Assembly (NCBI RefSeq): GCF_009758175.1
Contig: NZ_WRPM01000103.1
Coordinates: forward strand, 1 to 64,000
Direction: 5' to 3'
From: Nesterenkonia alkaliphila
Lineage (GTDB): Bacteria > Actinomycetota > Actinomycetes > Actinomycetales > Micrococcaceae
DNA length: 64,000 bases
The notes below the pieces were generated by a model. The model made no database searches and was not told the DNA's origin. It saw only the letters and a list, made by a program, of their open reading frames with translations. The translations under genes and the position numbers were made by a program. Within the stretch, counting starts at the first letter, position 1. Each line of letters starts with the position of its first letter. Below, one piece after another: positions 1-64,000 of the stretch.

Positions 1-108
1 CGATATCGGAGGTCTCCGCTCACATCACGGACTGTTCACAACGTGTCGAGGAACTACACCTAGCCTACTCTGATGGGTTGTGACCGATCCGGCTACGAGC
101 GTGTCGCG

Positions 109-486
109 TTAATGACTGCGGGGCGGATGGATGCAGTAGCTGCGCAGCTCGGCGATCCTGGCTGTCTTAGCGGTGCTGGCGAAGCGGAGGACATGGCTGA
201 AGTCGATGCGCACTCCTGCTGTTTCCATGTAGCCGTCACAGGAGGCAAGGCGACCGTGGGTGATTACGGATACGACTTCCACGTGCTCAGGTGTGAATGT
301 GGGTCTCACTTGTTCAGCGGCAGCTGGTCCGCTGTAGGAGCCTCCGCCAACGAGAGTCCACACCGAATCCTCGGTAAGCCACTCAGAAACAGACTGTGCA
401 TCTCCCTTGGCCCAATTTACGGCGAAGTCGCTTACTATGCCGATCCGGGGCGAATTTCCGCAGTCGGCCGGTAGCTTGATCTCCAT
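109..486 (-). CDS. SnoaL-like / NTF2-fold protein
   Basis: This 125-residue protein has the look of the SnoaL/NTF2 fold: an N-terminal helix ending in FAVNWAKGD, then DSVWTLVGGGSYSGP, then beta strands (VEVVSVITHGRLASCDGYMET, read in two parts) and a final strand region around FSHVLRF. Proteins of this fold form a cone-shaped pocket and include isomerases, hydrolases and many ligand-binding proteins, so no reaction can be assigned. There is no signal peptide or membrane segment, so it is probably cytoplasmic. The ATG is preceded by a GGAAAG ribosome-binding site. It stands alone: the gap to the MMPL gene upstream is about 120 bases. The family call is moderately sure; the function is unknown. 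Confidence 0.6.
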   Translation of the reverse strand: MEIKLPADCGNSPRIGIVSDFAVNWAKGDAQSVSEWLTEDSVWTLVGGGSYSGPAAAEQVRPTFTPEHVEVVSVITHGRLASCDGYMETAGVRIDFSHVLRFASTAKTARIAELRSYCIHPPRSH

Positions 487-607
487 CGGTGTTCTTTCCG
501 CTCTTCGACTACCGTTGTGCCCGGGGCCTGGCAGTTGTCTACCATCGATCCGAACCTACCACCGCCCCAGTGAGGCATGCCAAGTGCTGCCGCGAGGTCC
601 CAATGAG

Positions 608-2695
608 TTAGCGGGGGAGACGCGCCAGGCGGGACGGCCACCAGATTCTGCGGCCAATGTCTGCGCACAGAGCAGGTACTTGCAGGGTGCGGACTACGAA
701 GGTGTCGATGGCCACCCCTAGAGCTACCAAGAAGGCGAGCTGGACCATGAACATCAGTGGCAGCACTGCCAGAGCAGCAAAGGTTGCGGCCAGGACGATG
801 CCAGCTGAAGTGATCACCCCGCCGGTGACTACGAGAGAGCGCAGCGTTCCTTCTGCCGCCCCGTGAGCCGGGGTTTCCTCCCGCGCCCGGGTCATCAAGA
901 AGATGTTGTAGTCGACTCCAAGCGCCACCAAAAACATGAAACCGTAGAGCGGCACAGTGGGGTCAGCTCCAGGGAAGCCGAAGATGTGGTTGAACACCAG
1001 GGCGGATATTCCTAAGGCGGCGAGGTAGGAGAGCACTGTGGTCGCCACCAGGATCAACGGAGTCACCACTGCCCGGAAGAGCAGCACCAGGATCAGGGTG
1101 ACCGCGAAGAGGACACTGGGAACGATCACCATCAGGTCGCGCTGTGCGGTCTGGTTGGTGTCCAATTGGGTGGCGGTAGTCCCACCCACCAGTGACTCCT
1201 GCTCCAGCGCGGTCAGTTCATCCCGCAGCGCAATGGTGGTCTGCTCGGCCTCCTTGGAGTCCGCAGGGGCAGCCAGGGTCGCCGAGATCTCTACCCATCC
1301 CTCGACCACATGGGCCTCCTGCGGGCCCTCAGCCGGAGCCTGCCCTTCGCCCAGTAGTTGGGCAGACGCTACCCCGTCGATGCTTTCGATGATCTGGAGT
1401 GCATCCTCTGCCTCATCGCTGCTGACGAAGATGTTGGCCGGCGCCCCGGTGCCTGCCTCGAAGTGTTCCTCGAGCAGTTCCTGTCCGGCTTTGGTCTCGG
1501 TCTCGCCCAGCACCACCTCGGACTGGGGTACACCCTCGGCCCGCAGTTGGCCTACGGCCCCGGCGGCCAACACCAGAAGCAGAGTCACCGTCACCCACAC
1601 GGCACGGGGGCGGCGCCGCACCACACCAGCGACGCGGCGCCAGAGCCGGTGCTGGATCCCAGAGCCGTCAGCGCGGACCTGCGGGGTTCTCGGCCAGAAT
1701 GCCGGCCGGCCGACCAATGACAGCATCGCCGGGAGGAAGGTCAGGGTTGCCGCCATGGAGAAGACGATTCCGGCCGCTGCCACCGGACCCAGCGCCCGGT
1801 TTGAGTTCAGGTCCGAGAGCAGCAGGCACAGCAGCGCAGCGGCTACAGTGCCGCCTGAGGCCAGAATCGGCGGGGCAGATCTGCGCACTGCTTTGCTCAG
1901 CGCGGCATGCCGGTTCCGTTGTGCTCCGAGTTCTTCCCGGTACCTGGCCACCAGCAGTAGCGAGTAGTCCGTGGCGGCACCGATCACCAGGATCGAGAGG
2001 ATGCCCTGGACCTGCCCGTTGAGCTGGATCCAGCCGGCATCAGCCATGAGGTAGATCACGGTGATCGAGGCACACAAAGCCCCCACTGAAGACACCAGAA
2101 CCAACACCGGCAGCAGCACAGAGCGGTAAACGGTGACCAAAATGATGAACACGGCGACGACGGCGACCAGCAGCAGCAGCCCGTCGATCCCGGCAAAGGC
2201 CTCCGAGAGATCCGCTGACAGTGCGGCGGGACCGGTCACATAGGCCTCCCACTCGCCCTCGACCAGCTGCTCAGCGACGAGTGCCCGGAGGTTACTGAGA
2301 GTGTTCCCTTCAGCGGCTTCCTCATCCAGCAGGACGATCAGCTGGGCTGCGGCACCGTCCGCAGAGGGCTGGGCTGGTGCGGCCCGCAGCACTCCGTCCA
2401 GTTCCGCGGCGGCTTCACCGAGCTCACCGAGCTCGCCGAGGTGCTCTTCGGTGAGCTCGCCCGCCTGCGGTGCGGCAACCACTGTGGCGGGGACGGCGCC
2501 GTCATCACCGAACTGTTCCTGCACCTCAAGCGCCTGGGTGGACTCAGCTTCAGCTGGGAGAAAAGTGGCCTGGTCATTGGTGGTCACCGAGGAGATGGCA
2601 CCAAATGTCTGCCCGCCCCAGGCGGTCCAGGCCAGCCACAGAACGGCCAGCACTGCGGGGATGAGGACACGTACAGAACGCTTTGGGTTGGTCAT
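608..2695 (-). CDS. MMPL/RND family membrane transporter
   Basis: This 695-residue protein has the duplicated RND layout: one N-terminal membrane helix (about residues 9-27), a large extracytoplasmic loop to about 165, a bundle of helices to about 340, then a second helix, loop and helix bundle. The duplicated family motif is visible as GAATDYSLLLVARYREEL in the first half and VALGVDYNIFLMTRAREE in the second. MMPL proteins use the proton gradient to export lipids, siderophores or drugs; the substrate here is unknown. The start is one base past the stop of the ferrochelatase gene, so the two are almost certainly cotranscribed. That pairing suggests export linked to haem or porphyrin stress, but this is inference. 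Confidence 0.88.
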   Translation of the reverse strand: MTNPKRSVRVLIPAVLAVLWLAWTAWGGQTFGAISSVTTNDQATFLPAEAESTQALEVQEQFGDDGAVPATVVAAPQAGELTEEHLGELGELGEAAAELDGVLRAAPAQPSADGAAAQLIVLLDEEAAEGNTLSNLRALVAEQLVEGEWEAYVTGPAALSADLSEAFAGIDGLLLLVAVVAVFIILVTVYRSVLLPVLVLVSSVGALCASITVIYLMADAGWIQLNGQVQGILSILVIGAATDYSLLLVARYREELGAQRNRHAALSKAVRRSAPPILASGGTVAAALLCLLLSDLNSNRALGPVAAAGIVFSMAATLTFLPAMLSLVGRPAFWPRTPQVRADGSGIQHRLWRRVAGVVRRRPRAVWVTVTLLLVLAAGAVGQLRAEGVPQSEVVLGETETKAGQELLEEHFEAGTGAPANIFVSSDEAEDALQIIESIDGVASAQLLGEGQAPAEGPQEAHVVEGWVEISATLAAPADSKEAEQTTIALRDELTALEQESLVGGTTATQLDTNQTAQRDLMVIVPSVLFAVTLILVLLFRAVVTPLILVATTVLSYLAALGISALVFNHIFGFPGADPTVPLYGFMFLVALGVDYNIFLMTRAREETPAHGAAEGTLRSLVVTGGVITSAGIVLAATFAALAVLPLMFMVQLAFLVALGVAIDTFVVRTLQVPALCADIGRRIWWPSRLARLPR

Positions 2696-2696
2696 C

Positions 2697-3881
2697 TCAG
2701 GGCTCTAGGCCCGCAGCTGCCGGCTGGAAACCCAGCCGGACATTCTCGCAGCACCCGGGCCGGCAGACGTCGTACCACGGGCCCAACTCAGTGAGATGCT
2801 TACGCTGTTCAGGCACGGTGGCGTTGATACGCTCCTCCACCAGATCCGCCAAACCTTGGACGAATTTTGGATGAGCGCCCGGTGTGGCTGTGCGCACCGC
2901 CTGGAGCCCTGCCTCCTCGGCAGCCTCCATGGCTTCTTCATCCAGGTCCCACATCACTTCCATATGATCGCTGAGGAACCCCACCGGCACAATAGCTACC
3001 GCCTGTGTGCCCTCGGCGGGCAGTTCTGCGATCCGGTCGCAGACATCGGGCTCCAGCCAAGGCTGGCTCGGCGGGCCGGACCGGGACTGGTAGACCAGCT
3101 CCCATGCCGGGGCAAACCCGCAGGCTTCGGCTACCGAGGCCATGATCTTCTCTGCCACGGCCAGGTGCTGGGCAGGGTACGCCCCGCCTGCTTCGCCGAA
3201 GTTCTGATCCCTGGGGCCGGAGTGTTCCGCGTCCACGGTGGGAATGCTGTGCGTGCAGAACAGCACCCGGATTTCATCCGGGCGGTGCCCTGCTGCAGTG
3301 AAGCTCTTGAGCGCCTCGTGCAGGCTTTCAGTGAACGGGGTGACGAAACCCGGATGGTCGAAGAACTGGCGGATCTTGTCAATCTTTACCTTGCCGACAA
3401 GGTTGGTCTCCAGGAGCGCCCGGGCGAAATCCTCGCGGTACTGGCGGCAGCTGGAGTAGGAGCTGTAAGCACTGGTGGCGATACCTAGCAGCCGGTGGTG
3501 ACCGGCCTTGTCCGCCTCCTTCACAGCATCCCCAAGATAAGGATCCCAGTTCCTGTTGCCCCAGTAGACAGGAAGCCCGAGGCCACGGCGGTCCAACTCC
3601 TGCTGCAGGGCTTGCCGCAGCGTCCGGTTCTGTTCGTTGATTGGGCTGACTCCGCCGAAATGCCGATAGTGGGTGGCTACCTCTTCCAAACGTTCATCAG
3701 GGATGCCTCTGCCACGCGTGACATTGCGCAGAAAAGGGATCACATCCTCCTGGCCCTCAGGCCCGCCGAAACCGGCTAATAGGACGGCATCATAGACTTG
3801 AGGCCGCTGCACATGGGGTGAGCCGGCAGCAGAAGCTGCGGTGGCGTGCGGTACCTGTGCATGATGCGCTGAGGTGGTCAT
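2697..3881 (-). CDS. cpfC: Coproporphyrin ferrochelatase (CpfC/HemH)
   Basis: This enzyme inserts Fe2+ into coproporphyrin III in the actinobacterial coproporphyrin-dependent haem pathway. The 394-residue protein shows the family landmarks: LLAGFGGPEGQEDV near the start, the catalytic-histidine segment FCTHSIP in the middle, and the acidic SDHMEVMWDLDEEA metal-site segment. A cysteine in SSYSSCRQY and a C-terminal CRPGCC cluster suggest the [2Fe-2S] site known in actinobacterial members, although the C-terminal spacing is tighter than I would expect. An AAGGAG site precedes the ATG. It heads a two-gene unit with the MMPL transporter and is divergent from a MarR regulator; the shared gap carries operator-like dyads. 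Confidence 0.93.
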   Translation of the reverse strand: MTTSAHHAQVPHATAASAAGSPHVQRPQVYDAVLLAGFGGPEGQEDVIPFLRNVTRGRGIPDERLEEVATHYRHFGGVSPINEQNRTLRQALQQELDRRGLGLPVYWGNRNWDPYLGDAVKEADKAGHHRLLGIATSAYSSYSSCRQYREDFARALLETNLVGKVKIDKIRQFFDHPGFVTPFTESLHEALKSFTAAGHRPDEIRVLFCTHSIPTVDAEHSGPRDQNFGEAGGAYPAQHLAVAEKIMASVAEACGFAPAWELVYQSRSGPPSQPWLEPDVCDRIAELPAEGTQAVAIVPVGFLSDHMEVMWDLDEEAMEAAEEAGLQAVRTATPGAHPKFVQGLADLVEERINATVPEQRKHLTELGPWYDVCRPGCCENVRLGFQPAAAGLEP

Positions 3882-3922
3882 GACTGGCTCCTTGGTGCGT
3901 CAGGTGGAATGGGGAGAACCGA

Positions 3923-3941
3923 TAAAGTTAGCCTAGCTAGT
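3923..3941 (-). promoter_or_regulatory. Possible IdeR/DtxR iron box
   Basis: On the minus strand these 19 bases match the IdeR/DtxR consensus (TTAGGTTAGGCTAACCTAA) at about 12 positions, including the core TAGGCTAAC. They lie in the gap between cpfC and the MarR gene, where iron-dependent control of a ferrochelatase would make sense. A match of this quality is only suggestive. Confidence 0.3.
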
Positions 3942-3943
3942 AA

Positions 3944-3956
3944 TAAGCGTAGCTTA
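3944..3956. promoter_or_regulatory. Inverted repeat, candidate MarR operator
   Basis: TAAGC-GTA-GCTTA is a perfect 5-3-5 inverted repeat that ends 18 bases before the chosen MarR start and lies inside the cpfC/MarR divergent promoter region. MarR-family regulators commonly bind such dyads in their own divergent promoters, so autoregulation and control of cpfC are both plausible. Confidence 0.4.
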
Positions 3957-3974
3957 CTGATGGAGAATGTGCAG

Positions 3975-4526
3975 ATGGGAACTTCCGAGAGCGACACAGG
4001 CCCGGAGGAGGTGCTGCTGGATCCGCGGGTCATGGACCCTACTGGTGCGCTGGTGAACCTCGAGAGCATGGACCAAGGCACAGTAGATGAAGCTCTTGAG
4101 GTGCTCAGAGCATTGCGGGCCTGGCATCAGGCCGAGCGCCGGATGAACCAGACTTCCCAGCGGTATATGAAACTGGGGGAGAACGATATGCGGGCACTGC
4201 GGTGGGTCATTGCGGGGCAACGCAGCGGTAAGCCCGTCACCCCGACGATGATCGCTCAATATCTGGGAATCTCCACGGCTTCAGTGACCAAGATGCTGGA
4301 TCGGCTCGAGCGAGCGGGGCACATCCGCCGTCATCCCCATCCTGCGGACCGGCGCAGCAGCACCGTCGAGGTCACTGAAGCCACTCAGCAGGCAGCGCGG
4401 GACTCAGTAGGCCGCAGCCATGCCGAACGCTTCCGCATCGCCGCAGAAATGTCCCCTGAGGAGAGGGCGGCTGTCATCCGCTTCCTGGAGGCCCTCACTT
4501 CCACCGAAAGCAGCGCCGGGCCCTGA
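3975..4526 (+). CDS. MarR family transcriptional regulator
   Basis: This 183-residue regulator has the MarR winged helix-turn-helix: LRWVIAGQ, then MIAQYLGISTASVTKMLDRL as the recognition helix region, then the wing RRHPHPADRRSSTVEVT, followed by dimerisation helices. I chose the ATG at 3975 because GGAGAA lies seven bases upstream; the in-frame ATG at 3960 has no ribosome-binding site, and a start at 3909 would place the inverted repeats inside the gene. MarR proteins are dimeric repressors released by small ligands or oxidation. It is divergent from cpfC and the MMPL transporter, its likely targets. Confidence 0.87.
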   Translation: MGTSESDTGPEEVLLDPRVMDPTGALVNLESMDQGTVDEALEVLRALRAWHQAERRMNQTSQRYMKLGENDMRALRWVIAGQRSGKPVTPTMIAQYLGISTASVTKMLDRLERAGHIRRHPHPADRRSSTVEVTEATQQAARDSVGRSHAERFRIAAEMSPEERAAVIRFLEALTSTESSAGP

Positions 4527-4555
4527 CTGTCTCTGAGCTTCCGGCCCAGGCCTCA

Positions 4556-4819
4556 TCAGAGCAGGCCAAGCTCCCGCAGCTTCGCCTCAACATCAGCATT
4601 GCTGGGCTCCACCTGGTGGGTGGCATCTGGGTAGACCACCACCGGGATATTGGTCCGTCCGGAGATCTCCCGCGCGATGTCAGCCGCGGCCGGTTCGGCC
4701 ACCAGATCAACATAGCTGTAGGGGATTCCCAGCTCATCCAACTGAGCTTTGGTCCGGCGGCAGTCACGGCACCAATCGGCGCCGAACATCCTGATAGGTG
4801 GGTCTGCGGCAGCTGTCAT
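4556..4819 (-). CDS. Glutaredoxin-like (mycoredoxin-type) protein
   Basis: This 87-residue thioredoxin-fold protein has a CxxC motif (GADWCRDC) directly after the first strand, followed by the helix TKAQLDELGI, a strand SYVDL, and the cis-proline segment NIPVVVYPD. This is the mycoredoxin/NrdH-like size class, which in actinobacteria reduces mycothiol mixed disulfides. The CRDC sequence differs from the CPYC/CPWC of classical mycoredoxins, so the partner is not certain. I prefer the ATG at 4819 over the GTG three codons upstream; neither has an ideal ribosome-binding site. It converges with the MarR gene, leaving a 29-base gap. Confidence 0.8.
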   Translation of the reverse strand: MTAAADPPIRMFGADWCRDCRRTKAQLDELGIPYSYVDLVAEPAAADIAREISGRTNIPVVVYPDATHQVEPSNADVEAKLRELGLL

Positions 4820-4887
4820 ATCCCCCACTTTAGGCCAGAATGCGCGGGATCATCCGAAGGAAGGATCCACTGCAGTGCACCGGTGGA

Positions 4888-4893
4888 TAGTCT
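4888..4893 (+). promoter_or_regulatory. Leaderless -10 element (TAGTCT)
   Basis: TAGTCT ends six bases before the GTG at 4900 and there is no Shine-Dalgarno sequence between them. A TANNNT box at this distance is the usual signature of a leaderless transcript in actinobacteria. Confidence 0.4.
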
Positions 4894-4899
4894 GGGCTC

Positions 4900-5562
4900 G
4901 TGTTCAAGGACTGGCAGCGGAAGCGCGCGGTGAAGAAGATTAAGCCTGGGGACGGCCGTGCGCTCAGACCATTTCACTGGTGGCAATGGATGTCCCGGGG
5001 GCTCTTCTACCTCACACTGAGATCCCCGGAGGGCGCGGCACACATCTATGCTGTGGATGTCAGCTACTGGGACTATTTACTGGGCGAGGCCAAAGCACAC
5101 CTCTTTCTGGACGGAAAGCACCATGCTGTGTCTAAGCTGCCGGCAGCATTCCCGGTCCCTGGCGGGCACATCGACGTGCGAATGGCCGCCTATGGGCTCA
5201 AACGGTGCCACTTCGTCGCTGAGGACGGCAGCCAGCAGCAGCTGCGGGCTGATCCGCAATCCGCAGAGGGCCACCGTGCGCATCTGGACATCACGCATCC
5301 GGTCTTCAGCCGCTGGCTCGGCATAGCCTCAATGGTTGTTCTGGTCGCCGCACTTCTGTTGGGCATCCCGCAGCTGGTGGAGATGGTCACCAGCTGGGAT
5401 GTAGTCGCCCAATACACCGGCACCTGGGTCTCCCCGGTGCAGTTGCCTGACTGGCTCAACGGTGCGCTGATCTTCGGTGCCCTGGCGGCCAGTATCGAAC
5501 GAGCCCTCCGGCTGCGCTACAACTGGCTGCTCGACGGCGGCGACCTCGACATCGACTTCTGA
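4900..5562 (+). CDS. Conserved membrane protein of unknown function
   Basis: This 220-residue protein has a basic, soluble N-terminal part (WQRKRAVKKI) and two hydrophobic segments near the C-terminus, WLGIASMVVLVAALLLGI (about residues 139-156) and LNGALIFGALAASIERAL. I do not recognise a family. The N-terminal two thirds may be a cytoplasmic domain built of beta strands (YAVDVSYWDYLLGEAKAHLF). The GTG start is placed by the TAGTCT box six bases upstream, which suggests a leaderless message. It converges with the rhomboid gene across the gap that holds the DnaA-box-like cluster. Confidence 0.65.
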   Translation: MFKDWQRKRAVKKIKPGDGRALRPFHWWQWMSRGLFYLTLRSPEGAAHIYAVDVSYWDYLLGEAKAHLFLDGKHHAVSKLPAAFPVPGGHIDVRMAAYGLKRCHFVAEDGSQQQLRADPQSAEGHRAHLDITHPVFSRWLGIASMVVLVAALLLGIPQLVEMVTSWDVVAQYTGTWVSPVQLPDWLNGALIFGALAASIERALRLRYNWLLDGGDLDIDF

Positions 5563-5595
5563 GCAGAGATACCCGGGGGACACGCCCGGCGGCAC

Positions 5596-5668
5596 TTTTC
5601 CACAGGAGTTATCCCCAATGTGGAAAAACTACACTGATGTAACTCCCCTGATCAGAGACTTTTCCACA
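5596..5668. other. Cluster of DnaA-box-like nonamers
   Basis: Three exact TTTTCCACA sites (5596-5604 plus, 5619-5627 minus, 5660-5668 plus) and one TTATCCCCA (5609-5617 plus) lie within 73 bases. TTTTCCACA fits the E. coli consensus TTWTNCACA and differs by one base from the actinobacterial TTRTCCACA. A weaker copy, TGTGGATTC, follows at 5675. The gap lies between convergent genes, so no promoter is expected here. The surrounding gene order is the classic oriC-proximal one, making a DnaA-binding role plausible. Confidence 0.5.
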
Positions 5669-5749
5669 GGCCGCTGTGGATTCTGTGGGAATCGTCCTCA
5701 GGTTGGCTGGGGAGAGCGGGATTGACTCCGCGCGGCTGGCTGGCTCCAC

Positions 5750-6622
5750 CTACTGCATAGGAAGCAGCTGCACACCAAGGGCTGTCAGGCCCAGGAGCGC
5801 AGCAGCGATCCCAGTCAGGGCCAGCGCCTGCCAGAGACGTTGCCGCGGCCCTCGAAGATAGGCATAGACCGCCGCTACCACGGCACCGGTGACCAGTCCG
5901 CCCAGGTGGCCCTGCCAGGAGATATTAGGCACCATGAAGCTGATCACCATATTCACCCCCACCAGAGCCAGCACGCCGCCGGCTGAGGTTCCGGAGGAGC
6001 GCATCAGGATGAACAGCGCCCCGAACAGGCCGAACACTGCGCCGGAGGCACCCACTGTCGGCACAAAGGGTGAAGCCAGCCCTAACGCGGAGACCAGCAG
6101 GATCGCCACCGAACCGCCGAAGGCTGAGAGCAGCAGCAGCACAGCAAAGCGGAGCCTGCCGATCTGCGGCTCCATCACCCGGCCCACAAACCACAGGGCC
6201 AGCATGTTGAAGCCGATATGGGCCACATTGCTGGGATGGTGCAGCACCGCCGAGGTCAGCATCCGCCAGGGCTCGAACTCCCAGTACCAGGTGGAGGTGT
6301 ACAGGGGCGCGTAGGCGAAGAGCCCGGTGATATCGGGGGCGTACAGAGCGAAGGCATCATGCAGCCGGGGTGCCACCTGCAGCAGGTACACCACCGCGCA
6401 CAACGCGATGAACGCATAGGTCACCACCGGTCTGGCGGTGGGCGCAGCAACGAAGCTGCGGGTTGCCGCCTGACCAAAGCCGGCACCCAGGCGGGCAGCC
6501 GGCAGCGGCGCCTGGCCTCGGTGTCGTCGTCCCTCATTGAGACACTCCGGGCAGTGGAAGCCCACCGGTGCCTCAATCATGCAGGCAGAGCACAGAGGCC
6601 TATCGCAGCGCTGGCACTGCAC
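5750..6622 (-). CDS. Rhomboid family intramembrane serine protease
   Basis: This integral membrane protease (290 residues from the GTG) has a small zinc-ribbon start (CQRCDRPLCSACM and CPEC), then about six membrane helices. The catalytic serine is in GASGAVFGLFGAL and the catalytic histidine in WQGHLGGL, matching the rhomboid dyad; the family also needs the HIGFNM-type segment seen in helix 2. The reading frame stays open upstream of the GTG and reads SACFRHPDSEAYV, which contains the conserved FRHPD zinc-site segment of homologues. The only start codon available for it is a CTG at 6661, overlapping the ppiA stop, so true initiation may be at that CTG. Gene order with ppiA matches the oriC region of other actinobacteria. 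Confidence 0.9.
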   Translation of the reverse strand: MQCQRCDRPLCSACMIEAPVGFHCPECLNEGRRHRGQAPLPAARLGAGFGQAATRSFVAAPTARPVVTYAFIALCAVVYLLQVAPRLHDAFALYAPDITGLFAYAPLYTSTWYWEFEPWRMLTSAVLHHPSNVAHIGFNMLALWFVGRVMEPQIGRLRFAVLLLLSAFGGSVAILLVSALGLASPFVPTVGASGAVFGLFGALFILMRSSGTSAGGVLALVGVNMVISFMVPNISWQGHLGGLVTGAVVAAVYAYLRGPRQRLWQALALTGIAAALLGLTALGVQLLPMQ

Positions 6623-6657
6623 ATAGGCCTCTGAGTCAGGGTGGCGGAAGCAGGCGC

Positions 6658-7203
6658 TCAGAGCGCTGTGACCTCAATGGTCTCGATGACAACATCCTCT
6701 TTGGGACGGTCACGTGCATCAGTCTTCACGGCGTTGAGCTCATCGACGACTTTCTTAGAGTCCTCATCGCGGACCTCGCCGAAGATGGTGTGCTTGCCCT
6801 GCAGCCAAGTGGTGGGCACCGAGGTGATGAAGAACTGGGAGCCGTTGGTGCCCTTCCCCATCTGGATACCCGCATTGGCCATCGCCAGCTTGTATGGCTG
6901 GGTGAAGTCCAGCTCCGGGTGGATCTCGTCGTCGAACTGGTAGCCGGGGCCACCGACGCCGAGGCCCAGCGGATCCCCGCCCTGGATCATGAAGTCCTTG
7001 ATGATCCGGTGGAAGACAGTGCCGTTGTAGAGCGGGGTGCCGGTCTTGTCTTCACCACTCTCCGGGTGCTTCCAGGGCTTCTCGCCGGTGGCCAGCCCCA
7101 CAAAGTTCTCCACAGTCTTGGGTGCATGGTGGCCGAAGAGCTCCACCTCAATGGTGCCCGCGGTGGTGGTAATGGTTGCCTGATGTGTTGCAATAGCTGT
7201 CAT
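6658..7203 (-). CDS. ppiA: Cyclophilin peptidyl-prolyl isomerase
   Basis: This 181-residue cytoplasmic cyclophilin catalyses cis-trans isomerisation of proline peptide bonds. It carries the family core: TVENFVGLATG, FHRIIKDFMIQGGDP, the segment QFFITSVPTTWLQGKHTIFG with the active-site tryptophan, and the closing beta barrel IETIEV. There is no signal peptide. It is immediately upstream of the rhomboid gene, as in the dnaA-gyrA-ppiA region of many actinobacteria. The ATG overlaps no other gene and is followed by the usual MTAIATHQATI start. Confidence 0.95.
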   Translation of the reverse strand: MTAIATHQATITTTAGTIEVELFGHHAPKTVENFVGLATGEKPWKHPESGEDKTGTPLYNGTVFHRIIKDFMIQGGDPLGLGVGGPGYQFDDEIHPELDFTQPYKLAMANAGIQMGKGTNGSQFFITSVPTTWLQGKHTIFGEVRDEDSKKVVDELNAVKTDARDRPKEDVVIETIEVTAL

Positions 7204-7345
7204 AACCCCATTGTTTCACGCCCCAGTCTGGTAATTGCCCGAAACAAACCTGACGGTTTGCTCCCGAAGTGGGCTTGTCGTCGCATCCCGGGTCCAAGAC
7301 GGCGTAGGCTAGTCAGAGCAACCGATCCTGATTCGGAGGACATGC

Positions 7346-8116
7346 ATGTTCGGTAAGAAGAAGAAACGGAGCCACAGCTGGGGGCAGAAGCTGCTCGCCG
7401 GCATCGATACGGCTCAGGACTGGGCGGAGCCGAAGTTGAGCTCTGCCGCTGACTGGGCGGAAGACACCTACCGCAAAGGCGCTCCGATGGTTCAGGACGC
7501 CTCAGCCAGAGCGCTGCACGCGGTCGGTGACGGTGCCTCGGTGGCCGGCACCAAGATCAAGCAGTACACGTCCATGGCCGGGGACGGTCTCGCAGCCCAG
7601 TATGACAAGCTGCCGCCCAAGGCCAAGAAAGAGATCAAGAAGGTCATGGACAAGTACGACGGCGCTAAGACCGAGTTCACCAAGAACACCATCCCTGCCG
7701 CCGGGTACAAGCTGGGCGGCTATGCAGATAAGACCGCCAAGCTGATCCACAAGGCTGAGGTGGACCCGCGGGTGGAGAAGGCGCTGATCAAGGCCACTGG
7801 TGACAAGAAGATCGTCAAGAAGCTGCGGAAGAACTCTGAGAAGTTTGCAAAGCAGGCTTCCAAGGAGCTGAAGAAGCAGCAGAAGGCGAAGTCCCGCAAG
7901 AAGGGCCTGCTGGTCTTCGGCCTGGTGGCCGCCGGTGTCACAGCCGGTGTGGCGGCCTGGCGGGCCTCCAAGCCGGTGGAGGACCCCTGGAAGAAGCCTG
8001 AGCCGGTCTCCTCGCACACTCCGGCCAATTCGCCCAAGCCGGCTGCTCAGGCGGAGACCAACACCGACGCTAAGCCGACACAGGCTGAGGTTCCGGCCCC
8101 CAAGCCTGCCGCTTAA
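7346..8116 (+). CDS. Lysine-rich protein with one membrane helix
   Basis: This 256-residue protein is strongly basic and helical, with many KK pairs, an N-terminal MFGKKKKRSHSW, a single hydrophobic helix (LLVFGLVAAGVTAGVAAW, about residues 189-206) and a Pro/Ala/Thr/Lys-rich C-terminal tail. I do not recognise its function; similarly built proteins sit near ppiA and crgA in related genomes, which is my memory of context rather than something shown here. The start has CGGAGGAC six bases upstream. A strong terminator follows the stop codon by about 20 bases. Confidence 0.75.
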   Translation: MFGKKKKRSHSWGQKLLAGIDTAQDWAEPKLSSAADWAEDTYRKGAPMVQDASARALHAVGDGASVAGTKIKQYTSMAGDGLAAQYDKLPPKAKKEIKKVMDKYDGAKTEFTKNTIPAAGYKLGGYADKTAKLIHKAEVDPRVEKALIKATGDKKIVKKLRKNSEKFAKQASKELKKQQKAKSRKKGLLVFGLVAAGVTAGVAAWRASKPVEDPWKKPEPVSSHTPANSPKPAAQAETNTDAKPTQAEVPAPKPAA

Positions 8117-8136
8117 GCAGCACCTGCTTCAACGAG

Positions 8137-8165
8137 AAGGACCCAGTCATTGTGACTGGGTCCTT
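8137..8165 (+). terminator. Rho-independent terminator
   Basis: AAGGACCCAGTCA and TGACTGGGTCCTT form a perfect 13-bp stem around a TTG loop, ending in TTT. It terminates the lysine-rich gene and, read in the other direction, could also serve the convergent protease gene that ends at 8257. Confidence 0.85.
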
Positions 8166-8256
8166 TCTCTATGCCGGCAGACCGTGAGGCCCGTTGCTTT
8201 TGGGTGATCAGGCAGTGATGGGGCTGTTTAGGCCGAAAACGGCGGTGCTCAGCAGA

Positions 8257-11200
8257 TTAATGTCTCACTTTGGGCTCCGGAAGCGCCGGAGCGGCGGCTG
8301 CCGGGCTCTGCTGCAGCCGGGTCAGCGCCTCCTCGATCGCTCGGTCCAGCTGCGGGTCCTCCGCCCGGAAGAGCTGGCCCGGATCGTGGATGACCTCAAT
8401 ATCCGGATCCACCCCGTAGTTCTCCACACCCCAGTCCTTGCCGTGGATCCAGAAGGAGTACTTCGGCTGGGTCACCGCGGTGCCGTCGATCAGGTCGAAG
8501 CGGCCGTCAATGCCGACCACCCCGCCCCAGGTGCGGACTCCGACTACTGGGCCCAGCTCAATGGCCTGGGCCACAGCGTTGACGATATCGCCGTCGGAGC
8601 CGGAGTACTCATTGGCCAGCAACACCACCGGTCCCCGGGGAGCCGACTCCGGGTAGGGCATAGCGGTTTTGGTATGGCGGACCACATTCCAGGCCACCAC
8701 CTGCTGGGCCAGCTTGGCGATCACCAGCTGTGAGGTGTGCCCGCCGCCGTTATAGCGCATATCGGCCAGCACGCCCTCACCCCGGGCGGCATGATGCAGA
8801 TCCCGGTGCAGCTGAGCCCAACCTGCTACCTGCATATCCGGAACATGTAGGTAGCCCAGACGGCCCGCTGTCTTATCGGCCACATACTCCCGGCGGGAAC
8901 GGACCCAGTCCTGGTAGCGCAGCGGTGCTTCACTGGCCAGGGGTACGACCACGACGCCGCGGGACTCTCCGGCGCGCTGCAGGGTCAGCTGCACCGGTTT
9001 GCCGGCAGCCCCCACCAGGTGCTTGGCTGGGCCGAAGACCGGGTCCACCGGCTGACCGTCCACTGCAGTGATCAGATCACCAGGCTGAGCGTCGACTCCT
9101 GCCGCAAGCAGGGGGGAGCAGGCCTCAGGGTCAGAGGAGTCCCCGGGCAGAATCCGGTCAATCCGCCAGCCCGCCTCAGCTGCGGAGAGATCCGCGCCGA
9201 GCAGGCCCAGCTGCCTCTCCTCCCCGGGGGAAGCACCCTGCGGGATCACGTAAGCATGAGAGGTGTTGAGCTCACCGACCATCTCCCAGAGCAGATCAGT
9301 GAGGTCATCATGGCTGCGGACCTTGTCCACCACCGGGCGCCAGGTCTTCCCGACCGCAGACCAGTCCACGCCGTCCATATCCTCGCGCCAGAACTGCTGG
9401 CCCATCAGCCGGTGCGTCTCCGAGAACATCTGGCGCCATTCCTCCGCCTGGTCAACGGTAAAGCGCAGCCGGCTGAGGTCTACGCTCACCCGCTCCGGGT
9501 CGTCATCCTCCACCTGCTTGGCCGAGGGTTGGACCGTCACGGCGTCCTGATGGCGCACCACAAGCCTGCTCCCGTCCCCGGAGACCGCATAGTCATCCAG
9601 CTTTTCCACAACCGTGGAGGTCTTCCGCTGGGAAAAGTCCCACCGGATCAGCTGATCGGCCGGCTGCTCCCCGGGGGCGCCATGGCGGCGGCTGCCCAAC
9701 TCACCGGACTCTGTTGCCTCTTTGATCCATACCAGCCCGCCCTTGACCGCGCGCAGATCGGTATAGGCGCCTGAGGGGACAGGGAAGGGGACGATGCGCT
9801 CCTCGGCACCCTCGGCGGTGAAGTCCGGGCTGGCGGGGGCGGCGTCGTCGTTGTCTTTGCTCTCCTTATCCTCCGAGAGGCGCCAGCCCTCAGCGCTGGG
9901 CCCGAACGGCGGGGGCTGGGAGGCGGCCAGCGGGATCAGCCAGGGCCGTACCGTACCGGTGAAGAACAGGTCGAAGGAATGATCGTCGTAGGAGGGGTCA
10001 AAGGTGCGTGAGGAGAGGAAAGCCAGGTGCTTGCCGTCCGCGGTGAAGGCCGGTGAGAAATCGTGGAAGCGCCCTGAGGTCACCGGCACCGGCCCGGAGG
10101 TCCCGGCGGTGTCCAGCAGCATGATCCGGTACATGGTCTTCTGGCCCCACATGGTGGGATGCGCCCACACCAGGTAGCGGCCGTCGGGGGAGAAGGAGAG
10201 CTCCTGCGGCTCGCCCTCCGTTGAGCGGGTGACCTCAGTGACTGTTGCCTCCAGGGTTGCCTTGCGGCCCGTCCAGGTCAGGGAGACCAGCCGGATCCAG
10301 CCGTCGTGGGAGACCACCGCCAGGCGAGTCCCGGCTGGGTCTGAGACCAAGTGAAGGACGCGCCCCAGCTCCCCGGTGAGTACGCGCTGCGGGGCCGCGC
10401 TGCCGTCCAGGGTGTAGATCTCCAGGCTGTCCTCACCCTGGGCATCGCTTGCTGCAGCCGCTTTATCGGTGCCCCCCAGCAGGACCGGTTCCCGGGTGCG
10501 GACACCTGATTCAGCAGCCAGGGCGCGGGCCGGACCCTCGCGGTGGGTCAGCCAGAAGGTTTTGCCCCGCCAGGAGACCAGGCTGGCATCACCGGTGTGG
10601 TCCGGAACCAGGGCCTCGAGGTTCTCGGTGGGCTTCAGGCTCAGCGGAGCCGGCGCAGTGCCCGGCAGGGTGACCTCCAGGCGGCGCGGTGCGGCCTGCA
10701 GGCTGTCTTTGATCCAGATCTCCCCGCGGCTGTGCCAGGTGATGCGCTCGCCGTCGGTGGTGGCGTCGCGGACATAGCCGGTGGCCTCATCCTGGAAGGT
10801 CAGCTGCTTAGGCGGTTTGGGCTTCTTGGCCCCGGGCTTCTCCAGGATCCAGAGGTTTGCCTGCTCCTGGGCCTTCTTGGGGAAGCTGGCGGCGCGGTCG
10901 GAGACGAACAGCAGCGCCGAGCCGATCCACATCGGGTCCACTATGCCCGCGGTGTCCTCCGGCAGCAGCTGTTCCCAGGAGCCCTTGCCCTTGGGGTCCA
11001 GCCAGAGTTTGGGGGCGGTGCCGCCGCGGTAGCGCTTCCAGTGGGCGTTGGGGCGGATGTAGGGGGTGGTCAGGGCGATGCTGCCGTCTGCGGAGTAGGC
11101 GACCCCGGAGGCTGAGCCCAGCTGAAGGCGCTCCCAGCGTCCCTGCAGAGTGAGCGCGCGGATCACTTGGTGCCGGTGCGCCTCCCCCGCGTTGGTGGCC

Positions 11201-11508
11201 ACCAGCAGCCGGCCGTCCGGGGCGAAGCCCAGCAGGTGCGTGCGGTCGTTTCCCCAGTAGGTCAGCCGCCGGACCTCTCCGGAGTCGATGCTGACGGCGT
11301 AGACCTCGCTGTGCCCGTCCTTGGTGGAGACAAAGGCGACTTGGGCGCCGTCGGGGGTGATCCGCGGCTGCCTCACCGGGGCGGCGTCGCGGGTCAGCCG
11401 CCAGGCCCGGCCGCCGGCTGCCGGGGCAAGCCAGACATCGTCGGCGGCGGTGAAGGTGATGAGATCTTCATGCAGATGGGGATAGCGCAGATACGGTGCT
11501 GAGCTCAT
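8257..11508 (-). CDS. Tricorn-like S41 family protease
   Basis: This 1083-residue protein follows the tricorn protease plan. The N-terminal half is a beta propeller with repeated blade segments (for example RQPRITPDGAQVAFVS and LSFSPDGRYLVWAHP). A second propeller-like part runs to about residue 690. A PDZ domain follows (DLITAVDGQPVDPVFG), then the S41 catalytic core with the GEGVLADMRYNGGGHTS strand and the nucleophile segment NEYSGSDGDIV. Tricorn enzymes trim peptides produced by the proteasome in the cytoplasm; no signal peptide is visible here. It converges with the lysine-rich gene and lies downstream of trpG with a gap of about 130 bases. Confidence 0.93.
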   Translation of the reverse strand: MSSAPYLRYPHLHEDLITFTAADDVWLAPAAGGRAWRLTRDAAPVRQPRITPDGAQVAFVSTKDGHSEVYAVSIDSGEVRRLTYWGNDRTHLLGFAPDGRLLVATNAGEAHRHQVIRALTLQGRWERLQLGSASGVAYSADGSIALTTPYIRPNAHWKRYRGGTAPKLWLDPKGKGSWEQLLPEDTAGIVDPMWIGSALLFVSDRAASFPKKAQEQANLWILEKPGAKKPKPPKQLTFQDEATGYVRDATTDGERITWHSRGEIWIKDSLQAAPRRLEVTLPGTAPAPLSLKPTENLEALVPDHTGDASLVSWRGKTFWLTHREGPARALAAESGVRTREPVLLGGTDKAAAASDAQGEDSLEIYTLDGSAAPQRVLTGELGRVLHLVSDPAGTRLAVVSHDGWIRLVSLTWTGRKATLEATVTEVTRSTEGEPQELSFSPDGRYLVWAHPTMWGQKTMYRIMLLDTAGTSGPVPVTSGRFHDFSPAFTADGKHLAFLSSRTFDPSYDDHSFDLFFTGTVRPWLIPLAASQPPPFGPSAEGWRLSEDKESKDNDDAAPASPDFTAEGAEERIVPFPVPSGAYTDLRAVKGGLVWIKEATESGELGSRRHGAPGEQPADQLIRWDFSQRKTSTVVEKLDDYAVSGDGSRLVVRHQDAVTVQPSAKQVEDDDPERVSVDLSRLRFTVDQAEEWRQMFSETHRLMGQQFWREDMDGVDWSAVGKTWRPVVDKVRSHDDLTDLLWEMVGELNTSHAYVIPQGASPGEERQLGLLGADLSAAEAGWRIDRILPGDSSDPEACSPLLAAGVDAQPGDLITAVDGQPVDPVFGPAKHLVGAAGKPVQLTLQRAGESRGVVVVPLASEAPLRYQDWVRSRREYVADKTAGRLGYLHVPDMQVAGWAQLHRDLHHAARGEGVLADMRYNGGGHTSQLVIAKLAQQVVAWNVVRHTKTAMPYPESAPRGPVVLLANEYSGSDGDIVNAVAQAIELGPVVGVRTWGGVVGIDGRFDLIDGTAVTQPKYSFWIHGKDWGVENYGVDPDIEVIHDPGQLFRAEDPQLDRAIEEALTRLQQSPAAAAPALPEPKVRH

Positions 11509-11639
11509 CTCTTCACCCTACACAGCTGCGGCGCGCCGTGTAGGGGGATCTCCCGGCGCAAAGTCAGTCAGTTTTCGGATTATCGGTACTTCATGAGCAG
11601 CCGATCTTCCGACAACCCCCTGATAACTGCTCGCGCGGC

Positions 11640-12269
11640 TCAGCGAATGGGGTTCAGATCAGCCGCCTTGGCCGCCGCACCCTCCAGGCCCAGGGATTCC
11701 AGCCAGTTGCCGAGCATCCGGTAGCCGCCCTCGGTGAGCACTGACTCCGGGTGGTACTGCATCCCCCACAGCGGCGCACTGCGGTGGGCCAGGCCCATAA
11801 TCACCCCGTCTGAGGTGGTGGCGGTGACCTCCAGAACCTCCGGCACGGTCTCCGGCTGCACCGCCAGGGAGTGATACCGGGTGGCCTTAAAGGTCTCTGG
11901 CAGGCCCGCGAAGGAGGCGTGCCCGGTGTGGGTGACCGGTGAGGTCTTACCATGCATCAGCTGCTCGGCGTGAGTGACCACGGCGCCAAAGGCCTCACCC
12001 AGTCCCTGGTGCCCCAGGCAGACCCCCAGCATGGGGGCGCGGGCGGACTCGCACCAGCGGATCAGCTCCACTGAGACTCCGGCCTCGGCCGGTGTGCCGG
12101 GGCCGGGGGAGATCAGCACCCCGTCATGCTCAGCGGCCACCGCCTTGGCCTCCTCCAGGGAGAGGTCATCATTGCGGATCACCGTGGCCTCAGCACCGAG
12201 CTCCCGCAAGTATCCCACCAGGGTGTAGACAAAGCTGTCGTAGTTGTCGATGACCAGAATGCGCGTCAT
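11640..12269 (-). CDS. trpG: Anthranilate/ADC synthase glutamine amidotransferase subunit
   Basis: This 209-residue class I glutamine amidotransferase supplies ammonia to anthranilate synthase or 4-amino-4-deoxychorismate synthase (TrpG/PabA). The start VIDNYDSFVYTL, the oxyanion segment LISPGPGTP, the nucleophile GVCLGHQ and the catalytic His-Glu in MQYHPESVLTE are all present. I chose the ATG at 12269, giving MTRILVIDNYD; an in-frame TTG lies three codons upstream. The gene sits beside pknB in the oriC-proximal cluster, where its counterpart is usually called trpG or pabA; the sequence alone does not say which synthase it serves. It follows a 54-residue membrane protein after nine bases. 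Confidence 0.93.
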   Translation of the reverse strand: MTRILVIDNYDSFVYTLVGYLRELGAEATVIRNDDLSLEEAKAVAAEHDGVLISPGPGTPAEAGVSVELIRWCESARAPMLGVCLGHQGLGEAFGAVVTHAEQLMHGKTSPVTHTGHASFAGLPETFKATRYHSLAVQPETVPEVLEVTATTSDGVIMGLAHRSAPLWGMQYHPESVLTEGGYRMLGNWLESLGLEGAAAKAADLNPIR

Positions 12270-12278
12270 AACCCTCAA

Positions 12279-12443
12279 TTATCCGTCTTCTATCGTCACA
12301 TCGCCCAATGGGCTGTGCTCGCTCAGCCAGGGGAAGACGAACTCCATGAGCCCGTACACCACAGCTGCCAGCAGAATCAGGGACAGAATGATCCGCAGCC
12401 ACAGCGGACCGGGCAGCACACGGTTGAAGAACCAGGCGTACAT
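12279..12443 (-). CDS. 54-residue membrane protein between sortase and trpG
   Basis: Translating the minus strand from the ATG at 12443 gives a 54-residue protein: MYAWFFNRVLPGPLW, then one clear membrane helix (LRIILSLILLAAVVYGLM), then FVFPWLSEHSPLGDVTIEDG. Its ATG overlaps the sortase TGA as TGATG, so translation is probably coupled, and it ends just before trpG. The overlapping longer frame is low-complexity and arginine-rich and looks like a shadow. Function is unknown. The tight placement between sortase and trpG suggests a small partner of the envelope operon. Confidence 0.75.
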   Translation of the reverse strand: MYAWFFNRVLPGPLWLRIILSLILLAAVVYGLMEFVFPWLSEHSPLGDVTIEDG

Positions 12444-13324
12444 CAGGCCTCCTCCTCCGGCACCCAGAACATGTCGGCGATCCGGTCATGGTGAGCCAGA
12501 TCCGCCGGAGCCTCACCGCCCAACGGGATGAAGTCCACGATCTCGGCATGATGAATCAGCCGTTCCCGGTTGGAGTACATCGGGTGACAGGTGGTGAAGG
12601 TCAGCACCCCCACCTCTGGCTCGACTCCGGACTGGCTGGGCACCGGGTTGAGCACCTCGGTCTGGTGGGGCAGCACCACGTGGCGCTCGCGGACCTGGTA
12701 GACGTACATGCCGTCATTGGAGACCACATAGATGGGATCGCCGATCTGAAGGGCGTCCTGATTGCCGAGCATGGAGGCATTGGTGTTGCGGTGCCCGGCC
12801 AGGGCAAAGTTGCCCGGCTCATCCGGCCACTGGGTGGCGGTGTAGTGGCCCACTCCGCCGCGGTCGATCTGCTCAGCGGCCACCCCGTGGCGGATCGGTG
12901 CTGCCCAGCTCTCCCCCAGTCGCGGGGCGTAGGTGATGCCCATGATGTCCTCGGGGCCGGTGGCGGCGCGCATATGCTCTGCGCAACCGATCTCGGTGCC
13001 GTCTGGCAGGGTGTAGCAGACCTCGAAGTCCTGGGGATTGGGGCCGTCCTCGGTACCGCCCTCGGTGCTCTGCTCGGTCACAGGGAGCTCGGGGGCGCTG
13101 GAGTAGAACTCCTCCAGTGACTCCTGGCGGTCGGATTCGGCCTCGATGCCGGTCCACCACAGTTCCCAGACCACAAACAGCAGGCCCAGCACCCCCAGGG
13201 TGATGAGGATTTCGCCAAAGCCGCCCATGATTTTGGCGCCCACAGAACGACGACGCCGCCTGGGCTTGGGTGCCTGGGCAGCACGCTGTGCCGGGACAGC
13301 GTGTCGGGGAGGTGCTAGGGACAT
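12443..13324 (-). CDS. srtE: Class E sortase
   Basis: This 293-residue membrane-anchored transpeptidase has a basic N-terminus (PKPRRRRRSVGAK), a membrane helix (ILITLGVLGLLFVVWELWW) and a C-terminal sortase barrel. The catalytic histidine is in FALAGHRNT, the cysteine in LTFTTCHPMYS and the arginine just after in NRERL. Class E sortases of high-G+C Gram-positives join LAxTG-type proteins to peptidoglycan. I chose the ATG at 13324 because upstream codons run into the divergent crgA promoter. The region between the helix and the barrel is acidic (about residues 50-85). It is translationally coupled to the 54-residue protein downstream. Confidence 0.9.
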   Translation of the reverse strand: MSLAPPRHAVPAQRAAQAPKPRRRRRSVGAKIMGGFGEILITLGVLGLLFVVWELWWTGIEAESDRQESLEEFYSSAPELPVTEQSTEGGTEDGPNPQDFEVCYTLPDGTEIGCAEHMRAATGPEDIMGITYAPRLGESWAAPIRHGVAAEQIDRGGVGHYTATQWPDEPGNFALAGHRNTNASMLGNQDALQIGDPIYVVSNDGMYVYQVRERHVVLPHQTEVLNPVPSQSGVEPEVGVLTFTTCHPMYSNRERLIHHAEIVDFIPLGGEAPADLAHHDRIADMFWVPEEEA

Positions 13325-13407
13325 CGTGTTCAGGAGCTCGCTTTGCGTAGAATGGCGCTTCAAGACCTCAGATGTCCACAGGATACCTAATACTTCAGGA
13401 GTTCCAC

Positions 13408-13707
13408 GTGCCAGAGTCCAAGCGCCGCAAGAAGCGCAACACCACTGCCCAGCAGGGCGGCGAGTCAAGCTCGGCGCTCTCGGGCGCCGAGCAGTTCGGC
13501 TTCGAAGATCTGGAGGCTGAGGAGCAGTCGCTTCCCGGCTGGTACAAGGTCACCATGTTCGGGCTGATGATCCTCGGGCTGCTGTGGCTGATCACCTGGT
13601 ACGTGACTTCTGGTGCGCTGCCGATCAGCGCTGCCGGGGGCTGGAACATCATCATCGGGTTCTCCATCGCCATGGTCGGCTTCTTCATGACGATGAAGTG
13701 GAAATAG
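13408..13707 (+). CDS. crgA: Cell division protein CrgA
   Basis: This 99-residue protein has the CrgA layout: a basic N-terminus (PESKRRKKRNT), an acidic linker, the conserved PGWYKVTMFGLMILGLLWL helix, a short loop (GALPISAAGGWN) and a second helix ending in FFMTMKWK. CrgA is an inner-membrane division factor that helps recruit PBPs and FtsZ-ring partners in actinobacteria. I placed the start at the GTG at 13408, because CAGGAG lies six bases upstream and homologues begin MPESKxRK. It is the only plus-strand gene within the cluster. Confidence 0.94.
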   Translation: MPESKRRKKRNTTAQQGGESSSALSGAEQFGFEDLEAEEQSLPGWYKVTMFGLMILGLLWLITWYVTSGALPISAAGGWNIIIGFSIAMVGFFMTMKWK

Positions 13708-13785
13708 CCCACCTGAATCACCGGGCTCTGCCTGGAGCTGTGACTATGCGACCGGCCGTCGGGACGTTCTGCCGGACCTTCGCGG

Positions 13786-14526
13786 TCAGCGAGGGCGGGA
13801 GCTCGCGGTCTGCCGGGCCCGCTCGGTCAGCGCCTGCAGGGGCAGCGGGCTGGAGGCCGGGGACGCCAGTTCCCCGAGCTGCTCCCCAAACTTCTGCTGC
13901 ACTGCAGTAGAGATCAGGAAATCAGCGATCGCCGGGTTCTTGGGCAGCAGGGAGCCGTGCAGGTAACTGCCGAGCACATTGTGCTGCCGGGCCCCTTCAT
14001 GGGCGTCCCGCTGGTTGTTGCCCTCCCCTGTGGTGACCGCGGCCAGTGGGGCGGCGTCGTCCCCCAAATAGGTCTGCCCGGAGTGGTTCTCGTAGCCGAT
14101 GACGGTGCCGAACTCGTCCGATTCCGCCACGACATTGCCGATCAGCCGCTTATCGGTGCCGTAGGTCTCCACATCCAGGATCCCGATGCCTTGGATCCTG
14201 CGGCCTGCGCGGGTTTCGAAGAAGTGCCCGAAGAGCTGGTAGAGCCCACAGATCATCAGCATCGGCACCTGCTGCTCGGCCAGGGCGTGCAGGCGCTCGC
14301 CGATGCCCAGCAGGTCAGCCTGGATCCGGTCCTGTCCGGAGTCCTGGCCGCCGCCGCCGATGAGAATGTCGGGATCGGTGGGGAACTCCTCCCCGGGGTT
14401 ATAGCTGAGCATCACCGGCTCGTAGCCGTACCACTGAAGCCGGCGCTGGAGCACCAGGGTGTTGCCGTAGTCCCCGTAGATGTTCATATCCCGCGGGTAG
14501 AGCTGCAGAACGCGAATCTGCTTCAT
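13786..14526 (-). CDS. gatD: Lipid II isoglutaminyl synthase, glutaminase subunit GatD
   Basis: This 246-residue class I-like glutamine amidotransferase has its nucleophile Cys93 in LMICGLYQLFG and its histidine His190 in GSYLHGSLLPKNP. It opens with RVLQLYPRDMNIYGDYGN, the hallmark of GatD. With MurT it converts the D-glutamate of lipid II to D-isoglutamine, in the cytoplasm at the membrane. Its ATG overlaps the MurT stop as TGATG, which is the usual murT-gatD arrangement. The last 20 residues are variable and Arg/Ser-rich. Confidence 0.94.
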   Translation of the reverse strand: MKQIRVLQLYPRDMNIYGDYGNTLVLQRRLQWYGYEPVMLSYNPGEEFPTDPDILIGGGGQDSGQDRIQADLLGIGERLHALAEQQVPMLMICGLYQLFGHFFETRAGRRIQGIGILDVETYGTDKRLIGNVVAESDEFGTVIGYENHSGQTYLGDDAAPLAAVTTGEGNNQRDAHEGARQHNVLGSYLHGSLLPKNPAIADFLISTAVQQKFGEQLGELASPASSPLPLQALTERARQTASSRPR

Positions 14527-15839
14527 CAGTTGAACGCCTCCACCTCTGTGTAGGACCCCAGATGCTTGCGCAGGGCGAGCATAGCGGTATAGGTGCAGAA
14601 GATCCGGCGCGGGGTCCGCGGGTGGCGGCTGAGGAACTCGTCCAGGGCCACGACCAGTTCAGGCTCGACTCCGCGGACCGGGACCCCGTCATAGTGCAGT
14701 CGCAGCGCCATGTCATAGGCGCGCACCCCGGAGACCATCTCCACGCCCTGGGCGGCCAGGGACTCGAAGCTGACATCCCACAGCCAGCTCATATCCCGGC
14801 CGTCGGCGTAGTTGTCGTTGATCGCGATCATGGTGGCCACACCCTCGGCGGAGAAGCTGCTCAGACCCAATCGGAACCCGGCCGGGTTCTTCACCAGCAC
14901 CAGGTCCAGCGGCGCTCCGCCCACGGTCAGGGACTCGCCTCGGCCGAATGCCGGGGCCGCCTCCTTCAGCGAGCGCAGCAGGGCTTGGTGGTCAATGGCC
15001 CCGCCCAGCACCTGGCGCACCAGGGCCAGGGCCGCGGCAGCGTTATAGGTGTTGTAGGCACCGTTGACGGTCAGCTCGGTGCTGATCTCCTCAGCGTTCT
15101 CGCCGGTGCCCAGCCGGAAGGTCCCCTGTTGGGTGCCCAGCGCGGTCAGGGTGACCTCTGCCTCCGGCAGTTCTGCCGGTGCAAGAGTGGCGTTGCTGGC
15201 ATGAAGGTCATCGTCACTGGGGAAGTGCTTACGCAGCTCGGGAGCCAGCCCGAAGTACCGGATCTCCTGGTCCTGCAGGGATTCGGCAATCCGCGCCACC
15301 CGGGCATCTTCCCGGTTGAGCACCACACCGTGGGTGGTGTGCTCAGCGATGGTGCGCAGCATCCCGGCGGTGGTGTCGATCTCGCCGAAGCGGTCCAGCT
15401 GATCGCGCATCACGTTCAGCAGCAGGCTGTAGCGCGGGGCCACGGCACGGACAAAGTGCACTGCGTGGGCCTCGTCCAGCTCCAGCACCGCGATATCGGC
15501 CTCAAGCCTGCCGCGGGGGGTGATCTCGCCCAGCACAGAGGCCACCACTCCACGGGTGAAGTTGGACCCGGAACGGTTGGTGAAGACCTTCAGTCCCTGA
15601 CCGCGCAGCAGTTCCACCACCATTTTGGTGGTGGTGGTCTTCCCGTTGGTTCCAGAGACTACGACGACGCCGCGGGGCAGTTGGGAGAGCACACTGGCCA
15701 GAAAACCGGGGTCGAGGCGTTCCACCACCAGGCCGGGGAAGGCGGATCCGGAGCCGCCGCGCAGTTTGGTCACCGCCCGGGCGGCTTTGCCGACCAGGAT
15801 CGAGGCCGGGCGCGGGAGTCGGGGACGGATTACTGCCAA
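14526..15839 (-). CDS. murT: Lipid II isoglutaminyl synthase, Mur ligase subunit MurT
   Basis: This 437-residue Mur-ligase-like ATPase shows the P-loop GTNGKTTTTKMV, the segment ELDEAHAVHFV and a C-terminal DUF1727-type domain containing NDNYADGRDMSWLWDVSFE. It activates the alpha-carboxylate of D-Glu in lipid II and uses ammonia from GatD. I see no four-cysteine zinc ribbon of the kind found in some MurT proteins. The start is a TTG at 15839, three bases after the pknB stop, with GAGGA seven bases upstream. This ties lipid II amidation to the PASTA-kinase operon. Confidence 0.93.
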   Translation of the reverse strand: MAVIRPRLPRPASILVGKAARAVTKLRGGSGSAFPGLVVERLDPGFLASVLSQLPRGVVVVSGTNGKTTTTKMVVELLRGQGLKVFTNRSGSNFTRGVVASVLGEITPRGRLEADIAVLELDEAHAVHFVRAVAPRYSLLLNVMRDQLDRFGEIDTTAGMLRTIAEHTTHGVVLNREDARVARIAESLQDQEIRYFGLAPELRKHFPSDDDLHASNATLAPAELPEAEVTLTALGTQQGTFRLGTGENAEEISTELTVNGAYNTYNAAAALALVRQVLGGAIDHQALLRSLKEAAPAFGRGESLTVGGAPLDLVLVKNPAGFRLGLSSFSAEGVATMIAINDNYADGRDMSWLWDVSFESLAAQGVEMVSGVRAYDMALRLHYDGVPVRGVEPELVVALDEFLSRHPRTPRRIFCTYTAMLALRKHLGSYTEVEAFN

Positions 15840-15842
15840 GGG

Positions 15843-17960
15843 CTAGTCCTCATCCTCATTGTTCCCGTTGCCGTTGCCGTTGCCATTCCCGTTCCCGGGA
15901 CCGTCTTCTTCGTCCTCGTCACCGTTCTCGGAGTCCTCGTCCTCATCCTCGGCGTCTTCTTCATCCGCTTCGTCCTCTTCCTCATCCTCCTCGGGCCAGG
16001 ACTGCTGACTGACGGCATGGAGGTAGATGACGGCGTCGTTGGGGACGGTTCCGCCGTCCTGCACTGACGCGCCGCTGGGAGAGTCCACGGTGATCTCTAC
16101 GACCTCACCGGCAAAGCTGATTCCTGCGCCCTGAGGATTGTCCACAGTAACCCAGTGAACCTCCCAGCCGAAGCCCTCAGCAGCAAGTGCCTGCCCGGCC
16201 TCCTGCTGCCAGATGCCGGTCAGCCCGGAGGGCAGGCTGCGTTCGCCGGTGGAGATGACCAGATCCACCGCGGTCCCGCTCTCCACACTGGTGCCGGACT
16301 CGGGGCTGATGCTGATCACCTCCCCTTCGGCGTACTCCACATGGTCCTGGGCGGTAACCTCTCCGACCTCCAGGCCGGCGTCCTGAAGGATGCTGCGCAC
16401 AGTCTCCTCGGGCTGACCGATCAGCCCGTCGGGGATCTCCACCTCTGAGGGCCCCTCGGAGATGTAGAGGATCACCTCGGAGCCGGACTGCAGCTCTTCC
16501 CCGGCTTCCGGGTCGGTGCGGGTGGCGTGGTTGGCCTCGATTTCGTTGTCCGGCTCAGTCTCCACCTGCACGGCGAAGCCGGCGTTGGTCAGCTCTGCAT
16601 GCGCTTCAGGCTGTGACCAGCCCACTACATCAGGGATGGCAACTAGCTCATCCTCAGCCACCTGGCCATCATCCGGGCCGCCGCCGAGCAACTGAGCCAG
16701 CAGGAAGGTCAGCCCGCCCACCAGCAGCAGGGCGATCACCACCAGCAGCACGTAGAGCCAGGCCCGGTTCTGGCGGCGGGGCTGCTGACCGTACTCCTGG
16801 TAGTCGTCATAGTCGGGGTCCTCCGGGGTGCGGGCGGACATCGCCGGATGTGCGTGGACCAGATTGTCGAATCCGGCGCCGGCTGCGCCCATGGCCCCCA
16901 CAGCGGCCAGTTGGGTGGTGGCGCCCTCATCCACCGGGATGCCGCGCAGGGCATTGGCCAGGGCCTCGTCGAACTCATCGGCGGACTGGAAGCGCAGGGC
17001 GGGGTCCTTGGTCAGCGCCTTGGCCACCACTGACTCCATGGCAGGCGATACCTGGTTGTTGTAGTCAGAGACCGCGGGAGGCTGCTCACGCACGTGCTGG
17101 TAGGCCACGGAGACCGGGGAGTCCCCGGTGAACGGCGGCCGGTTGGTGAGCAGCTCGAAGAGCACGCAGCCGGCGGAGTAGAGATCGGAGCGGTGATCCA
17201 CCACCTCGCCGCGGGCCTGCTCCGGGGAGAGGTACTGGGCGGTGCCCACCACGGCCGAGGTCTGGGTCATGGTCTGTGCGGAGTCGGCCAGGGCCCGGGC
17301 AATCCCGAAGTCCATCACCTTCACATCCCCGGCATTGGAGACCATCACATTGGAGGGCTTGATGTCCCGGTGAACGATCCCGCGGGAGTGCGAGTAGCTC
17401 AATGCCCCCAGCACCCCGGACATGTACCCGGCGGCCTCCTGCTCGGTGAGCGGGCGGCCCAGGGCAGAGTCGATCTTCTCCTGCAGCGGCTCGGTGACCC
17501 GGGGGACCACCTGGGTATCGTCAGGATCTGTCACCCCCAGCACATCAGAGTCAGTGCTGCGGGATGCGCCGCCGGTGGTCTCGGCAGTCTCCGGCGGGGG
17601 TGGCGGGGCATCATCGTCCTGGCCCCTGGGGGTGCCGTGCAGGATATGCCGCAGGGTGACCCCGTTTACGTACTCCATCACGATGAACGGGGTCTTGACC
17701 TCCGTGCCGTTGCCGGCCACCTCGGCGGAACCGGTGTCGTAGACGCCCACAATATTGGGGTGGTTCAGGCTGGCTGAGGACTGGGCCTCACGCTTGAACC
17801 GGGTCTGGAACATCGGGTCGCGTGCCAGGTCCGGGCGCAGCATCTTCACTGCAACCTCACGCTCCAGGGAGAGGTCCCGGCCATGGTAGACATCGGCCAT
17901 ACCGCCGCGTCCGATCAGCGCCTCAATCTGGTAACGCCCGTTGAGCACTCGCTCGGTCAT
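15843..17960 (-). CDS. pknB: PASTA-domain serine/threonine kinase PknB
   Basis: This 705-residue receptor kinase has an N-terminal kinase domain (GRGGMADVYHGRD, AVKML, HRDIKPSNV, DFGIARA, and the APE-like SPEQARGE), a membrane helix near residues 398-420 (WLYVLLVVIALLLVGGL) and about three extracytoplasmic PASTA repeats starting VAIPDVVGWSQ, VEIPDGLIGQP and a degenerate LPSGLTGIWQQ. PASTA repeats sense muropeptides or lipid II. Two things are unusual: an acidic, proline-rich insertion of about 60 residues after HILHGTPRG in the hinge/alpha-D region, and an extracellular tail of nearly pure Glu/Asp and Gly-Asn repeats. The start has an AGGAGGTGA ribosome-binding site. Confidence 0.95.
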   Translation of the reverse strand: MTERVLNGRYQIEALIGRGGMADVYHGRDLSLEREVAVKMLRPDLARDPMFQTRFKREAQSSASLNHPNIVGVYDTGSAEVAGNGTEVKTPFIVMEYVNGVTLRHILHGTPRGQDDDAPPPPPETAETTGGASRSTDSDVLGVTDPDDTQVVPRVTEPLQEKIDSALGRPLTEQEAAGYMSGVLGALSYSHSRGIVHRDIKPSNVMVSNAGDVKVMDFGIARALADSAQTMTQTSAVVGTAQYLSPEQARGEVVDHRSDLYSAGCVLFELLTNRPPFTGDSPVSVAYQHVREQPPAVSDYNNQVSPAMESVVAKALTKDPALRFQSADEFDEALANALRGIPVDEGATTQLAAVGAMGAAGAGFDNLVHAHPAMSARTPEDPDYDDYQEYGQQPRRQNRAWLYVLLVVIALLLVGGLTFLLAQLLGGGPDDGQVAEDELVAIPDVVGWSQPEAHAELTNAGFAVQVETEPDNEIEANHATRTDPEAGEELQSGSEVILYISEGPSEVEIPDGLIGQPEETVRSILQDAGLEVGEVTAQDHVEYAEGEVISISPESGTSVESGTAVDLVISTGERSLPSGLTGIWQQEAGQALAAEGFGWEVHWVTVDNPQGAGISFAGEVVEITVDSPSGASVQDGGTVPNDAVIYLHAVSQQSWPEEDEEEDEADEEDAEDEDEDSENGDEDEEDGPGNGNGNGNGNGNNEDED

Positions 17961-18026
17961 CGGTCACCTCCTGAGACGACAAGATCGAAGTACGGTGCCT
18001 GGGCGCTGTGGATATGGATACTCACC

Positions 18027-19721
18027 TTAGCCGCCCTCTCCGTTTTCACCGTTGCCCGGGCCCGGGCTGCCGGTCTCAGTCTCTCCGCCCCCTGGGGGTT
18101 CAGTCTCGTCCTCGCCGTTGCCTGGATCTGGCTCTTCGGTAGGTTCCGGATCGGTGGGAGTGGGCGTGGGTGTGGGGGTCGGGGTGGGCGTGGGTGTGCT
18201 CGGCGGCGGCAGTGGTGCCTGGGTAGTGGGTGGCGGCGGCGGCGGAGCTTCAGTGGTGGCCGGCGGCGGTGGCGGCCCGGCCGAGTAGAACAGGGTCACT
18301 GTAGTTCCGGGCAGCAGGCTGCCGGCAGGGGTGACTCCGGTGATGGTGCCGGCCGGCTGATTGGACACCACCTGTTCGCTGTGCACGTCCAGGCCCTCGT
18401 CCTCCAGCCGGGCGATGGCCTCATCCAGGGGAAGGCCCAGCAGCTCCTCCTCATCCACCTCCACCAGCTCAGGCTCCGCGGTGGCGGTTTCTGTGGCGTA
18501 TTCAGTGATGTACTGGGTGGGGACCACCGTGGAGACCTCCTCCGGCTCCTCATCAGCGGCCAGCATCGGCAGCACCCAGGCGCCGAAGAGCGCCAGCAGC
18601 ACCAGAATGATCAGTGTGATGGCCGGCCAGCGCCACCGTGAGCCGATGGTCGACTCCTTCGGCGCGGGGGAGTCCCGGTCACTGCTGTGGTGCCGTGTGC
18701 CGGCGGCGGGCTGGGCGGCCGCTTGAGCCGTGGCGGGCAGCGAGGGGCCTTCGCCGGGCTCCTCGGGGGTGCCGGCGGAGCCCGCCCTGGCGGCACCGTC
18801 CTGGACGGAGGGAGCGCGGGGGAGCAGCTGGGTGGCGTCCTGGTCCTCAGTTCCTGCCAGGTGGTTGTTCAGTGCCGGCACGGCGGCCACGGCGGCCTCG
18901 ATGTCCCCGCGCAGCATCGCCTCGGCGGCGTCTGCCATCTTGGTGGCATTGGCAGGCCGCTGGTCGGTCTCCTTGGCCAGCATGGCCATGATGAGGGCAC
19001 GCACCTGTACCGGCACCGTCTCGGGCAGCGGCGGCGGCGGGTCATTGACCTGTTTGAGGGCGATGGCGATCTGCGACTCACCGGTGAAGGGCCGGTGGCC
19101 CACCAAGGCCTCATAGCCGATCACGCCCAGCGCGTAGATATCGGAAGAGCCGGTGGCGTGCTGGCCCGTGGCCTGCTCGGGGGAGAGGTACTGGACGGTG
19201 CCCATCACCTGGCCGGTGGCAGTCAGCGGCACCTGATCAGCCAACCGTGCGATGCCGAAGTCGGTGATCTTCACCCGGCGGGTGGGGGTGATCAGCAGGT
19301 TGCCGGGCTTGACATCGCGGTGCACCAGGCCCTGGTCATGCGCCACCTGCAGGGCCCGGCCGGTCTGGGCCAGGATGGAGAGCACCTTCTCCCAGGGGAG
19401 GGTCTTCTCCTTCTCCAGGATCACACTGAGCGGACGGCCCGGGACCAGTTCCATCACCAGGTAGCCGGAGCCGGCCTGTTCGCCGTAGTCGTAAATATCG
19501 GCGATCCCGGGGTGGTTCAGCAGAGCGGTGTGCCGCGCCTCGGCCCGGAAGCGGCGCAGGAACGCCTCATCACCGGTGTACTCCTCTTTGAGGATTTTGA
19601 TCGCGACAGTGCGGCCGAGGACCTCGTCATCGGCCTTCCACACCTCGCCCATGCCGCCGATGGCGATGCGCTCGGTGAGCTTATAGCGGTCACCCATGGT
19701 GATACCGACTGCGGGTCTCAT
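18027..19721 (-). CDS. pknA: PknA-like serine/threonine kinase with one PASTA-like repeat
   Basis: This 564-residue kinase is PknA by position (between pbpA and pknB). The kinase domain has [30 protein letters not shown] and DFGIARL, then a helix [20 protein letters not shown] (about residues 364-383). Outside the membrane one PASTA-like repeat ([20 protein letters not shown]) is followed by a long proline/threonine tail with a PTPTPT run and a final Gly/Glu-rich segment. Classical mycobacterial PknA has no PASTA domain, so this is a receptor-type variant. The ATG overlaps the pbpA stop (ATGA). Confidence 0.93.
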
Positions 19722-21178
19722 TCCTCAATCACCGCTTCCAGCATAGTGAGCATCTGGGAGCCGGTGAGCTCATTGCCGCGGCTCATCTCGATGCCCTCAT
19801 AGACCACGGTGACTGCGTACTGCGGGTCATCAGCGGGTGCGAAGCCGGTGATCCAGGAGTTGACGGTGTTATCTCCGTCTCCGCGCTGGGCGGTGCCGGT
19901 TTTGGCGGCCACCTGGAAGCGGCCGGAGTCGGCCCGCCAGCCGGTGCCCTCCTCCACTGTGGCCACCATCATCTCGGTGAGCGCATCGGCAGTGGAGCGA
20001 TCCATCACCTCATTCAACACCTGCGGCTCCGGGTTGCTCAGCAGCTGGAGGTCTGAACCGCGGATCGTGTCCACCATCTGGGGCTGCATCAGGGTTCCGC
20101 CGTTGCCTATGGCCGAGGCCACCATGTTCATCTGCAGTGGGGTGGCGGTGACGCTGCCCTGCCCGATGGCTGACCGGGCCAGCTCGGCGTCGTCGGCCAC
20201 CTCCGGAAAGCGGGAGGGCTGTACGTAGATGGGGATGCGCAGTGCCTCATTCCAGCCGTAGGCCTCCGCGGCCTCCAGGATGGCATCCTCGCCCAGGTCC
20301 ATTGCCGCTGCGGCGAAGGGGGTGTTGCAGGACTGGGCGAAGATCCAGTTCAGCTCAGCTTCCTGGCGCTGGTGGCAGCCGCCGTCGGCGAAGTTCGGCA
20401 AGGTGGACTCGGTCAGCGGCAGCTCCAGCTCGCTGGGGTTCTCCAGTTCGGTGTCCGGCTCGTAGTCACCGGATTCCAGCATCGCCAGGCCGGTGACCAG
20501 CTTGAACACCGATCCGGGGAAGATCGGGTTATTGGTGGCCACGTTGTAGTTCAGGTGCAGACCCTCGACCTCCTCCAGCCGCTCCAGGGTCTCGTGGAAC
20601 TGGGAGGTGGAGTGCACGGCCAGCTCATTGGTGTCATAGCTGGGCTTGGACATCATGACCTTGATCTCGCCGGTGCGCAGATCAGTGAGGATGATGGTCC
20701 CGCGCTCATCGTTGGGGATGAGGTCATAGGCCAGTCGCTGCAGCTCCGGATCCAGGGTCAGCTCCACCTGGGCGCCCATCAGGGTGTCCCCGGTGAACAG
20801 GGCGGAGATCCGGTCGAAGAACTGGGCGTCTGACTGTCCGGAGAGGTATTCGTTGAGCGCGTATTCGATGCCGGACTGATTGGGCCCGGGGGTCACCACG
20901 GAGAAGTAGCCGGTGATATGGCTGTAGAGCTCGGGTTCGTGGTAGATCCGCTGATAGTCGTACTGGGTGGTGTCGCTGGGCACTGACTCGGCGATCACGG
21001 TGCCGTCTACGGTGATGGGTCCGCGCGGAGCCCCGGCGTCAGCGATCAGCTGCCGGGAATTGCGGGGGTCGGAGTTCAGCGAGTCGGTGAATACCACCTG
21101 GGTCAGGCTCAGGGCCACGAAGAGGGATAGGAACATCGCGACCGAGACCACCCAGGTATGGCGGATGGCGTTGTTCAC
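19718..21178 (-). CDS. pbpA: Penicillin-binding protein PbpA (class B transpeptidase)
   Basis: This 486-residue class B PBP cross-links peptidoglycan at the division site or sidewall. It has an N-terminal membrane helix ([21 protein letters not shown]), a dimerisation domain, and the transpeptidase motifs SVFK (in FPGSVFKLV), SCN (in FAQSCNTPF) and KTGT (in [11 protein letters not shown]). It overlaps RodA upstream by four bases and PknA downstream by four, the order seen in mycobacteria (rodA-pbpA-pknA-pknB), so it is almost certainly phosphorylation-controlled by its neighbours. Confidence 0.96.
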
Positions 21179-22653
21179 CGCTGCTCACCTCCTGGAGGTG
21201 ATTCCACGGCGGCGTGTTCTGCAGTGTTCTCGTCGCGAACCGCCAGCTGTTCGGCGGTGTCGCGGCCGCGCAGCGGATCCTCAGTTCCGGAGGCCCCGGC
21301 GCCGGTGGTGTTGAGCATGGGTCCCACCACGATCGGACGGCGGGCAGCATGGCTGATCAGCAGCACGATGGCCACAATCAGCCAGTTGGCCAGCAGGGCC
21401 GAACCACCGGCGGCCAGGAACGGGCTGACCAGGCCGGACATGGGGATCACTCGGGTGATGCCGCCGACCACCACGAACACCTGCAGCACCAGCACCACGG
21501 CCAGGCCCACAGCCAGCAGTTTGCCGAAGTGGTCGCGGGTGCCCAGACCTGCGCGCATGTACCGGGAGAACAGAATCAGGTAGAGCACCAGCATGGCGGA
21601 GAGCCCGATGAAGCCCAGTTCCTCGCCGAAGGCCACGATGATCATGTCCGAGTTGGCTAGGGCCACGATCTGTGGGGAACCGGACCCGAGCCCGGTGCCG
21701 GTCAGCCCGCCGTGGGCCAGGCCGAAGAGCCCCTGCACCAGCTGGTGGGAGCCGTAGAGCTGCTCGTAGATCTCCTGGTCGAAGGCGTTGAGCCAGATGT
21801 CGAACCGGTTCCGGGCGTGCCAGACGAATTGGTAGGCCAGCAGACCCCCTGCGGCCACTAAGACTCCGCCGATCATGATCCAGGAGATGCGGGAGGTGGC
21901 CACGTAGATCACGGCGACGAACAGGCCGAAGAACATCAGCGCATTGCCCAGATCGTTCTGCACGATCAGCACGCCCATGGCGATCAGCCAGGCCAGGAAC
22001 AGCGGGCCAAGGTCCTGCAGCCGGGGGAAGGTCATCGGGCCGATCCTCTTACCGGCCAGCAGGATCAGGTCACGGTTATTGGCCAGGAACCCGGCAAAGA
22101 AGATGGCCAGGGTGATCTTGGCCAGCTCGCCGGGCTGGAAGCTCATCCCCCCGATGCTGATCCAGACTTGGGCGCCTTGGATGTCTTGGCCCACGCCGGG
22201 GACGATCGGCAGGAACAGCAGCACCACCGAGGCGGCCAGGCTGATATAGGTCAGCTGGCGCAGCTTGCGGTGGTCCTTCAGCAGCACCAGAAGCAGCATG
22301 GCTGCGGCCATCGAGAGCCCGGTCCACAGCAGCTGCCGGTCGGCCACGCCCTCGTACTGGGAGGTGAAGTCCAGCCGGTGGATCATCGCGATGCCCAGTC
22401 CGTTGAGGGTCACCACGATCGGCAGGATGAACGGGTCGGCGTATTTGGCCCGCAGCCGCAGCACCACGTGGAAGGCCAGCGCCAGGGCCGCCTGGGCCCC
22501 GCCCTCGATGTAGTAGCGCTCATCGATGGTGTCCTCGAGGTTCAGGCCCACCAGGACCTGGGCGCCGATCCCGATTGTCAGCGCCAATACCAGCAGCAGC
22601 AGCTCCACATTGCGCCGCGGCCTGGGGTGAGCCTCCTTCTGTGCCGGGGCCAT
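21175..22653 (-). CDS. rodA: SEDS glycosyltransferase (FtsW/RodA family)
   Basis: This 492-residue polytopic protein belongs to the SEDS family, which polymerises glycan strands from lipid II. About ten to twelve hydrophobic segments are visible. The family signature near the end of the fold reads SDMIIVAFGEELGFIG, and the segment MSFQPGELAKITLAIF is the conserved GxQPSE-type motif. It pairs with PbpA, with which it overlaps by four bases. The N-terminus and the C-terminal 45 residues are hydrophilic. The ATG overlaps the pstP stop (TGATG). Confidence 0.94.
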   Translation of the reverse strand: MAPAQKEAHPRPRRNVELLLLVLALTIGIGAQVLVGLNLEDTIDERYYIEGGAQAALALAFHVVLRLRAKYADPFILPIVVTLNGLGIAMIHRLDFTSQYEGVADRQLLWTGLSMAAAMLLLVLLKDHRKLRQLTYISLAASVVLLFLPIVPGVGQDIQGAQVWISIGGMSFQPGELAKITLAIFFAGFLANNRDLILLAGKRIGPMTFPRLQDLGPLFLAWLIAMGVLIVQNDLGNALMFFGLFVAVIYVATSRISWIMIGGVLVAAGGLLAYQFVWHARNRFDIWLNAFDQEIYEQLYGSHQLVQGLFGLAHGGLTGTGLGSGSPQIVALANSDMIIVAFGEELGFIGLSAMLVLYLILFSRYMRAGLGTRDHFGKLLAVGLAVVLVLQVFVVVGGITRVIPMSGLVSPFLAAGGSALLANWLIVAIVLLISHAARRPIVVGPMLNTTGAGASGTEDPLRGRDTAEQLAVRDENTAEHAAVESPPGGEQR

Positions 22654-24203
22654 CAGTTCCCACCTCCGGCAATCTGTTCGAGGTTCTCCACGATCTGCTC
22701 TGCGTGGGCCCGGTTCTCGGCGAAGATTCCGGACTCCACCCGGTTGCGGTCATAGCGCGGCAGGTCCTCCAGGGGGATCCCGGTGTGCTCGTCCACCTCG
22801 GAGAGTGTGATCGGGCCCAGCGACTGGGAGACCCCGGTGAAGATCGCCACCTCGCCGTTGTCCTCGCCCACGTAGTACTGGGTCTGGGTCCACACATAGC
22901 CGAGGAAGGTCACCACAGCGACCAGCACCACCAGCAGGGACACAAAAGTGGGCAGGAACCAGGCACGACGACGCCGGGTGGCTTGGACGGCGTCAAGATC
23001 GTCCTCATCGAGCGGGTACTCGGAGCTGTTGTCCTCCTCTGGCGGCTCGGGCGAGGTCTCGACCGTCTCCGGCGCTGGGGGCTGGTGGGTCCTGGGGGTC
23101 TCGCCATGCTCGCCGAGCATCTCGGAGTAGGTGTGCCGTACGGGTTTCAGCGGCTGACCGGTCAGCAGCGCGGCCATCGGGTGTTCGTCCACATTGCGAG
23201 GCACTACGGGTATGGTGCCGGTCTCAGCGGCGGCCACTGCGGCGCCGACCAGCTTATGCGGGCGGACTCCTAGGGTGCGTTCCACCATGGCGGCCGAGAG
23301 CGGGGAGAGCTCGCCCTCCTCCGGGGAAAGCCCCTCCAGGGCGCTTCGGTTGACCACCGGGATCACATCCAGCTCCATAGTGCGCTGGTTGCCTTCGGGA
23401 TTGGTGAAATCGCCAGTGGAGGCCGCAGCCACGGCCTCCTCGCTCAGCGGAACCTCATCCGAGGTGATTAGGTGCTCCTCCTCGGCGGTGACCACATCCA
23501 GGGCAATCACGGTCACATTGTCCGGGGCCCCGCCCTCCAGGGTGAGGTCCACCAGATCGTCCACGATCTTCTCCAGCGGATCCCCGCTGCGTAGCTTCTG
23601 CTCGATCAGCCGGTCAGAGACCACGGCGTTGAGCCCGTCTGAGCAGAGCAGCCAGCGTTCCCCGGCTTCCAGCGGGAAGCTGGTGATGTCCAGCTCGGGG
23701 GAGGCATCCACATCGCCGAGAACGCGCATCAGCACGTTCTTATGCGGATGGTACTCCGCGGCTTCGGGATCCAGGCGGCCCTCATCGACCAGGCGCTGCA
23801 CAAAGGTGTGGTCGTGGCTGACCTGCCGGAACCGGCCCTTCTTCAGCCGGTAGGCGCGGGAGTCTCCGATATGGGCGAACTGCAGTTTGTCCCCGGTGAT
23901 CAGGATGGCGGTGATGGTGGTGCCCATACCGGCCAGCTTGGGGTTGGTCTTGACCAGCTTGTTCAGGAACGCGTTGGCGGTCTGGATCTCATCGGGGAGC
24001 ACAGTGTCCGGCTCAGCGAAGCCTCGGGTGTCCAGGTGAGCCAGGTCCAGCACTGTGGAGGCGGAGGCCACATCGCCGCCGGCGTGGCCGCCCATCCCGT
24101 CGGCGACTACGGCGAAGTAGCGCCCGGCGTAGCCGGAGTCGTCGTTCTTGGAACGGACAACCCCGTCGTCCGAGCGTGCAGCGAAGCGGAAGACCAGGCT
24201 CAT
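22653..24203 (-). CDS. pstP: PP2C-family Ser/Thr phosphatase PstP
   Basis: This 516-residue protein removes phosphate from targets of PknA and PknB. The N-terminal PPM domain has the metal-binding motifs DGVVRSKNDDSGY, VVADGMGGHAGGD, IGDSRAYRL and CSDGLNAVVSD. A long acidic linker follows, then one membrane helix (LPTFVSLLVVLVAVVTFLGYVW) and a short extracytoplasmic tail. It is larger than the mycobacterial protein mainly through the cytoplasmic linker. It lies between fhaB and rodA as expected and is translationally coupled to both sides. Confidence 0.95.
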   Translation of the reverse strand: MSLVFRFAARSDDGVVRSKNDDSGYAGRYFAVVADGMGGHAGGDVASASTVLDLAHLDTRGFAEPDTVLPDEIQTANAFLNKLVKTNPKLAGMGTTITAILITGDKLQFAHIGDSRAYRLKKGRFRQVSHDHTFVQRLVDEGRLDPEAAEYHPHKNVLMRVLGDVDASPELDITSFPLEAGERWLLCSDGLNAVVSDRLIEQKLRSGDPLEKIVDDLVDLTLEGGAPDNVTVIALDVVTAEEEHLITSDEVPLSEEAVAAASTGDFTNPEGNQRTMELDVIPVVNRSALEGLSPEEGELSPLSAAMVERTLGVRPHKLVGAAVAAAETGTIPVVPRNVDEHPMAALLTGQPLKPVRHTYSEMLGEHGETPRTHQPPAPETVETSPEPPEEDNSSEYPLDEDDLDAVQATRRRRAWFLPTFVSLLVVLVAVVTFLGYVWTQTQYYVGEDNGEVAIFTGVSQSLGPITLSEVDEHTGIPLEDLPRYDRNRVESGIFAENRAHAEQIVENLEQIAGGGN

Positions 24204-24210
24204 ATCGGGT

Positions 24211-24714
24211 TCAGGTCCTCAGTTCCAGGACAGTCTTGCCGATCCGGATCCGGTCCCCGGGCTCCACTGTGGAGGCGCGGGTCAGCTGCTCATCGCCCAA
24301 CCAGGTGCCGTTGGTGGAGCCCAGATCCTCCAAGAACCAGCGGGAGCCCTGCGGAAAGAGCCGGGCGTGCTTGCCGGAGGCGTAATCATCCTCCAGCACC
24401 ACAGTGCACTCCTGGGCACGGCCCATCATGATCGGCGCTGAACCCAGCTCCACCTCAGTGCCCACCAGGGGCCCTTCGGAGATCACCAGGCGTTTGGGCC
24501 GGGGCCGTGGAGTCTGCCCTGAGTGGTGGACGGTGGCGGGGGTGCCACCCTGCTCAGGCGCCGGGGCCGGCGGCTGGCTGCTGCGGTTGGCCCGGGTGCG
24601 GGCGCGCTTGGAGACCATCATGTCGCGGCCCTGGGCGGCGATGATCGAGAGGATCAGGATCCACAGCAGCAGCAGCAGCCCGAACTGCAGGACGGTGATG
24701 GCGAGTTCGCTCAT
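24211..24714 (-). CDS. fhaB: FHA-domain protein FhaB (FipA)
   Basis: This 167-residue protein has an N-terminal membrane helix (VLQFGLLLLLWILILSIIAAQ), a basic and proline-rich linker, and a C-terminal FHA phosphothreonine-binding domain (GRAQECTVVLEDDYASGKHA, then LEDLGSTNGTWLGD). In mycobacteria FhaB/FipA is phosphorylated by PknA or PknB and helps division under stress. The linker holds a TVHHSGQTP segment that could be the phospho-acceptor. I chose the ATG at 24714 because CGGAG lies five bases upstream. It precedes pstP by seven bases. Confidence 0.93.
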   Translation of the reverse strand: MSELAITVLQFGLLLLLWILILSIIAAQGRDMMVSKRARTRANRSSQPPAPAPEQGGTPATVHHSGQTPRPRPKRLVISEGPLVGTEVELGSAPIMMGRAQECTVVLEDDYASGKHARLFPQGSRWFLEDLGSTNGTWLGDEQLTRASTVEPGDRIRIGKTVLELRT

Positions 24715-24730
24715 GGTCTCCGGTGTGCCC

Positions 24731-25504
24731 TCAGCCGATCCTGAATCGCATCCGCGCATTGCCCAGCGCGATCACTGCGCCGTCGAAGAGGTCGGCCTCA
24801 GCGCTGCGCAGCTCAGTGCCGTCCACATAGGAGCCGTTGGTGGAGCCCAGATCCCGGGCCACCCAGCGGGAACCGGTTCGAAGCACTTCCAGGTGCTTAC
24901 GGGAGACCCCGGTGTCCGAGATGGTGATGTCCGCGGTGGAGGAGCGGCCGATCACCGTGGCGGTGCCGTTGAGCATGTAGGAACGCCCGTCATGCTCCAG
25001 GCTGGCGGTGGTGGCCCGCGCGGCAGTGCTGGAGCGGCTCATCCGGCCCGGCAGGGCGGCGGTGGCTGCGGGTCCGGCGGTCGGTCCGGCGGCCGGAGCG
25101 TGGGAGGGCCGCGGCACGGTGGCGGCGGGGCTTACATCGCGGTCGGTCTGGGTCTCGATGCTCATCTGGCCCCGGCGCAGCTCTGTGTTCTTCACAAAGG
25201 TGGCCTTCACCGGCCCCAGCAGAGTGTAGCCCTGGGAGTCGGCGTGGCGGAGGATCTCCTCGCAGAGCTCCTCGGCCAGGGCGGTGCCGTATTTCTTGGC
25301 CTCGGCGAAGTCGTCCTCCGAGAGTCGGATCTTGTACAGGTTGGGCACCAGGGCGGCACCATTGGCTGCCGTGGACGACTCGCGGTCCATATGGCGGCGC
25401 ACTGCAGTGGCGATCTCCACGGGTCCGACGCTCCCTCCGCGTCCGGAGAAGGCGCCCCGGACCGCTTTCTCAATTCCTCGTTCCAGGGTATCCAGCAGTC
25501 CCAC
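24731..25504 (-). CDS. fhaA: FHA-domain protein FhaA with DUF3662 domain
   Basis: This 257-residue protein starts with the DUF3662/FhaA N-terminal domain (GLLDTLERGIEKAVRGAF and a conserved RHMDRES helix, about residues 1-115), then a Pro/Ala-rich linker, then an FHA domain (GRSSTADITISDTGVSRKH and DLGSTNGSYVDG). FhaA binds phosphorylated PknB and MviN in mycobacteria and so links kinase signalling to lipid II export. The GTG at 25504 is preceded by AAGGAGGTG at ideal spacing. It heads the minus-strand fhaA-to-gatD operon. Confidence 0.94.
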   Translation of the reverse strand: MGLLDTLERGIEKAVRGAFSGRGGSVGPVEIATAVRRHMDRESSTAANGAALVPNLYKIRLSEDDFAEAKKYGTALAEELCEEILRHADSQGYTLLGPVKATFVKNTELRRGQMSIETQTDRDVSPAATVPRPSHAPAAGPTAGPAATAALPGRMSRSSTAARATTASLEHDGRSYMLNGTATVIGRSSTADITISDTGVSRKHLEVLRTGSRWVARDLGSTNGSYVDGTELRSAEADLFDGAVIALGNARMRFRIG

Positions 25505-25684
25505 AGGCACCTCCTTCAGGTCACTGGTTCGGGTGCGTCCGCCGGGGTGGGCACATGGGCCTGCGGCGGGCACACTGTGGGCATTCTTGCGCAGAGTCTA
25601 CTGTCTCACCCTCTTTAGGGTCCGCTCAAACTCTCAAGCACTAGGTGATTTCCCGGTGGGGGAACGGCGGCAGGTCAGTGATGC

Positions 25685-25714
25685 TTGCCACATTCGTAGG
25701 GAAAGTGTTACGGT
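25685..25714 (+). promoter_or_regulatory. Candidate promoter of the beta-glucoside operon
   Basis: TTGCCA (25685-25690) and TACGGT (25709-25714) are separated by 18 bases and resemble sigma-A -35 and -10 elements. The LacI-type palindrome begins ten bases downstream, where a bound repressor would block the start of transcription. Confidence 0.4.
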
Positions 25715-25723
25715 CCTCACATC

Positions 25724-25739
25724 GTGAGAGCGCTCTCAC
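25724..25739. promoter_or_regulatory. LacI-family operator
   Basis: GTGAGAGCGCTCTCAC is a perfect 16-bp palindrome with the central CG step typical of LacI-family sites. It resembles the TGGGAGCGCTCCCA box bound by CelR, the cellobiose regulator of actinobacteria. The LacI gene of the same operon (30626-31633) is the likely ligand-controlled repressor. Confidence 0.8.
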
Positions 25740-25837
25740 AGCATCGACCCTGACTCACTGTCCGATGAGCGCAGTCTCTCGTGGTGCAGCAGCACCGCTG
25801 CACAGAACGCTCGCATTTTGAGACCCGAGGAGGAACT

Positions 25838-27187
25838 GTGAGCACAACAGATTTCAACAAAGCACGACGCCGCCACCCCACCCCGCGGCACCGGCTCGCC
25901 CAGATCGGCGCCCTGAGCATCACCGCAGTCCTGACACTGGCCGCCTGCGGCGGAGACGCCGAAGCCGACGGTGAGGCCAATGGCAACGGCAGTGAGACCA
26001 ATGCCAGCAGCGGTGAGGCCCCGGACTCCCTGAGCGTGACCACCTTCAATGAGTTCGGCTATGAGGAGCTCTTCGAGGAGTATGAGGAGCTCACCGGCAT
26101 CCAGATCGAACACAACAAAGTCGATACCGCAGAGAACGCTCGTGACGCACTGCGCAACAGCCTGGGCGCCGGCTCCGGGGCCAGCGACATCGAGGCCGTG
26201 GAGCTGGACTGGCTGGTGGAGTTCATGCAGTACTCCGACCGGTTCGAGGACCTCTCAGAGGACGCACCTGCCGACCGCTGGCTGGATTGGAAGTACGAGG
26301 ATGCCGTCGATGAGGAGGGCCGGGTGATCGGCTTCGGCACCGACATCGGTCCGCAGGCCCTGTGCTACCGGGCAGACCTTTTTGAGGAGGCCGGGCTGCC
26401 CAGCGACCGCGAGGAAGTCGCCGCCGCCCTGGACGGGGATTGGGAGACCTACTTCGACCTGGGCCGTGAATTCGTAGCTGCCTCCGACTCCGCCTGGTAC
26501 TCCGGATCGGACAATATCTGGCAGGGCATGATCAACCAGGTCGAGGTGCCCTTCGAGACTGAGGACGGCGAGATCATCGCCGACACCAACTCCGAGGTCA
26601 AGGACCTCTATGACCAGCTGCTGGCCGCCAGTGTGGACGATGAGCTCTCCGCCGGTCTCTCGCAGTGGTCCGGGGACTGGTCGGATGCCTTCCAGCGCGA
26701 CGGATTCGCCACTATGCTCTGCCCCGGCTGGATGCTCGGAGTCATCGAGGGCAACGCCGACGGTGTCGAGGGCTGGGACGTCGCTGACGCCTTCCCCGGC
26801 GGCGGCGGCAACTGGGGCGGATCCTACCTGACCGTTCCGACCCAGGGTGAGAACATCGAGGCGGCCAAGGAGCTGGCTGCCTGGCTGACCGAGCCCGAGC
26901 AGCAGATCAAGGCCTTTGAGGCCATCGGCGCCTTCCCCTCTACGGTGGAGGCCCTGGAGTCGGAGGAGATCCAGTCGGCCACCGATGAGTTCTTCAACGA
27001 CGCCCCGGTGGGGGAGATCCTGGCCAACCGGGCTGAAGCCATCGAGGTCCAGCCCTTCAAGGGCCCCAACTACCTGCTGATCAACGTGGCCATCCAGGAC
27101 GCACTGAACCGGGTGGATGTGGACGGGGTGGACGACCCCGAGTCCTCCTGGGAGAAGTTCCTGGACGAGGTTGAGGCACTGAAGTAG
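25838..27187 (+). CDS. Sugar ABC transporter substrate-binding lipoprotein
   Basis: This 449-residue extracellular solute-binding protein (family 1 type) starts with a lipoprotein signal: basic ARRRHPTPRHR, a hydrophobic stretch, and the lipobox LTLAACGG with the acylated cysteine. The mature N-terminus is an acidic Glu/Asn/Ser linker. The GTG at 25838 follows GAGGAGG by four bases. It leads an operon with two permeases and a beta-glucosidase, so the ligand is probably cellobiose or another beta-glucoside. The protein is markedly acidic, which fits a salt-tolerant host. Confidence 0.92.
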   Translation: MSTTDFNKARRRHPTPRHRLAQIGALSITAVLTLAACGGDAEADGEANGNGSETNASSGEAPDSLSVTTFNEFGYEELFEEYEELTGIQIEHNKVDTAENARDALRNSLGAGSGASDIEAVELDWLVEFMQYSDRFEDLSEDAPADRWLDWKYEDAVDEEGRVIGFGTDIGPQALCYRADLFEEAGLPSDREEVAAALDGDWETYFDLGREFVAASDSAWYSGSDNIWQGMINQVEVPFETEDGEIIADTNSEVKDLYDQLLAASVDDELSAGLSQWSGDWSDAFQRDGFATMLCPGWMLGVIEGNADGVEGWDVADAFPGGGGNWGGSYLTVPTQGENIEAAKELAAWLTEPEQQIKAFEAIGAFPSTVEALESEEIQSATDEFFNDAPVGEILANRAEAIEVQPFKGPNYLLINVAIQDALNRVDVDGVDDPESSWEKFLDEVEALK

Positions 27188-27190
27188 TCA

Positions 27191-28198
27191 ATGTCCTCAG
27201 CTGCCCGCATGGGCTTCCGGTCCCGGGCCTCGGCCTGGGACCGGAAGTACTCCCCGTATCTCTACATCAGCCCGTTCTTCATCCTCTTCGCCATTGTGGG
27301 GCTCTTCCCCCTGCTCTACACCGCCTGGGTGGCCGCCCATGACTGGGACCTCATCATGGGCCAGGGCGAGTTCGTGGGATTCGAGAACTTCACGCACATC
27401 CTGGGCGAGCGCGCCTTCTGGATCTCCCTGCGCAATACGCTGAGCATCTTCATCCTCTCCACCGGTCCTCAGGTGCTCATCGCGATCGTCATCGCCTATA
27501 TGTTGGACTCCCACCTGCGTGCCAAGACCTTCTGGCGGATGGGCGTGCTGCTGCCCTATGTAGTCACCCCGGTGGCAGTGGCACTGATCTTCGGCAATCT
27601 GTTCGCAGAGCGCTTCGGCCTGGTCAACTCCGCGCTGGAGATCATCGGGCTGAACCCGGTGGGCTGGCAGTCCGATTCGCTGGCCAGCCACCTGGCGATC
27701 GCTACGATGGTCAATTTCCGGTGGACCGGCTACAACGCGCTGATCTTCCTGGCTGCCATGCAGGCCATTCCCCGGGACCTCTATGAGCAGGCAGAGATCG
27801 ACGGCGCCGGCAGAGTCCGCCAGTTCCTCTCGGTCACCGTGCCGATGCTGCGCCCCACCATCATCTTTGTGGTGATCACCTCCACCATCGGCGGGCTGCA
27901 GATCTTCGACGAGCCCCGCATGTACGATCACTCTGGCCGCGGCGGCTCCGACGGCCAGTGGCGCACTATGACCCTCTACCTCTACGAGCTGGGTTGGACC
28001 CGCTCGGACTTCGGCCGGGCCAGTGCAGTGGCCGTGCTGCTGTTCCTGCTGATCGTGGCCATCGGCATCATCAACTTCACCATCACCCGGCGCATCGCCA
28101 CTGCCGATGGCGGCAAGGGGCGCCAGCCCAGCCGGGCACGGCTCCGCGCTCAGAAGAGGGCACAGCGCCGTGAGCATAAGAAGGAGGCAGCCCGATGA
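27191..28198 (+). CDS. Sugar ABC transporter permease (MalF-type)
   Basis: This 335-residue permease has about six membrane helices, opening with YLYISPFFILFAIVGLFPLLY, and the EAA-loop coupling segment in QAEIDGAGRVRQFLSVTVPML that contacts the ATPase. The C-terminus is a basic cytoplasmic tail (QKRAQRREHKKEAAR). It starts three bases after the binding-protein stop codon. No ATPase gene is in the operon, so a shared MsiK-type ATPase encoded elsewhere probably energises it. Confidence 0.92.
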   Translation: MSSAARMGFRSRASAWDRKYSPYLYISPFFILFAIVGLFPLLYTAWVAAHDWDLIMGQGEFVGFENFTHILGERAFWISLRNTLSIFILSTGPQVLIAIVIAYMLDSHLRAKTFWRMGVLLPYVVTPVAVALIFGNLFAERFGLVNSALEIIGLNPVGWQSDSLASHLAIATMVNFRWTGYNALIFLAAMQAIPRDLYEQAEIDGAGRVRQFLSVTVPMLRPTIIFVVITSTIGGLQIFDEPRMYDHSGRGGSDGQWRTMTLYLYELGWTRSDFGRASAVAVLLFLLIVAIGIINFTITRRIATADGGKGRQPSRARLRAQKRAQRREHKKEAAR

Positions 28199-29109
28199 GT
28201 GCAGCAGCACCGATAGCTCCGGTGGATGAGCAGGCAGATTCCGGGCGCACCCTGGGGCGTAGGGGGCGGCGTCGTTCTGCCCCCGGTGGGAACCTGCGCC
28301 GGCCCGGCTTCATCATCTACGGCTGTCTGGCCGCAGTGGTACTGGGTGGGCTGTTCCCGCTGTGGTGGTCGGTGCTGATCGGCTCCCACCACGCCACCAT
28401 CCTGTCGCAGACATCTTTCCCCTTGTGGCCGGGCGGGAACTTCTTCACCAATGCCGCCACCGTGATGGACACTGTTCCGTTCTGGCGGGCCACCGTGAAT
28501 TCGATCATCGTCTCCACCAGCACCGCACTGTCGGTGGTGTTCTTCTCCACACTGGCCGGCTACGCCTTCGCCAAGCTGCGTTTCAGAGGCTCGGGGCCGC
28601 TGCTGGTGTTTGTCATCGCCACTATGGCAGTGCCCACCCAGCTCGGCGTCGTGCCGCTCTACCAGGTGATGGCCAAGCTGGGCTGGACCGGTGAGCTGAC
28701 CGCGGTGATCGTCCCCGCCCTGGTCACCGCCTTCGGCGTGTTCTGGATGACCCAGTACCTGCGCCAGGCGATCCCAGATGAGCTGATCGAGGCCGCCACA
28801 GTGGACGGATGCAATATGATCCGCACCTTCTACCATGTGTGCCTGCCGGCAGCGCGGCCGGCGGCGGCCATGCTGTTCCTGTTCACCTTCGTGATGAACT
28901 GGACCAACTTCTTCTGGCCCTTCATTGTGCTGGGGCCGCAGAACCCCACCCTCCCGGTGGCCCTTCAGCAGCTGCAGGCCGCCCATTTTGTGGACTACTC
29001 GCTGGTGCTCACCGGCGCCACCCTGGCCACTGTGCCGCTGCTGATCCTCTTCGTCTTCACCGGCCGTCAGCTGGTGTCCGGAATTATGCAAGGAGCTGTC
29101 AAAGCATGA
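28195..29109 (+). CDS. Sugar ABC transporter permease (MalG-type)
   Basis: This 304-residue permease is the second half of the channel. Its six helices include IIYGCLAAVVLGGLFPLWWS, and the EAA-loop segment reads ELIEAATVDGCNMIRTFYHV. It ends in the family-typical FTGRQLVSGIMQGAVKA. Its ATG overlaps the stop of the MalF-type gene by four bases, and its own stop overlaps the beta-glucosidase start, so all are translationally coupled. Confidence 0.92.
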   Translation: MSAAAPIAPVDEQADSGRTLGRRGRRRSAPGGNLRRPGFIIYGCLAAVVLGGLFPLWWSVLIGSHHATILSQTSFPLWPGGNFFTNAATVMDTVPFWRATVNSIIVSTSTALSVVFFSTLAGYAFAKLRFRGSGPLLVFVIATMAVPTQLGVVPLYQVMAKLGWTGELTAVIVPALVTAFGVFWMTQYLRQAIPDELIEAATVDGCNMIRTFYHVCLPAARPAAAMLFLFTFVMNWTNFFWPFIVLGPQNPTLPVALQQLQAAHFVDYSLVLTGATLATVPLLILFVFTGRQLVSGIMQGAVKA

Positions 29110-30551
29110 CTATCGCCACCCCCTCCGAGGCCGTTGCCTCCCCCACTGCAGTGAGCTTCCCGCAGGACTTCCTGTGGGGCACGGCCACCGCCGCCTATCA
29201 GGTGGAGGGAGCGCATGAGGCCGCAGGCCGGGGCCCGAGCATCTGGGACACCTTCGCCAGAACCCCGGGCAAAGTGCATGCCGGGCACACCGGGGATGTG
29301 GCCTGCGACCACTATCACCGCTACCGCGAGGATATCGCCCTGATGAAGCGGCTGAACCTGAAGGTCTACCGATTCTCGGTGTCCTGGTCCCGGGTGATGC
29401 CCGATGGGCGCAGCGTGAATCCGGAGGGGCTGGCCTTCTACTCGGAGTTGGTCGATGAGCTGCTGGCCGCCGGGATCATCCCCTGGCTCACCCAGTACCA
29501 CTGGGACCTGCCGCAGGCCCTGGAGGACGCCGGCGGCTGGGCCAACCGGGATACCGCCTACGCGTTCCAGGCCTACGCTGAGGTGCTCCACGAGGCCCTG
29601 GGCGAGAAGGTCCGGCACTGGACCACGCTGAACGAGCCCTGGTGCTCAGCTTTCCTGGGCTACGCCAACGGCCACCACGCCCCGGGCCGCACGGAGCCCT
29701 CGGCTGCCCTGGCCGCGGCCCACCACCTGTTGCTGGGCCACGGTCTGGCCGTGAGCAGCCTGCGCGCCAGGGACCCCGAGCTTGAATTGGGCCTGACACT
29801 GAACTTCACTGACTACCGGCCCGCGGACCCGAGCTCGGCCGGGGACCAGGATGCAGCGCGCAGGTTGGACGGGGCTTTCAACCGGTTCTTCATCGAACCG
29901 GTCCTGCGCGGCAGCTACCCGGCTGATGTGCTGGCCGATCAGCAAGGGCTCTGGCCGACGGATCTGGTGCAGCCGGGAGACCTTGAGGTCATCTCAGCGC
30001 CCATCGATGTGCTGGGAGTCAACTTCTACACCGGGGAGCTGCTCACCGGCGCTGAGCCGGATCAGGCGCCGGCTGCTGCGGCTGCAGCCCGAGCCCAGGG
30101 GCAGCCCAACCCCAATGTGGGGTCCGAGCATGTGGGCTCCACCCGCCGGGGACTGCCGCAGACCGCCATGGGCTGGGAGGTCTACCCGCAGGCGCTGCGT
30201 GATCTGCTGGTCAGGCTGCACACCGAGTACACCGCCGAGGCGGGGGTGGCACTCTACGTGACCGAGAACGGGGCAGCCTATGAGGACGTCGTCGAACCTG
30301 ATGGGAGTGTGTATGACCCGCAGCGGCTGGACTACATCCGCAGGCACCTGCATGCGGTGCACGAGGCCATCGAGCAGGGGGCCGATGTGCGAGGCTACTT
30401 TGTCTGGTCGCTGCTGGACAATTTTGAATGGGCCTTCGGCTACAGCAAGCGCTTCGGGATTATCCATGTGGACTACGACACCCAGGTGCGCACCCCCAAA
30501 GCCAGTGCCCACTGGTATGCCGAAGTAGCCCGCTCCGGTGTGGTGAACTAA
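29106..30551 (+). CDS. bglB: GH1 beta-glucosidase
   Basis: This 481-residue glycoside hydrolase family 1 enzyme hydrolyses beta-glucosides such as cellobiose in the cytoplasm. The opening FPQDFLWGTATAAYQVEG, the acid/base glutamate in TLNEPWC and the nucleophile glutamate in YVTENGAAYED are all present, as is the aglycone-side segment FVWSLLDNFEWAFGYSKRFG. Length is normal for the family and there is no signal peptide. I chose the ATG at 29106, which overlaps the permease stop as ATGA. Confidence 0.96.
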   Translation: MTIATPSEAVASPTAVSFPQDFLWGTATAAYQVEGAHEAAGRGPSIWDTFARTPGKVHAGHTGDVACDHYHRYREDIALMKRLNLKVYRFSVSWSRVMPDGRSVNPEGLAFYSELVDELLAAGIIPWLTQYHWDLPQALEDAGGWANRDTAYAFQAYAEVLHEALGEKVRHWTTLNEPWCSAFLGYANGHHAPGRTEPSAALAAAHHLLLGHGLAVSSLRARDPELELGLTLNFTDYRPADPSSAGDQDAARRLDGAFNRFFIEPVLRGSYPADVLADQQGLWPTDLVQPGDLEVISAPIDVLGVNFYTGELLTGAEPDQAPAAAAAARAQGQPNPNVGSEHVGSTRRGLPQTAMGWEVYPQALRDLLVRLHTEYTAEAGVALYVTENGAAYEDVVEPDGSVYDPQRLDYIRRHLHAVHEAIEQGADVRGYFVWSLLDNFEWAFGYSKRFGIIHVDYDTQVRTPKASAHWYAEVARSGVVN

Positions 30552-30625
30552 GACCCTGAGGTGTGAAGGCCGGTGCCAGCCGGCCACGAGGCGAGCGGGG
30601 TCTGCCCGCAGCCGGGAAGGATACT

Positions 30626-31633
30626 GTGCCTGCCAAGAGACTGCCCACGCTGGAGGATGTCGCCGCGCGCGCCGGAGTCTCCCGCGCCACTGCCTCCCGG
30701 GTGGTCAATGCCGATCCGCGGGTAGGGAACCTGGCGCGGACGGCAGTGCAGGAGGCCATCGAGCAGCTGGGCTACCGGCCTAACCGCAATGCCCGCTCCC
30801 TGGTGCGCCCGGAGGCGGACTCGATCGCCGTAGTGGTTCCGGAGGCCGAGCAGACGGTGTTCTCAGACCCGTTCTTCGCCGCTCTGCTGGCGGCCATAAC
30901 CCAGTCCTTGGCCGATTCCCCAGTGCAGGTCCTGCTGGCGATGGGTCAGCCCGGAAACTCGCAGAAGATTGAACGGTATCTGCGGGGTGGCTATACCGAT
31001 GGGGCGATTGTGGTCTCCCACCACAAGGACGATCACATCTGGCAGGTGCTCCACGCCACCAAGCTGCCGGCGGTCTATGTGGGCCGGCCCTATGCCGGGG
31101 ACGTAGGGATCCCCTATGTGGATGTGGACAACCGTGCCGGCGGGACGCTCGCCGCCGAACATCTGATCAGCACGGGCCGGCGCCGCATCGGCACGATCAC
31201 CGGGCCGTTGGACATGGCCGCCAGTGAGGACCGGATGCTGGGCTGGCAACAGGCTCTGCAGCAGGCCGGGCTGGCCGCTGACCTGATGGAGCACGGGGAC
31301 TTCACCGCCAGCTCTGGGGCGCTGGCCATGCAGCGGCTGCTGAACCGGGTGCCTGAGCTGGACGGGCTGTTCGTAGCCAGTGACCTGATGGCGGTCTCAG
31401 CCATCCATGAGCTGCAGGCGGCAGGCAGGAGGGTGCCTGAGGAGGTAGCGGTGGTGGGCTTTGACAATACTCAGGCCGCCCAGCTGACCCGGCCGCCGCT
31501 GACCACTGTGGTCAACCCGGTGGGAGCGCTGGCGAGCACCGCAGTAGAGATGCTGCTGAAGCTGCTTGGGGGGTCCCAGGTTGAGGAGCGGGTCATTCTG
31601 GGCACGGAGCTGATCCAGAGAGCCTCTGCGTGA
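30626..31633 (+). CDS. LacI family transcriptional regulator
   Basis: This 335-residue repressor has the LacI helix-turn-helix and hinge at the N-terminus (TLEDVAARAGVSRATASRV, then the hinge ending RPNRNARSL) and a periplasmic-binding-protein-like effector domain. I placed the start at the GTG at 30626, with GGAAGGA about five bases upstream; an in-frame GTG at 30563 has no such signal. It is the last gene of the beta-glucoside operon, and its probable site is the palindrome at 25724. Cellobiose or another beta-glucoside is the likely inducer. Confidence 0.92.
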   Translation: MPAKRLPTLEDVAARAGVSRATASRVVNADPRVGNLARTAVQEAIEQLGYRPNRNARSLVRPEADSIAVVVPEAEQTVFSDPFFAALLAAITQSLADSPVQVLLAMGQPGNSQKIERYLRGGYTDGAIVVSHHKDDHIWQVLHATKLPAVYVGRPYAGDVGIPYVDVDNRAGGTLAAEHLISTGRRRIGTITGPLDMAASEDRMLGWQQALQQAGLAADLMEHGDFTASSGALAMQRLLNRVPELDGLFVASDLMAVSAIHELQAAGRRVPEEVAVVGFDNTQAAQLTRPPLTTVVNPVGALASTAVEMLLKLLGGSQVEERVILGTELIQRASA

Positions 31634-31644
31634 CATCTGGGTGA

Positions 31645-31658
31645 ACTTCACGTGAAGT
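31645..31658. promoter_or_regulatory. 14-bp perfect palindrome upstream of yceI
   Basis: ACTTCACGTGAAGT is a perfect palindrome just 12 bases past the LacI stop. A second one, CAAATTTG, lies at 31663-31670 in an unusually AT-rich patch, and a weak promoter (TTGAAA at 31668, TAAGTT at 31690) follows. These could be a regulator site controlling the YceI gene. Confidence 0.4.
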
Positions 31659-31776
31659 CATACAAATTTGAAATAAATCCAGTGTTCGGTAAGTTGCAGA
31701 TGAGCGAGCCGCAAGACCGCGGCGGCATACTGGCGCTGAACAGCAGCCCAAGCTCTCAAGAAGGAGATCATCAATC

Positions 31777-32319
31777 ATGGCAGTTTCCCTGACCCCCGGC
31801 ACTTGGACCTTGGACGGATCACACTCCGAGATCGGCCTGAGCGTGCGTCACGCCGGCATCTCCCGCGTGCGCGCCATCTTCGAGGAAGCCACCGGCACCT
31901 TGGAGGCCAAGGAGGACGGCTCCGCAGACGTCAAGGCTGTGGTCCGCGCCGAGTCCTTCAACTCCAAGAATGACGACCGCGATGCCCACGTACGTGGCGA
32001 GGACTTCCTCAACGCTGAGCAGTACCCGGAGCTGACCTTCGAGGCCAACGGCATCAGCCCCTCCGGCGAGGTCTTCGATCTCACTGGTGAGCTGACCATT
32101 CGTGGTGTGTCCAAGACTGTGACCTTCGAGGTCGAGTTCGGCGGCCAGGCTGTGGATCCCTTCGGGCTGACCCGCGCCGGCTTCTCCGCCTCCACCACCA
32201 TCTCCCGCAAGGAGTTCGGCCTGACCTGGAACGCTGCCCTGGAGGCTGGCGGCGTGCTGGTCTCCGACAACGTCAAGATCGAGCTCGACGTGGCCTTCGT
32301 CCTGAACCAGGACAGCTGA
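31777..32319 (+). CDS. YceI family protein
   Basis: This 180-residue protein has the lipocalin-like YceI fold: GTWTLDGSHSEIGLSVRHAG, then DDRDAHVRGEDFLNAEQYPELTF (read as a family landmark), then the closing strands VSDNVKIELDVAFV. YceI proteins bind polyisoprenoid-type lipids in a beta barrel. There is no signal peptide, which is usual for actinobacterial members. An AAGGAG site precedes the ATG. It has its own AT-rich promoter region and a very strong terminator, suggesting a highly expressed single-gene unit. Confidence 0.93.
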   Translation: MAVSLTPGTWTLDGSHSEIGLSVRHAGISRVRAIFEEATGTLEAKEDGSADVKAVVRAESFNSKNDDRDAHVRGEDFLNAEQYPELTFEANGISPSGEVFDLTGELTIRGVSKTVTFEVEFGGQAVDPFGLTRAGFSASTTISRKEFGLTWNAALEAGGVLVSDNVKIELDVAFVLNQDS

Positions 32320-32357
32320 TCCCGCGCTGCCGCAGGCAGCACATAACTACATAGATC

Positions 32358-32403
32358 ACGACGCCGCCCCCGCGCCCTTTAGAGGTGACGGGGGCGGCGT
32401 CGT
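32358..32403 (+). terminator. Strong rho-independent terminator after yceI
   Basis: ACGACGCCGCCCCCG and CGGGGGCGGCGTCGT form a perfect 15-bp stem around a 16-base loop, followed by ACTTTCT. Both arms contain the octamer ACGACGCC/GGCGTCGT that recurs through the window. Confidence 0.85.
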
Positions 32404-32436
32404 ACTTTCTCACGTTTTGCCTTGATTGACTCGGGC

Positions 32437-32466
32437 GTGAGAGAAAACGTCCCACTTTTCTCTCAC
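32437..32466. promoter_or_regulatory. Operator-like dyad 1 upstream of AlbA_2 gene
   Basis: GTGAGAGAAAA and TTTTCTCTCAC are perfect 11-base inverted arms separated by eight bases. The same TCTCTCA core occurs five times within about 80 bases here, the extra copy being at 32470-32476. Confidence 0.65.
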
Positions 32467-32487
32467 GTTTCTCTCAAACACCACAAA

Positions 32488-32521
32488 CCTTGAGAGAAAA
32501 CAGGTAATCTTTCTCTCAAGG
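32488..32521. promoter_or_regulatory. Operator-like dyad 2 upstream of AlbA_2 gene
   Basis: CCTTGAGAGAAA and TTTCTCTCAAGG are perfect 12-base inverted arms separated by ten bases, sharing the TCTCTCA core with dyad 1. The second arm ends 43 bases before the ATG of the AlbA_2 gene, in promoter position. Confidence 0.7.
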
Positions 32522-32564
32522 AGTCGGCACAGGCTTATATCTGGGGGAGAGAAGGAGGACCGGG

Positions 32565-34301
32565 ATGGCGACCTTCGGACCACAGCGTCGGCGTGAGCTG
32601 CAGAAGGTGGTGCAGGATCTCGTTGGAGCTGAGCTGGACGGGCATCTTCCTCCTTTGAAGGAGCGAGAGGACCTCGACTTCAAGGAGGAGGCTGGGCGGA
32701 GAGTCCGTGGACAGCTTGAACCAGGGCAGTCCCAAAACCAGGAAGCTGCAACAAAGCTCGCGGATGAAGTCGCATGCCTCGCAAACACCCGTGGCGGGGG
32801 TGTGCTGATTCTCGGTGTCGAAGATGGCACAGGACGCATTCTGGGTACAGCTCTGGACCGGGAGTGGCTGCGGCAGGCGATTCACCGGGCAGTCGACGTC
32901 GCACCCTACATCGAGGCGCATAGAGTGGCGGGGCAGCGAATCCTGGCCATATATGTCGCGGAGTCTCCCACAGTCGTAGAGGACACCAGCGACCGAATCC
33001 GGTGGCGGGTTGGTGACCGTTGTGTCCCGGTTGACCGCTCAGAGTGGTGGATTCACCGACAGGAGGCGTTGAACGTCGATGTGATGGCAGCGGAGTCGTC
33101 TGCGTCCCCCGCAGCGATCACCCCGGGCGCCTGGAAGCTCCTCACTGCGCAGCTCAGCCCCGAGGGAGAGCCCCTGGACGAACGCCAGACCCTTCAGCGG
33201 ATCGGGGTGCTGCGAGGAGAGCATCTATCGATCGCCGGTGAGCTGCTTCTCACGCCTGCCGGCCGGGTACTAGTGGAACTGACTCTCTTGGATATTCAGG
33301 GAGGCCAGGTCACTAACCGGATGCAGCCCGCCGCAGATGAGAGCCTGCTCGAGCAGCTAGAGCGGGTTCAGGCTGCACTGGACATCGCTAATGATCATGT
33401 GACGCTGGAGCGGGGGTTCACTCACCGCAGTGTTCGCAGAGTACCTCGCAGCGCAGCCCGGGAGGCCATTCTCAACGGACTGATACACCGAGATTGGGGC
33501 AGCCCGGAACCCACGCAGGTGCGTTGGTTCGATGTGGACAGCATCTTGGAGGTGCGCAGCCCGGGGGCGTTCACCGGCGGAGTCACCTCGGAGAACATCC
33601 TGGCAGAGCGGCATGCACGATATCCGGCCCTGGCGGATGCATTTCGAGCATTAGGGATGGTGGAGAAGGAGGGCCTGGGCGTCGACCGGATGTTTCAGGC
33701 GATGATCGTGCTGGGACACCGGGTGCCCAGCATCGTCGAAACAGCCGGCCCTCACGTGGAGGCGACCCTGGTCGGAGGAGAGCCGGTTCGGGGAGTGGTG
33801 GAGTTCGTTGACGCCGTCCGTCCTGTGGAGCGGCAGCGGGATCCGCGCTTGGCGCTGATCCTGGATCACCTGTTCCATCATGCGTTCATCGACGTCCCCA
33901 CAGCAGCGCGAATACTGCATCGGGACCGACAAGGTGCTGAGGTGGCGCTGCGGATTGCCACACAGACCAGTGTCAAGGGGGAGGCATTGGTGGTGCCGTA
34001 TGAGGACGTGTGGGTGCTCAGCCCGGCGGCCCGGGGGCTCATTGCCCATCTTGAGGCGGCAGATCCGCTGCGGCAGTTCTTCCGTTACGGCTCGACTGAC
34101 CCACAGGACCTGCACAGAATCGTTGACGAGTGGTTCACCACGCATTCGACGATGCGTACTCGCGATCTGGCTCAACTGGGCGGGGTCTCCCGAAACACTG
34201 CGCAGAAGGCATTGAACGAACTTGAGGGGCTGACGGTGGAGAAGTTCGGTTCCGGCCGTGCCACAGCCTACCGACGGATGCCAGCGGATCAGGCGGCATA
34301 G
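32565..34301 (+). CDS. AlbA_2/Schlafen-type DNA-binding protein with HATPase_c_4 domain
   Basis: This 578-residue protein has an N-terminal AlbA_2 (Schlafen-like) domain (REDLDFKEEAGR, then ADEVACLANTRGGGVLILGVEDG), a central GHKL-type ATP-binding domain (PRSAAREAILNGLIHRDW, KEGLGVDRMF), and a C-terminal winged helix (MRTRDLAQLGGVSRNTAQKAL). Such proteins are putative transcriptional regulators and often border mobile or defence genes. AAGGAGG precedes the ATG. Two perfect dyads directly upstream suggest it represses itself. It stands alone after the yceI terminator and before two acetyltransferase genes. Confidence 0.87.
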   Translation: MATFGPQRRRELQKVVQDLVGAELDGHLPPLKEREDLDFKEEAGRRVRGQLEPGQSQNQEAATKLADEVACLANTRGGGVLILGVEDGTGRILGTALDREWLRQAIHRAVDVAPYIEAHRVAGQRILAIYVAESPTVVEDTSDRIRWRVGDRCVPVDRSEWWIHRQEALNVDVMAAESSASPAAITPGAWKLLTAQLSPEGEPLDERQTLQRIGVLRGEHLSIAGELLLTPAGRVLVELTLLDIQGGQVTNRMQPAADESLLEQLERVQAALDIANDHVTLERGFTHRSVRRVPRSAAREAILNGLIHRDWGSPEPTQVRWFDVDSILEVRSPGAFTGGVTSENILAERHARYPALADAFRALGMVEKEGLGVDRMFQAMIVLGHRVPSIVETAGPHVEATLVGGEPVRGVVEFVDAVRPVERQRDPRLALILDHLFHHAFIDVPTAARILHRDRQGAEVALRIATQTSVKGEALVVPYEDVWVLSPAARGLIAHLEAADPLRQFFRYGSTDPQDLHRIVDEWFTTHSTMRTRDLAQLGGVSRNTAQKALNELEGLTVEKFGSGRATAYRRMPADQAA

Positions 34302-34472
34302 CGAGCAGATCCAGGTGGTTGGCGCTGTCATAGTTCGTTAGGGCGCGGTGAGCAGTGGCCGACCAGCCGACTCGTCGGCCCCGCCATGGGAGCGACCTTC
34401 CTGCTCTTCACCCTCGTCTCCGCCGGCCGGTTCCGCTTTACCTACGGCTCTCCGCTCTGAGCCGGAGAGCAT

Positions 34473-34478
34473 TATCCT
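34473..34478 (+). promoter_or_regulatory. Leaderless -10 element (TATCCT)
   Basis: TATCCT ends six bases before the GTG at 34485 with no ribosome-binding site between, the usual geometry of a leaderless actinobacterial transcript. It decides the start of the acetyltransferase gene. Confidence 0.4.
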
Positions 34479-34484
34479 GGTCAG

Positions 34485-35015
34485 GTGCTCAAACAGCTGG
34501 AACAGATGGTCATCAGGGAGCCCGGGGTAGAAGACGCCGAAAGGGTTGCACTGGCACACTCCATCGCAGCCGCCGAGGCCTATGCGCACTACTTTCCGCC
34601 GGAATGGATGGCCGCACGGAACACGGTGGAAGAGCGGGTCCGGCAGTGGAGCGAGCAACTGAGCGTCTATGCCCGGGGGGACTCCGGGTGGCAGATCCGC
34701 ATCGCTGAGCACGGGGAGCAGGTGCTGGGGTTCGGGATCTTCGGCAGACCCCGGGATGAAGACGCTCCGGTTCCCGCTGAGCTGCACCGTCTCTACGTCC
34801 TCTCAGAGGCCTACGGAACCGGGCTGGCAACCAGGCTCCTGGCGGAGCTGAACCCGGAGCAGGCGGCGTCGTACCTGTGGGTGATGGAGAACAACCCCCG
34901 GGCCATCGCCTTCTACCGCAAGCACGGCTATGCACCGGACGGCACAGTGAAGATTCTGGAGAATATCGGCGGGCACCCCATCCTGCGCATGCTCCGGAAG
35001 GGAAGCCCCCGGTGA
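34485..35015 (+). CDS. GNAT family N-acetyltransferase
   Basis: This 176-residue protein has the GNAT fold: VIREPGVEDAERVALAHS, the beta-4 strand LHRLYVLSEAYGTGLATRLL with the acetyl-CoA pyrophosphate loop (motif A), and the NPRAIAFYRKHGYAPDG motif B. The substrate is unknown. I keep the GTG start because of the TATCCT box six bases upstream; the ATG at 34506 is the alternative. The downstream GNAT gene overlaps its stop, and the two resemble each other, so they may be an old tandem duplicate. Confidence 0.85.
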   Translation: MLKQLEQMVIREPGVEDAERVALAHSIAAAEAYAHYFPPEWMAARNTVEERVRQWSEQLSVYARGDSGWQIRIAEHGEQVLGFGIFGRPRDEDAPVPAELHRLYVLSEAYGTGLATRLLAELNPEQAASYLWVMENNPRAIAFYRKHGYAPDGTVKILENIGGHPILRMLRKGSPR

Positions 35016-35530
35016 GCGGCGAGTACACCATCCGGCACCCCCGGATGGATGAGGCCCCGCAGATCGCCGCCGTGCACGTGCAGTCCTGGAAAGAGGCCTA
35101 CTCAGGAATCCTCCCTGACCAGTTCTGGAACGAAGAGGCGCTGCAGCGGCGCACCGAGTCCTGGCGTCAGATGCTGGCCGACCCCGCCCACCGGGCACGT
35201 ACCCGGGTCACAGAGGTGGACGGGGAGATCGTCGGACTGGCGCAGATGGGACCTCCCCGCGAGGAGGAGGTGGAGGCCGAGCACGAGCTCTACGCCATCT
35301 ACCTGCTGGCCGGCCACCACGGCACCGGTGCGGCCGATGACATGCTCAACGAGCTGCTTAACGACAAATCCGCCTCGCTGTGGGTGCTCAAGGACAACCC
35401 CCGCGCCCAGGCTTTCTACCGCAGACACGGGTTCGCCCCGGACGGTGCGGAGAAGGACCTCCGCGAGGACCGCGGGGCCGAGGCGCTCAAGGGTGTGGTG
35501 GAGATCCGCATGGTCCGCGGAGAACAGTGA
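35012..35530 (+). CDS. GNAT family N-acetyltransferase (second copy)
   Basis: This 172-residue acetyltransferase has the start YTIRHPRMDEAPQIAAVHVQSW, typical of GNATs that act on small amines or protein N-termini, the motif A strand LYAIYLLAGHHGTGAADDML and motif B DNPRAQAFYRRHGFAPDG. The GTG overlaps the upstream GNAT stop (GTGA), so they are cotranslated. Motif B is nearly the same as in the neighbour, supporting a shared origin. It is followed 24 bases later by mutM; coupling of function is not evident. Confidence 0.88.
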   Translation: MSGEYTIRHPRMDEAPQIAAVHVQSWKEAYSGILPDQFWNEEALQRRTESWRQMLADPAHRARTRVTEVDGEIVGLAQMGPPREEEVEAEHELYAIYLLAGHHGTGAADDMLNELLNDKSASLWVLKDNPRAQAFYRRHGFAPDGAEKDLREDRGAEALKGVVEIRMVRGEQ

Positions 35531-35554
35531 GCAAAATGCGAGGAGTCAGCGGAT

Positions 35555-36478
35555 ATGCCTGAGCTGCCGGAGGTCGAGGTGGTGCGCCGCGGCGTGGAAC
35601 AGTGGGCCGCCGGCCGGCGGGTCGAGCAGGTGCAGGTCCACGATGCCCGCAGCCTGCGCCGGTTCGCTGAAGGGCCGGAAGCGTTCACCCGCCAGCTGAC
35701 CGGGGCCGTGCTCGGGGAACCGCAGCGCCGCGGCAAGTTCCTGTGGATACCGCTGAGAAATGACCACGACGCCGCCCACCCCGCCCTGGTCATCCACCTG
35801 GGCATGAGCGGGCAGGTACTCATCGAGCACAGCGAGGCTCCTGCCGAGAAGCACCTGAAGATCACCCTGGATCTGGGAGAGCGGATCGGCGCGGGACCCC
35901 AGCACCAGCTGCCGAGCCAGTTGAGATTCATTGACCAGCGGATCTTCGGCGGGATGCAGCTCTCCCCACTGGGGCCGGATACCGCAGCACCGGGTTCTGG
36001 ACGTCTGATCCCGGAAGTGGCTGCCCATATCGCTCCTGACCCGCTGGAAGAGACAGTCACTACGGAATGGCTCTTCCAGGTGATGAGGCGGCGTCGTACC
36101 GGGTTGAAGCGGGCTCTGTTGGACCAGACGGTGATCTCAGGAGTGGGCAACATCTACGCCGATGAGGCGCTCTGGCTTGCCCGGATGCACTACGCACGCC
36201 GCACTGAAACCCTGACCCGCGCCCAGGCGGGGCTGCTGCTGGAGTCCCTGCGCGAGGTGATGCAGGCTGCGCTCGCCGCCGGAGGGACCAGCTTCGATGC
36301 GCTCTACGTCAACGTCAACGGCGCCTCAGGCTACTTCGAGCGTTCCCTGGAGGTCTACGGGCGTCCCGGTCGGGAATGCTCGCGATGCGGGGGCACCGTC
36401 CGGCGGGAGAAGTTCATGAACCGCTCCTCCTACTTCTGCCCGATCTGCCAGCCGAGGCCCCGCGCCGACCGCTGGTGA
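35555..36478 (+). CDS. mutM: Fpg/Nei family DNA glycosylase
   Basis: This 307-residue bifunctional glycosylase/AP lyase removes oxidised bases such as 8-oxoguanine. It starts with MPELPEVEVVRRG, in which Pro2 is the Schiff-base nucleophile and Glu3 the catalytic acid. The H2TH segment LLDQTVISGVGNIYADEALW and the C-terminal zinc finger (CSRCGG and CPICQ) are intact. It is a distinct paralogue from the mutM beside rnc in most actinobacteria, because no rnc neighbour is here; its context is the accessory island. Confidence 0.93.
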   Translation: MPELPEVEVVRRGVEQWAAGRRVEQVQVHDARSLRRFAEGPEAFTRQLTGAVLGEPQRRGKFLWIPLRNDHDAAHPALVIHLGMSGQVLIEHSEAPAEKHLKITLDLGERIGAGPQHQLPSQLRFIDQRIFGGMQLSPLGPDTAAPGSGRLIPEVAAHIAPDPLEETVTTEWLFQVMRRRRTGLKRALLDQTVISGVGNIYADEALWLARMHYARRTETLTRAQAGLLLESLREVMQAALAAGGTSFDALYVNVNGASGYFERSLEVYGRPGRECSRCGGTVRREKFMNRSSYFCPICQPRPRADRW

Positions 36479-36518
36479 GGAACTCGAGAACCTATGGCGG
36501 CTGTAGCAGGATAGGGGC

Positions 36519-37961
36519 ATGTCGAGTCATGAACTCCACCCGGAAGAAATCGAAAAGCTACATTCTGGAGACTTCCTGCAACACCTGCAGGATGTGTTGA
36601 TGGGTATGGCTGGTCAGTACCCGTACTGGAAACGGCCGGAACCACAGCTTCGCCCGGTGCCGGACGTGACGCGCGGTTTTCGCGTGAGGCTCGATCTTCT
36701 CGACACCAAGCCGCCTGTCTGGCGTCGGTTGGACCTGCCAGGCGGCATCACGCTGCCTCGACTTCACGTGGTGATTCAGGAGGCGATGGGCTGGACGGAC
36801 AGCCACCTGCACAAGTTCCGCACCGGAACAGGCCCCGACGCCGGCGAGTTCCTCACCCAGTTCGATCTGGACGAGGGGGATGAGGGCATAGTGGAAGACG
36901 ATGTCCGGCTCGATCAGGTCTTGGCCGCTGTGGGGGACCGGCTCTGGTATGACTATGACTTCGGCGACGGCTGGCGGCACCGGCTGCGCGTAGAAGCAGT
37001 GCTGGATGAGCCGCCAACAGCGCCCGTGTGCATCAAAGGCAAGCTGGCCTGCCCGCCTGAAGACTGCGGGGGAGTCTGGGGCTACACCGAACTGGCGGAA
37101 TGGGTCCGCAGTGACTACGACGACGCCAGACTCCCTCACGTCTTCCCATCGAAAGGCGATGCATTGAGCTGGCTGCCGGAAGCATGGCATCCCGACGAAT
37201 TTGACCTCGCAGAGATCAACGAGAGGATCTCCTGGGTCACTGCTGATCCAGTGGCCGTGACCGAGGAGCTTGCCTCGTTGCTCGATCTGTCAGCAAACCG
37301 CGGAGCCCGCCAGCTGCGCGACACGCTGGCGCATCCGGCCAGCTACGGGACCACCCGATTGGACGGTGAAGAAGCTGCCCGGATCACCGAGCCTTTCCGA
37401 GCACTGCTGGACGTCATTGGAGAGGGACAACCACTTACCGCATCCGGATACCTCAAGCCGACCCTGGTGAAACAGCTGGCGCAAGCAACCGGGCTCACTG
37501 AGTGGTGGATCGGCAAAGTCAATCGAGAGGATCTCACCTGGCCCATCTGGCAGCTTCGAGACCTCGCTCGTCAGCTGGGCCTAGTGGCTGTGCGGAGTGG
37601 CCGGATCACCCCGACCAGAGTCGCGCGAGGCGCTGGCGCTGATCCCCAAGCGATGGTTGAGCACATCAGCAAGAGGTTGCCACTCGGAAGGAAGCCTGCC
37701 GAGCGGCATGCTGGGTGGACCGCATTGGCCACTGTGGGTGCGGAGAGCCCAGCAGAACACTGGAAGGATCAGATCAGCGAGATGATGTATGGCCTCGGGT
37801 GGCGGGATGGTCGCCATATGTTCGCGCCGCCGCAGCCGCACAGTGCGACCCTGGAGACTCTGGAGATTATGGCCGGCTCGATGCGCGGCCCCACGCGCAT
37901 CCGGGGCGTTCATCTTGGGGTCGCTGCGCTGGCAAGGGGCGCGATTAGGGCAGAGGTGTAA
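36519..37961 (+). CDS. Plasmid pRiA4b ORF-3 family protein
   Basis: This 480-residue protein carries the pRiA4b ORF-3 (PF07929-type) domain near the start: VRLDLLDTKPPVWRRLDLPG, LHVVIQEAMGWTDSHLH, the signature YDYDFGDGWRHRLRVE and the later PPEDCGGVWGY. The C-terminal 270 residues are less conserved and I do not recognise them. The family is common on plasmids and IS1096-like elements, and its biochemical role is unknown. I see no transposase or terminal repeats nearby. It lies directly upstream of a toxin-antitoxin pair. Confidence 0.85.
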   Translation: MSSHELHPEEIEKLHSGDFLQHLQDVLMGMAGQYPYWKRPEPQLRPVPDVTRGFRVRLDLLDTKPPVWRRLDLPGGITLPRLHVVIQEAMGWTDSHLHKFRTGTGPDAGEFLTQFDLDEGDEGIVEDDVRLDQVLAAVGDRLWYDYDFGDGWRHRLRVEAVLDEPPTAPVCIKGKLACPPEDCGGVWGYTELAEWVRSDYDDARLPHVFPSKGDALSWLPEAWHPDEFDLAEINERISWVTADPVAVTEELASLLDLSANRGARQLRDTLAHPASYGTTRLDGEEAARITEPFRALLDVIGEGQPLTASGYLKPTLVKQLAQATGLTEWWIGKVNREDLTWPIWQLRDLARQLGLVAVRSGRITPTRVARGAGADPQAMVEHISKRLPLGRKPAERHAGWTALATVGAESPAEHWKDQISEMMYGLGWRDGRHMFAPPQPHSATLETLEIMAGSMRGPTRIRGVHLGVAALARGAIRAEV

Positions 37962-38056
37962 GAGGCGATTTCAGCAGGATCGGGAGCATCTCCGGGGGTG
38001 GTTCTAGTGTGAAAGGAGTCACGCATCCAGAACAGAGATTGAAGGAGATGATGACG

Positions 38057-38389
38057 ATGACTGTGACTGTTGAGGGCGGTAGCACCGCTGGTAGTACCAT
38101 GGAGGCTATGGGTGTAGTGAAGAAGTCTGTGTCTCTGCCCGCGGACCTGGCTGCGCAGATAGAGAAGCATGCAGAGGCTGAAGGCAAGACGTTTTCGTCC
38201 TGGTTGGCCGAACATGCTGAGCACCGAGTCCGCATATTGGAGGGACTGGCTGCCGTTGAGGAATATGAGGCGACCTATGGGCCGATTCCCCAGTGGGCAC
38301 AAGATCAGGCTGAGGAGATCCTCAGGGGTGAACGGGACCAGTTTGAGGACCCTGGGCAGGCCGGTGATGTGCAGAAGGAGGCCGCGTGA
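38057..38389 (+). CDS. Antitoxin of a PIN-type toxin-antitoxin pair
   Basis: This 110-residue protein includes a ribbon-helix-helix-like segment, VKKSVSLPADLAAQIEKHAE followed by GKTFSSWLAEHAEHRV, the form seen in VapB-type antitoxins, and an acidic C-terminus that could wrap the toxin. AAGGAG at 38042-38047 favours the ATG at 38057; in-frame ATGs at 38048 and 38051 are possible. Its stop overlaps the toxin start (TGATG), the standard antitoxin-first arrangement. It would neutralise the toxin and bind its own promoter. Confidence 0.75.
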   Translation: MTVTVEGGSTAGSTMEAMGVVKKSVSLPADLAAQIEKHAEAEGKTFSSWLAEHAEHRVRILEGLAAVEEYEATYGPIPQWAQDQAEEILRGERDQFEDPGQAGDVQKEAA

Positions 38390-38772
38390 TGAATCTCGGC
38401 CTGACCTATGACACTGGTGCGCTCATCGGTGCTGAACGGGATTCACCTTTGGTGTGGGCGCTGCACAAGAGGGCGTTGCAGCAGGACGAGAGGCCAACGG
38501 TCCCCGCGGGCGTTCTTGCCGAAGCATGGCGCGGCGGACCGCAGCCGAAACTCTCGCTGCTGCTCAAGAGCTGCCGAATCGAGGACTTGACTCAATCGCA
38601 GGCTCGCGAAGTTGGCAGGTTGTCGGCTGCATCCGGGGTCAGCGACCCAGTAGATGTCAGTGTGGTCGAAGGGGGGCTGCGTCGTAGTGATCACGTGGTG
38701 ACATCCAACCGGACACAGATCGAGCAGGTGACGCAGGCGGCGGGAAAGCAGCTGCGAATAGTTGATGTCTGA
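38389..38772 (+). CDS. PIN-domain ribonuclease toxin (VapC-like)
   Basis: This 127-residue protein has the acidic residues of a PIN nuclease: Asp8 in LTYDTGALIGAE, Glu in AEAWRGG, and a pair in SDPVDVSVVEGG. PIN toxins cut tRNA or rRNA with Mg2+. The ATG at 38389 overlaps the antitoxin TGA and has AAGGAG eight bases upstream; a GTG one codon earlier is also possible. It is immediately upstream of the Wadjet operon, about 50 bases before jetA. Confidence 0.8.
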   Translation: MNLGLTYDTGALIGAERDSPLVWALHKRALQQDERPTVPAGVLAEAWRGGPQPKLSLLLKSCRIEDLTQSQAREVGRLSAASGVSDPVDVSVVEGGLRRSDHVVTSNRTQIEQVTQAAGKQLRIVDV

Positions 38773-38811
38773 ACGGGCCGGTCGGGGGGCCAGAGTGCCC
38801 CTGAGCCGGGC

Positions 38812-38817
38812 TAGGCT
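38812..38817 (+). promoter_or_regulatory. Leaderless -10 element (TAGGCT) of the Wadjet operon
   Basis: TAGGCT ends six bases before the jetA ATG at 38824, and no AGGAGG-type site separates them. This is a typical leaderless promoter. It would give the Wadjet operon its own start independent of the toxin-antitoxin pair. Confidence 0.4.
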
Positions 38818-38823
38818 GGGCGG

Positions 38824-40380
38824 ATGACAGTAGTTCGGACGGCGCTGGGGGCGCGGAAGCTCATCAGCGACAATCCCGCCCTCGCTCTGCTGCGGCAGCA
38901 GAATGCGCCGGTGGCCGTGGCGATCCTCGGCGAGCATCTGGCCGGAGAGCGCCGTGAACTGCCGGCCTCCGACCTGTTCGAAGCAGTTGAGGCGGACCTC
39001 ACCGAGCTGCGCGATATGGGTCAGTTCGACCTGCCGCAGACGGCTGTTCAATACGTGCGGACCTGGCTCAGTGCGCGATTCCTGATTCGCCGCACCGGCG
39101 TTGCACGGGAGGAGCTCTACGCCCTCTCCGAGGGTGCGCTCTCGGCCATCCGGTTCGTCCAAGATCTGGCATCGCCGCGCACCACAGTCACCGAATCCAG
39201 GCTGAGTACCATCGTGGAGCGAGTCCACCGGCTCACCGTAGACACTGACCCCGACACCACCCGCAGGATTGAGGCCCTGCGTGCGGAGCGGGAGAAGATC
39301 GACGCTCAGATTGCGCGCCTTCAGGCCGGCGAGGACGATACGATCCCCGAAGATAAGGCCGCAGAGCAGGCCGCCGATGCGCTGTCCCTGGCCGCAGAGC
39401 TTCCAGAGGACTTCGCCCGGCTGCGTACCGAGCTGGAGGAGATCAACCGGCGGCTGCGCGCCCAGCTGATCGAGGACCCAGAATCCCGCGGCACTGTGCT
39501 GGACGACATCTTCGCCGGGGTCGACGTGCTGGCTCAGTCCGAGGCCGGAAAATCGTTCAGCGCCTTCTACTCCCTGGTGCTGGACCCCGAGCGCACCGCC
39601 GCACTGGAGAACGACGTCGACCAGCTGCTCTCCAGACCTTTCGCGCGCCGCCTGACCCCTGGGCAGCGCTACAGCCTGCGCCGGCTGTTGCCAGCCATGC
39701 AGGACTCCTCCGCAGAGATTCACCAGGTGATGACCTCCCTCTCCCGCAGCCTGCGCCGGTTCGTCCAGTCCGAGGAGCTGGCCGAGGACCGCAGAGTCAA
39801 CGACCTCATCCGCCAGGCCCTCACCGATGCGAACGCGGTCTTCGCCGCCGGGACACCACCCTTCCGGAAGATGAAGACTCAGCTGAACCTCACCTCCGTG
39901 CCGGTGACGAACTTCACCGGCATGAGGCTGCACAATCCGGCCGACTCCGCCTCCGCAGAGGAGGTTCAGACCGTCGAGGCGCCCGAGGCCGACCTCGCCG
40001 CACTGCAGCAGCAGGTTCGTGAAGCCGAAATCGACCGTGAAGAACTGGTCGCCAACGTCAACGCTGTCCTGGGAGAGTACGGCGCCTCCACCATCGGCGA
40101 AGTCCTGCGGCACTACCCTGCCACCCAAGGCGCTGCCTCCGTGGTCGGGCTGCTGGTCCTGGCCGAGGAGCAGGCCACCCGCACCGAGGCCGGGCGCACC
40201 GAAACTGTCACCTGGGAGCCGGTAAACCTGACAGACAACGACGACGCGGCAGCTTTAGGCGCGGAGGCTGGTGCCACTGCAACCAGCCGAGAGGCGAGCG
40301 GGGTTTCCCCGCCGCCGGGACCAACACTGCTTCGCGCCGGCACCATCCCCCTCTACCTGTTCGAGAGGACCGTTGTATGA
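38824..40380 (+). CDS. jetA: Wadjet subunit JetA (DUF3375 family)
   Basis: This 518-residue protein is the kleisin-like subunit of the Wadjet complex, which recognises small circular DNA such as plasmids by loop extrusion. Landmarks are the winged-helix N-terminus (LGARKLISDNPALALLRQQ), the helical core with charged coiled-coil stretches (RIEALRAEREKIDAQIARLQ) and the segment SAFYSLVLDPERTAALENDV. It is identified mainly by position and by its DUF3375-like pattern, which marks type I Wadjet. Its stop overlaps the jetB start (ATGA). Confidence 0.92.
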   Translation: MTVVRTALGARKLISDNPALALLRQQNAPVAVAILGEHLAGERRELPASDLFEAVEADLTELRDMGQFDLPQTAVQYVRTWLSARFLIRRTGVAREELYALSEGALSAIRFVQDLASPRTTVTESRLSTIVERVHRLTVDTDPDTTRRIEALRAEREKIDAQIARLQAGEDDTIPEDKAAEQAADALSLAAELPEDFARLRTELEEINRRLRAQLIEDPESRGTVLDDIFAGVDVLAQSEAGKSFSAFYSLVLDPERTAALENDVDQLLSRPFARRLTPGQRYSLRRLLPAMQDSSAEIHQVMTSLSRSLRRFVQSEELAEDRRVNDLIRQALTDANAVFAAGTPPFRKMKTQLNLTSVPVTNFTGMRLHNPADSASAEEVQTVEAPEADLAALQQQVREAEIDREELVANVNAVLGEYGASTIGEVLRHYPATQGAASVVGLLVLAEEQATRTEAGRTETVTWEPVNLTDNDDAAALGAEAGATATSREASGVSPPPGPTLLRAGTIPLYLFERTVV

Positions 40381-41219
40381 CTGAAGCCACCGCTGAGACC
40401 TCAGAGGGCGGCGTCGTGCCCGAAACCGACAACCCAGAGAGCACGGCCGCCAAGCTGTGGGACCGTGACGCCGGGACCCTGCGCGAACCCTCCCGCCGGG
40501 CCCTGGGCGCGCTGATCAAAGGGCCCTATGTCTCCGCGGAGAAGCAGCCGCAGAACTGGCGGGCACTGCTGGGCGATGCCGCCGAGATCCGCTCCCGGCT
40601 GGCCGATATGTTCTTGGACCTGGTGATCGACGACGAGCGCGGGGTGGCGTTCGTGCGCAATGCGGAGACGTACTCAGGCGATGCCCCACAAGTGGTGCGC
40701 ACCGCCCCGCTGACCCTGATGGACACCGCCATGCTGCTGCACCTGCGTCGCGAACTGGTCTCCGGGTCCGGGGCCGGGCGGGTGATCGTGGGCAAGGAGG
40801 AGGTCTACGAACACCTTCAGGCCTACCGCGGCCAGTACTCCACCGACGACGCCGGCTTCGCCAAGCGCATCGACGCCTCCTGGACCAAGATGGACAAGTA
40901 CGGGATCCTGCTGCGCACCGCGACCTCTGCTGCTGATGGGCGTTTCGAGATCTCCCCGGTGCTGCGGCTGATCTTCGGCCCGGAGGAGATCGAAGCGGTG
41001 CGGGCGGAGTACGCCGTCATGCGTGGTCAGGCACCGGAAGGTCAGGATCTCGGGGGCCCGGGTGAGAATGAAGACAACGACGACGACCGATTGAGCCGAG
41101 TGGAGTACGGCGCTCGTGCCGAGGCTCCTGAGGCGATTGAAGGTCGTGAGCAAAGCGACGCCGCGGCGGCCGGCAGTGAGCATGATGAAGAGTTTCAGGA
41201 GGTGAGCCAGGATGAGTGA
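40377..41219 (+). CDS. jetB: Wadjet subunit JetB (DUF4194 family)
   Basis: This 280-residue protein corresponds to the KITE-like, MukE-type subunit that binds the kleisin JetA. The central 190 residues match the DUF4194 pattern: RALGALIKGPYVSAEKQPQNW, the winged-helix part with TLMDTAMLLHLRRELVSGSG, and FEISPVLRLIFGPEEIEAV near its end. The C-terminal 70 residues are acidic and low-complexity. It overlaps jetC by eight bases. Confidence 0.92.
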   Translation: MTEATAETSEGGVVPETDNPESTAAKLWDRDAGTLREPSRRALGALIKGPYVSAEKQPQNWRALLGDAAEIRSRLADMFLDLVIDDERGVAFVRNAETYSGDAPQVVRTAPLTLMDTAMLLHLRRELVSGSGAGRVIVGKEEVYEHLQAYRGQYSTDDAGFAKRIDASWTKMDKYGILLRTATSAADGRFEISPVLRLIFGPEEIEAVRAEYAVMRGQAPEGQDLGGPGENEDNDDDRLSRVEYGARAEAPEAIEGREQSDAAAAGSEHDEEFQEVSQDE

Positions 41220-44200
41220 CGGGCAGCTGCTGGCCGGCCAGTGGAGGCTGGACCGGATCGAGCTGGTCAACTGGGGCACCTTCCACGGCCACCACGTCAT
41301 CGAGGTGCCGCGCAAGGGGTTCCTGCTCACCGGGCACTCCGGGTCGGGGAAGTCCTCGGTGGTCGACGCGATCACCGCCGTGCTGACCCCGCGGATGCGG
41401 GCCTCCTTCAACGCCGCGGCCGCCGACGGTAGCAGTGGCGGAGCGGACCGCACCGTGCTGACCTATGTGCGCGGAGCCTACAGCCGCGGTTCCGACGCTG
41501 ACTCCGGGGAAATCACCACCCAGTACCTGAGACCCCCGCGGGATGCTGCGGGGAAGGAGAAGGGCGGCACCTGGTCGGGCATCCTGCTGCGCTACGGCAA
41601 CGGGGCCGGGAAGCAGACGCATCTGGTCAAGCTCTTTCACGCCAAGCGCGGCGCCTCCGTGCCGGCTGACGTCTCGGAGCTGCACATCATCGCCGAAGCC
41701 CCGGTCACCCTGATGGATCTGCAGCCCTATGCCCGTGACGGGCTGAAGGAGCGCGAGCTGAAGAAGGACTACCCAGCTGCGTACGTACACAAGCAGCACA
41801 AGCGCTTCACCGCCCGGTTCACCCGTGATTTGGGCATCGTGGGTGAACGCGCCACCCTGCTGCTGCACCGCACCCAGGCGGCGAAGAACCTCGGCTCCCT
41901 GGACGACCTGTTCCGCGACTTCATGCTGGACGAGCCGGAGACCTTTACGCTGGCCGACCGGGCGGTCGAACAGTTCAGCGAGCTGTCTGAGGCGCACGAG
42001 GCAGTGGTGCGCGCCCGGCGGCAGATCGAACACCTGGAGCCCTTGGAGCAGGTCAGCACCACCTACGACGAAGCCATGGCGGCAGAGCGGCGGGCAGTGG
42101 CCTTGGCAGAAGCACTGGAGGACTTCACCCGAGGGTGGAAGCTGCAGCTGCTGCAGGATGCGCAGGCCAAGACTGTTCTGGCAGTGGATGATGCCCAGGC
42201 GCAGGTGGAGGCGGCTGCCGCCGAACAGAAGGCTGCTGATTCACAGCAGCGGCAGGCCCTGGCTGCTGTGGAGCAGCGCGGCGGAGTCCGGCTGGAGTCC
42301 TTGGAGGAGACCATCCGCACCCGCGGCGAGGCGGTTGAGGCTGCCCAGTCGCAGTTGGCGCTGCTGAAGGAACGGCTGTCCGCCGCGGAGATGCCGGTGC
42401 CCGCATCCGCCGCCGAGCTGGCTGAGTTGAAACGTACTGCTGAGCGGGAGCTGGCTGTCACCGGCGAGGCCGAGTCCTCACAGCGGGAGGCCGCGCAGGA
42501 GGTGATGGGCCGCAAAGCCGAGGCGCAGAAGACTCTGGCCGAGATCGACCGCGAACTGGAGGCGATGAAGCGCTCGCGGTCCAATGTGGGCGAACGTCTC
42601 ATGGCGGCCCGCACCCTGATTGCCCAGGCGGCAGGTGTGCCGGAGAAGTCGCTGCCCTTCGCCGCGGAACTGCTGAAGGTCCGTGATGAGTATGCTGAGT
42701 GGACCGGCGCAATTGAACGTGTCCTGCGGCCGCTGGCCACTGTCATGCTGGTGCCGGCCGCCCATGAGTTCGCAGTCAGTGCCGCTGTAGAGGCCCACCA
42801 CCTGGGCGCCCGGCTGCGGTTCGAGACGATTCCTGCGGAGTCGCCGGCTCCGGTGAAGCCTGAGTCGGCAGAGTCCCTGGTGTACCGGGTCGAGGTGGGG
42901 GAGGCGCCGTCCTCGGTTCAGAGCTGGCTGCGGTATGAGCTCGCCCGGCGCTTCGACTACCGGTGCGTGGAGAACCCGCAGCAGCTGGCGGAGACCGACC
43001 GCGGTGTCACCCGGGCCGGGCAGGTCAAACGCGGGCCCCGCTCCTTCGAGAAGGACGACACCTCTCGGGTGGACGACCGGCGGACCTGGGTCCTCGGGTT
43101 CACTAACGACGCCAAGGTGGAGCACTACCTCCAGCTGCGCCGAGCCGCTGAGGCCGAGATCGCCCAGCTGGACGAGGAGCTCGGCACCCTGGTCCGCGCC
43201 GATCAGGCCCAGCGCCGACGGCTCACCGCACTGGAAGAGGTGCTGCGAGTCGAATGGTCAGCAGTGGATGTCACCACCCGGAAGAAGGCACTCTCTGCTG
43301 CGGAGTCCGACCGGGCGACCCTCCTGGCCGGTGACGGTGACCTCCGGAAGGCTCAGGCGCAGGCGGCTGAGGCGGAACAGGCGCTGCAGAAGGCCCAGGA
43401 GCACTGGCAGCAGGCTTCCCAGACGCTGGCCGCCGCCACCAGCGAGCTTCAGCGGCTGCAGGCAGCCGTTGCTGAGCTGGACGGTGAGCAGATCGGGCAG
43501 GTGCCGGAGGGAACAGCCGAGGCGCTGCGGGCGGAGTTCGCCGAGCACCGCACCCAGCGCACCGTGACGCACCACAGCATCGAGACCGATGCCCGGCGGG
43601 TCGCCAACGCTCTGAACGCACGGATCCGCGCAGCCGCAGAGGAACAGAGCGCCGCCGCTCAGCGGATCACCGAGATCACGGTGAACTTCCGCAATGACTG
43701 GCCCGCGGCGGCAGGGGACCTGGGGGAGGGGGTTGAAGCCCGGGGCGGATACCTCGAGCTGCTGGGCACTCTGCGCGCTGACCGGCTGCCTGACTTTGAG
43801 GCCCGGTTCCTGCAGATGCTGAAGGAACAGTCCCAGCAGAACATCGGCCTGCTGGCTGAACGCATCCGCAGCGCCCCGCGGGAGATCCGCCGCCGCGTGG
43901 ACCCGATCAACGAGTCGCTGCTGCGCAGCCAGTTCGCCCCCGGCCGCTACCTGCAGATCCAGGTGCAGGAGGCCCGCCCTGCCATGGTGAAGCAGTTCCT
44001 GGCGGACCTGAACACGATCACCAGCGGTGCGCTGGCCATGGAAGAGTCTGCCGACGAGGCAGAGCAGCGGTTCGAGGTGCTGCGGAAGGTCATGCATGCG
44101 CTGGGCTCTTCCGAGGCCGCTGACCGCACCTGGCGATCCCACTGCCTGGACACCCGGCGCCACGTAAAGTTTTTGGGCCTGGAGCAGGACAGTCACGGCG

Positions 44201-44667
44201 AGGTGCTGGACTACTACGACTCCGGTCGCGGGCGCTCCGGAGGCCAGAAGCAGAAGCTGGTGGTGTTCTGCCTGGCCGCGGCGCTGCGCTACCAGCTGAC
44301 CCGCGAGACTGAAGACCTCCCCAGCTACGGTTCGATCGTGATGGATGAAGCCTTCGACAAGGCTGACGCGCGGTTCACCCGGATGGCCCTGGACATCTTC
44401 GCCGAGTTCGGATTCCACATGATCCTGGCCACCCCGCTGAAGATGCTGCAGGTGCTGGAGAACTACGTCGGCGGCATCGCCCTGGTCACCAGCCCGGACG
44501 GCCAGCACTCCTACGCCTCTCCGGTGGCCTTCGACGATCAGCGGCTGGCTGCCGGCAGAGCAGAGAATGACGACGCGGGCTCTTCAGATGCCGGGGAGCC
44601 TGGAAGCAACGGAGCCGGCACGGCGGAGAGGACAGCGGACGATACCCTCTTTGGGGCGGAGCCGTGA
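41212..44667 (+). CDS. jetC: Wadjet SMC-like ATPase JetC
   Basis: This 1151-residue protein is the MukB/SMC-like motor. The Walker A GHSGSGKSS lies at residues 41-49. Long coiled-coil arms run through the middle with Ala/Glu/Gln-rich heptads, and the hinge region lies near residues 480-600. The ABC signature RSGGQKQKLVVFCLAAAL is at about residue 1008, and Walker B SIVMDEAFDKAD is at about 1041. ATP-driven loop extrusion by a JetABC dimer measures DNA topology. All ATPase motifs are intact, so the system should be active. Confidence 0.96.
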   Translation: MSDGQLLAGQWRLDRIELVNWGTFHGHHVIEVPRKGFLLTGHSGSGKSSVVDAITAVLTPRMRASFNAAAADGSSGGADRTVLTYVRGAYSRGSDADSGEITTQYLRPPRDAAGKEKGGTWSGILLRYGNGAGKQTHLVKLFHAKRGASVPADVSELHIIAEAPVTLMDLQPYARDGLKERELKKDYPAAYVHKQHKRFTARFTRDLGIVGERATLLLHRTQAAKNLGSLDDLFRDFMLDEPETFTLADRAVEQFSELSEAHEAVVRARRQIEHLEPLEQVSTTYDEAMAAERRAVALAEALEDFTRGWKLQLLQDAQAKTVLAVDDAQAQVEAAAAEQKAADSQQRQALAAVEQRGGVRLESLEETIRTRGEAVEAAQSQLALLKERLSAAEMPVPASAAELAELKRTAERELAVTGEAESSQREAAQEVMGRKAEAQKTLAEIDRELEAMKRSRSNVGERLMAARTLIAQAAGVPEKSLPFAAELLKVRDEYAEWTGAIERVLRPLATVMLVPAAHEFAVSAAVEAHHLGARLRFETIPAESPAPVKPESAESLVYRVEVGEAPSSVQSWLRYELARRFDYRCVENPQQLAETDRGVTRAGQVKRGPRSFEKDDTSRVDDRRTWVLGFTNDAKVEHYLQLRRAAEAEIAQLDEELGTLVRADQAQRRRLTALEEVLRVEWSAVDVTTRKKALSAAESDRATLLAGDGDLRKAQAQAAEAEQALQKAQEHWQQASQTLAAATSELQRLQAAVAELDGEQIGQVPEGTAEALRAEFAEHRTQRTVTHHSIETDARRVANALNARIRAAAEEQSAAAQRITEITVNFRNDWPAAAGDLGEGVEARGGYLELLGTLRADRLPDFEARFLQMLKEQSQQNIGLLAERIRSAPREIRRRVDPINESLLRSQFAPGRYLQIQVQEARPAMVKQFLADLNTITSGALAMEESADEAEQRFEVLRKVMHALGSSEAADRTWRSHCLDTRRHVKFLGLEQDSHGEVLDYYDSGRGRSGGQKQKLVVFCLAAALRYQLTRETEDLPSYGSIVMDEAFDKADARFTRMALDIFAEFGFHMILATPLKMLQVLENYVGGIALVTSPDGQHSYASPVAFDDQRLAAGRAENDDAGSSDAGEPGSNGAGTAERTADDTLFGAEP

Positions 44668-45851
44668 TCACTCCGGCAGAAGCCCGGGAACGCGTGGCCC
44701 GGCTGTACGAGCGAAAGATGCCCGAATGGACGGTCCTGGGGGCAGCGGAGCCGGTGGTGGATATTCCGCTGCACCCGCCCACTCAGGAGAAGGTGCTCGC
44801 GGATCCGGGGTCGGTTGCGGACTGGATCAAAGACTGGCGAGTCGCCGAGCGCGGACTCGGTGACGGCGGGCGCCTGGTCTGGGAGTCCCGGCAATGGGCC
44901 AATGCCGGCACCCAGCGCATGCCTACCCGGCTGGTGCTCACCGAACCCTACGACGCGGCCGCCTTCGTCTCCCGGAAAGGCCACTGGCAGGCCGCAGAGT
45001 CCCGGGCGGCAGAGCTCCGTATTCTCCTTAACTCGCACCAGGACACTGATGCGGCGCCGGTGGAGCAGATCACCGATGCGCTGCGGAGGCGGGCGAAGAA
45101 GATCGCCGACCTGGACCAGGCCAACTACGTCAGAGTCCGGGACGCGTTGGAGTGGCTGCTGAAGAACCCTCAGCCCGGCATCTACCCCCGCCAGATGCCC
45201 ATCCGCGGGGTGGACTCCAAGTGGTTGGAGAAGCACTCCACACTGGTCGATCCGCTCTACGCCGCAGCCGCGGGCACTTCATCATTGGGGCTGCTGGAGC
45301 CGCCAGGCCTGATCCGGCTGCGGTTCCTGGACCCGGAACTCGCCCCGGGCAATCTGCGCGACCTGGCTGCCCCGGCAGCTGAGCTGAGCCGGATGAGTGT
45401 GGTGCCGGGCAGCGTCGTGGTGGTGGAGAACCTGCAGACTCTGCTGGCCCTGCCTGAGATTCCTGGTGCGGTGGCCGTCCACAGCGCAGGCTATGCCGGC
45501 CGAAGGCTGGGAGACATTGCATGGCTGGGCGATGCCCCGCTGCTGTACTGGGGAGACCTGGACGTGGACGGATACCGGATCCTGTCTGCGGTGCGTGGCC
45601 AGCTGCCCCACACCCATTCGGTGATGATGGACCGCACCACGCTCGCTGCCCACCGTGATCTGGCCGGGCCGGACCGTAAAGACGCCCCGCGTACCCTGCC
45701 CGATCACCTCACAGGTACGGAGCGGGACGGTTTCGCTGCACTGGAGCAGCTGGGCGGGCTTCGTCTGGAGCAGGAGCGCATCCCCTGGGAGTATGCATTG
45801 GAGCAGCTGCACCGCGGACTGAGCCGGCTCCCCAAACCCGATATGTGGTGA
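44664..45851 (+). CDS. jetD: Wadjet nuclease JetD (DUF3322/DUF2220, TOPRIM)
   Basis: This 395-residue protein is the nuclease that cuts plasmid DNA once the motor has sensed its small circular form. The N-terminal DUF3322-like arm includes the strand-helix region GGRLVWESRQWAN. The C-terminal TOPRIM-like domain (DUF2220) has the metal-site glutamate in VVVVENLQTLL (about residue 255) and the DxD motif in YWGDLDVDGYRIL (about residue 295). Both are intact. The GTG overlaps the jetC stop (GTGA). Downstream, about 130 bases separate it from the convergent HEPN-like gene. Confidence 0.94.
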   Translation: MITPAEARERVARLYERKMPEWTVLGAAEPVVDIPLHPPTQEKVLADPGSVADWIKDWRVAERGLGDGGRLVWESRQWANAGTQRMPTRLVLTEPYDAAAFVSRKGHWQAAESRAAELRILLNSHQDTDAAPVEQITDALRRRAKKIADLDQANYVRVRDALEWLLKNPQPGIYPRQMPIRGVDSKWLEKHSTLVDPLYAAAAGTSSLGLLEPPGLIRLRFLDPELAPGNLRDLAAPAAELSRMSVVPGSVVVVENLQTLLALPEIPGAVAVHSAGYAGRRLGDIAWLGDAPLLYWGDLDVDGYRILSAVRGQLPHTHSVMMDRTTLAAHRDLAGPDRKDAPRTLPDHLTGTERDGFAALEQLGGLRLEQERIPWEYALEQLHRGLSRLPKPDMW

Positions 45852-45981
45852 GGCGCCCCCGCTAATATCAGCTCTCGAAAACTGCCTCTATCTAGAGCAC
45901 GAGGGCATCCTCGCCGCGCTGGAGTAAACATGGAGGTCGGGCTTCCGGCAGCCACCTGTCACAAAAGTTGAGCCTGCTGGC

Positions 45982-46512
45982 TCACCGATTCTTGGCGATT
46001 TTCACCCCGCCGATCGCCAAGCCCAGAAAGCGGTCATAGCTGGACTCATTAGCGAGGAAAAGTTCCGTTGCAGTCGTGACGCTGGCATGGGCTGTGTCCA
46101 CGAGCGCCAAAGCGCTGGCCTTTGAGACTTCGAAGTAGTCATCGTAGTCGGCGCCGTGCCTGGCAGTCTGGAGATCGATAAAGTCCTGAGCCACATCTGC
46201 AAGGCGAGGATCTGCTCCTGTGAGGACAAATCGCAGAGCCTGATTTCCTCGACCGTTCACTGCGTCGGACAGAGCCGCCAGATCAGTATGGGCGATCCAG
46301 CGGGCGGTAGCAGCATGAACCTCAGTCCAATCCGTTCCTCCGATAAGCCGCATTGCCGCGTGTTGGATCCGTTTGTGAAAAAGCGCATAATAGGCGGTGC
46401 TGATGGCACGTCTGAGTTCGATTGTGCGTGGTTTACCAGGACCTGCTTCACGCCCAGCGAGTTTATCGGCAAGGGACAGCAGATCACTGGACTCAATCGC
46501 TCGGATCGCCAT
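45982..46512 (-). CDS. HEPN-like domain protein
   Basis: This 176-residue protein has features of the HEPN fold: an early helix RTIELRRAISTAYYALFHKRI, which is the typical tyrosine-rich first HEPN helix, and a later RHGADYDDYFEVSKASALAL helix with the conserved R-H-x-A-D-Y segment. HEPN proteins are often ribonucleases or RNA-binding partners in toxin-antitoxin and defence systems. It is 12 bases downstream of the unrecognised gene at 46525 on the same strand, in a patch with visibly lower G+C, and converges with the Wadjet operon. A GGGGAAG ribosome-binding site precedes the ATG. Confidence 0.75.
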   Translation of the reverse strand: MAIRAIESSDLLSLADKLAGREAGPGKPRTIELRRAISTAYYALFHKRIQHAAMRLIGGTDWTEVHAATARWIAHTDLAALSDAVNGRGNQALRFVLTGADPRLADVAQDFIDLQTARHGADYDDYFEVSKASALALVDTAHASVTTATELFLANESSYDRFLGLAIGGVKIAKNR

Positions 46513-46524
46513 CGGACTTCCCCA

Positions 46525-46857
46525 TCAGAACGACTTATCACCAGCGGAATAGTGCGCGGGCTGATCCTCGCCATCTTCGGGCTCGTATAAGAGCCTCACG
46601 GAGACCTCTGAACCGAGCTCCTCGAGCGCAATGGTTCGGGCATCACGGCGGAGCGCACGGAAATCATCGGCGTTCCACTCCGGAGACGTTGCCGAGTTAC
46701 GGAGCTGCACAGCAACACGCACGCTCGGCCCTTCTGGCCCTTCATCCTCCTGGATGCTCACCTCGACCGGTCGCAGGGATGGGCGCTCCAGTTTCAGGAT
46801 GCGGTCGCGCACAGTGGCTGACTGCCGGTCCATGAGTAGTGCCATAGTTCTCAGCAT
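46525..46857 (-). CDS. Unrecognised partner gene of the HEPN-like protein
   Basis: This protein is 110 residues from the ATG at 46857; ATGs at 46845 and 46833 are alternatives, and the upstream frame is open but would overlap mrpE. A helical N-terminus (MLRTMALLMDRQSATVRDRI) is followed by an alternating-strand part (VRVAVQLRNSATSPEWNADD, then a helix FRALRRDARTIALEELG and the strand VSVRLLYEPED). I know no family with this pattern. It lacks the GSxRxxx nucleotidyltransferase motif of MntA, so it is not a HepT/MntA pair. Position suggests an antitoxin or cofactor for the HEPN protein. Confidence 0.6.
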   Translation of the reverse strand: MLRTMALLMDRQSATVRDRILKLERPSLRPVEVSIQEDEGPEGPSVRVAVQLRNSATSPEWNADDFRALRRDARTIALEELGSEVSVRLLYEPEDGEDQPAHYSAGDKSF

Positions 46858-46895
46858 GCCAGAAATTTGCTTGCGAGTGAACGGTTGGCGGTCAA

Positions 46896-47444
46896 TCAGG
46901 CGAAGGCGCGGGCGACGCGGCGCTGCAGGTTCTGCCACTGGGTAGCCGGGTCCAGCTCAGGGGCCAGGGTGTGCAGCTCCACATGGGTCGGCTGTACGGT
47001 ATACCCGCCGCCCTGGACCATGGAGGTCGCTCCTGTGTGGTCAGTGGTGCGCTGGATCATCGAGCCGGGCATCAGGTTCATCATGATCATCGCCAGCTGC
47101 CGGGCATGCCCCTCCTCCAGCTGAATCTGCGCAGTGACCACCGTCGGCTCGATCCGCACCGGACGGCGCAGCGACCGGGCCGCCACATCCAATCCGCCGA
47201 GCACCGACTGCCACACGAACCACAGGAACAGAGCGGCCGCGTACCAGACCCGGGCCGGCCAGCGGCTGATCCGCACCGCAGAGGCCGGCGGGGCCAGCCA
47301 CAGGCTCAGCCCGGTGCAGGCCGCCACGGAGACCGCCCCGTAGATCAGATAGTCCCCGTTCAGCCCGGCGAAAAACACCCACAGCAGACCCAGCGCCGCA
47401 GCACGCAGCAGCCCGGCGACGACCCAGGGCAGCGTTTTGTTCAC
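46896..47444 (-). CDS. mrpE: Na+/H+ antiporter subunit MrpE
   Basis: This 182-residue membrane protein matches MrpE/MnhE: AALGLLWVFFAGLNGDYLIYG, further helices, then the conserved C-terminal cytoplasmic segment with LEEGHARQLAMIMMNLMPGSM. The GTG at 47444 overlaps the stop of the upstream gene (GTGA). It is the last gene of the Mrp operon. Mrp complexes expel Na+ in exchange for several protons and are needed at high pH or salt. Confidence 0.9.
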   Translation of the reverse strand: MNKTLPWVVAGLLRAAALGLLWVFFAGLNGDYLIYGAVSVAACTGLSLWLAPPASAVRISRWPARVWYAAALFLWFVWQSVLGGLDVAARSLRRPVRIEPTVVTAQIQLEEGHARQLAMIMMNLMPGSMIQRTTDHTGATSMVQGGGYTVQPTHVELHTLAPELDPATQWQNLQRRVARAFA

Positions 47445-49261
47445 CACACACCTCCACTCCACATCACAACCAGCACCGTCACAGCAGTGAGCACCAGCAC
47501 GACGACGCCTGAACCCTCCCAGCTGCCCAGCGAGTCCTCCGCAGAGGCCACACCCCGACGAGCGCGCTCCGCGAGATTCCTGGCACCCCGGGCGCCAGCG
47601 GTGCGCAGCGAGCCGGCAGCCTGGTGCCCGGCCTCCAGCGCCCGGGATGTGTGCCGCCAGCCGCGCACCGCCGCAGACTCCTCCGCCACAATCAGATCCC
47701 CTGGTTCAACGGCCTCACCGCTGGCCAGCCGTGCCGGAATCCGTCCCGCCGCAGCCAGCCGCCAGGCACCCGCACCCAGGGCCAGTCCCAGCACGATCGG
47801 CCAGGTGGCCGCCCACAGCGCAGCGGCCGTCCAGCTGAACTCCCCCGCCCCGGGCAGCCAGGCGGCCCCGACCAGCCACGGCACCACCACCCCGGCAGCA
47901 CAGACCGCCAGCCAGCTGCCCAGTTCACCATCGAAGCTGCGCCGGGCCTGACGCTCAGATGCCCACATCACGAAGGCGAACCGGATCAGCAGTAGAGTGG
48001 AGCCGGTGGCCACCAGCGGAAGCAGCTGATCCAGCCCCAGGCCGAGCACCGTGACATCCTCCACAGCCTCCTTGGCCACATACTTCCCGTAGGCCCCCGA
48101 GGTCAGCGGCGCCCCGGCCACCGCCAGCCCGGCCCCGGCCATCCCGATGAGCACCACCACCCCCGAGGCGCCGCGCCCGTAGTGCTTGACCACCGGCACG
48201 CCCAGGAACAGCGCACCCTTGGCCAGTCCGTGGTGCACCGCATAGAGCACCGCGGCCGTCAGAGCCGGGCCCGCCGCCTCAGGCACCAGCAGCGCCACCG
48301 CCACCAGGCAGGCGATGAACCCCATCTGGCTGATGGTCGAATAGGCCAGCACCACCTTCGGGTCAGACTGCAGCACCCCCACTGCCACCGCGGCGAAGGC
48401 CCCCAGCAGGGCAAGCACCAGCAGGGTGTGCCCGGCAGCGCTCAGCCCGTCGGGGCCCAGTCCGCTACCGGCCTCCCCGGCGGGCAGGAACCGCAGCCAG
48501 CCCACCAGCCCGGCCTTGACCATCGCCCCGGAGAGCACCGCCGAGGCAGCAGGCGGGGCCGCCGGATGCGCCAGCGGCAGCCACACATGCAGCGGCACTG
48601 TACCGGCCTTGACCCCGAAGCCGATCAGCAGCAGGGCCACGATCAGCCCGGCGTGCTCCGAGCCGGCCACAGCGGCCGGGGCCTCGGCGACCAGATAGCC
48701 GCCGGCGCTTGCGGTCAGCACCAGAGCGGCCAGCACCGCGGTCTCCGAGAGCACCGACATCACCAGGTAGATCCGAGTGGCCCGCCGCGCAGCCCCGGTG
48801 CGGTAGTGCACCACCAGCCCGGCCGCAGAGAAGCTCATCACCGAGAACGCCAGATAGAAGCTGACCACATCAGCGGCCAGATAGGTGCCGATGTTCCCGG
48901 CGAAGCACACCAGCAGGAAGCCGCTCAGCGCCCCGGAGCCGCGCTCCGCGTGGCGAAGCTTCACCCAGGTCACCGCCGTCAGGGCCGCCCCGTAGAGCAG
49001 CGCGGCGATCAGCACCAGCGCCCGGGCCGCAGCATCCATGCGGAACACTGTGCCGAAGAGCAGCCAGTCCAGCTCAAGCTCGGCCCCGGGGGCTGCCACC
49101 GTCAGCGCAGCTGCGGGCAGCACCGTCACCGGCGAGAGCATCGCCGTGCGGCGCCGCAGCCGGTGCGCCCGGGCCGCCGGCAGCGTTCCGGCGAACACGA
49201 TGAGCGCCGCTGCGGTCAGCGGCAGCAGCAGGCTCAGGGCGAGCAGGCCGGCGCCGAGCAT
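47441..49261 (-). CDS. Mrp antiporter NuoL/M/N-like subunit (third copy)
   Basis: This 606-residue polytopic protein belongs to the proton-conducting transporter family (Mrp A/D, NuoL/M/N). The core has LIGFGVKAGTVPLHVWLPLAHPAAPP with the pumping lysine region, and a broken helix around LAYSTISQMGFIACL. The C-terminal 130 residues form a hydrophilic, Ala/Arg-rich extension with a final helix (GVVVLVLTAVTVLVVMW). It overlaps the second copy and the mrpE gene by a few bases. It is the longest of three such subunits in this operon. Confidence 0.88.
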   Translation of the reverse strand: MLGAGLLALSLLLPLTAAALIVFAGTLPAARAHRLRRRTAMLSPVTVLPAAALTVAAPGAELELDWLLFGTVFRMDAAARALVLIAALLYGAALTAVTWVKLRHAERGSGALSGFLLVCFAGNIGTYLAADVVSFYLAFSVMSFSAAGLVVHYRTGAARRATRIYLVMSVLSETAVLAALVLTASAGGYLVAEAPAAVAGSEHAGLIVALLLIGFGVKAGTVPLHVWLPLAHPAAPPAASAVLSGAMVKAGLVGWLRFLPAGEAGSGLGPDGLSAAGHTLLVLALLGAFAAVAVGVLQSDPKVVLAYSTISQMGFIACLVAVALLVPEAAGPALTAAVLYAVHHGLAKGALFLGVPVVKHYGRGASGVVVLIGMAGAGLAVAGAPLTSGAYGKYVAKEAVEDVTVLGLGLDQLLPLVATGSTLLLIRFAFVMWASERQARRSFDGELGSWLAVCAAGVVVPWLVGAAWLPGAGEFSWTAAALWAATWPIVLGLALGAGAWRLAAAGRIPARLASGEAVEPGDLIVAEESAAVRGWRHTSRALEAGHQAAGSLRTAGARGARNLAERARRGVASAEDSLGSWEGSGVVVLVLTAVTVLVVMWSGGVW

Positions 49262-50814
49262 CAGCTGAACACCCCCTCAGCGATGAACTGGGCGATCTGC
49301 AGCGGGGAGAACGTCACCGAGGCCGCCAGCCCCACCCCCAGGGTGAACCCGGCGGTGCACAGCGCCGGCACCAGAAGCATCCCCGGCTCCCTGAGCCGCA
49401 GAGCAGAAGAGGCGCCGGTGGCTGTTCGGCCCAGCCGGGCGTCGTCGTCCGGTTCCCGGCCCTGTTCCGGCTCGTGGAACCACATGCTGTAGACCACGGG
49501 CAGGAAATACGCGGCGTTCAGCAGCGCGGAGACCACCAGCACCACCAGCACCCAGGGGTGCGGGGAGTCCAAGGCGCCCAGCCCCAGCTGCCACTTGGAG
49601 ACGAACCCGGCAGTCGGCGGCAGCCCGATCATCCCGAAGGCCCCCACCGTGAAGGCCGCCGAGGTCCACGGCATCCGCCGGCCCGCCCCACGCAGCTGGG
49701 AGAGGCTGTGCGCCCCGATGGACTCGGCGAACAGCCCTGCACAGAAGAACAGGGTGATCTTCATGATCCCCTGGTGCACCAGATGCACCACACCCCCGGC
49801 GGTCCCGGCCATGGAGAACATCGTGACCCCCAGCACCACGTAGCTGACCTGGGAGACCGTGGAATAGGCCAGCCGAGACTTGATCTCGGTCTGCCGCAGC
49901 GCCTGATACGAGCCGTAGAGCACCGTCACGCAGGCCAGCACCAGCAGCGGGGTCAGCACCCCGAGCTCCCAGGCCACCTGGATGCCGTAGACGTCGTCGA
50001 CCACCCGCACGATCCCGAACACCCCGGCCTTGACCACCGCAACCGCATGCAGCAGCGCCGAAACCGGTGCCGGAGCCACCATGGCAGCCGGCAGCCAGGA
50101 GTGCAGCGGCACCAGCGCCGACTTCACCCCCAGCCCGCCCACCAGCAGGATGAAGATCACCACGACGACGCCGGGAGAGCGCTCCGCCAGCTCGGCCACA
50201 TCGGCGGCCCCGCCCTCGGCGAAGTCCACCGCGGCGGCCTCCATGGTCAGCCAGACGGTGCCCAGCAGCACCGCCACCCCGCCGCCGAGCGCATAGCGCA
50301 TATACAGCTTCGCCGCCCGCAGCGACTTCTCGTCCCCCCAGTGGGCCACCAGCGGGTAGGTGACCAGGGTCAGCAGCTCATAGAACACCAGAAAGGTGAT
50401 CAGGTTCCCGGAGAAGCTGATCCCCACAGTGGCGGCCACGCACAGGCTGAAGAACCCGAAGAACCGGCTGCGGTTGGGCTTGCCCTCCAGATAGCCGATC
50501 GCGTAGACGGTGGTCAGCAGCCACAGCACCGCCGAGAGCCCGGCGAAGAACAGCGCCAGCGGGTCCACCCGCAGCACCAGGCTGATCGTCTCCCCACCCC
50601 CGGTGGGCAGGAACGGCACCGAGAACTCCGGGCGCACCCCCTCGGCAACCACTGGGGGGACCAGCAGTACGATCAGCAGCAGCTTGGCCACCGCCCCGCC
50701 CAGGTTCACCGCGCTGCGCAGCCGCACCGCACGCTCCGGCAGCGGGAAGATCATCGCGGCCACCGCCACCGAGAGCAGCACCAGCAGCAGCGGGATCAGG
50801 TCGTTGGTCACCAC
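49261..50814 (-). CDS. mrpD: Mrp antiporter NuoL/M/N-like subunit (second copy)
   Basis: This 517-residue subunit has about 14 membrane helices. It shows the family's acidic residue in FYELLTLVTYPLVAH, the lysine helix VGGLGVKSALVPLHSWLPAA and the segment ALLHAVAVVKAG. It is the best match in the operon to MrpD/MbhH. Its start lies within the end of the upstream copy, an overlap of seven bases, so the chain is cotranslated. No transporter substrate beyond Na+/H+ can be read from the sequence. Confidence 0.9.
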   Translation of the reverse strand: MVTNDLIPLLLVLLSVAVAAMIFPLPERAVRLRSAVNLGGAVAKLLLIVLLVPPVVAEGVRPEFSVPFLPTGGGETISLVLRVDPLALFFAGLSAVLWLLTTVYAIGYLEGKPNRSRFFGFFSLCVAATVGISFSGNLITFLVFYELLTLVTYPLVAHWGDEKSLRAAKLYMRYALGGGVAVLLGTVWLTMEAAAVDFAEGGAADVAELAERSPGVVVVIFILLVGGLGVKSALVPLHSWLPAAMVAPAPVSALLHAVAVVKAGVFGIVRVVDDVYGIQVAWELGVLTPLLVLACVTVLYGSYQALRQTEIKSRLAYSTVSQVSYVVLGVTMFSMAGTAGGVVHLVHQGIMKITLFFCAGLFAESIGAHSLSQLRGAGRRMPWTSAAFTVGAFGMIGLPPTAGFVSKWQLGLGALDSPHPWVLVVLVVSALLNAAYFLPVVYSMWFHEPEQGREPDDDARLGRTATGASSALRLREPGMLLVPALCTAGFTLGVGLAASVTFSPLQIAQFIAEGVFS

Positions 50815-52349
50815 CAGGCGCCCACCCCCAGCAGATCCCCCAGCCAGGCGCCCAGCAGACCGGTGCCGATCGTGGCCAGACCCAGCAGCATCACCGCGGA
50901 CTCGCCCAGCCGCTCGCGGACAGAAACCGGTTTCGCCGCAGCAGGCTCATCCTCCGACTGCAGCAGCAGCGGGGCGATGCCGCGCAGCAGGTACCCGGCG
51001 GCCAGCAGAGTCCCGGCGGCGAGGACGACGATCAGCCACCACTGCCCGGCACCGATGGCTGCGGTGGCCAGCTGCCACTTGCCGGTGAAGCCCAGGCTCA
51101 CCGGCAGTCCGATCAGGCCGACCGCGCACAGCCCCATCGCCAGGATCAGCGCCGGGTGGTGCGCACCCGCCCCGCGCAGCGCAGCGATCTCATCAGTGCC
51201 GTAACGGTCCTTCAGCAGCCCGGCCGCGGCGAACAGCCCGGCCTTGGCGATCGCGTGCCCGGCCGCCAGGGCAATCACCGCCCCATAGGCACCTGCGGCC
51301 AGGGCGTCGTCGTGCTCTGCGGAGACCAGCAGCGGAAAGGCCAGGAACCAGTAGCCGATCTGAGCCACGGTGGAATAGGCCACCAGCGGTTTGAGCCTGG
51401 TCTGGCGCAGCGCGAGCACCGAGCCGCCCAGCACCGCAGCCGCACCCAGGGCGCCGAGCAGCCAGGCCAGCCACTGTACAGCAGCATGTGACTGGGCGCC
51501 CCCGCTCAGCGGCACCGCCCACAGCCAGGCGCGCAGCAGCACCACCAGAGCCGCCTTGATCACCAGGCCCGAAAGGATCGGGGAGACCCCGCTGGGGGCC
51601 GATGAGTGGGCGGGCACCAGCCACCGGTGCATCGGCAGCAGGGCGGCCTTCATCCCCAGGCCTAGGGTCATCAGCACCAGGGCCAGCAGCGGCGCCTCCG
51701 GATCCGCCACCTCGGCCAGCGCCTCCCGGGTCTGGGCGATGTCCAGGGTCCCGGTCACCGAGACCAACAGCCCCACCCCGGCCAGGAAGAGCAGGGAGCC
51801 CAGCACCGCGACGAACAGGTACCGCAGGGCAGCCTCCCAAGAGCCGCGCCCGCCCAGAGCCACCAGGGCCACCGCGGTCAGCCCGACCAGCTCCAGGCCC
51901 ACGTAGAGGTTGAACAGGTCCCCGGAGACGACCACCGCGTTCAGCCCCGACCAGCAGCCCAGCCACAGCGGCCAGAACCCCGGATGCCCCTGCTGCCAGC
52001 CCTTAGGACCGGCACAGCGGCCCTCGGCCGCCGGCAGCACGGCGGCATACCCCGTGAGCACCAGTCCCACCAGAGCGGTCACCGCCAGGAACACCGCACC
52101 CAGGCCATCGGCGCGCAGATGGATCCCGACAGGTGCCTCGAACCCGCCGAGCACCAGTTCGGGCACCTCCCCGGCGGAGACGCTGACCACCAGCGGCACC
52201 ACCAGCCCGGCCACCAGCAGCCCCACCGCCGCGCCGAGCACACGCCGGGCGGGAAGCGGGACCAGCATGCTCACCGCGGCGGCCAGCAGCGGGGCCAGCA
52301 CCACCGCCCCGAGACTGAACTCCGCCAGGGCCGACCACACCGGGATCAC
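50808..52349 (-). CDS. Mrp antiporter NuoL/M/N-like subunit (first copy)
   Basis: This 513-residue subunit of the proton-conducting transporter family has the landmarks LVLMTLGLGMKAALLPMHRWL, GVSPILSGLVIKAALVVLL and VAYSTVAQIGYWFL. Together with the two downstream copies it gives three antiporter-like subunits, while classical Mrp has two (A and D). Its start overlaps the mrpC stop by four bases. Confidence 0.9.
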   Translation of the reverse strand: MIPVWSALAEFSLGAVVLAPLLAAAVSMLVPLPARRVLGAAVGLLVAGLVVPLVVSVSAGEVPELVLGGFEAPVGIHLRADGLGAVFLAVTALVGLVLTGYAAVLPAAEGRCAGPKGWQQGHPGFWPLWLGCWSGLNAVVVSGDLFNLYVGLELVGLTAVALVALGGRGSWEAALRYLFVAVLGSLLFLAGVGLLVSVTGTLDIAQTREALAEVADPEAPLLALVLMTLGLGMKAALLPMHRWLVPAHSSAPSGVSPILSGLVIKAALVVLLRAWLWAVPLSGGAQSHAAVQWLAWLLGALGAAAVLGGSVLALRQTRLKPLVAYSTVAQIGYWFLAFPLLVSAEHDDALAAGAYGAVIALAAGHAIAKAGLFAAAGLLKDRYGTDEIAALRGAGAHHPALILAMGLCAVGLIGLPVSLGFTGKWQLATAAIGAGQWWLIVVLAAGTLLAAGYLLRGIAPLLLQSEDEPAAAKPVSVRERLGESAVMLLGLATIGTGLLGAWLGDLLGVGAWW

Positions 52350-52738
52350 TGCGGATCACCCCCTTGGTCATGCGGGGACAGCCCGTGGTCCTGCTCAGAG
52401 TCCGCCCCCGGGGTCTGCTCGTCGGGGGCACGGTCGGGCACTGCGGCGTCGTCGTCATCCCGGGCGCCTTCGATCCGGCGGATCAGCACCGCCCCCAGCC
52501 CGGTGAACGCCACTGCGATCACCAGCCCGGTGATCACCAGGGCCTGCAGCACTGCGTCGGGGGCCTGGCTGCGGGCCGCCAGCGCCACCAGGGTCAGCAG
52601 CACCCCGATCCCGGTCACATCCAGGGCGATCAGCCGGGCCAGCAGGTCGCGCACCAGCAGCAGCCGCACCATGCCGAAGACGGTCACCGCCGCGGCGATC
52701 ATCAGGTACCAGGTGATGGTGTCCAGACCTGTCAGCAT
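52346..52738 (-). CDS. mrpC: Na+/H+ antiporter subunit MrpC (NuoK-like)
   Basis: This 130-residue subunit resembles MrpC/NuoK: three helices, including the segment LLARLIALDVTGIGVLLTL and DAVLQALVITGLVIAVAFTGLG, which is the conserved MrpC/NuoK helix with DPxxQALxLTAIVI-like sequence. The cytoplasmic tail is acidic. It is placed between the MrpA-C/MrpB fusion and the first large subunit, with overlapping ends. Confidence 0.9.
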   Translation of the reverse strand: MLTGLDTITWYLMIAAAVTVFGMVRLLLVRDLLARLIALDVTGIGVLLTLVALAARSQAPDAVLQALVITGLVIAVAFTGLGAVLIRRIEGARDDDDAAVPDRAPDEQTPGADSEQDHGLSPHDQGGDPQ

Positions 52739-53709
52739 CAGCGCACCCCCTCCGGGTTCTCCAGGGTCAGGAAGAGGGTGTAGAGGCCGGCGGCGATCCC
52801 CGCGGTGAGCAGCACCTCAACCCCCAGCACCGCCGCGAAGGCCCACTCCGGCTGCCAGGACAGCCAGGGCAGCCCCAGCACCGGGCCTGCCAGCCCGGCC
52901 AGGATGAACACGACGACGCCGCCCACCAGCACCGGGCGCAGCCAGTGAGCCGTGGCGGCCCCCAGGCTCACATGGGAGGTCCGAAGCAGGATGAAGGCGG
53001 CGGCCAGCACCGCACCGGACTGGAAGGCCCCGCCGGATTCGGCCGAGCCGGCGAAGAGCAGCCACAGGCCCAGCAGCATCAGAGCCGGGGCCAGCAGCCG
53101 GGCCGCCCAGGGCAGGGCGGAGGGCACCGGGGGCATCGGCGCCGAGGTCTGGTGGACGCCCAGCCGGTGGGTGCCCGGGTCGGAGAGCCCGCCGCCGCGG
53201 CACAGGGCCAGCACCGCAGCGGCGGTGAGCATCAGGATCGCCGACTCCAGCAGCGTGTCATAGGCGCGGAAGGCCAGCAGCACCCCGGTGATCGGGTGCT
53301 CGACCCCGGTGTCCGGCATCTGGTCCTCCACGCCCGCCTGCCAGGCCGGCAGCTGCTGGTCCACCCGGAACCAGACCGCGGCGGCCACCACCGCCAGGGT
53401 GCCTCCGCAGGCGAGGCCGATCAGCGGCCGCAGCCAGGGCAGCCGGGGACTGGGCTGCATCCCCCCGGCACCGGGAGGCTCCGGGCTGCGCACCGCCAGC
53501 CACACCATCAGCGCGGACAGCAGGCCGGTGCCGATGGCCGCCTCCGCCAGGGCCACATCCAGCGAGTCCAACCGCAGCCACACCATGGTCACCACGATGC
53601 CCAGTGCCAGGAAGCCCATAGTGATCACCAGTCGGGAGCGCGGAATCAGGCACAGGCCGGTCACCGCCAGCACAGCCAGGCCCAGGGTGATGTCGAGCGA
53701 GGAGATCAC
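52738..53709 (-). CDS. Fused MrpA C-terminal (MbhD/MbhE) and MrpB-like subunit
   Basis: This 323-residue protein joins three modules. Residues 1-75 are DUF4040/MbhD-like (DITLGLAVLAVTGLCLI and LDVALAEAAIGTGLLSALM). Residues about 95-185 are MbhE-like (HPITGVLLAFRAYDTLLESAIL, the NxVTxVLxDFRAxDTLGE-type motif). The remainder is MrpB-like (LLGLWLLFAGSAESGGAFQSG). In classical Mrp operons the first two belong to the C-terminus of MrpA and the third is a separate gene. No full-length MrpA is present in this operon. Confidence 0.82.
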   Translation of the reverse strand: MISSLDITLGLAVLAVTGLCLIPRSRLVITMGFLALGIVVTMVWLRLDSLDVALAEAAIGTGLLSALMVWLAVRSPEPPGAGGMQPSPRLPWLRPLIGLACGGTLAVVAAAVWFRVDQQLPAWQAGVEDQMPDTGVEHPITGVLLAFRAYDTLLESAILMLTAAAVLALCRGGGLSDPGTHRLGVHQTSAPMPPVPSALPWAARLLAPALMLLGLWLLFAGSAESGGAFQSGAVLAAAFILLRTSHVSLGAATAHWLRPVLVGGVVVFILAGLAGPVLGLPWLSWQPEWAFAAVLGVEVLLTAGIAAGLYTLFLTLENPEGVR

Positions 53710-54053
53710 CGGTCATCACCTGCTTCAGGTGAGCCGGCGGCGTCGTTGTGGTGCATCGGCTCCCGCTCAGCGGCATGATCGGCCTCCAGCCCGCCGATTA
53801 CATGGGCAGAGACTGAGGCCCCAGCCAGGGCGAATAGCCAGCACAGCAGCATCAGCCCGGCGATCGCCCAGTCGGCCAGCCAGAGCGCGGCGCCCGCCAG
53901 CACCAGTCCCAGCCCCAGGTTGTCCGCCTTGGTCAGCGCGTGCAGCCGGGAGCGCACATCGGTGAACCGGATCAGCCCCAGGGTGCCTACGGTGAAGAAG
54001 AAGGCGCCGCCGATGATCAGCGCCGCAGCCAGAATCTCCAGCACAAAGCTCAT
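53706..54053 (-). CDS. mrpG: Na+/H+ antiporter subunit MrpG
   Basis: This 115-residue subunit matches MrpG/MnhG/PhaG: LIIGGAFFFTVGTLGLIRF, then the conserved DVRSRLHALTKADNLGLGLV cytoplasmic loop, and a third helix. The pairing with MrpF upstream is standard. Ends overlap the neighbours by four bases on each side. Confidence 0.93.
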   Translation of the reverse strand: MSFVLEILAAALIIGGAFFFTVGTLGLIRFTDVRSRLHALTKADNLGLGLVLAGAALWLADWAIAGLMLLCWLFALAGASVSAHVIGGLEADHAAEREPMHHNDAAGSPEAGDDR

Positions 54054-54403
54054 GGGCGCTCACTCCGCTGCGCCGTGCTGCCGGTGGTGTCATGGCCTTC
54101 AGCGGCATCCTCGCGGGTCCGTGCCCCGGCTGCGGCACGAACTGCTGCGGTCAGCGCGGCAGTGCCGGTGAGGATCAGGGCCACGTCCAGCAGTCGGAAG
54201 GGCGGGCTGAGATTCTCGCCCAGGAGGGACTCCAACACGATCAGCAGCGCGACCATGCCGGCCCCGGTGGTGCCGGTCAGCAGCACCACCAGCAGCCAGT
54301 TCTCACTGAAGCCGCGGCGGGCGAAGGCGAACAGGGCGGTCCCGAAGTTCAGCAGCAGGATGATCAGCACGGCCGCCAGGACGGTCGCCATCACCTGGTC
54401 CAC
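54050..54403 (-). CDS. mrpF: Na+/H+ antiporter subunit MrpF-like
   Basis: This 117-residue protein has three hydrophobic segments and ends its membrane part with LLDVALILTGTAALTAAVRA, the conserved MrpF third helix. The second helix region, WLLVVLLTGTTGAGMVALLIV, carries the usual small residues. The GTG at 54403 is chosen because AGGAGG lies six bases upstream; a further in-frame GTG at 54436 has no such signal. It is the first gene of the operon. Confidence 0.78.
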   Translation of the reverse strand: MDQVMATVLAAVLIILLLNFGTALFAFARRGFSENWLLVVLLTGTTGAGMVALLIVLESLLGENLSPPFRLLDVALILTGTAALTAAVRAAAGARTREDAAEGHDTTGSTAQRSERP

Positions 54404-54599
54404 AACATCCCTCCTGGTCAGCGCCTGGGTAGCCACGTCCTACCGTCCCTATGGACAACCTCGCAGTATTGCCTGGACATTCCCTCGGCGTGCCGCTGCG
54501 GAGCTCGGTACTATGGACTGGATCGTGCCAGTAGTGATGTGAAACACAGGACTGGTTCACGTGCAGTTCAACTGAACGACACCTGCCCGTCGACTAAGG

Positions 54600-54632
54600 G
54601 GCGGAGCATGGCCCAGAGGCTGCTGCTCCGCC
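54600..54632 (+). promoter_or_regulatory. Leader hairpin before the second sugar ABC operon
   Basis: GGCGGAGCA and TGCTCCGCC form a perfect 9-bp stem with a 15-base loop, ending about 21 bases before the TTG start of the permease gene. No T tract follows, so it is not a simple terminator. It could be a leader RNA element or an operator; which is not decidable here. Confidence 0.35.
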
Positions 54633-54653
54633 GGAGAACCTGAGGGGGACCGT

Positions 54654-55637
54654 TTGACGACTACTGCATCGCCGCCCGCGTTGGGCAGGCGAGACTCCGC
54701 CGAGCCCTCTGGCGCGCCGGACGAGCACCAGCTGGAGATCGAGCGCAGACGGGCCCGCCGCCGGCAGAGGTCCAAGAACTGGTCGCTCTTCCTGCTCTTC
54801 GCAGGCCCCAATATCCTGCTGATCCTGGCGTTCATCTACTACCCGCTGGCCATGAACGTCTGGTACTCCACTCTGGACTGGCGCCTCGGAGCCCCCAGTG
54901 CCGATCCGGTGGGACTGGCCAACTACCAGCGCTTCTTCACCTCGCCCTCAGGTCTTGAGGTGTGGCGGGTCACTGGAATCTTCACCTTCGGGGCGGTCGC
55001 CGGCTCCATGGTGCTGGGCCTGCTCATCGCCCTGGTGCTGAACAAGAAGATTCCGGGCCGCACCTTCGCCCGCACCGCGGTCTTCAGCCCCTATGTGCTC
55101 TCCGGGGTGGGCGTGGCCCTGGTGTGGATGTTCATCTTCGATCCCCAGCGCGGGGCCCTGATGCATATTCTGAACCGCTTCGGCATCGACTCCCCCCAGT
55201 GGTTCCTGGACCCGGACGCAAATCTGTGGATGGTGATAATCGTCTACGTCTGGAAGAACCTCGGCTACTGTGCGGTGGTCTTCCTGGCGGGCCTGCAGTC
55301 CATTCCCCGGGACCTCCTTGAGGCGGCGACTATCGACCGGGCCGGCCCGGTGCGCCGGTTCTTCTCGGTGGTGCTGCCGCTGCTGACGCCCACTGTGTTC
55401 TTCCTGCTGGTCACCAACATCATCTTCTCCATGACCAATGCCTTTGACATCCTTCGGGTGATGACTCCCACCGGCAACGGCACCAACACCATCATCTTCG
55501 AGATCTACCTGCAGTCCTTCGGCCAGTTCAACCGAGCCGGCTACTCTGCGGCCATCGCCGTGGTGCTGTTCCTGACTCTGCTCATCATCACCGCCGTCCA
55601 ACTACGGTTCGTGGAGAGGAAGGTGCACTACCAGTGA
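54654..55637 (+). CDS. Sugar ABC transporter permease (MalF-type)
   Basis: This 327-residue permease has a 45-residue basic N-terminal tail (RRRARRRQRSKNWS), a first helix LFLLFAGPNILLILAFIYY, and the EAA-loop segment LLEAATIDRAGPVRRFFSVV. I keep the TTG start because GAGGGGG lies just upstream. It begins a permease-permease-binding protein operon; the sugar is unknown. As in the other operon of this window, no ATPase gene is present. Confidence 0.9.
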   Translation: MTTTASPPALGRRDSAEPSGAPDEHQLEIERRRARRRQRSKNWSLFLLFAGPNILLILAFIYYPLAMNVWYSTLDWRLGAPSADPVGLANYQRFFTSPSGLEVWRVTGIFTFGAVAGSMVLGLLIALVLNKKIPGRTFARTAVFSPYVLSGVGVALVWMFIFDPQRGALMHILNRFGIDSPQWFLDPDANLWMVIIVYVWKNLGYCAVVFLAGLQSIPRDLLEAATIDRAGPVRRFFSVVLPLLTPTVFFLLVTNIIFSMTNAFDILRVMTPTGNGTNTIIFEIYLQSFGQFNRAGYSAAIAVVLFLTLLIITAVQLRFVERKVHYQ

Positions 55638-56542
55638 GCACGACGACGCCCCAGGCACCTCACGCAGCAACCGCCCGCCGCCGGAGTGCCCCAGACTGGA
55701 CCAAGGCGTTCAGCCCCCGCAATCTGGCCGACACGCTGCTGGCGGGATATCTGCCCATCGTGGTTGCCCTGCTGATCATCGTGCTGCCCCTGGTGTGGAT
55801 GATCTCCTCGAGCTTCAAGCCGGTCAACGAGATCGTGACCCTGGCGCCGGACTTCCTCCCCCAGAACCCCACCCTGGAGAACTACGAGACGGTTGACCGG
55901 CGCATCCCGTTGCTGACGGTGCTGCAGAACAGCATCATCGTCACCTCGGTGGGCTCGGCGATCAAGGTGCTGCTGGCCATCACCACTGCCTACGCCCTGG
56001 TGTTCATCCGAGTGCCCGGGGCGAATCTGATCTTCTTAGGCATCCTGGTGGCGCTGATGGTGCCCCCGGAGGTCTCCATGCTGCCCAACTTCATGACCAT
56101 TGAGGCACTCGGCGGGCGGAACACGCTGTGGGGGATCATCCTGCCCGGGCTGGGCACCGCCTTCGGCACCTTCCTGCTGCGCCAGCACTTCAAAGCCCTG
56201 CCCAAGGAGCTGTTCGAGGCCGCCGACCTGGATGGGGCCGGCCACTTCCGCAAGCTGTTCCAGATCGCGGTGCCGGTCTCCCTGCCGGCAATCTCCACCG
56301 TTGCACTGGTGACCATCGTCAACGAGTGGAACAGCTTCCTCTGGCCGCTGATCATCACCGACAGCCGGGACAAGATGACACTGCCGGTGGCCCTGAACCA
56401 GCTGCGCAGCGTGGAGGACACCGTGGCCAGCTACGGCATCCTGATGGCCGGTGCCGTACTGGTGATTGTGCCCATGCTGATCATCTTCGCCATGCTGCAG
56501 CGCTACATCGTGGCCGGCCTGACCCAGGGCGCAGTGAAGTAG
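55634..56542 (+). CDS. Sugar ABC transporter permease (MalG-type)
   Basis: This 302-residue permease shows the helices of the MalG family, LLAGYLPIVVALLIIVLPLVWM first, and the EAA-loop segment LFEAADLDGAGHFRKLFQIA, and ends with YIVAGLTQGAVK, the family's usual C-terminus. The GTG overlaps the stop of the preceding permease (GTGA). The start of its coding sequence contains one copy of the ACGACGCC octamer. Confidence 0.92.
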   Translation: MSTTTPQAPHAATARRRSAPDWTKAFSPRNLADTLLAGYLPIVVALLIIVLPLVWMISSSFKPVNEIVTLAPDFLPQNPTLENYETVDRRIPLLTVLQNSIIVTSVGSAIKVLLAITTAYALVFIRVPGANLIFLGILVALMVPPEVSMLPNFMTIEALGGRNTLWGIILPGLGTAFGTFLLRQHFKALPKELFEAADLDGAGHFRKLFQIAVPVSLPAISTVALVTIVNEWNSFLWPLIITDSRDKMTLPVALNQLRSVEDTVASYGILMAGAVLVIVPMLIIFAMLQRYIVAGLTQGAVK

Positions 56543-56605
56543 CCCAGTGAAGTAGACCTCCGAGCCATGCCTATTATCCCGATGAATAATCAAAGGAGCA
56601 CCACT

Positions 56606-57928
56606 ATGAAGCATCCGAGCATCACCCGCACCTGGAAGGGGATCGCCGTGTTCAGCGCGGCGGCCCTTGCGGTCACCGCCTGCGGCCCCGACACCGGCGG
56701 GGGCGACGCCGCCGAGGAGGGCGAGGAGACCGACTGGTCCGAGGTGGAGCCGGCAGACTCCATCGTCTTCGCCACCAACCACCCCGGCGGCTCAGAGGAC
56801 CTGGAGGACGAGCTGATCGAGCAGTTCACCGAGGAGACCGGCATTGAGGTTGAGGTGATCACCTCCGGAGCCAACTACGAGGAGACCTCCCAGTGGTTCC
56901 AGACCGGCGGCGGCTCCAACGCCGATGTCATCGTCCTCTCCGACGCCACCTGGTTCCCCAACTACCTCAATGGCGCCCTGGCACCGGTGGACGAACTGCT
57001 GGAGGCCGCCGATGTGGACGTCAGCGGGTATGTGGAGGCGCTCTACGAGGACTACCTCTACGAGGACAACCACTACGGGGTCCCCTACGCCCGGTCCACC
57101 CCGCTGTTCTACTACAACGTGGAGCACTTCGAAGAGGCCGGTGTGGACGCCCCGCCGCAGACCTGGGACGAAGTGGCCGAGATCGCCCAGACCATCGTGG
57201 ATGAGGGTGTGGCCTCCTACGGCTACGCCTTCCCGCCCTCCAATGAGTACCCGGCCTGGGGCATGGCAAACCTGGTATGGGGCTACGGCGGCGGATGGTC
57301 CGATGAGTGGGACTTCTCCGCAGTCTCCTCCGATGAGACCGTGGAGGCCATCGAGTTCGCTCAGAACGGCGTGCAGGAGGGCTGGGCGAATGTGGCCGCC
57401 ACCTCGCAGACCGATGACTTCGCCTCTGGCGTGGCCTCAATGACCATCCAGTCCACCGGCTCACTGGGAGGCATCCTGGAGGCTGCAGACTTCGAGGTGG
57501 GCACCGCCTTCCTGCCTGACGGGCCTGCCGCCGAGGGCGAGACCCCCACTGGGGGCGCCGGTCTGATGATCGCCTCCGCCTCCTCCCCCGAGGAGCAGCT
57601 GGCCGCCGCGATGTTCGCCGCCCACATGACCTCAGCGGAGTCGCAGGCGATCTTCTCCGCAGGCACCGGCTACGTCCCCTCCCACCAGGACGCCGATATG
57701 TCCGAGGTCTACCAGGAGCGTCCGCAGTTCGAGACGGCAGTGGACCAGCTGGAGCGTGCCCGGGTGCAGGACTACGCCCGCGTCTTCCTGCCCGGTGCTG
57801 ACCTGGAGCTGGCAGAGACTCTGCAGAGCCTGCTGACCAGTGACGCCGATGTGCGCGAAGAGCTGGAGCGGGTGCAGGCGGAGTTCGAGGATCTCTACGA
57901 GTCTGACCTGGCGGACGAGCTCGAATAA
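56606..57928 (+). CDS. Sugar ABC transporter substrate-binding lipoprotein
   Basis: This 440-residue binding protein has a lipoprotein signal: HPSITRTWKGIAVFSAAALA followed by the lipobox VTACGP. The mature protein is very acidic (EEGEETDWSEVEPAD at its N-terminus). A UgpB-like core follows with QWFQTGGGSNADVIVLSD and YGVPYARSTPLFYYN. I chose the ATG at 56606, with AAGGAG seven bases upstream. As third gene it delivers substrate to the two permeases. The ligand class may be glycerol-phosphate-like or oligosaccharide; the sequence does not decide. Confidence 0.9.
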   Translation: MKHPSITRTWKGIAVFSAAALAVTACGPDTGGGDAAEEGEETDWSEVEPADSIVFATNHPGGSEDLEDELIEQFTEETGIEVEVITSGANYEETSQWFQTGGGSNADVIVLSDATWFPNYLNGALAPVDELLEAADVDVSGYVEALYEDYLYEDNHYGVPYARSTPLFYYNVEHFEEAGVDAPPQTWDEVAEIAQTIVDEGVASYGYAFPPSNEYPAWGMANLVWGYGGGWSDEWDFSAVSSDETVEAIEFAQNGVQEGWANVAATSQTDDFASGVASMTIQSTGSLGGILEAADFEVGTAFLPDGPAAEGETPTGGAGLMIASASSPEEQLAAAMFAAHMTSAESQAIFSAGTGYVPSHQDADMSEVYQERPQFETAVDQLERARVQDYARVFLPGADLELAETLQSLLTSDADVREELERVQAEFEDLYESDLADELE

Positions 57929-57940
57929 TCCTCACTTCAC

Positions 57941-57980
57941 CACGTCGGCCCTCCTCGGTAGTCTGAGGAGGGCCGACGTG
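57941..57980. terminator. Bidirectional stem-loop terminator
   Basis: CACGTCGGCCCTCCTC and GAGGAGGGCCGACGTG form a perfect 16-bp stem with an 8-base loop between the ABC operon and the dienelactone hydrolase gene. There is no T tract, but such strong stems commonly end transcription in high-G+C genomes. Confidence 0.7.
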
Positions 57981-57998
57981 TATACCAAGGAGGACTGC

Positions 57999-58709
57999 AT
58001 GGCTGAGAAGACCCCGCACCAGAACATCACCTTCCCGCTGCCCGAGGCCGATGTCACCGACACCGGTCACGGTTATCTGGCCACCCCGCCCTCAGGCTCC
58101 GGACCGGCCGTGATCGTCATCCAGGAGTGGTGGGGCCTGACTGACCACATCAAGGAGGTGACCGACCGCCTGGCTGCTGCAGGGTTTGTGGCCCTGGCCC
58201 CGGACCTCTACGGCGGTTGGATCACCCACGACGGAGACGAGGCCGGCGAGATGATGTCCAAGCTCCCGGCCGAGGAGGGCGCACGGCAGCTGGCCGGGGC
58301 GGCAGACTTCCTGCTCGCCCACGAGGATGTCACCTCCTCCACAGTGGGTGCCATCGGCTTCTGCATGGGCGGGGGGTTCGTCCTGGCCCTGGCCGCCCAG
58401 CAGGGGGAGAAGATCTCCGCAGCTGTGCCCTTCTACGGGGTGGGCCAGGCGGTGCCGGAGACCTACACCGGGGTCAGAGCAGCCGTGCAGGGCCACTACG
58501 CCACCCAGGACCAGATGTACCCGGAGGACCAGGCCCGGGCGCAGGAGGCCCAGATCCGTGAGGAGTCCGGGGCCGAGGTCGAGTTCTTCTACTACGAGGC
58601 CGGCCACGCCTTCCACAACGATGAGAACCTCATCGGCACCTACGACCCCGAGAAGGCCGCCCTGGCTTGGGAACGCAGCCTCGACTTTCTGCGCAAGAAG
58701 GTGGTGTGA
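57999..58709 (+). CDS. Dienelactone hydrolase family protein
   Basis: This 236-residue alpha/beta hydrolase has the dienelactone hydrolase nucleophile motif GFCMGGG with a catalytic cysteine, the opening VIVIQEWWGLTDHIKEV and the catalytic histidine in AGHAFHNDEN. The family hydrolyses dienelactones or related esters in the cytoplasm; the real substrate is uncertain. The ATG has AAGGAGG upstream. Its stop overlaps the start of the LysR-type effector domain gene. Confidence 0.92.
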   Translation: MAEKTPHQNITFPLPEADVTDTGHGYLATPPSGSGPAVIVIQEWWGLTDHIKEVTDRLAAAGFVALAPDLYGGWITHDGDEAGEMMSKLPAEEGARQLAGAADFLLAHEDVTSSTVGAIGFCMGGGFVLALAAQQGEKISAAVPFYGVGQAVPETYTGVRAAVQGHYATQDQMYPEDQARAQEAQIREESGAEVEFFYYEAGHAFHNDENLIGTYDPEKAALAWERSLDFLRKKVV

Positions 58710-59503
58710 GCTTCCCGGGGCAGCTCACCCTCGGTGCGATCCCCGGGGCTGCACCGGATAAGTGGGTGCGGCGTTGGCGTGAGCGGTTTCCGGCGATCTC
58801 GCTCCGGGTGGTCTATTACGACGACGCCGGGGCACCTGAGCGCCTCATCGCGGGCACCGTAGACATCAGCTACCACCGCAGCAGGGAGGGCCTGCAGCTG
58901 CCTGAGGAGGGACTCTTCCACCGGGTCCGGCTCTATACCGAGCAGGCCGTGGTCTGCGCGGCGCGGGATCACTGTGTGGCCGCCGCGGAGGACTCGGTGG
59001 ACGTCGCCGAGCTCTTCGATGAGCCGTTCTTGGACCCTCGCGGGATGGTCAGCGAGCCCGCGGACCCGCACCGACCGCTTGCCGGGGAGGAGCTGGCACG
59101 TGCTGAGCGCATCGCCCTGGAGGTGGTGGCATCCGGGGCGGGCCTGCTGGTGATGCCGCATTCGGTGGCCAGGTCGCTGAGTCGCAAGGACGTCGTCACG
59201 CGGGTCCTGGACCAGGCGCCCGGCTATGACGTCTCGCTTCTCTGGCTGCGGGAACGGGACTCCGAGCAGATCCAGGAGTTTATCGGCGTCGCCCGGGGGC
59301 GCCGCGCCCAGTCTCCGAGGTCGGCGGTGTCCAGTGCAGATATTCAGCACAGCGCAGATGTACAGCACAGCGCAGACGCGCGGCGGAAGGAGCCTGCACG
59401 CCGGCCCCAGGCCAGAGGCGGTGCGCGAGGCGGCCAGCGGCAGGGCGGAGCTACTCGGAGGCGTCCTCGGGGTGGCGGGCGAGGTGGATCAGGGCGGCGA
59501 TGA
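58706..59503 (+). CDS. LysR-type substrate-binding domain protein lacking HTH
   Basis: This 265-residue protein starts directly with the first strand of a LysR effector domain (FPGQLTLGAIPGAAPDKWVRR), continues with VDISYHRSREGLQLPEEGLF and GAGLLVMPHSVARSL, and has no DNA-binding helix-turn-helix. The GTG overlaps the hydrolase stop (GTGA), so no N-terminal domain has been missed. The C-terminal 60 residues are Gly/Arg-rich and strongly basic (RGGARGGQRQGG), probably disordered, and may bind nucleic acid. Its 3' end overlaps metS on the opposite strand by 53 bases. It may be a ligand sensor rather than a classical regulator. Confidence 0.8.
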   Translation: MSFPGQLTLGAIPGAAPDKWVRRWRERFPAISLRVVYYDDAGAPERLIAGTVDISYHRSREGLQLPEEGLFHRVRLYTEQAVVCAARDHCVAAAEDSVDVAELFDEPFLDPRGMVSEPADPHRPLAGEELARAERIALEVVASGAGLLVMPHSVARSLSRKDVVTRVLDQAPGYDVSLLWLRERDSEQIQEFIGVARGRRAQSPRSAVSSADIQHSADVQHSADARRKEPARRPQARGGARGGQRQGGATRRRPRGGGRGGSGRR

Positions 59504-59561
59504 GCCCGCCCCAGACGGTCACCAGCGCAACGATCATCATCACCACGGCAGCTGCGTCCAT
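59451..59561 (-). CDS. metS: NSS transporter small subunit MetS
   Basis: Translation of the minus strand from the ATG at 59561 gives 36 residues, MDAAAVVMMIVALVTVWGG then LIAALIHLARHPEDASE. This is the one-helix small subunit known from MetP/MetS of Corynebacterium, needed for methionine/alanine import. Its ATG overlaps the metP stop (TGATG). The 3' end runs into the LysR-type gene on the other strand. Confidence 0.88.
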   Translation of the reverse strand: MDAAAVVMMIVALVTVWGGLIAALIHLARHPEDASE

Positions 59562-61132
59562 CAGACTGTCTCCTTTCCGGCTTCGTCACGGTCCGGGTCT
59601 TCCATATGCATCGCGGAGCTCTCTGACCAGGGCATGAGGCTCAGCCCCACCGAGACCACGATCATCAGCGCCAGGGAGCCCCAGCCGAAGGTGGCCAGCA
59701 CCCACGTGTCGAATCCGCCGTAGCCCTCGAGGATCTTGTCGCGGATGTCCAGCACCAGCAGCACCCCGAGCACCAGTGGGAGAACCACCCCGATCAGGGT
59801 CTTCCACACCGGGCCCAAGGTGAGGGAGCCGTAGGCGTTGAGCGCGGCCCGCAGCACGTCCAGCTTCCGGTAGACCCAGGTGGCCAGCACTACCGAGGCG
59901 AAGGCGCCGAGCACGATGCCGACATTATTGGAGAATGCGTCGACCACATCCAGGATGGTCACTCCAGAGACTCCGCCGATGAGCACCACGGAGATCAGCG
60001 CTGCGGGCAGGCCGGCGGCGGCTACCGAGACCGGGCGGGACCAACCCGTCTTGTCCTTCACCGCGGAGACGACCACCTCCAGGATGGAGATCAGCGAGGT
60101 GATCCCGGCCAGGGTCAGCGAGCCGAAGAAGAGCACTCCGAGCAGCGCGGAGGCCGGCGCCTCGGAAATGATGGTGGGGAAGGCGACGAAGGCTAGGCCC
60201 AGCCCGGAGCTGGCCACCTCGTCCACGGCGGTGCCGGCCGCCACGGCCAGGAACCCCAGGGCGGAGAAGACTCCGATGGCCGCCAGCACCTCGAAGGAGG
60301 AGTTGGCGAAGCCGACCACCAGGCCGGAGCCGGTGGCATTGGACTTCCTGCGCAGGTACGAGGCATAGGTGATCATGATGCCGAAGCCCACTGAGAGGCT
60401 GAAGAAGATCTGCCCGTAGGCCTGGATCCATACGGTGGCATCGGTCAAAGCTCCCCAGTCCGGGGTGAAGAGCGCGTTGAGGCCGGTGGTGGCTCCCTCA
60501 AGGGTTAGCGAGTATCCGACCAGGACGGCGAACATGAGGAAGAGCACAGGCATCCCGATCAGCGAGATCGCGGTCAGGCCCTTGCGCACCCCGGTGGCCA
60601 GGGCAGCCAGGAGCAGCACCCACACCACGATCAGCGGCCAGCCCACTTGTGCGACGAAGTCCACGGAGATTCCCGCGCCCTCGGCACCGCCGCCGTCGTA
60701 CTGCAGGAACTCGGCGAAGAAGAAGCCCTCCGCGTCCTCACCCCAGGCCTGGGTCAGCGAGAACCAGGTGTACATCGCCGCCCAGGCGACGATCGCGGCA
60801 TAGTAGATGGCGATCAGGAAGCAGATGCCCACCTGGAACCAGCCCACCGCCTCAGCGCTGGGGTGCATGCGTTTGAAGGCCAGCGGCGGGGAGCCGCGGA
60901 ACTTATAGCCCATTGCGTAGTCGAAGAGCAGGATAGGCAGACCAGCGGTCAGCAGTGCAATCAGGTACGGGATCAGGAAGGCGCCGCCGCCGTTCTCGTA
61001 GGTGACGTACGGGAAGCGCCAGATATTGCCCAGCCCTACGGCAGAGCCGATGGCCACAAGGATGAATGCTGTGCGGCCGGAGAAGCTTTCACGGATGCGG
61101 AAACCGGAGCGGTTTCCTGCGGTGTCAGTCAT
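59561..61132 (-). CDS. metP: NSS-family sodium:amino-acid symporter MetP
   Basis: This 523-residue transporter has the neurotransmitter:sodium symporter fold with about 12 helices. The Na+-site helix reads AIGSAVGLGNIWRFPYVTYE, followed by NGGGAFLIPYL. With the small subunit MetS it imports methionine or alanine using Na+. The gene has its own promoter region with a GACGG/CCGTC dyad. Sodium coupling fits the Mrp antiporter elsewhere in the window. Confidence 0.93.
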   Translation of the reverse strand: MTDTAGNRSGFRIRESFSGRTAFILVAIGSAVGLGNIWRFPYVTYENGGGAFLIPYLIALLTAGLPILLFDYAMGYKFRGSPPLAFKRMHPSAEAVGWFQVGICFLIAIYYAAIVAWAAMYTWFSLTQAWGEDAEGFFFAEFLQYDGGGAEGAGISVDFVAQVGWPLIVVWVLLLAALATGVRKGLTAISLIGMPVLFLMFAVLVGYSLTLEGATTGLNALFTPDWGALTDATVWIQAYGQIFFSLSVGFGIMITYASYLRRKSNATGSGLVVGFANSSFEVLAAIGVFSALGFLAVAAGTAVDEVASSGLGLAFVAFPTIISEAPASALLGVLFFGSLTLAGITSLISILEVVVSAVKDKTGWSRPVSVAAAGLPAALISVVLIGGVSGVTILDVVDAFSNNVGIVLGAFASVVLATWVYRKLDVLRAALNAYGSLTLGPVWKTLIGVVLPLVLGVLLVLDIRDKILEGYGGFDTWVLATFGWGSLALMIVVSVGLSLMPWSESSAMHMEDPDRDEAGKETV

Positions 61133-61186
61133 CGGGACCCCTCTGCGTTAAGACGAGGCGGCGGGAGGGCCCACCGCATTCCATAT

Positions 61187-61203
61187 GACGGAAATATACC
61201 GTC
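61187..61203. promoter_or_regulatory. Dyad in the metP promoter region
   Basis: GACGG and CCGTC flank AAATATA, an AT-rich centre, in the 107-base gap between thiE and metP. It lies about 55 bases before the metP start and may be an operator. A short hairpin TCAGCA-GTTT-TGCTGA at 61219-61234 just past the thiE stop may be its terminator. Confidence 0.35.
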
Positions 61204-61239
61204 TCAGGGGCGCTCTGGTCAGCAGTTTTGCTGATCTGC

Positions 61240-61953
61240 CTAGTCCGGCAGCAGCTGGCGCAGGCGGCTTGCCGCCTCCCGGACATCCGCTGCCTGGGTG
61301 ACGGCCCGCACCACCACGGCCCGCTGCGCTCCGGCCCCGGCGACCTCGGCAATGTTCTCTGGGTTGATCCCGCCGATGGCGAAGAACGGCTTGGCCGAGT
61401 CGAGTCCCGAGGCCTGGGCCACCAGCTCGGTGCCCACCGCCGCCCGGCCCGGCTTGGTGGGGGTCTCCCACACCGGACCGGTGCAGTAGTAGTCGATCCC
61501 GGCGTCCGCGGCGGCCTCACGCACCTGCTCAAAGGTTCGGCAGGAGCGGCCGATCACCACGTCATCGCCCAGGATGGCCCGGGCCTGAGCAGTGGAGAGG
61601 TCCTCCTGACCCACGTGGAACACATCCACCCCGGTGATCCGGGCAAGGTCGGCCCGGTCGTTGGCGGCAGAGAGCCCGCCGTACTCATCGGCCACCTCCT
61701 TGAGCAGGGTCAGCGCGGCGATCTCGGTCTGCGCTGAGACGTTCTTATCGCGCACCTGAATGATGTCTGCACCGCCGGCGTAGGCCTCAGCGTAGAACGT
61801 TCGCAGCGCCTCGAAGCCCAGCTCCTCCACCGGGCCGGCCTCGGGGTAGGCGATGAACCGCTGCAGGTCAGTGCAGACGTAGAGCCGGGAGGCCAGCAGC
61901 CGTTCGCGTCGAAGCTGGCCGAGGTGGGTGGGGTCCGGTGTGGCAACAGTCAT
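61240..61953 (-). CDS. thiE: Thiamine-phosphate synthase ThiE
   Basis: This 237-residue enzyme joins the thiazole phosphate and HMP pyrophosphate to make thiamine phosphate. The family motifs are present: ADIIQVRDKN, SAANDRADLA, DVFHVGQEDL, the pyrophosphate loop YYCTGPVWETPTKPG and FFAIGGINPEN. I chose the ATG at 61953; the upstream extension has no homology. No TPP riboswitch is visible. It follows the FMN oxidase-like gene by 20 bases and may be cotranscribed with it. Confidence 0.95.
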   Translation of the reverse strand: MTVATPDPTHLGQLRRERLLASRLYVCTDLQRFIAYPEAGPVEELGFEALRTFYAEAYAGGADIIQVRDKNVSAQTEIAALTLLKEVADEYGGLSAANDRADLARITGVDVFHVGQEDLSTAQARAILGDDVVIGRSCRTFEQVREAAADAGIDYYCTGPVWETPTKPGRAAVGTELVAQASGLDSAKPFFAIGGINPENIAEVAGAGAQRAVVVRAVTQAADVREAASRLRQLLPD

Positions 61954-61973
61954 GACTCCACTGTACGGAAGGA

Positions 61974-63077
61974 TCAGGGCCGGCAGTAGAGCACCTCGGA
62001 GCTGAGCTCCTCCACCGAGGAGCATCCGAGGTGCCCCAGAGTCGTCCAGAGCTCATCCCGCAGCAGCTCGACGGTGCGGACCACACCCTCCTCTCCGGCT
62101 GCGGCCAGTCCGAGTGCGATCAGCCGGCCGGCGGCCACCGCATCGGCTCCCAGGGCCAGCGCAGCTGCGATGTCGCTGCCGCGCCGGATCCCGGAGTCCA
62201 GCACGATGGGCACCTCGGGTCCCGCCGCGGCGCGCACTTCAGGCAGCACCTCAATGCTGGCCGGAGTGCGGTCCACAGTGCGCCCACCGTAGTTGGAGAC
62301 GTAGAGGGAGTCTGCTCCGGCCGCCAGAGCGGCCTCAGCATCGCGAGGACTCTGGACCCCTTTGACCATGACGGGCAGATCGCACTCCCGGATGAAGGAC
62401 TGCACCTGCTGCCAGCTCCAGCGTGGGGCGGTGAAGCTCACCAGTTCCTCGAGGGTGGCCCGCTGTGCGGCTGTACCGCCTTCGCTGAAGTTCCTCTGCA
62501 TCGAGACCCTTGGGACGAAGGCATCCTCCATCAGCCGTTCCCGCCACTGCCGGAGGGGGGAGTAGGTGGCCACAATCCGCTCATATCCGGCTTGACGGGC
62601 CCGGTCTGCCAGCTCCACACAGGCGCTGACCTCCCCGACCAGCGTCATCTGGAAGAGCTTGGGGCACTGGGAGGAGGCAGCCACCTCCTCCAATGTGAAG
62701 GAGGAGGCCACCGGCACCATCTGCATGATGCCCGTACGCTGCGCAGCCCGCCCCGCCGCCAGGTGCCCCTCCGGGTGGAACTCGGCGTCCCCTCCGAAGG
62801 GTGCCACCAGCAGGGGCAGGCTCAGCTCGTGTCCGAACAGACGGCTTCCGGTGTTCGGGCTGCTGACCCCGGCGAAGAGGGGGGTGTTCCAGAGAATCTC
62901 GTCAAAGGCACGCGTATTTCGGGCCAATGTGGTCTCGTCGCCGGTGCCGGAGTGCAAGAAGTTCCACTGCTCGGCGCTCAGGCGGCACTGAGCCTCCTGC
63001 CGGATCCCCCGGAGTGTGCGGAACCGCTCGGCAGAGCCGAAACGCTCATCAATGATTGAAGAGGTGTTGGCCGTCAT
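61974..63077 (-). CDS. FMN alpha-hydroxyacid-oxidase-like protein with altered active site
   Basis: This 367-residue TIM-barrel protein belongs to the FMN-dependent alpha-hydroxyacid dehydrogenase family (glycolate/lactate oxidase). FMN-site features remain: Lys239 in LPVMVKGV, the phosphate region IVLDSGIRRGSD and Arg266. The catalytic His of the SNHGGR motif is replaced by Tyr263 (SNYGGR). The N-terminal active-site tyrosine is Phe40 (EQWNFLHSG), and the YVYKDR-type tyrosine segment reads LFQMTLVGE. It probably does not oxidise hydroxyacids by the usual mechanism. It is 14 bases from the isochorismatase-like gene upstream. Confidence 0.82.
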   Translation of the reverse strand: MTANTSSIIDERFGSAERFRTLRGIRQEAQCRLSAEQWNFLHSGTGDETTLARNTRAFDEILWNTPLFAGVSSPNTGSRLFGHELSLPLLVAPFGGDAEFHPEGHLAAGRAAQRTGIMQMVPVASSFTLEEVAASSQCPKLFQMTLVGEVSACVELADRARQAGYERIVATYSPLRQWRERLMEDAFVPRVSMQRNFSEGGTAAQRATLEELVSFTAPRWSWQQVQSFIRECDLPVMVKGVQSPRDAEAALAAGADSLYVSNYGGRTVDRTPASIEVLPEVRAAAGPEVPIVLDSGIRRGSDIAAALALGADAVAAGRLIALGLAAAGEEGVVRTVELLRDELWTTLGHLGCSSVEELSSEVLYCRP

Positions 63078-63091
63078 ATCGGACTTCCGGC

Positions 63092-63673
63092 TCAGGCGGA
63101 GGCGCTGAGCGCCTCGAAGACCTCAGCCATCGGCCGGACCCGCCCCAGGTACGGGAAGACCTCATTGACGGAGTACTCGTGGTTGGCGGCTTTGGCGGTG
63201 GCCATGATCCCCTCGACGAAGACCACGTTGTACCCCAAGTCGTAGGCCGAGCGGCCGGTGCCCTCGACTCCAAGGTTGGTGGAGATTCCTGCCAGGAGAA
63301 TGGTGTCGATGCCGTGCGAGCGCAGCTGATGGTCAAGGTCGGAGCCGTGGAAGGCGTTGAAGGTGCGTTTGACGACCACCGGTTCGTTCTGTGTTCTGGC
63401 CATGGTCTCCACCAGCTGGTCCCACCGTTCGGGACGAGGCTTCTTGGGCTTCTGGAAGTCCCGCAGCGGGTTGGGGGCGTCCTGCTCGTTCGGCAGGAAA
63501 CTGGTGCGCACAAAGATGTTCAGCGCTCCGGCCTCCCGGACGCTTTGGGCCAGCTCGGCGGCCCGGGAGAAGACGGTGGGGGCGTCCACCGGCTCCGCAG
63601 GATGACTGAGGACTGCCTCCTGCATATCGATGAAGACTGCAGCGGTGGTCCGGGGGTCAATAGAGAGGGTCAA
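63092..63673 (-). CDS. Isochorismatase-like hydrolase lacking the catalytic cysteine
   Basis: This 193-residue protein has the cysteine-hydrolase/isochorismatase fold. Asp16 (AAVFIDMQ) and Lys102 (PVVVKRTFNAF) of the usual Asp-Lys-Cys triad are present, but the cysteine position in LLAGISTNLGVEGT is Gly135. Gly at this position is known from true isochorismatases such as EntB and PhzD, which hydrolyse a vinyl ether without a thiol. A vinyl-ether-type or non-covalent reaction is therefore more likely than amidase activity. It is the gene before the FMN oxidase-like gene in an apparent operon. Confidence 0.85.
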   Translation of the reverse strand: MTLSIDPRTTAAVFIDMQEAVLSHPAEPVDAPTVFSRAAELAQSVREAGALNIFVRTSFLPNEQDAPNPLRDFQKPKKPRPERWDQLVETMARTQNEPVVVKRTFNAFHGSDLDHQLRSHGIDTILLAGISTNLGVEGTGRSAYDLGYNVVFVEGIMATAKAANHEYSVNEVFPYLGRVRPMAEVFEALSASA

Positions 63674-63735
63674 AACGGTCCTTTCGGCCCAGATGAGGGC
63701 ATGGTGTACTACGGAAAAATCAACGTCAGATCAGG

Positions 63736-64000
63736 TCAGGCGGCCGGCTGCGGCTTGAGGTGTTCCAGCTCAGCGGGGGTGTCCCCGTGAATATCGCGGG
63801 CGAGGAGCTCACCGAGCAGGGGAGCCATGGTGAGACCGGCGGCTCCGTATCCTGTGGCGACCCAGACGGCGTCGTGACCCGGCAGGCGCCCCACCAGCGG
63901 GAGCAGGCCCTCGGGCAGCGGGCGCAGCCCCACGCGGGTCTCCAGGAGGGTCGCTTCGGCCAGGCCCGGCACAATGCCGAGGGCATCCTGGAGCACCTGG
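63736..64000 (-). CDS. FAD-dependent amine oxidase (DAO/ThiO family), C-terminal part
   Basis: This is the C-terminal 88 or so residues of a DAO-family flavoprotein; the gene starts beyond the window end. Landmarks are TRVGLRPLPEGLLPLVGR and HDAVWVATGYGAAGLTMAPL, the final FAD-binding strand and helix of glycine oxidase, sarcosine oxidase and D-amino-acid oxidase. The nearby thiE allows ThiO (glycine oxidase for thiazole synthesis) but does not prove it. The stop is 62 bases before the isochorismatase-like gene, so they may share an operon. Confidence 0.8.
   Translation of the reverse strand, partial: QVLQDALGIVPGLAEATLLETRVGLRPLPEGLLPLVGRLPGHDAVWVATGYGAAGLTMAPLLGELLARDIHGDTPAELEHLKPQPAA

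Follow-up and report, generated by a model that had tools for sequence, protein, structure and literature searches.

A clade of FMN_dh-family proteins with tyrosine in place of the catalytic histidine and its possible role in a cassette for N-carboxymethyl amino acids

Two adjacent genes of Nesterenkonia alkaliphila, one for a protein resembling FMN-dependent hydroxy-acid oxidases and one for an isochorismatase-like protein, raise the question of what such neighbours may do when residues at both active sites differ from those of their families. The genes are located close to the end of the window, i.e. the whole stretch of 64,000 nucleotides that was analysed here (contig NZ_WRPM01000103.1, positions 1 to 64,000). 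In the first-pass annotation the pair had been read as an uncharacterised two-step pathway rather than as decayed genes. Profile searches, alignments, a tree, predicted models and comparisons of orthologous loci were used for the analysis of both proteins and their surroundings. The features concerned are the following:

61240-61953, minus strand: thiE (thiamine phosphate synthase), downstream flank, whose conservation in the genus is independent of the cassette described below
61974-63077, minus strand: FMN_dh-family protein of the SNYGGR clade, 367 aa, ATG start (Pfam profile, alignment, tree)
63092-63673, minus strand: YecD-type isochorismatase-fold protein, 193 aa, TTG start (Pfam, alignment)
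63736-64000, minus strand, continuing to 64833 outside the window (L047 5737-6834): DAO1, a DAO-family flavoenzyme of 365 aa whose C-terminal part lies in the window (sequence search)

Active sites of the two neighbours and the clade of Tyr-type FMN proteins

The reading frames of the FMN_dh gene and the isochorismatase-fold gene, which are separated by 14 bp, are both intact (367 aa and 193 aa), as had been stated before. The protein encoded at 61974-63077 is a member of the Pfam FMN_dh family (312.7 bits at a cut-off of 24.9), and the top Foldseek match of its predicted model was 1gox (E 8.7e-29). For site equivalences we assumed the residue numbering of glycolate oxidase (GO; Tyr24, Tyr129, Asp157, His254 etc.). 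The alignment confirmed the earlier reading of the site: Tyr263 occupies the column of the catalytic GO His254 and Phe40 that of GO Tyr24, Thr145 stands at GO Tyr129 in a replaced YVYKDR stretch that reads TLVGEV, and GO Lys230 and GO Arg257 are retained as Lys239 and Arg266. GO Asp157, the partner of the catalytic His, is also gone, a loss not listed in the first-pass annotation, since the TVDTP-type segment reads TYSP, and Arg179 and Asp294, the Asp equivalent to GO Asp285, are retained.

No NCBIfam equivalog cut-off was reached by the FMN protein of the window. Its identity as MftD (TIGR03966, 197 bits at a cut-off of 470.85) or L-lactate oxidase (TIGR02708, 179.2 bits at a cut-off of 645.5) was dropped, as both scores remained below the curated cut-offs. 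A true MftD (691.6 bits) is also encoded in the genome of the window (C12:5797-6936); in this protein GO Arg257 is replaced by Asn and GO Tyr24 by Ala, whereas His and Asp are kept. The predicted model of the FMN protein had a mean pLDDT of 77.6, with residues 174-218 and 264-270 below pLDDT 50. Active-site geometry from this model was set aside because of these loops, so that it lends no support to a catalytic role of Tyr263.

In total, 17 alphaproteobacterial orthologues, 56-62% identical to the window FMN protein, were collected. Eight relatives within this identity range came from a contig scan (seven Microvirga and one Chelativorans), two more from a plasmid search (Rhizobium sp. SSA_523 and Salipiger abyssi) and seven from relatives of Microvirga and Chelativorans. 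A comparison table was built from ORFs that were 250 aa or longer and matched at E<=1e-15, after removal of identical copies; it contained 44 other FMN_dh proteins, namely the best search matches together with E. coli LldD, and is thus a sample of the family. Tyr at GO His254 and the loss of GO Asp157 were found in 18/18 clade members (the window protein and its 17 orthologues), whereas His and Asp are both present in 44/44 of the other proteins. Likewise, Thr at GO Tyr129 occurs in all 18 clade members versus 0/44 others. GO Lys230, Arg164, Arg257 and Asp285 are retained throughout the clade (18/18). Three best-match loci outside the ORF filter (L015, L026, L028) were read separately, and all have His. 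One Microvirga copy (L086, genome G1139) is broken by a TGA inside the match; it stops short of the catalytic site and was left out of the counts.

GO Tyr24 is kept in 17/18 clade members and replaced by Phe in the window protein alone. Phe40, which had been listed among the replaced catalytic residues, was rejected as a diagnostic change: 13/15 of the nearest His-bearing proteins have Phe at this position, as does long-chain hydroxyacid oxidase according to the available text of PMC10153336. These nearest His-bearing proteins, actinobacterial homologues at 36-42% identity (L048-L059, L045, L046), carry His at GO Tyr129 in 14/15 in addition to the Phe at GO Tyr24, and they represent another uncharacterised pocket variant.

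In the tree, the 18 clade proteins form a single group (support 100/100) whose stem is long, at 0.99 changes per column, and the window protein branches outside the other 17 members (support 93/96). Among many pocket and loop positions, Val123, Thr145, Arg176-Gln177, Tyr259, Thr267 and His349 are invariant within the clade and different outside it. The dN/dS values lay between 0.045 and 0.111 in 6/6 orthologue pairs computed. Since the residue changes are fixed in 18/18 members and dN/dS is low, decay or strain-specific loss was ruled out, and the FMN proteins with Tyr are, as judged from their sequences, a specialised enzyme family. The earlier view that the FMN protein is diverged and not decayed was therefore upheld: Tyr, Thr and the missing Asp recur in 17/17 orthologues, and a canonical His in the same context was found in none of the 17.

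The clade is rare and patchy. Its FMN gene was found in 1/30 genomes of the window's genus, and no second member was detected in 149 genomes sampled from the window's family; the best full-length match besides it there reaches 34% identity. Ten other genomes among 394 sampled from the class gave strong matches to proteins of 39-42% identity, and those read have His. In Microvirga, the gene is present in 10/48 genomes, with one copy broken, and a scan of 199 sampled genomes of the Chelativorans family yielded it in six. An even draw from the class of the latter family returned 1/385, the centre genome itself; a second match (G666) has His.

The protein encoded at 63092-63673 was recognised by Pfam Isochorismatase (120.5 bits), and its best solved relative is E. 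coli YecD (PDB 1j2r, E 1.4e-38). With 160.8 bits it remains below the PRK11440 cut-off of 195 in NCBIfam, so that it is YecD-like and not a certified equivalog. Its triad is Asp16-Lys102-Gly135; Gly135 takes the place of the catalytic Cys of the cysteine hydrolases of the isochorismatase superfamily, as had been claimed, and stands at the column of the RutB Cys. Asp-Lys-Gly triads are given for YecD (Asp25-Lys112-Gly145) and for EntB, a genuine isochorismatase (Asp37-Lys123-Gly156), in the available part of PMC12553813, and they are also visible in the alignment with the window protein. Among ten aligned Microvirga homologues, the four closest have Gly and six more distant ones have Cys. The interpretation of Gly135 as a surprising loss was rejected, as Gly is found in YecD, EntB and these four homologues; by alignment, it is the normal subgroup state of the YecD/EntB type and not a catalytic loss. 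Of the replacements previously reported in both neighbours, those at the His and Tyr129 positions of the FMN protein stand, whereas Phe40 and Gly135 are real but ordinary. YecD-type proteins were found at E<=1e-25 in 1/80 genomes, which are a sample of a larger group.

The conserved cassette and its insertion beside thiE

Genes for a family-5 binding protein (SBP) of the dipeptide/opine class and for a DAO-family flavoenzyme accompany the FMN gene in 17/17 orthologous loci. A RidA gene is likewise present in all 17 by tblastn, two of which had been missed by the ORF screen, and a divergent LysR gene was found in 16 loci, the Salipiger record being annotated with a LysR gene at the edge of the stretch. 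The gene order LysR, binding protein, DAO, RidA, FMN is kept in 16 of the 17 loci. In Salipiger, RidA and FMN are separated by four ABC genes, and a second DAO gene follows. The DAO partners of the 17 loci are 58-69% identical to PDB 6pxs, the title of which reads iminodiacetate oxidase IdaA from Chelativorans sp. BNC1; the predicted DAO model was poor (mean pLDDT 64.1), and its structure search was used only to read this title.

The YecD gene was detected by tblastn in 0/17 orthologous FMN loci; in the window it occupies the slot held by RidA in the orthologous cassettes. Because of this absence, the pairing of FMN and isochorismatase-like proteins is not the unit, and the proposal of a pathway formed by the two was not supported, the two genes having been seen together in the window genome alone. 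What is conserved is a larger cassette (IdaA-type DAO, RidA and binding protein), and these partners lie mostly outside 61974-63673. Paracoccus aminophilus (pAMI4) has LysR, SBP, DAO and RidA genes without the FMN gene, and a Stf0 sulfotransferase gene occupies the FMN slot. The FMN enzyme is therefore not needed by the DAO-RidA core, and the FMN step is optional. IdaA-like DAOs without nearby FMN, RidA and YecD genes were found in three more records, from Bacillus and Paenibacillus, where the surrounding stretches were checked by ORF comparison only, and from Nonomuraea, whose stand-alone DAO is 62% identical to DAO1 of the window.

DAO1 is 46% identical to IdaA (6pxs) and 45% identical to a Microvirga copy. 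IdaA is its closest solved DAO, with 297.7 bits compared to 107.7 bits for the next solved chain. The order in the window lineage is DAO1 (from 64833), YecD and FMN gene, and upstream of these the cassette contains an IclR regulator, a family-5 binding protein, a second DAO, a four-gene ABC transporter set and a third DAO. The second DAO is 41% identical to that of Salipiger. The third DAO (72529-73695, outside the window; L047 14530-15696) is close to N-methyl-L-tryptophan oxidase (241.2 of 257 bits) and lies 15 bp from the flanking PfpI gene. The binding protein differs from the alphaproteobacterial one (only 23% identical), and a cassette-type RidA was not found in the window cassette. The window genome has three RidA-family genes, all on other contigs, and none of them gave a significant match to the cassette RidA (E 0.14 or worse). 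Given the different binding protein and the absence of a cassette-type RidA, the substrate may differ between the lineages.

In this genome, the genes form an inserted cassette beside thiE. The cassette spans 61974-73695 (11.7 kb) and is flanked by thiE, 20 bp downstream of the FMN gene, and by a DJ-1/PfpI gene. In 6/6 congeners examined, the thiE neighbourhood is conserved and the cassette genes are absent there, so that thiE is a flank and not a part of the cassette. In two of these congeners, thiE and the DJ-1/PfpI gene, i.e. the two flanks of the window cassette, are adjacent at a distance of about 10 bp; of the other four, two have another gene between thiE and PfpI and two have no PfpI gene in the stretch. 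The GC content over the cassette shows no clear step (60-68% per kb), and direct or inverted repeats of at least 10 bases were not found between the 300-base stretches at the two cassette ends.

Two further genes were noted on the other side of thiE. A transporter of the sodium:neurotransmitter symporter family (59561-61132, minus strand) lies between thiE and a LysR-like gene; in 6/6 congeners it was missing from the surroundings of thiE, and it may represent a further insertion with a possible link to the cassette. For the LysR-like gene (58667-59503, plus strand), Pfam shows the LysR substrate-binding domain only and no helix-turn-helix. The same holds for 2/2 congener copies scanned, which makes it a conserved effector-domain-only protein.

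Possible chemistry and competing readings

Our preferred reading, to which we assign a probability of roughly 40%, is that the FMN protein represents an uncharacterised conserved FMN_dh clade in which the His-Asp base was exchanged for Tyr, and that it acts in an uptake and oxidation cassette for N-carboxymethyl (iminodiacetate- or opine-like) amino acids. The ABC importer would bring in an amino compound, and the IdaA-type FAD enzyme would oxidise the C-N bond of an N-carboxymethyl amino acid to an imine. Glyoxylate and an amino acid would be released when this imine is hydrolysed by RidA, or in the window lineage perhaps by the YecD-type hydrolase; imine or enamine hydrolysis by the latter would be a reasonable guess, since EntB-type enzymes hydrolyse a vinyl ether without Cys. 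The Tyr-type enzyme, presumed to bind FMN, would then oxidise a second amine through the hydride-transfer chemistry of D-amino acid oxidase; most simply this amine would be the released glycine or amino acid, glycine being the least sure part of the scheme.

With the base pair lost and the carboxylate-binding arginines and the flavin lysine kept, the protein appears ill-suited to hydroxy acids and could oxidise a carboxylated amine. It thus probably oxidises amines rather than hydroxy acids. This agrees with a cassette in which the other oxidase is IdaA-like and the third enzyme is an imine deaminase. MftD, which we take to be an amine-oxidising member of the FMN_dh fold, keeps His and Asp, so that amine oxidation does not require their loss. 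In the available text of PMC10153336, the family His is described as the proton-abstracting base in a carbanion mechanism, and hydride transfer is given for D-amino acid oxidase. In a screen of EC 1.1.3.15 proteins, all seven conserved residues were kept in 12/14 active proteins, and 8/10 inactive ones were without at least one of them, as reported in the accessible part of PMC8491902.

A redox-neutral FMN enzyme is an unlikely alternative. Acid/base chemistry by Tyr263 together with Lys239 would then racemise, epimerise or isomerise a compound so as to supply the DAO with the isomer it needs, as the racemase DadX does for DadA. Type 2 IPP isomerase is a related FMN barrel with redox-neutral chemistry, to which the FMN protein has a weak profile match (39.9 bits), and many pocket positions of the clade were rebuilt together. 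The C-terminal FMN_dh architecture and the flavin-binding residues are unchanged, however, and iminodiacetate itself has no stereocentre. A precedent for joining a racemase, a DAO and a Rid protein is the dad locus (excerpted text of PMC9714295).

Going beyond the preferred reading, it may be proposed that a glycolate-oxidase scaffold was turned into an FMN amino-acid oxidase by deletion of the His-Asp base and installation of Tyr. Such an enzyme would converge on the base-free hydride chemistry of D-amino acid oxidase and supply the second oxidation in a cassette for iminodiacetate or opines (e.g. glycine to glyoxylate and ammonia). The YecD-type Asp-Lys-Gly hydrolase of the window, Cys-free like isochorismatase, would have displaced RidA as imine or enamine hydrolase. 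We regard this extended proposal as unlikely in its entirety.

It is distinctly unlikely that the FMN protein still oxidises a hydroxy acid or an aldehyde hydrate, e.g. the glyoxylate formed by IdaA, with the help of a different base. Glyoxylate is described as an IdaA product in the available text of PMC7312458, and glycolate oxidase is reported in that of PMC10153336 to oxidise glyoxylate slowly to oxalate. The retention of the carboxylate-binding arginines and the lysine in 18/18 members would suit such a substrate, but neither the His nor the Asp of the catalytic pair is left, and Tyr129 is gone as well. A replacement base could be sought in His349, which occurs in every clade member and in 0/44 other family proteins; it sits in the C-terminal helix of the predicted model (317-349), however, and may not reach the flavin.

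We consider it very unlikely that the protein is catalytically silent and binds a ligand or flavin in a regulatory or scaffolding role. Three conserved catalytic residues of the family are lost, yet the flavin- and carboxylate-binding positions are kept in 18/18 proteins, purifying selection is strong and a full metabolic cassette surrounds the gene. Less probable still is the private two-step pathway of FMN enzyme and isochorismatase-like protein: the two genes are adjacent, 14 bp apart and co-directional, and both are rare (best other full-length FMN match 34% in 149 sampled genomes, YecD type in 1/80 at E<=1e-25), but the isochorismatase gene occurs in 0/17 orthologous cassettes and its Gly is the normal YecD/EntB state. 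A thiamine operon, in which a ThiO-like DAO and ThiE would contribute to thiazole synthesis, was rejected as hardly credible, since DAO1 matches glycine oxidase ThiO with 179.1 bits at a cut-off of 250.8, IdaA is closer to it (298 bits versus at most 108 for other solved chains), and thiE, although only 20 bp downstream of the FMN gene, is present without the cassette in 6/6 congeners.

In open-licence PMC texts, no paper was found that deals with an FMN_dh protein of the Tyr type next to IdaA or RidA, or with such a cassette. If the preferred reading is true, a textbook family of hydroxy-acid flavin oxidases holds a natural clade without its base, and the question of carbanion versus hydride mechanisms becomes testable on a natural variant. 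The annotation of clade proteins as alpha-hydroxy acid oxidase, as carried by the Salipiger member, is probably wrong in substrate. The cassette is a candidate natural route for iminodiacetate- or opine-like compounds and as such relevant to chelator breakdown. Should the role suggested for the YecD-type protein apply, imine or enamine hydrolysis would be the first functional lead for a Cys-less protein of this type.

Comparison with known systems

The window FMN protein shares with the glycolate oxidase family the fold, the Lys, both Arg and the Asp285 equivalent, whereas the catalytic His, its Asp and GO Tyr129 are replaced or lost in 18/18 clade members. The Asp-Lys-Gly triad is common to the YecD-type protein, E. 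coli YecD (1j2r) and the isochorismatase domain of EntB; as differences, the window protein stays below the PRK11440 cut-off and is encoded in a catabolic cassette.

The closest system for the oxidase next to the FMN gene is the IdaA cassette of Chelativorans sp. BNC1, an EDTA-degrading strain, with 58-69% (17 loci) or 46% (window) identity to IdaA. According to the available text of PMC7312458, IdaA converts iminodiacetate to glycine and glyoxylate and ethylenediaminediacetate to ethylenediamine, and the importer of the pathway, EppA, is of the NikA/DppA/OppA-like class, to which the importers of the FMN cassettes also belong. In contrast to the FMN cassettes, neither RidA nor a Tyr-type FMN enzyme is mentioned in the available part of that account.

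The pairing of a DAO-family oxidase with a Rid imine deaminase is shared with the dad locus (DadA-DadX-DadY). For DadA-DadY of Pseudomonas aeruginosa, deamination of the DAO-released imine by the Rid protein is a tested precedent (available text of PMC9714295). The two arrangements differ in that the dad locus contains a racemase, whereas the FMN cassettes contain the FMN enzyme and an ABC binding protein.
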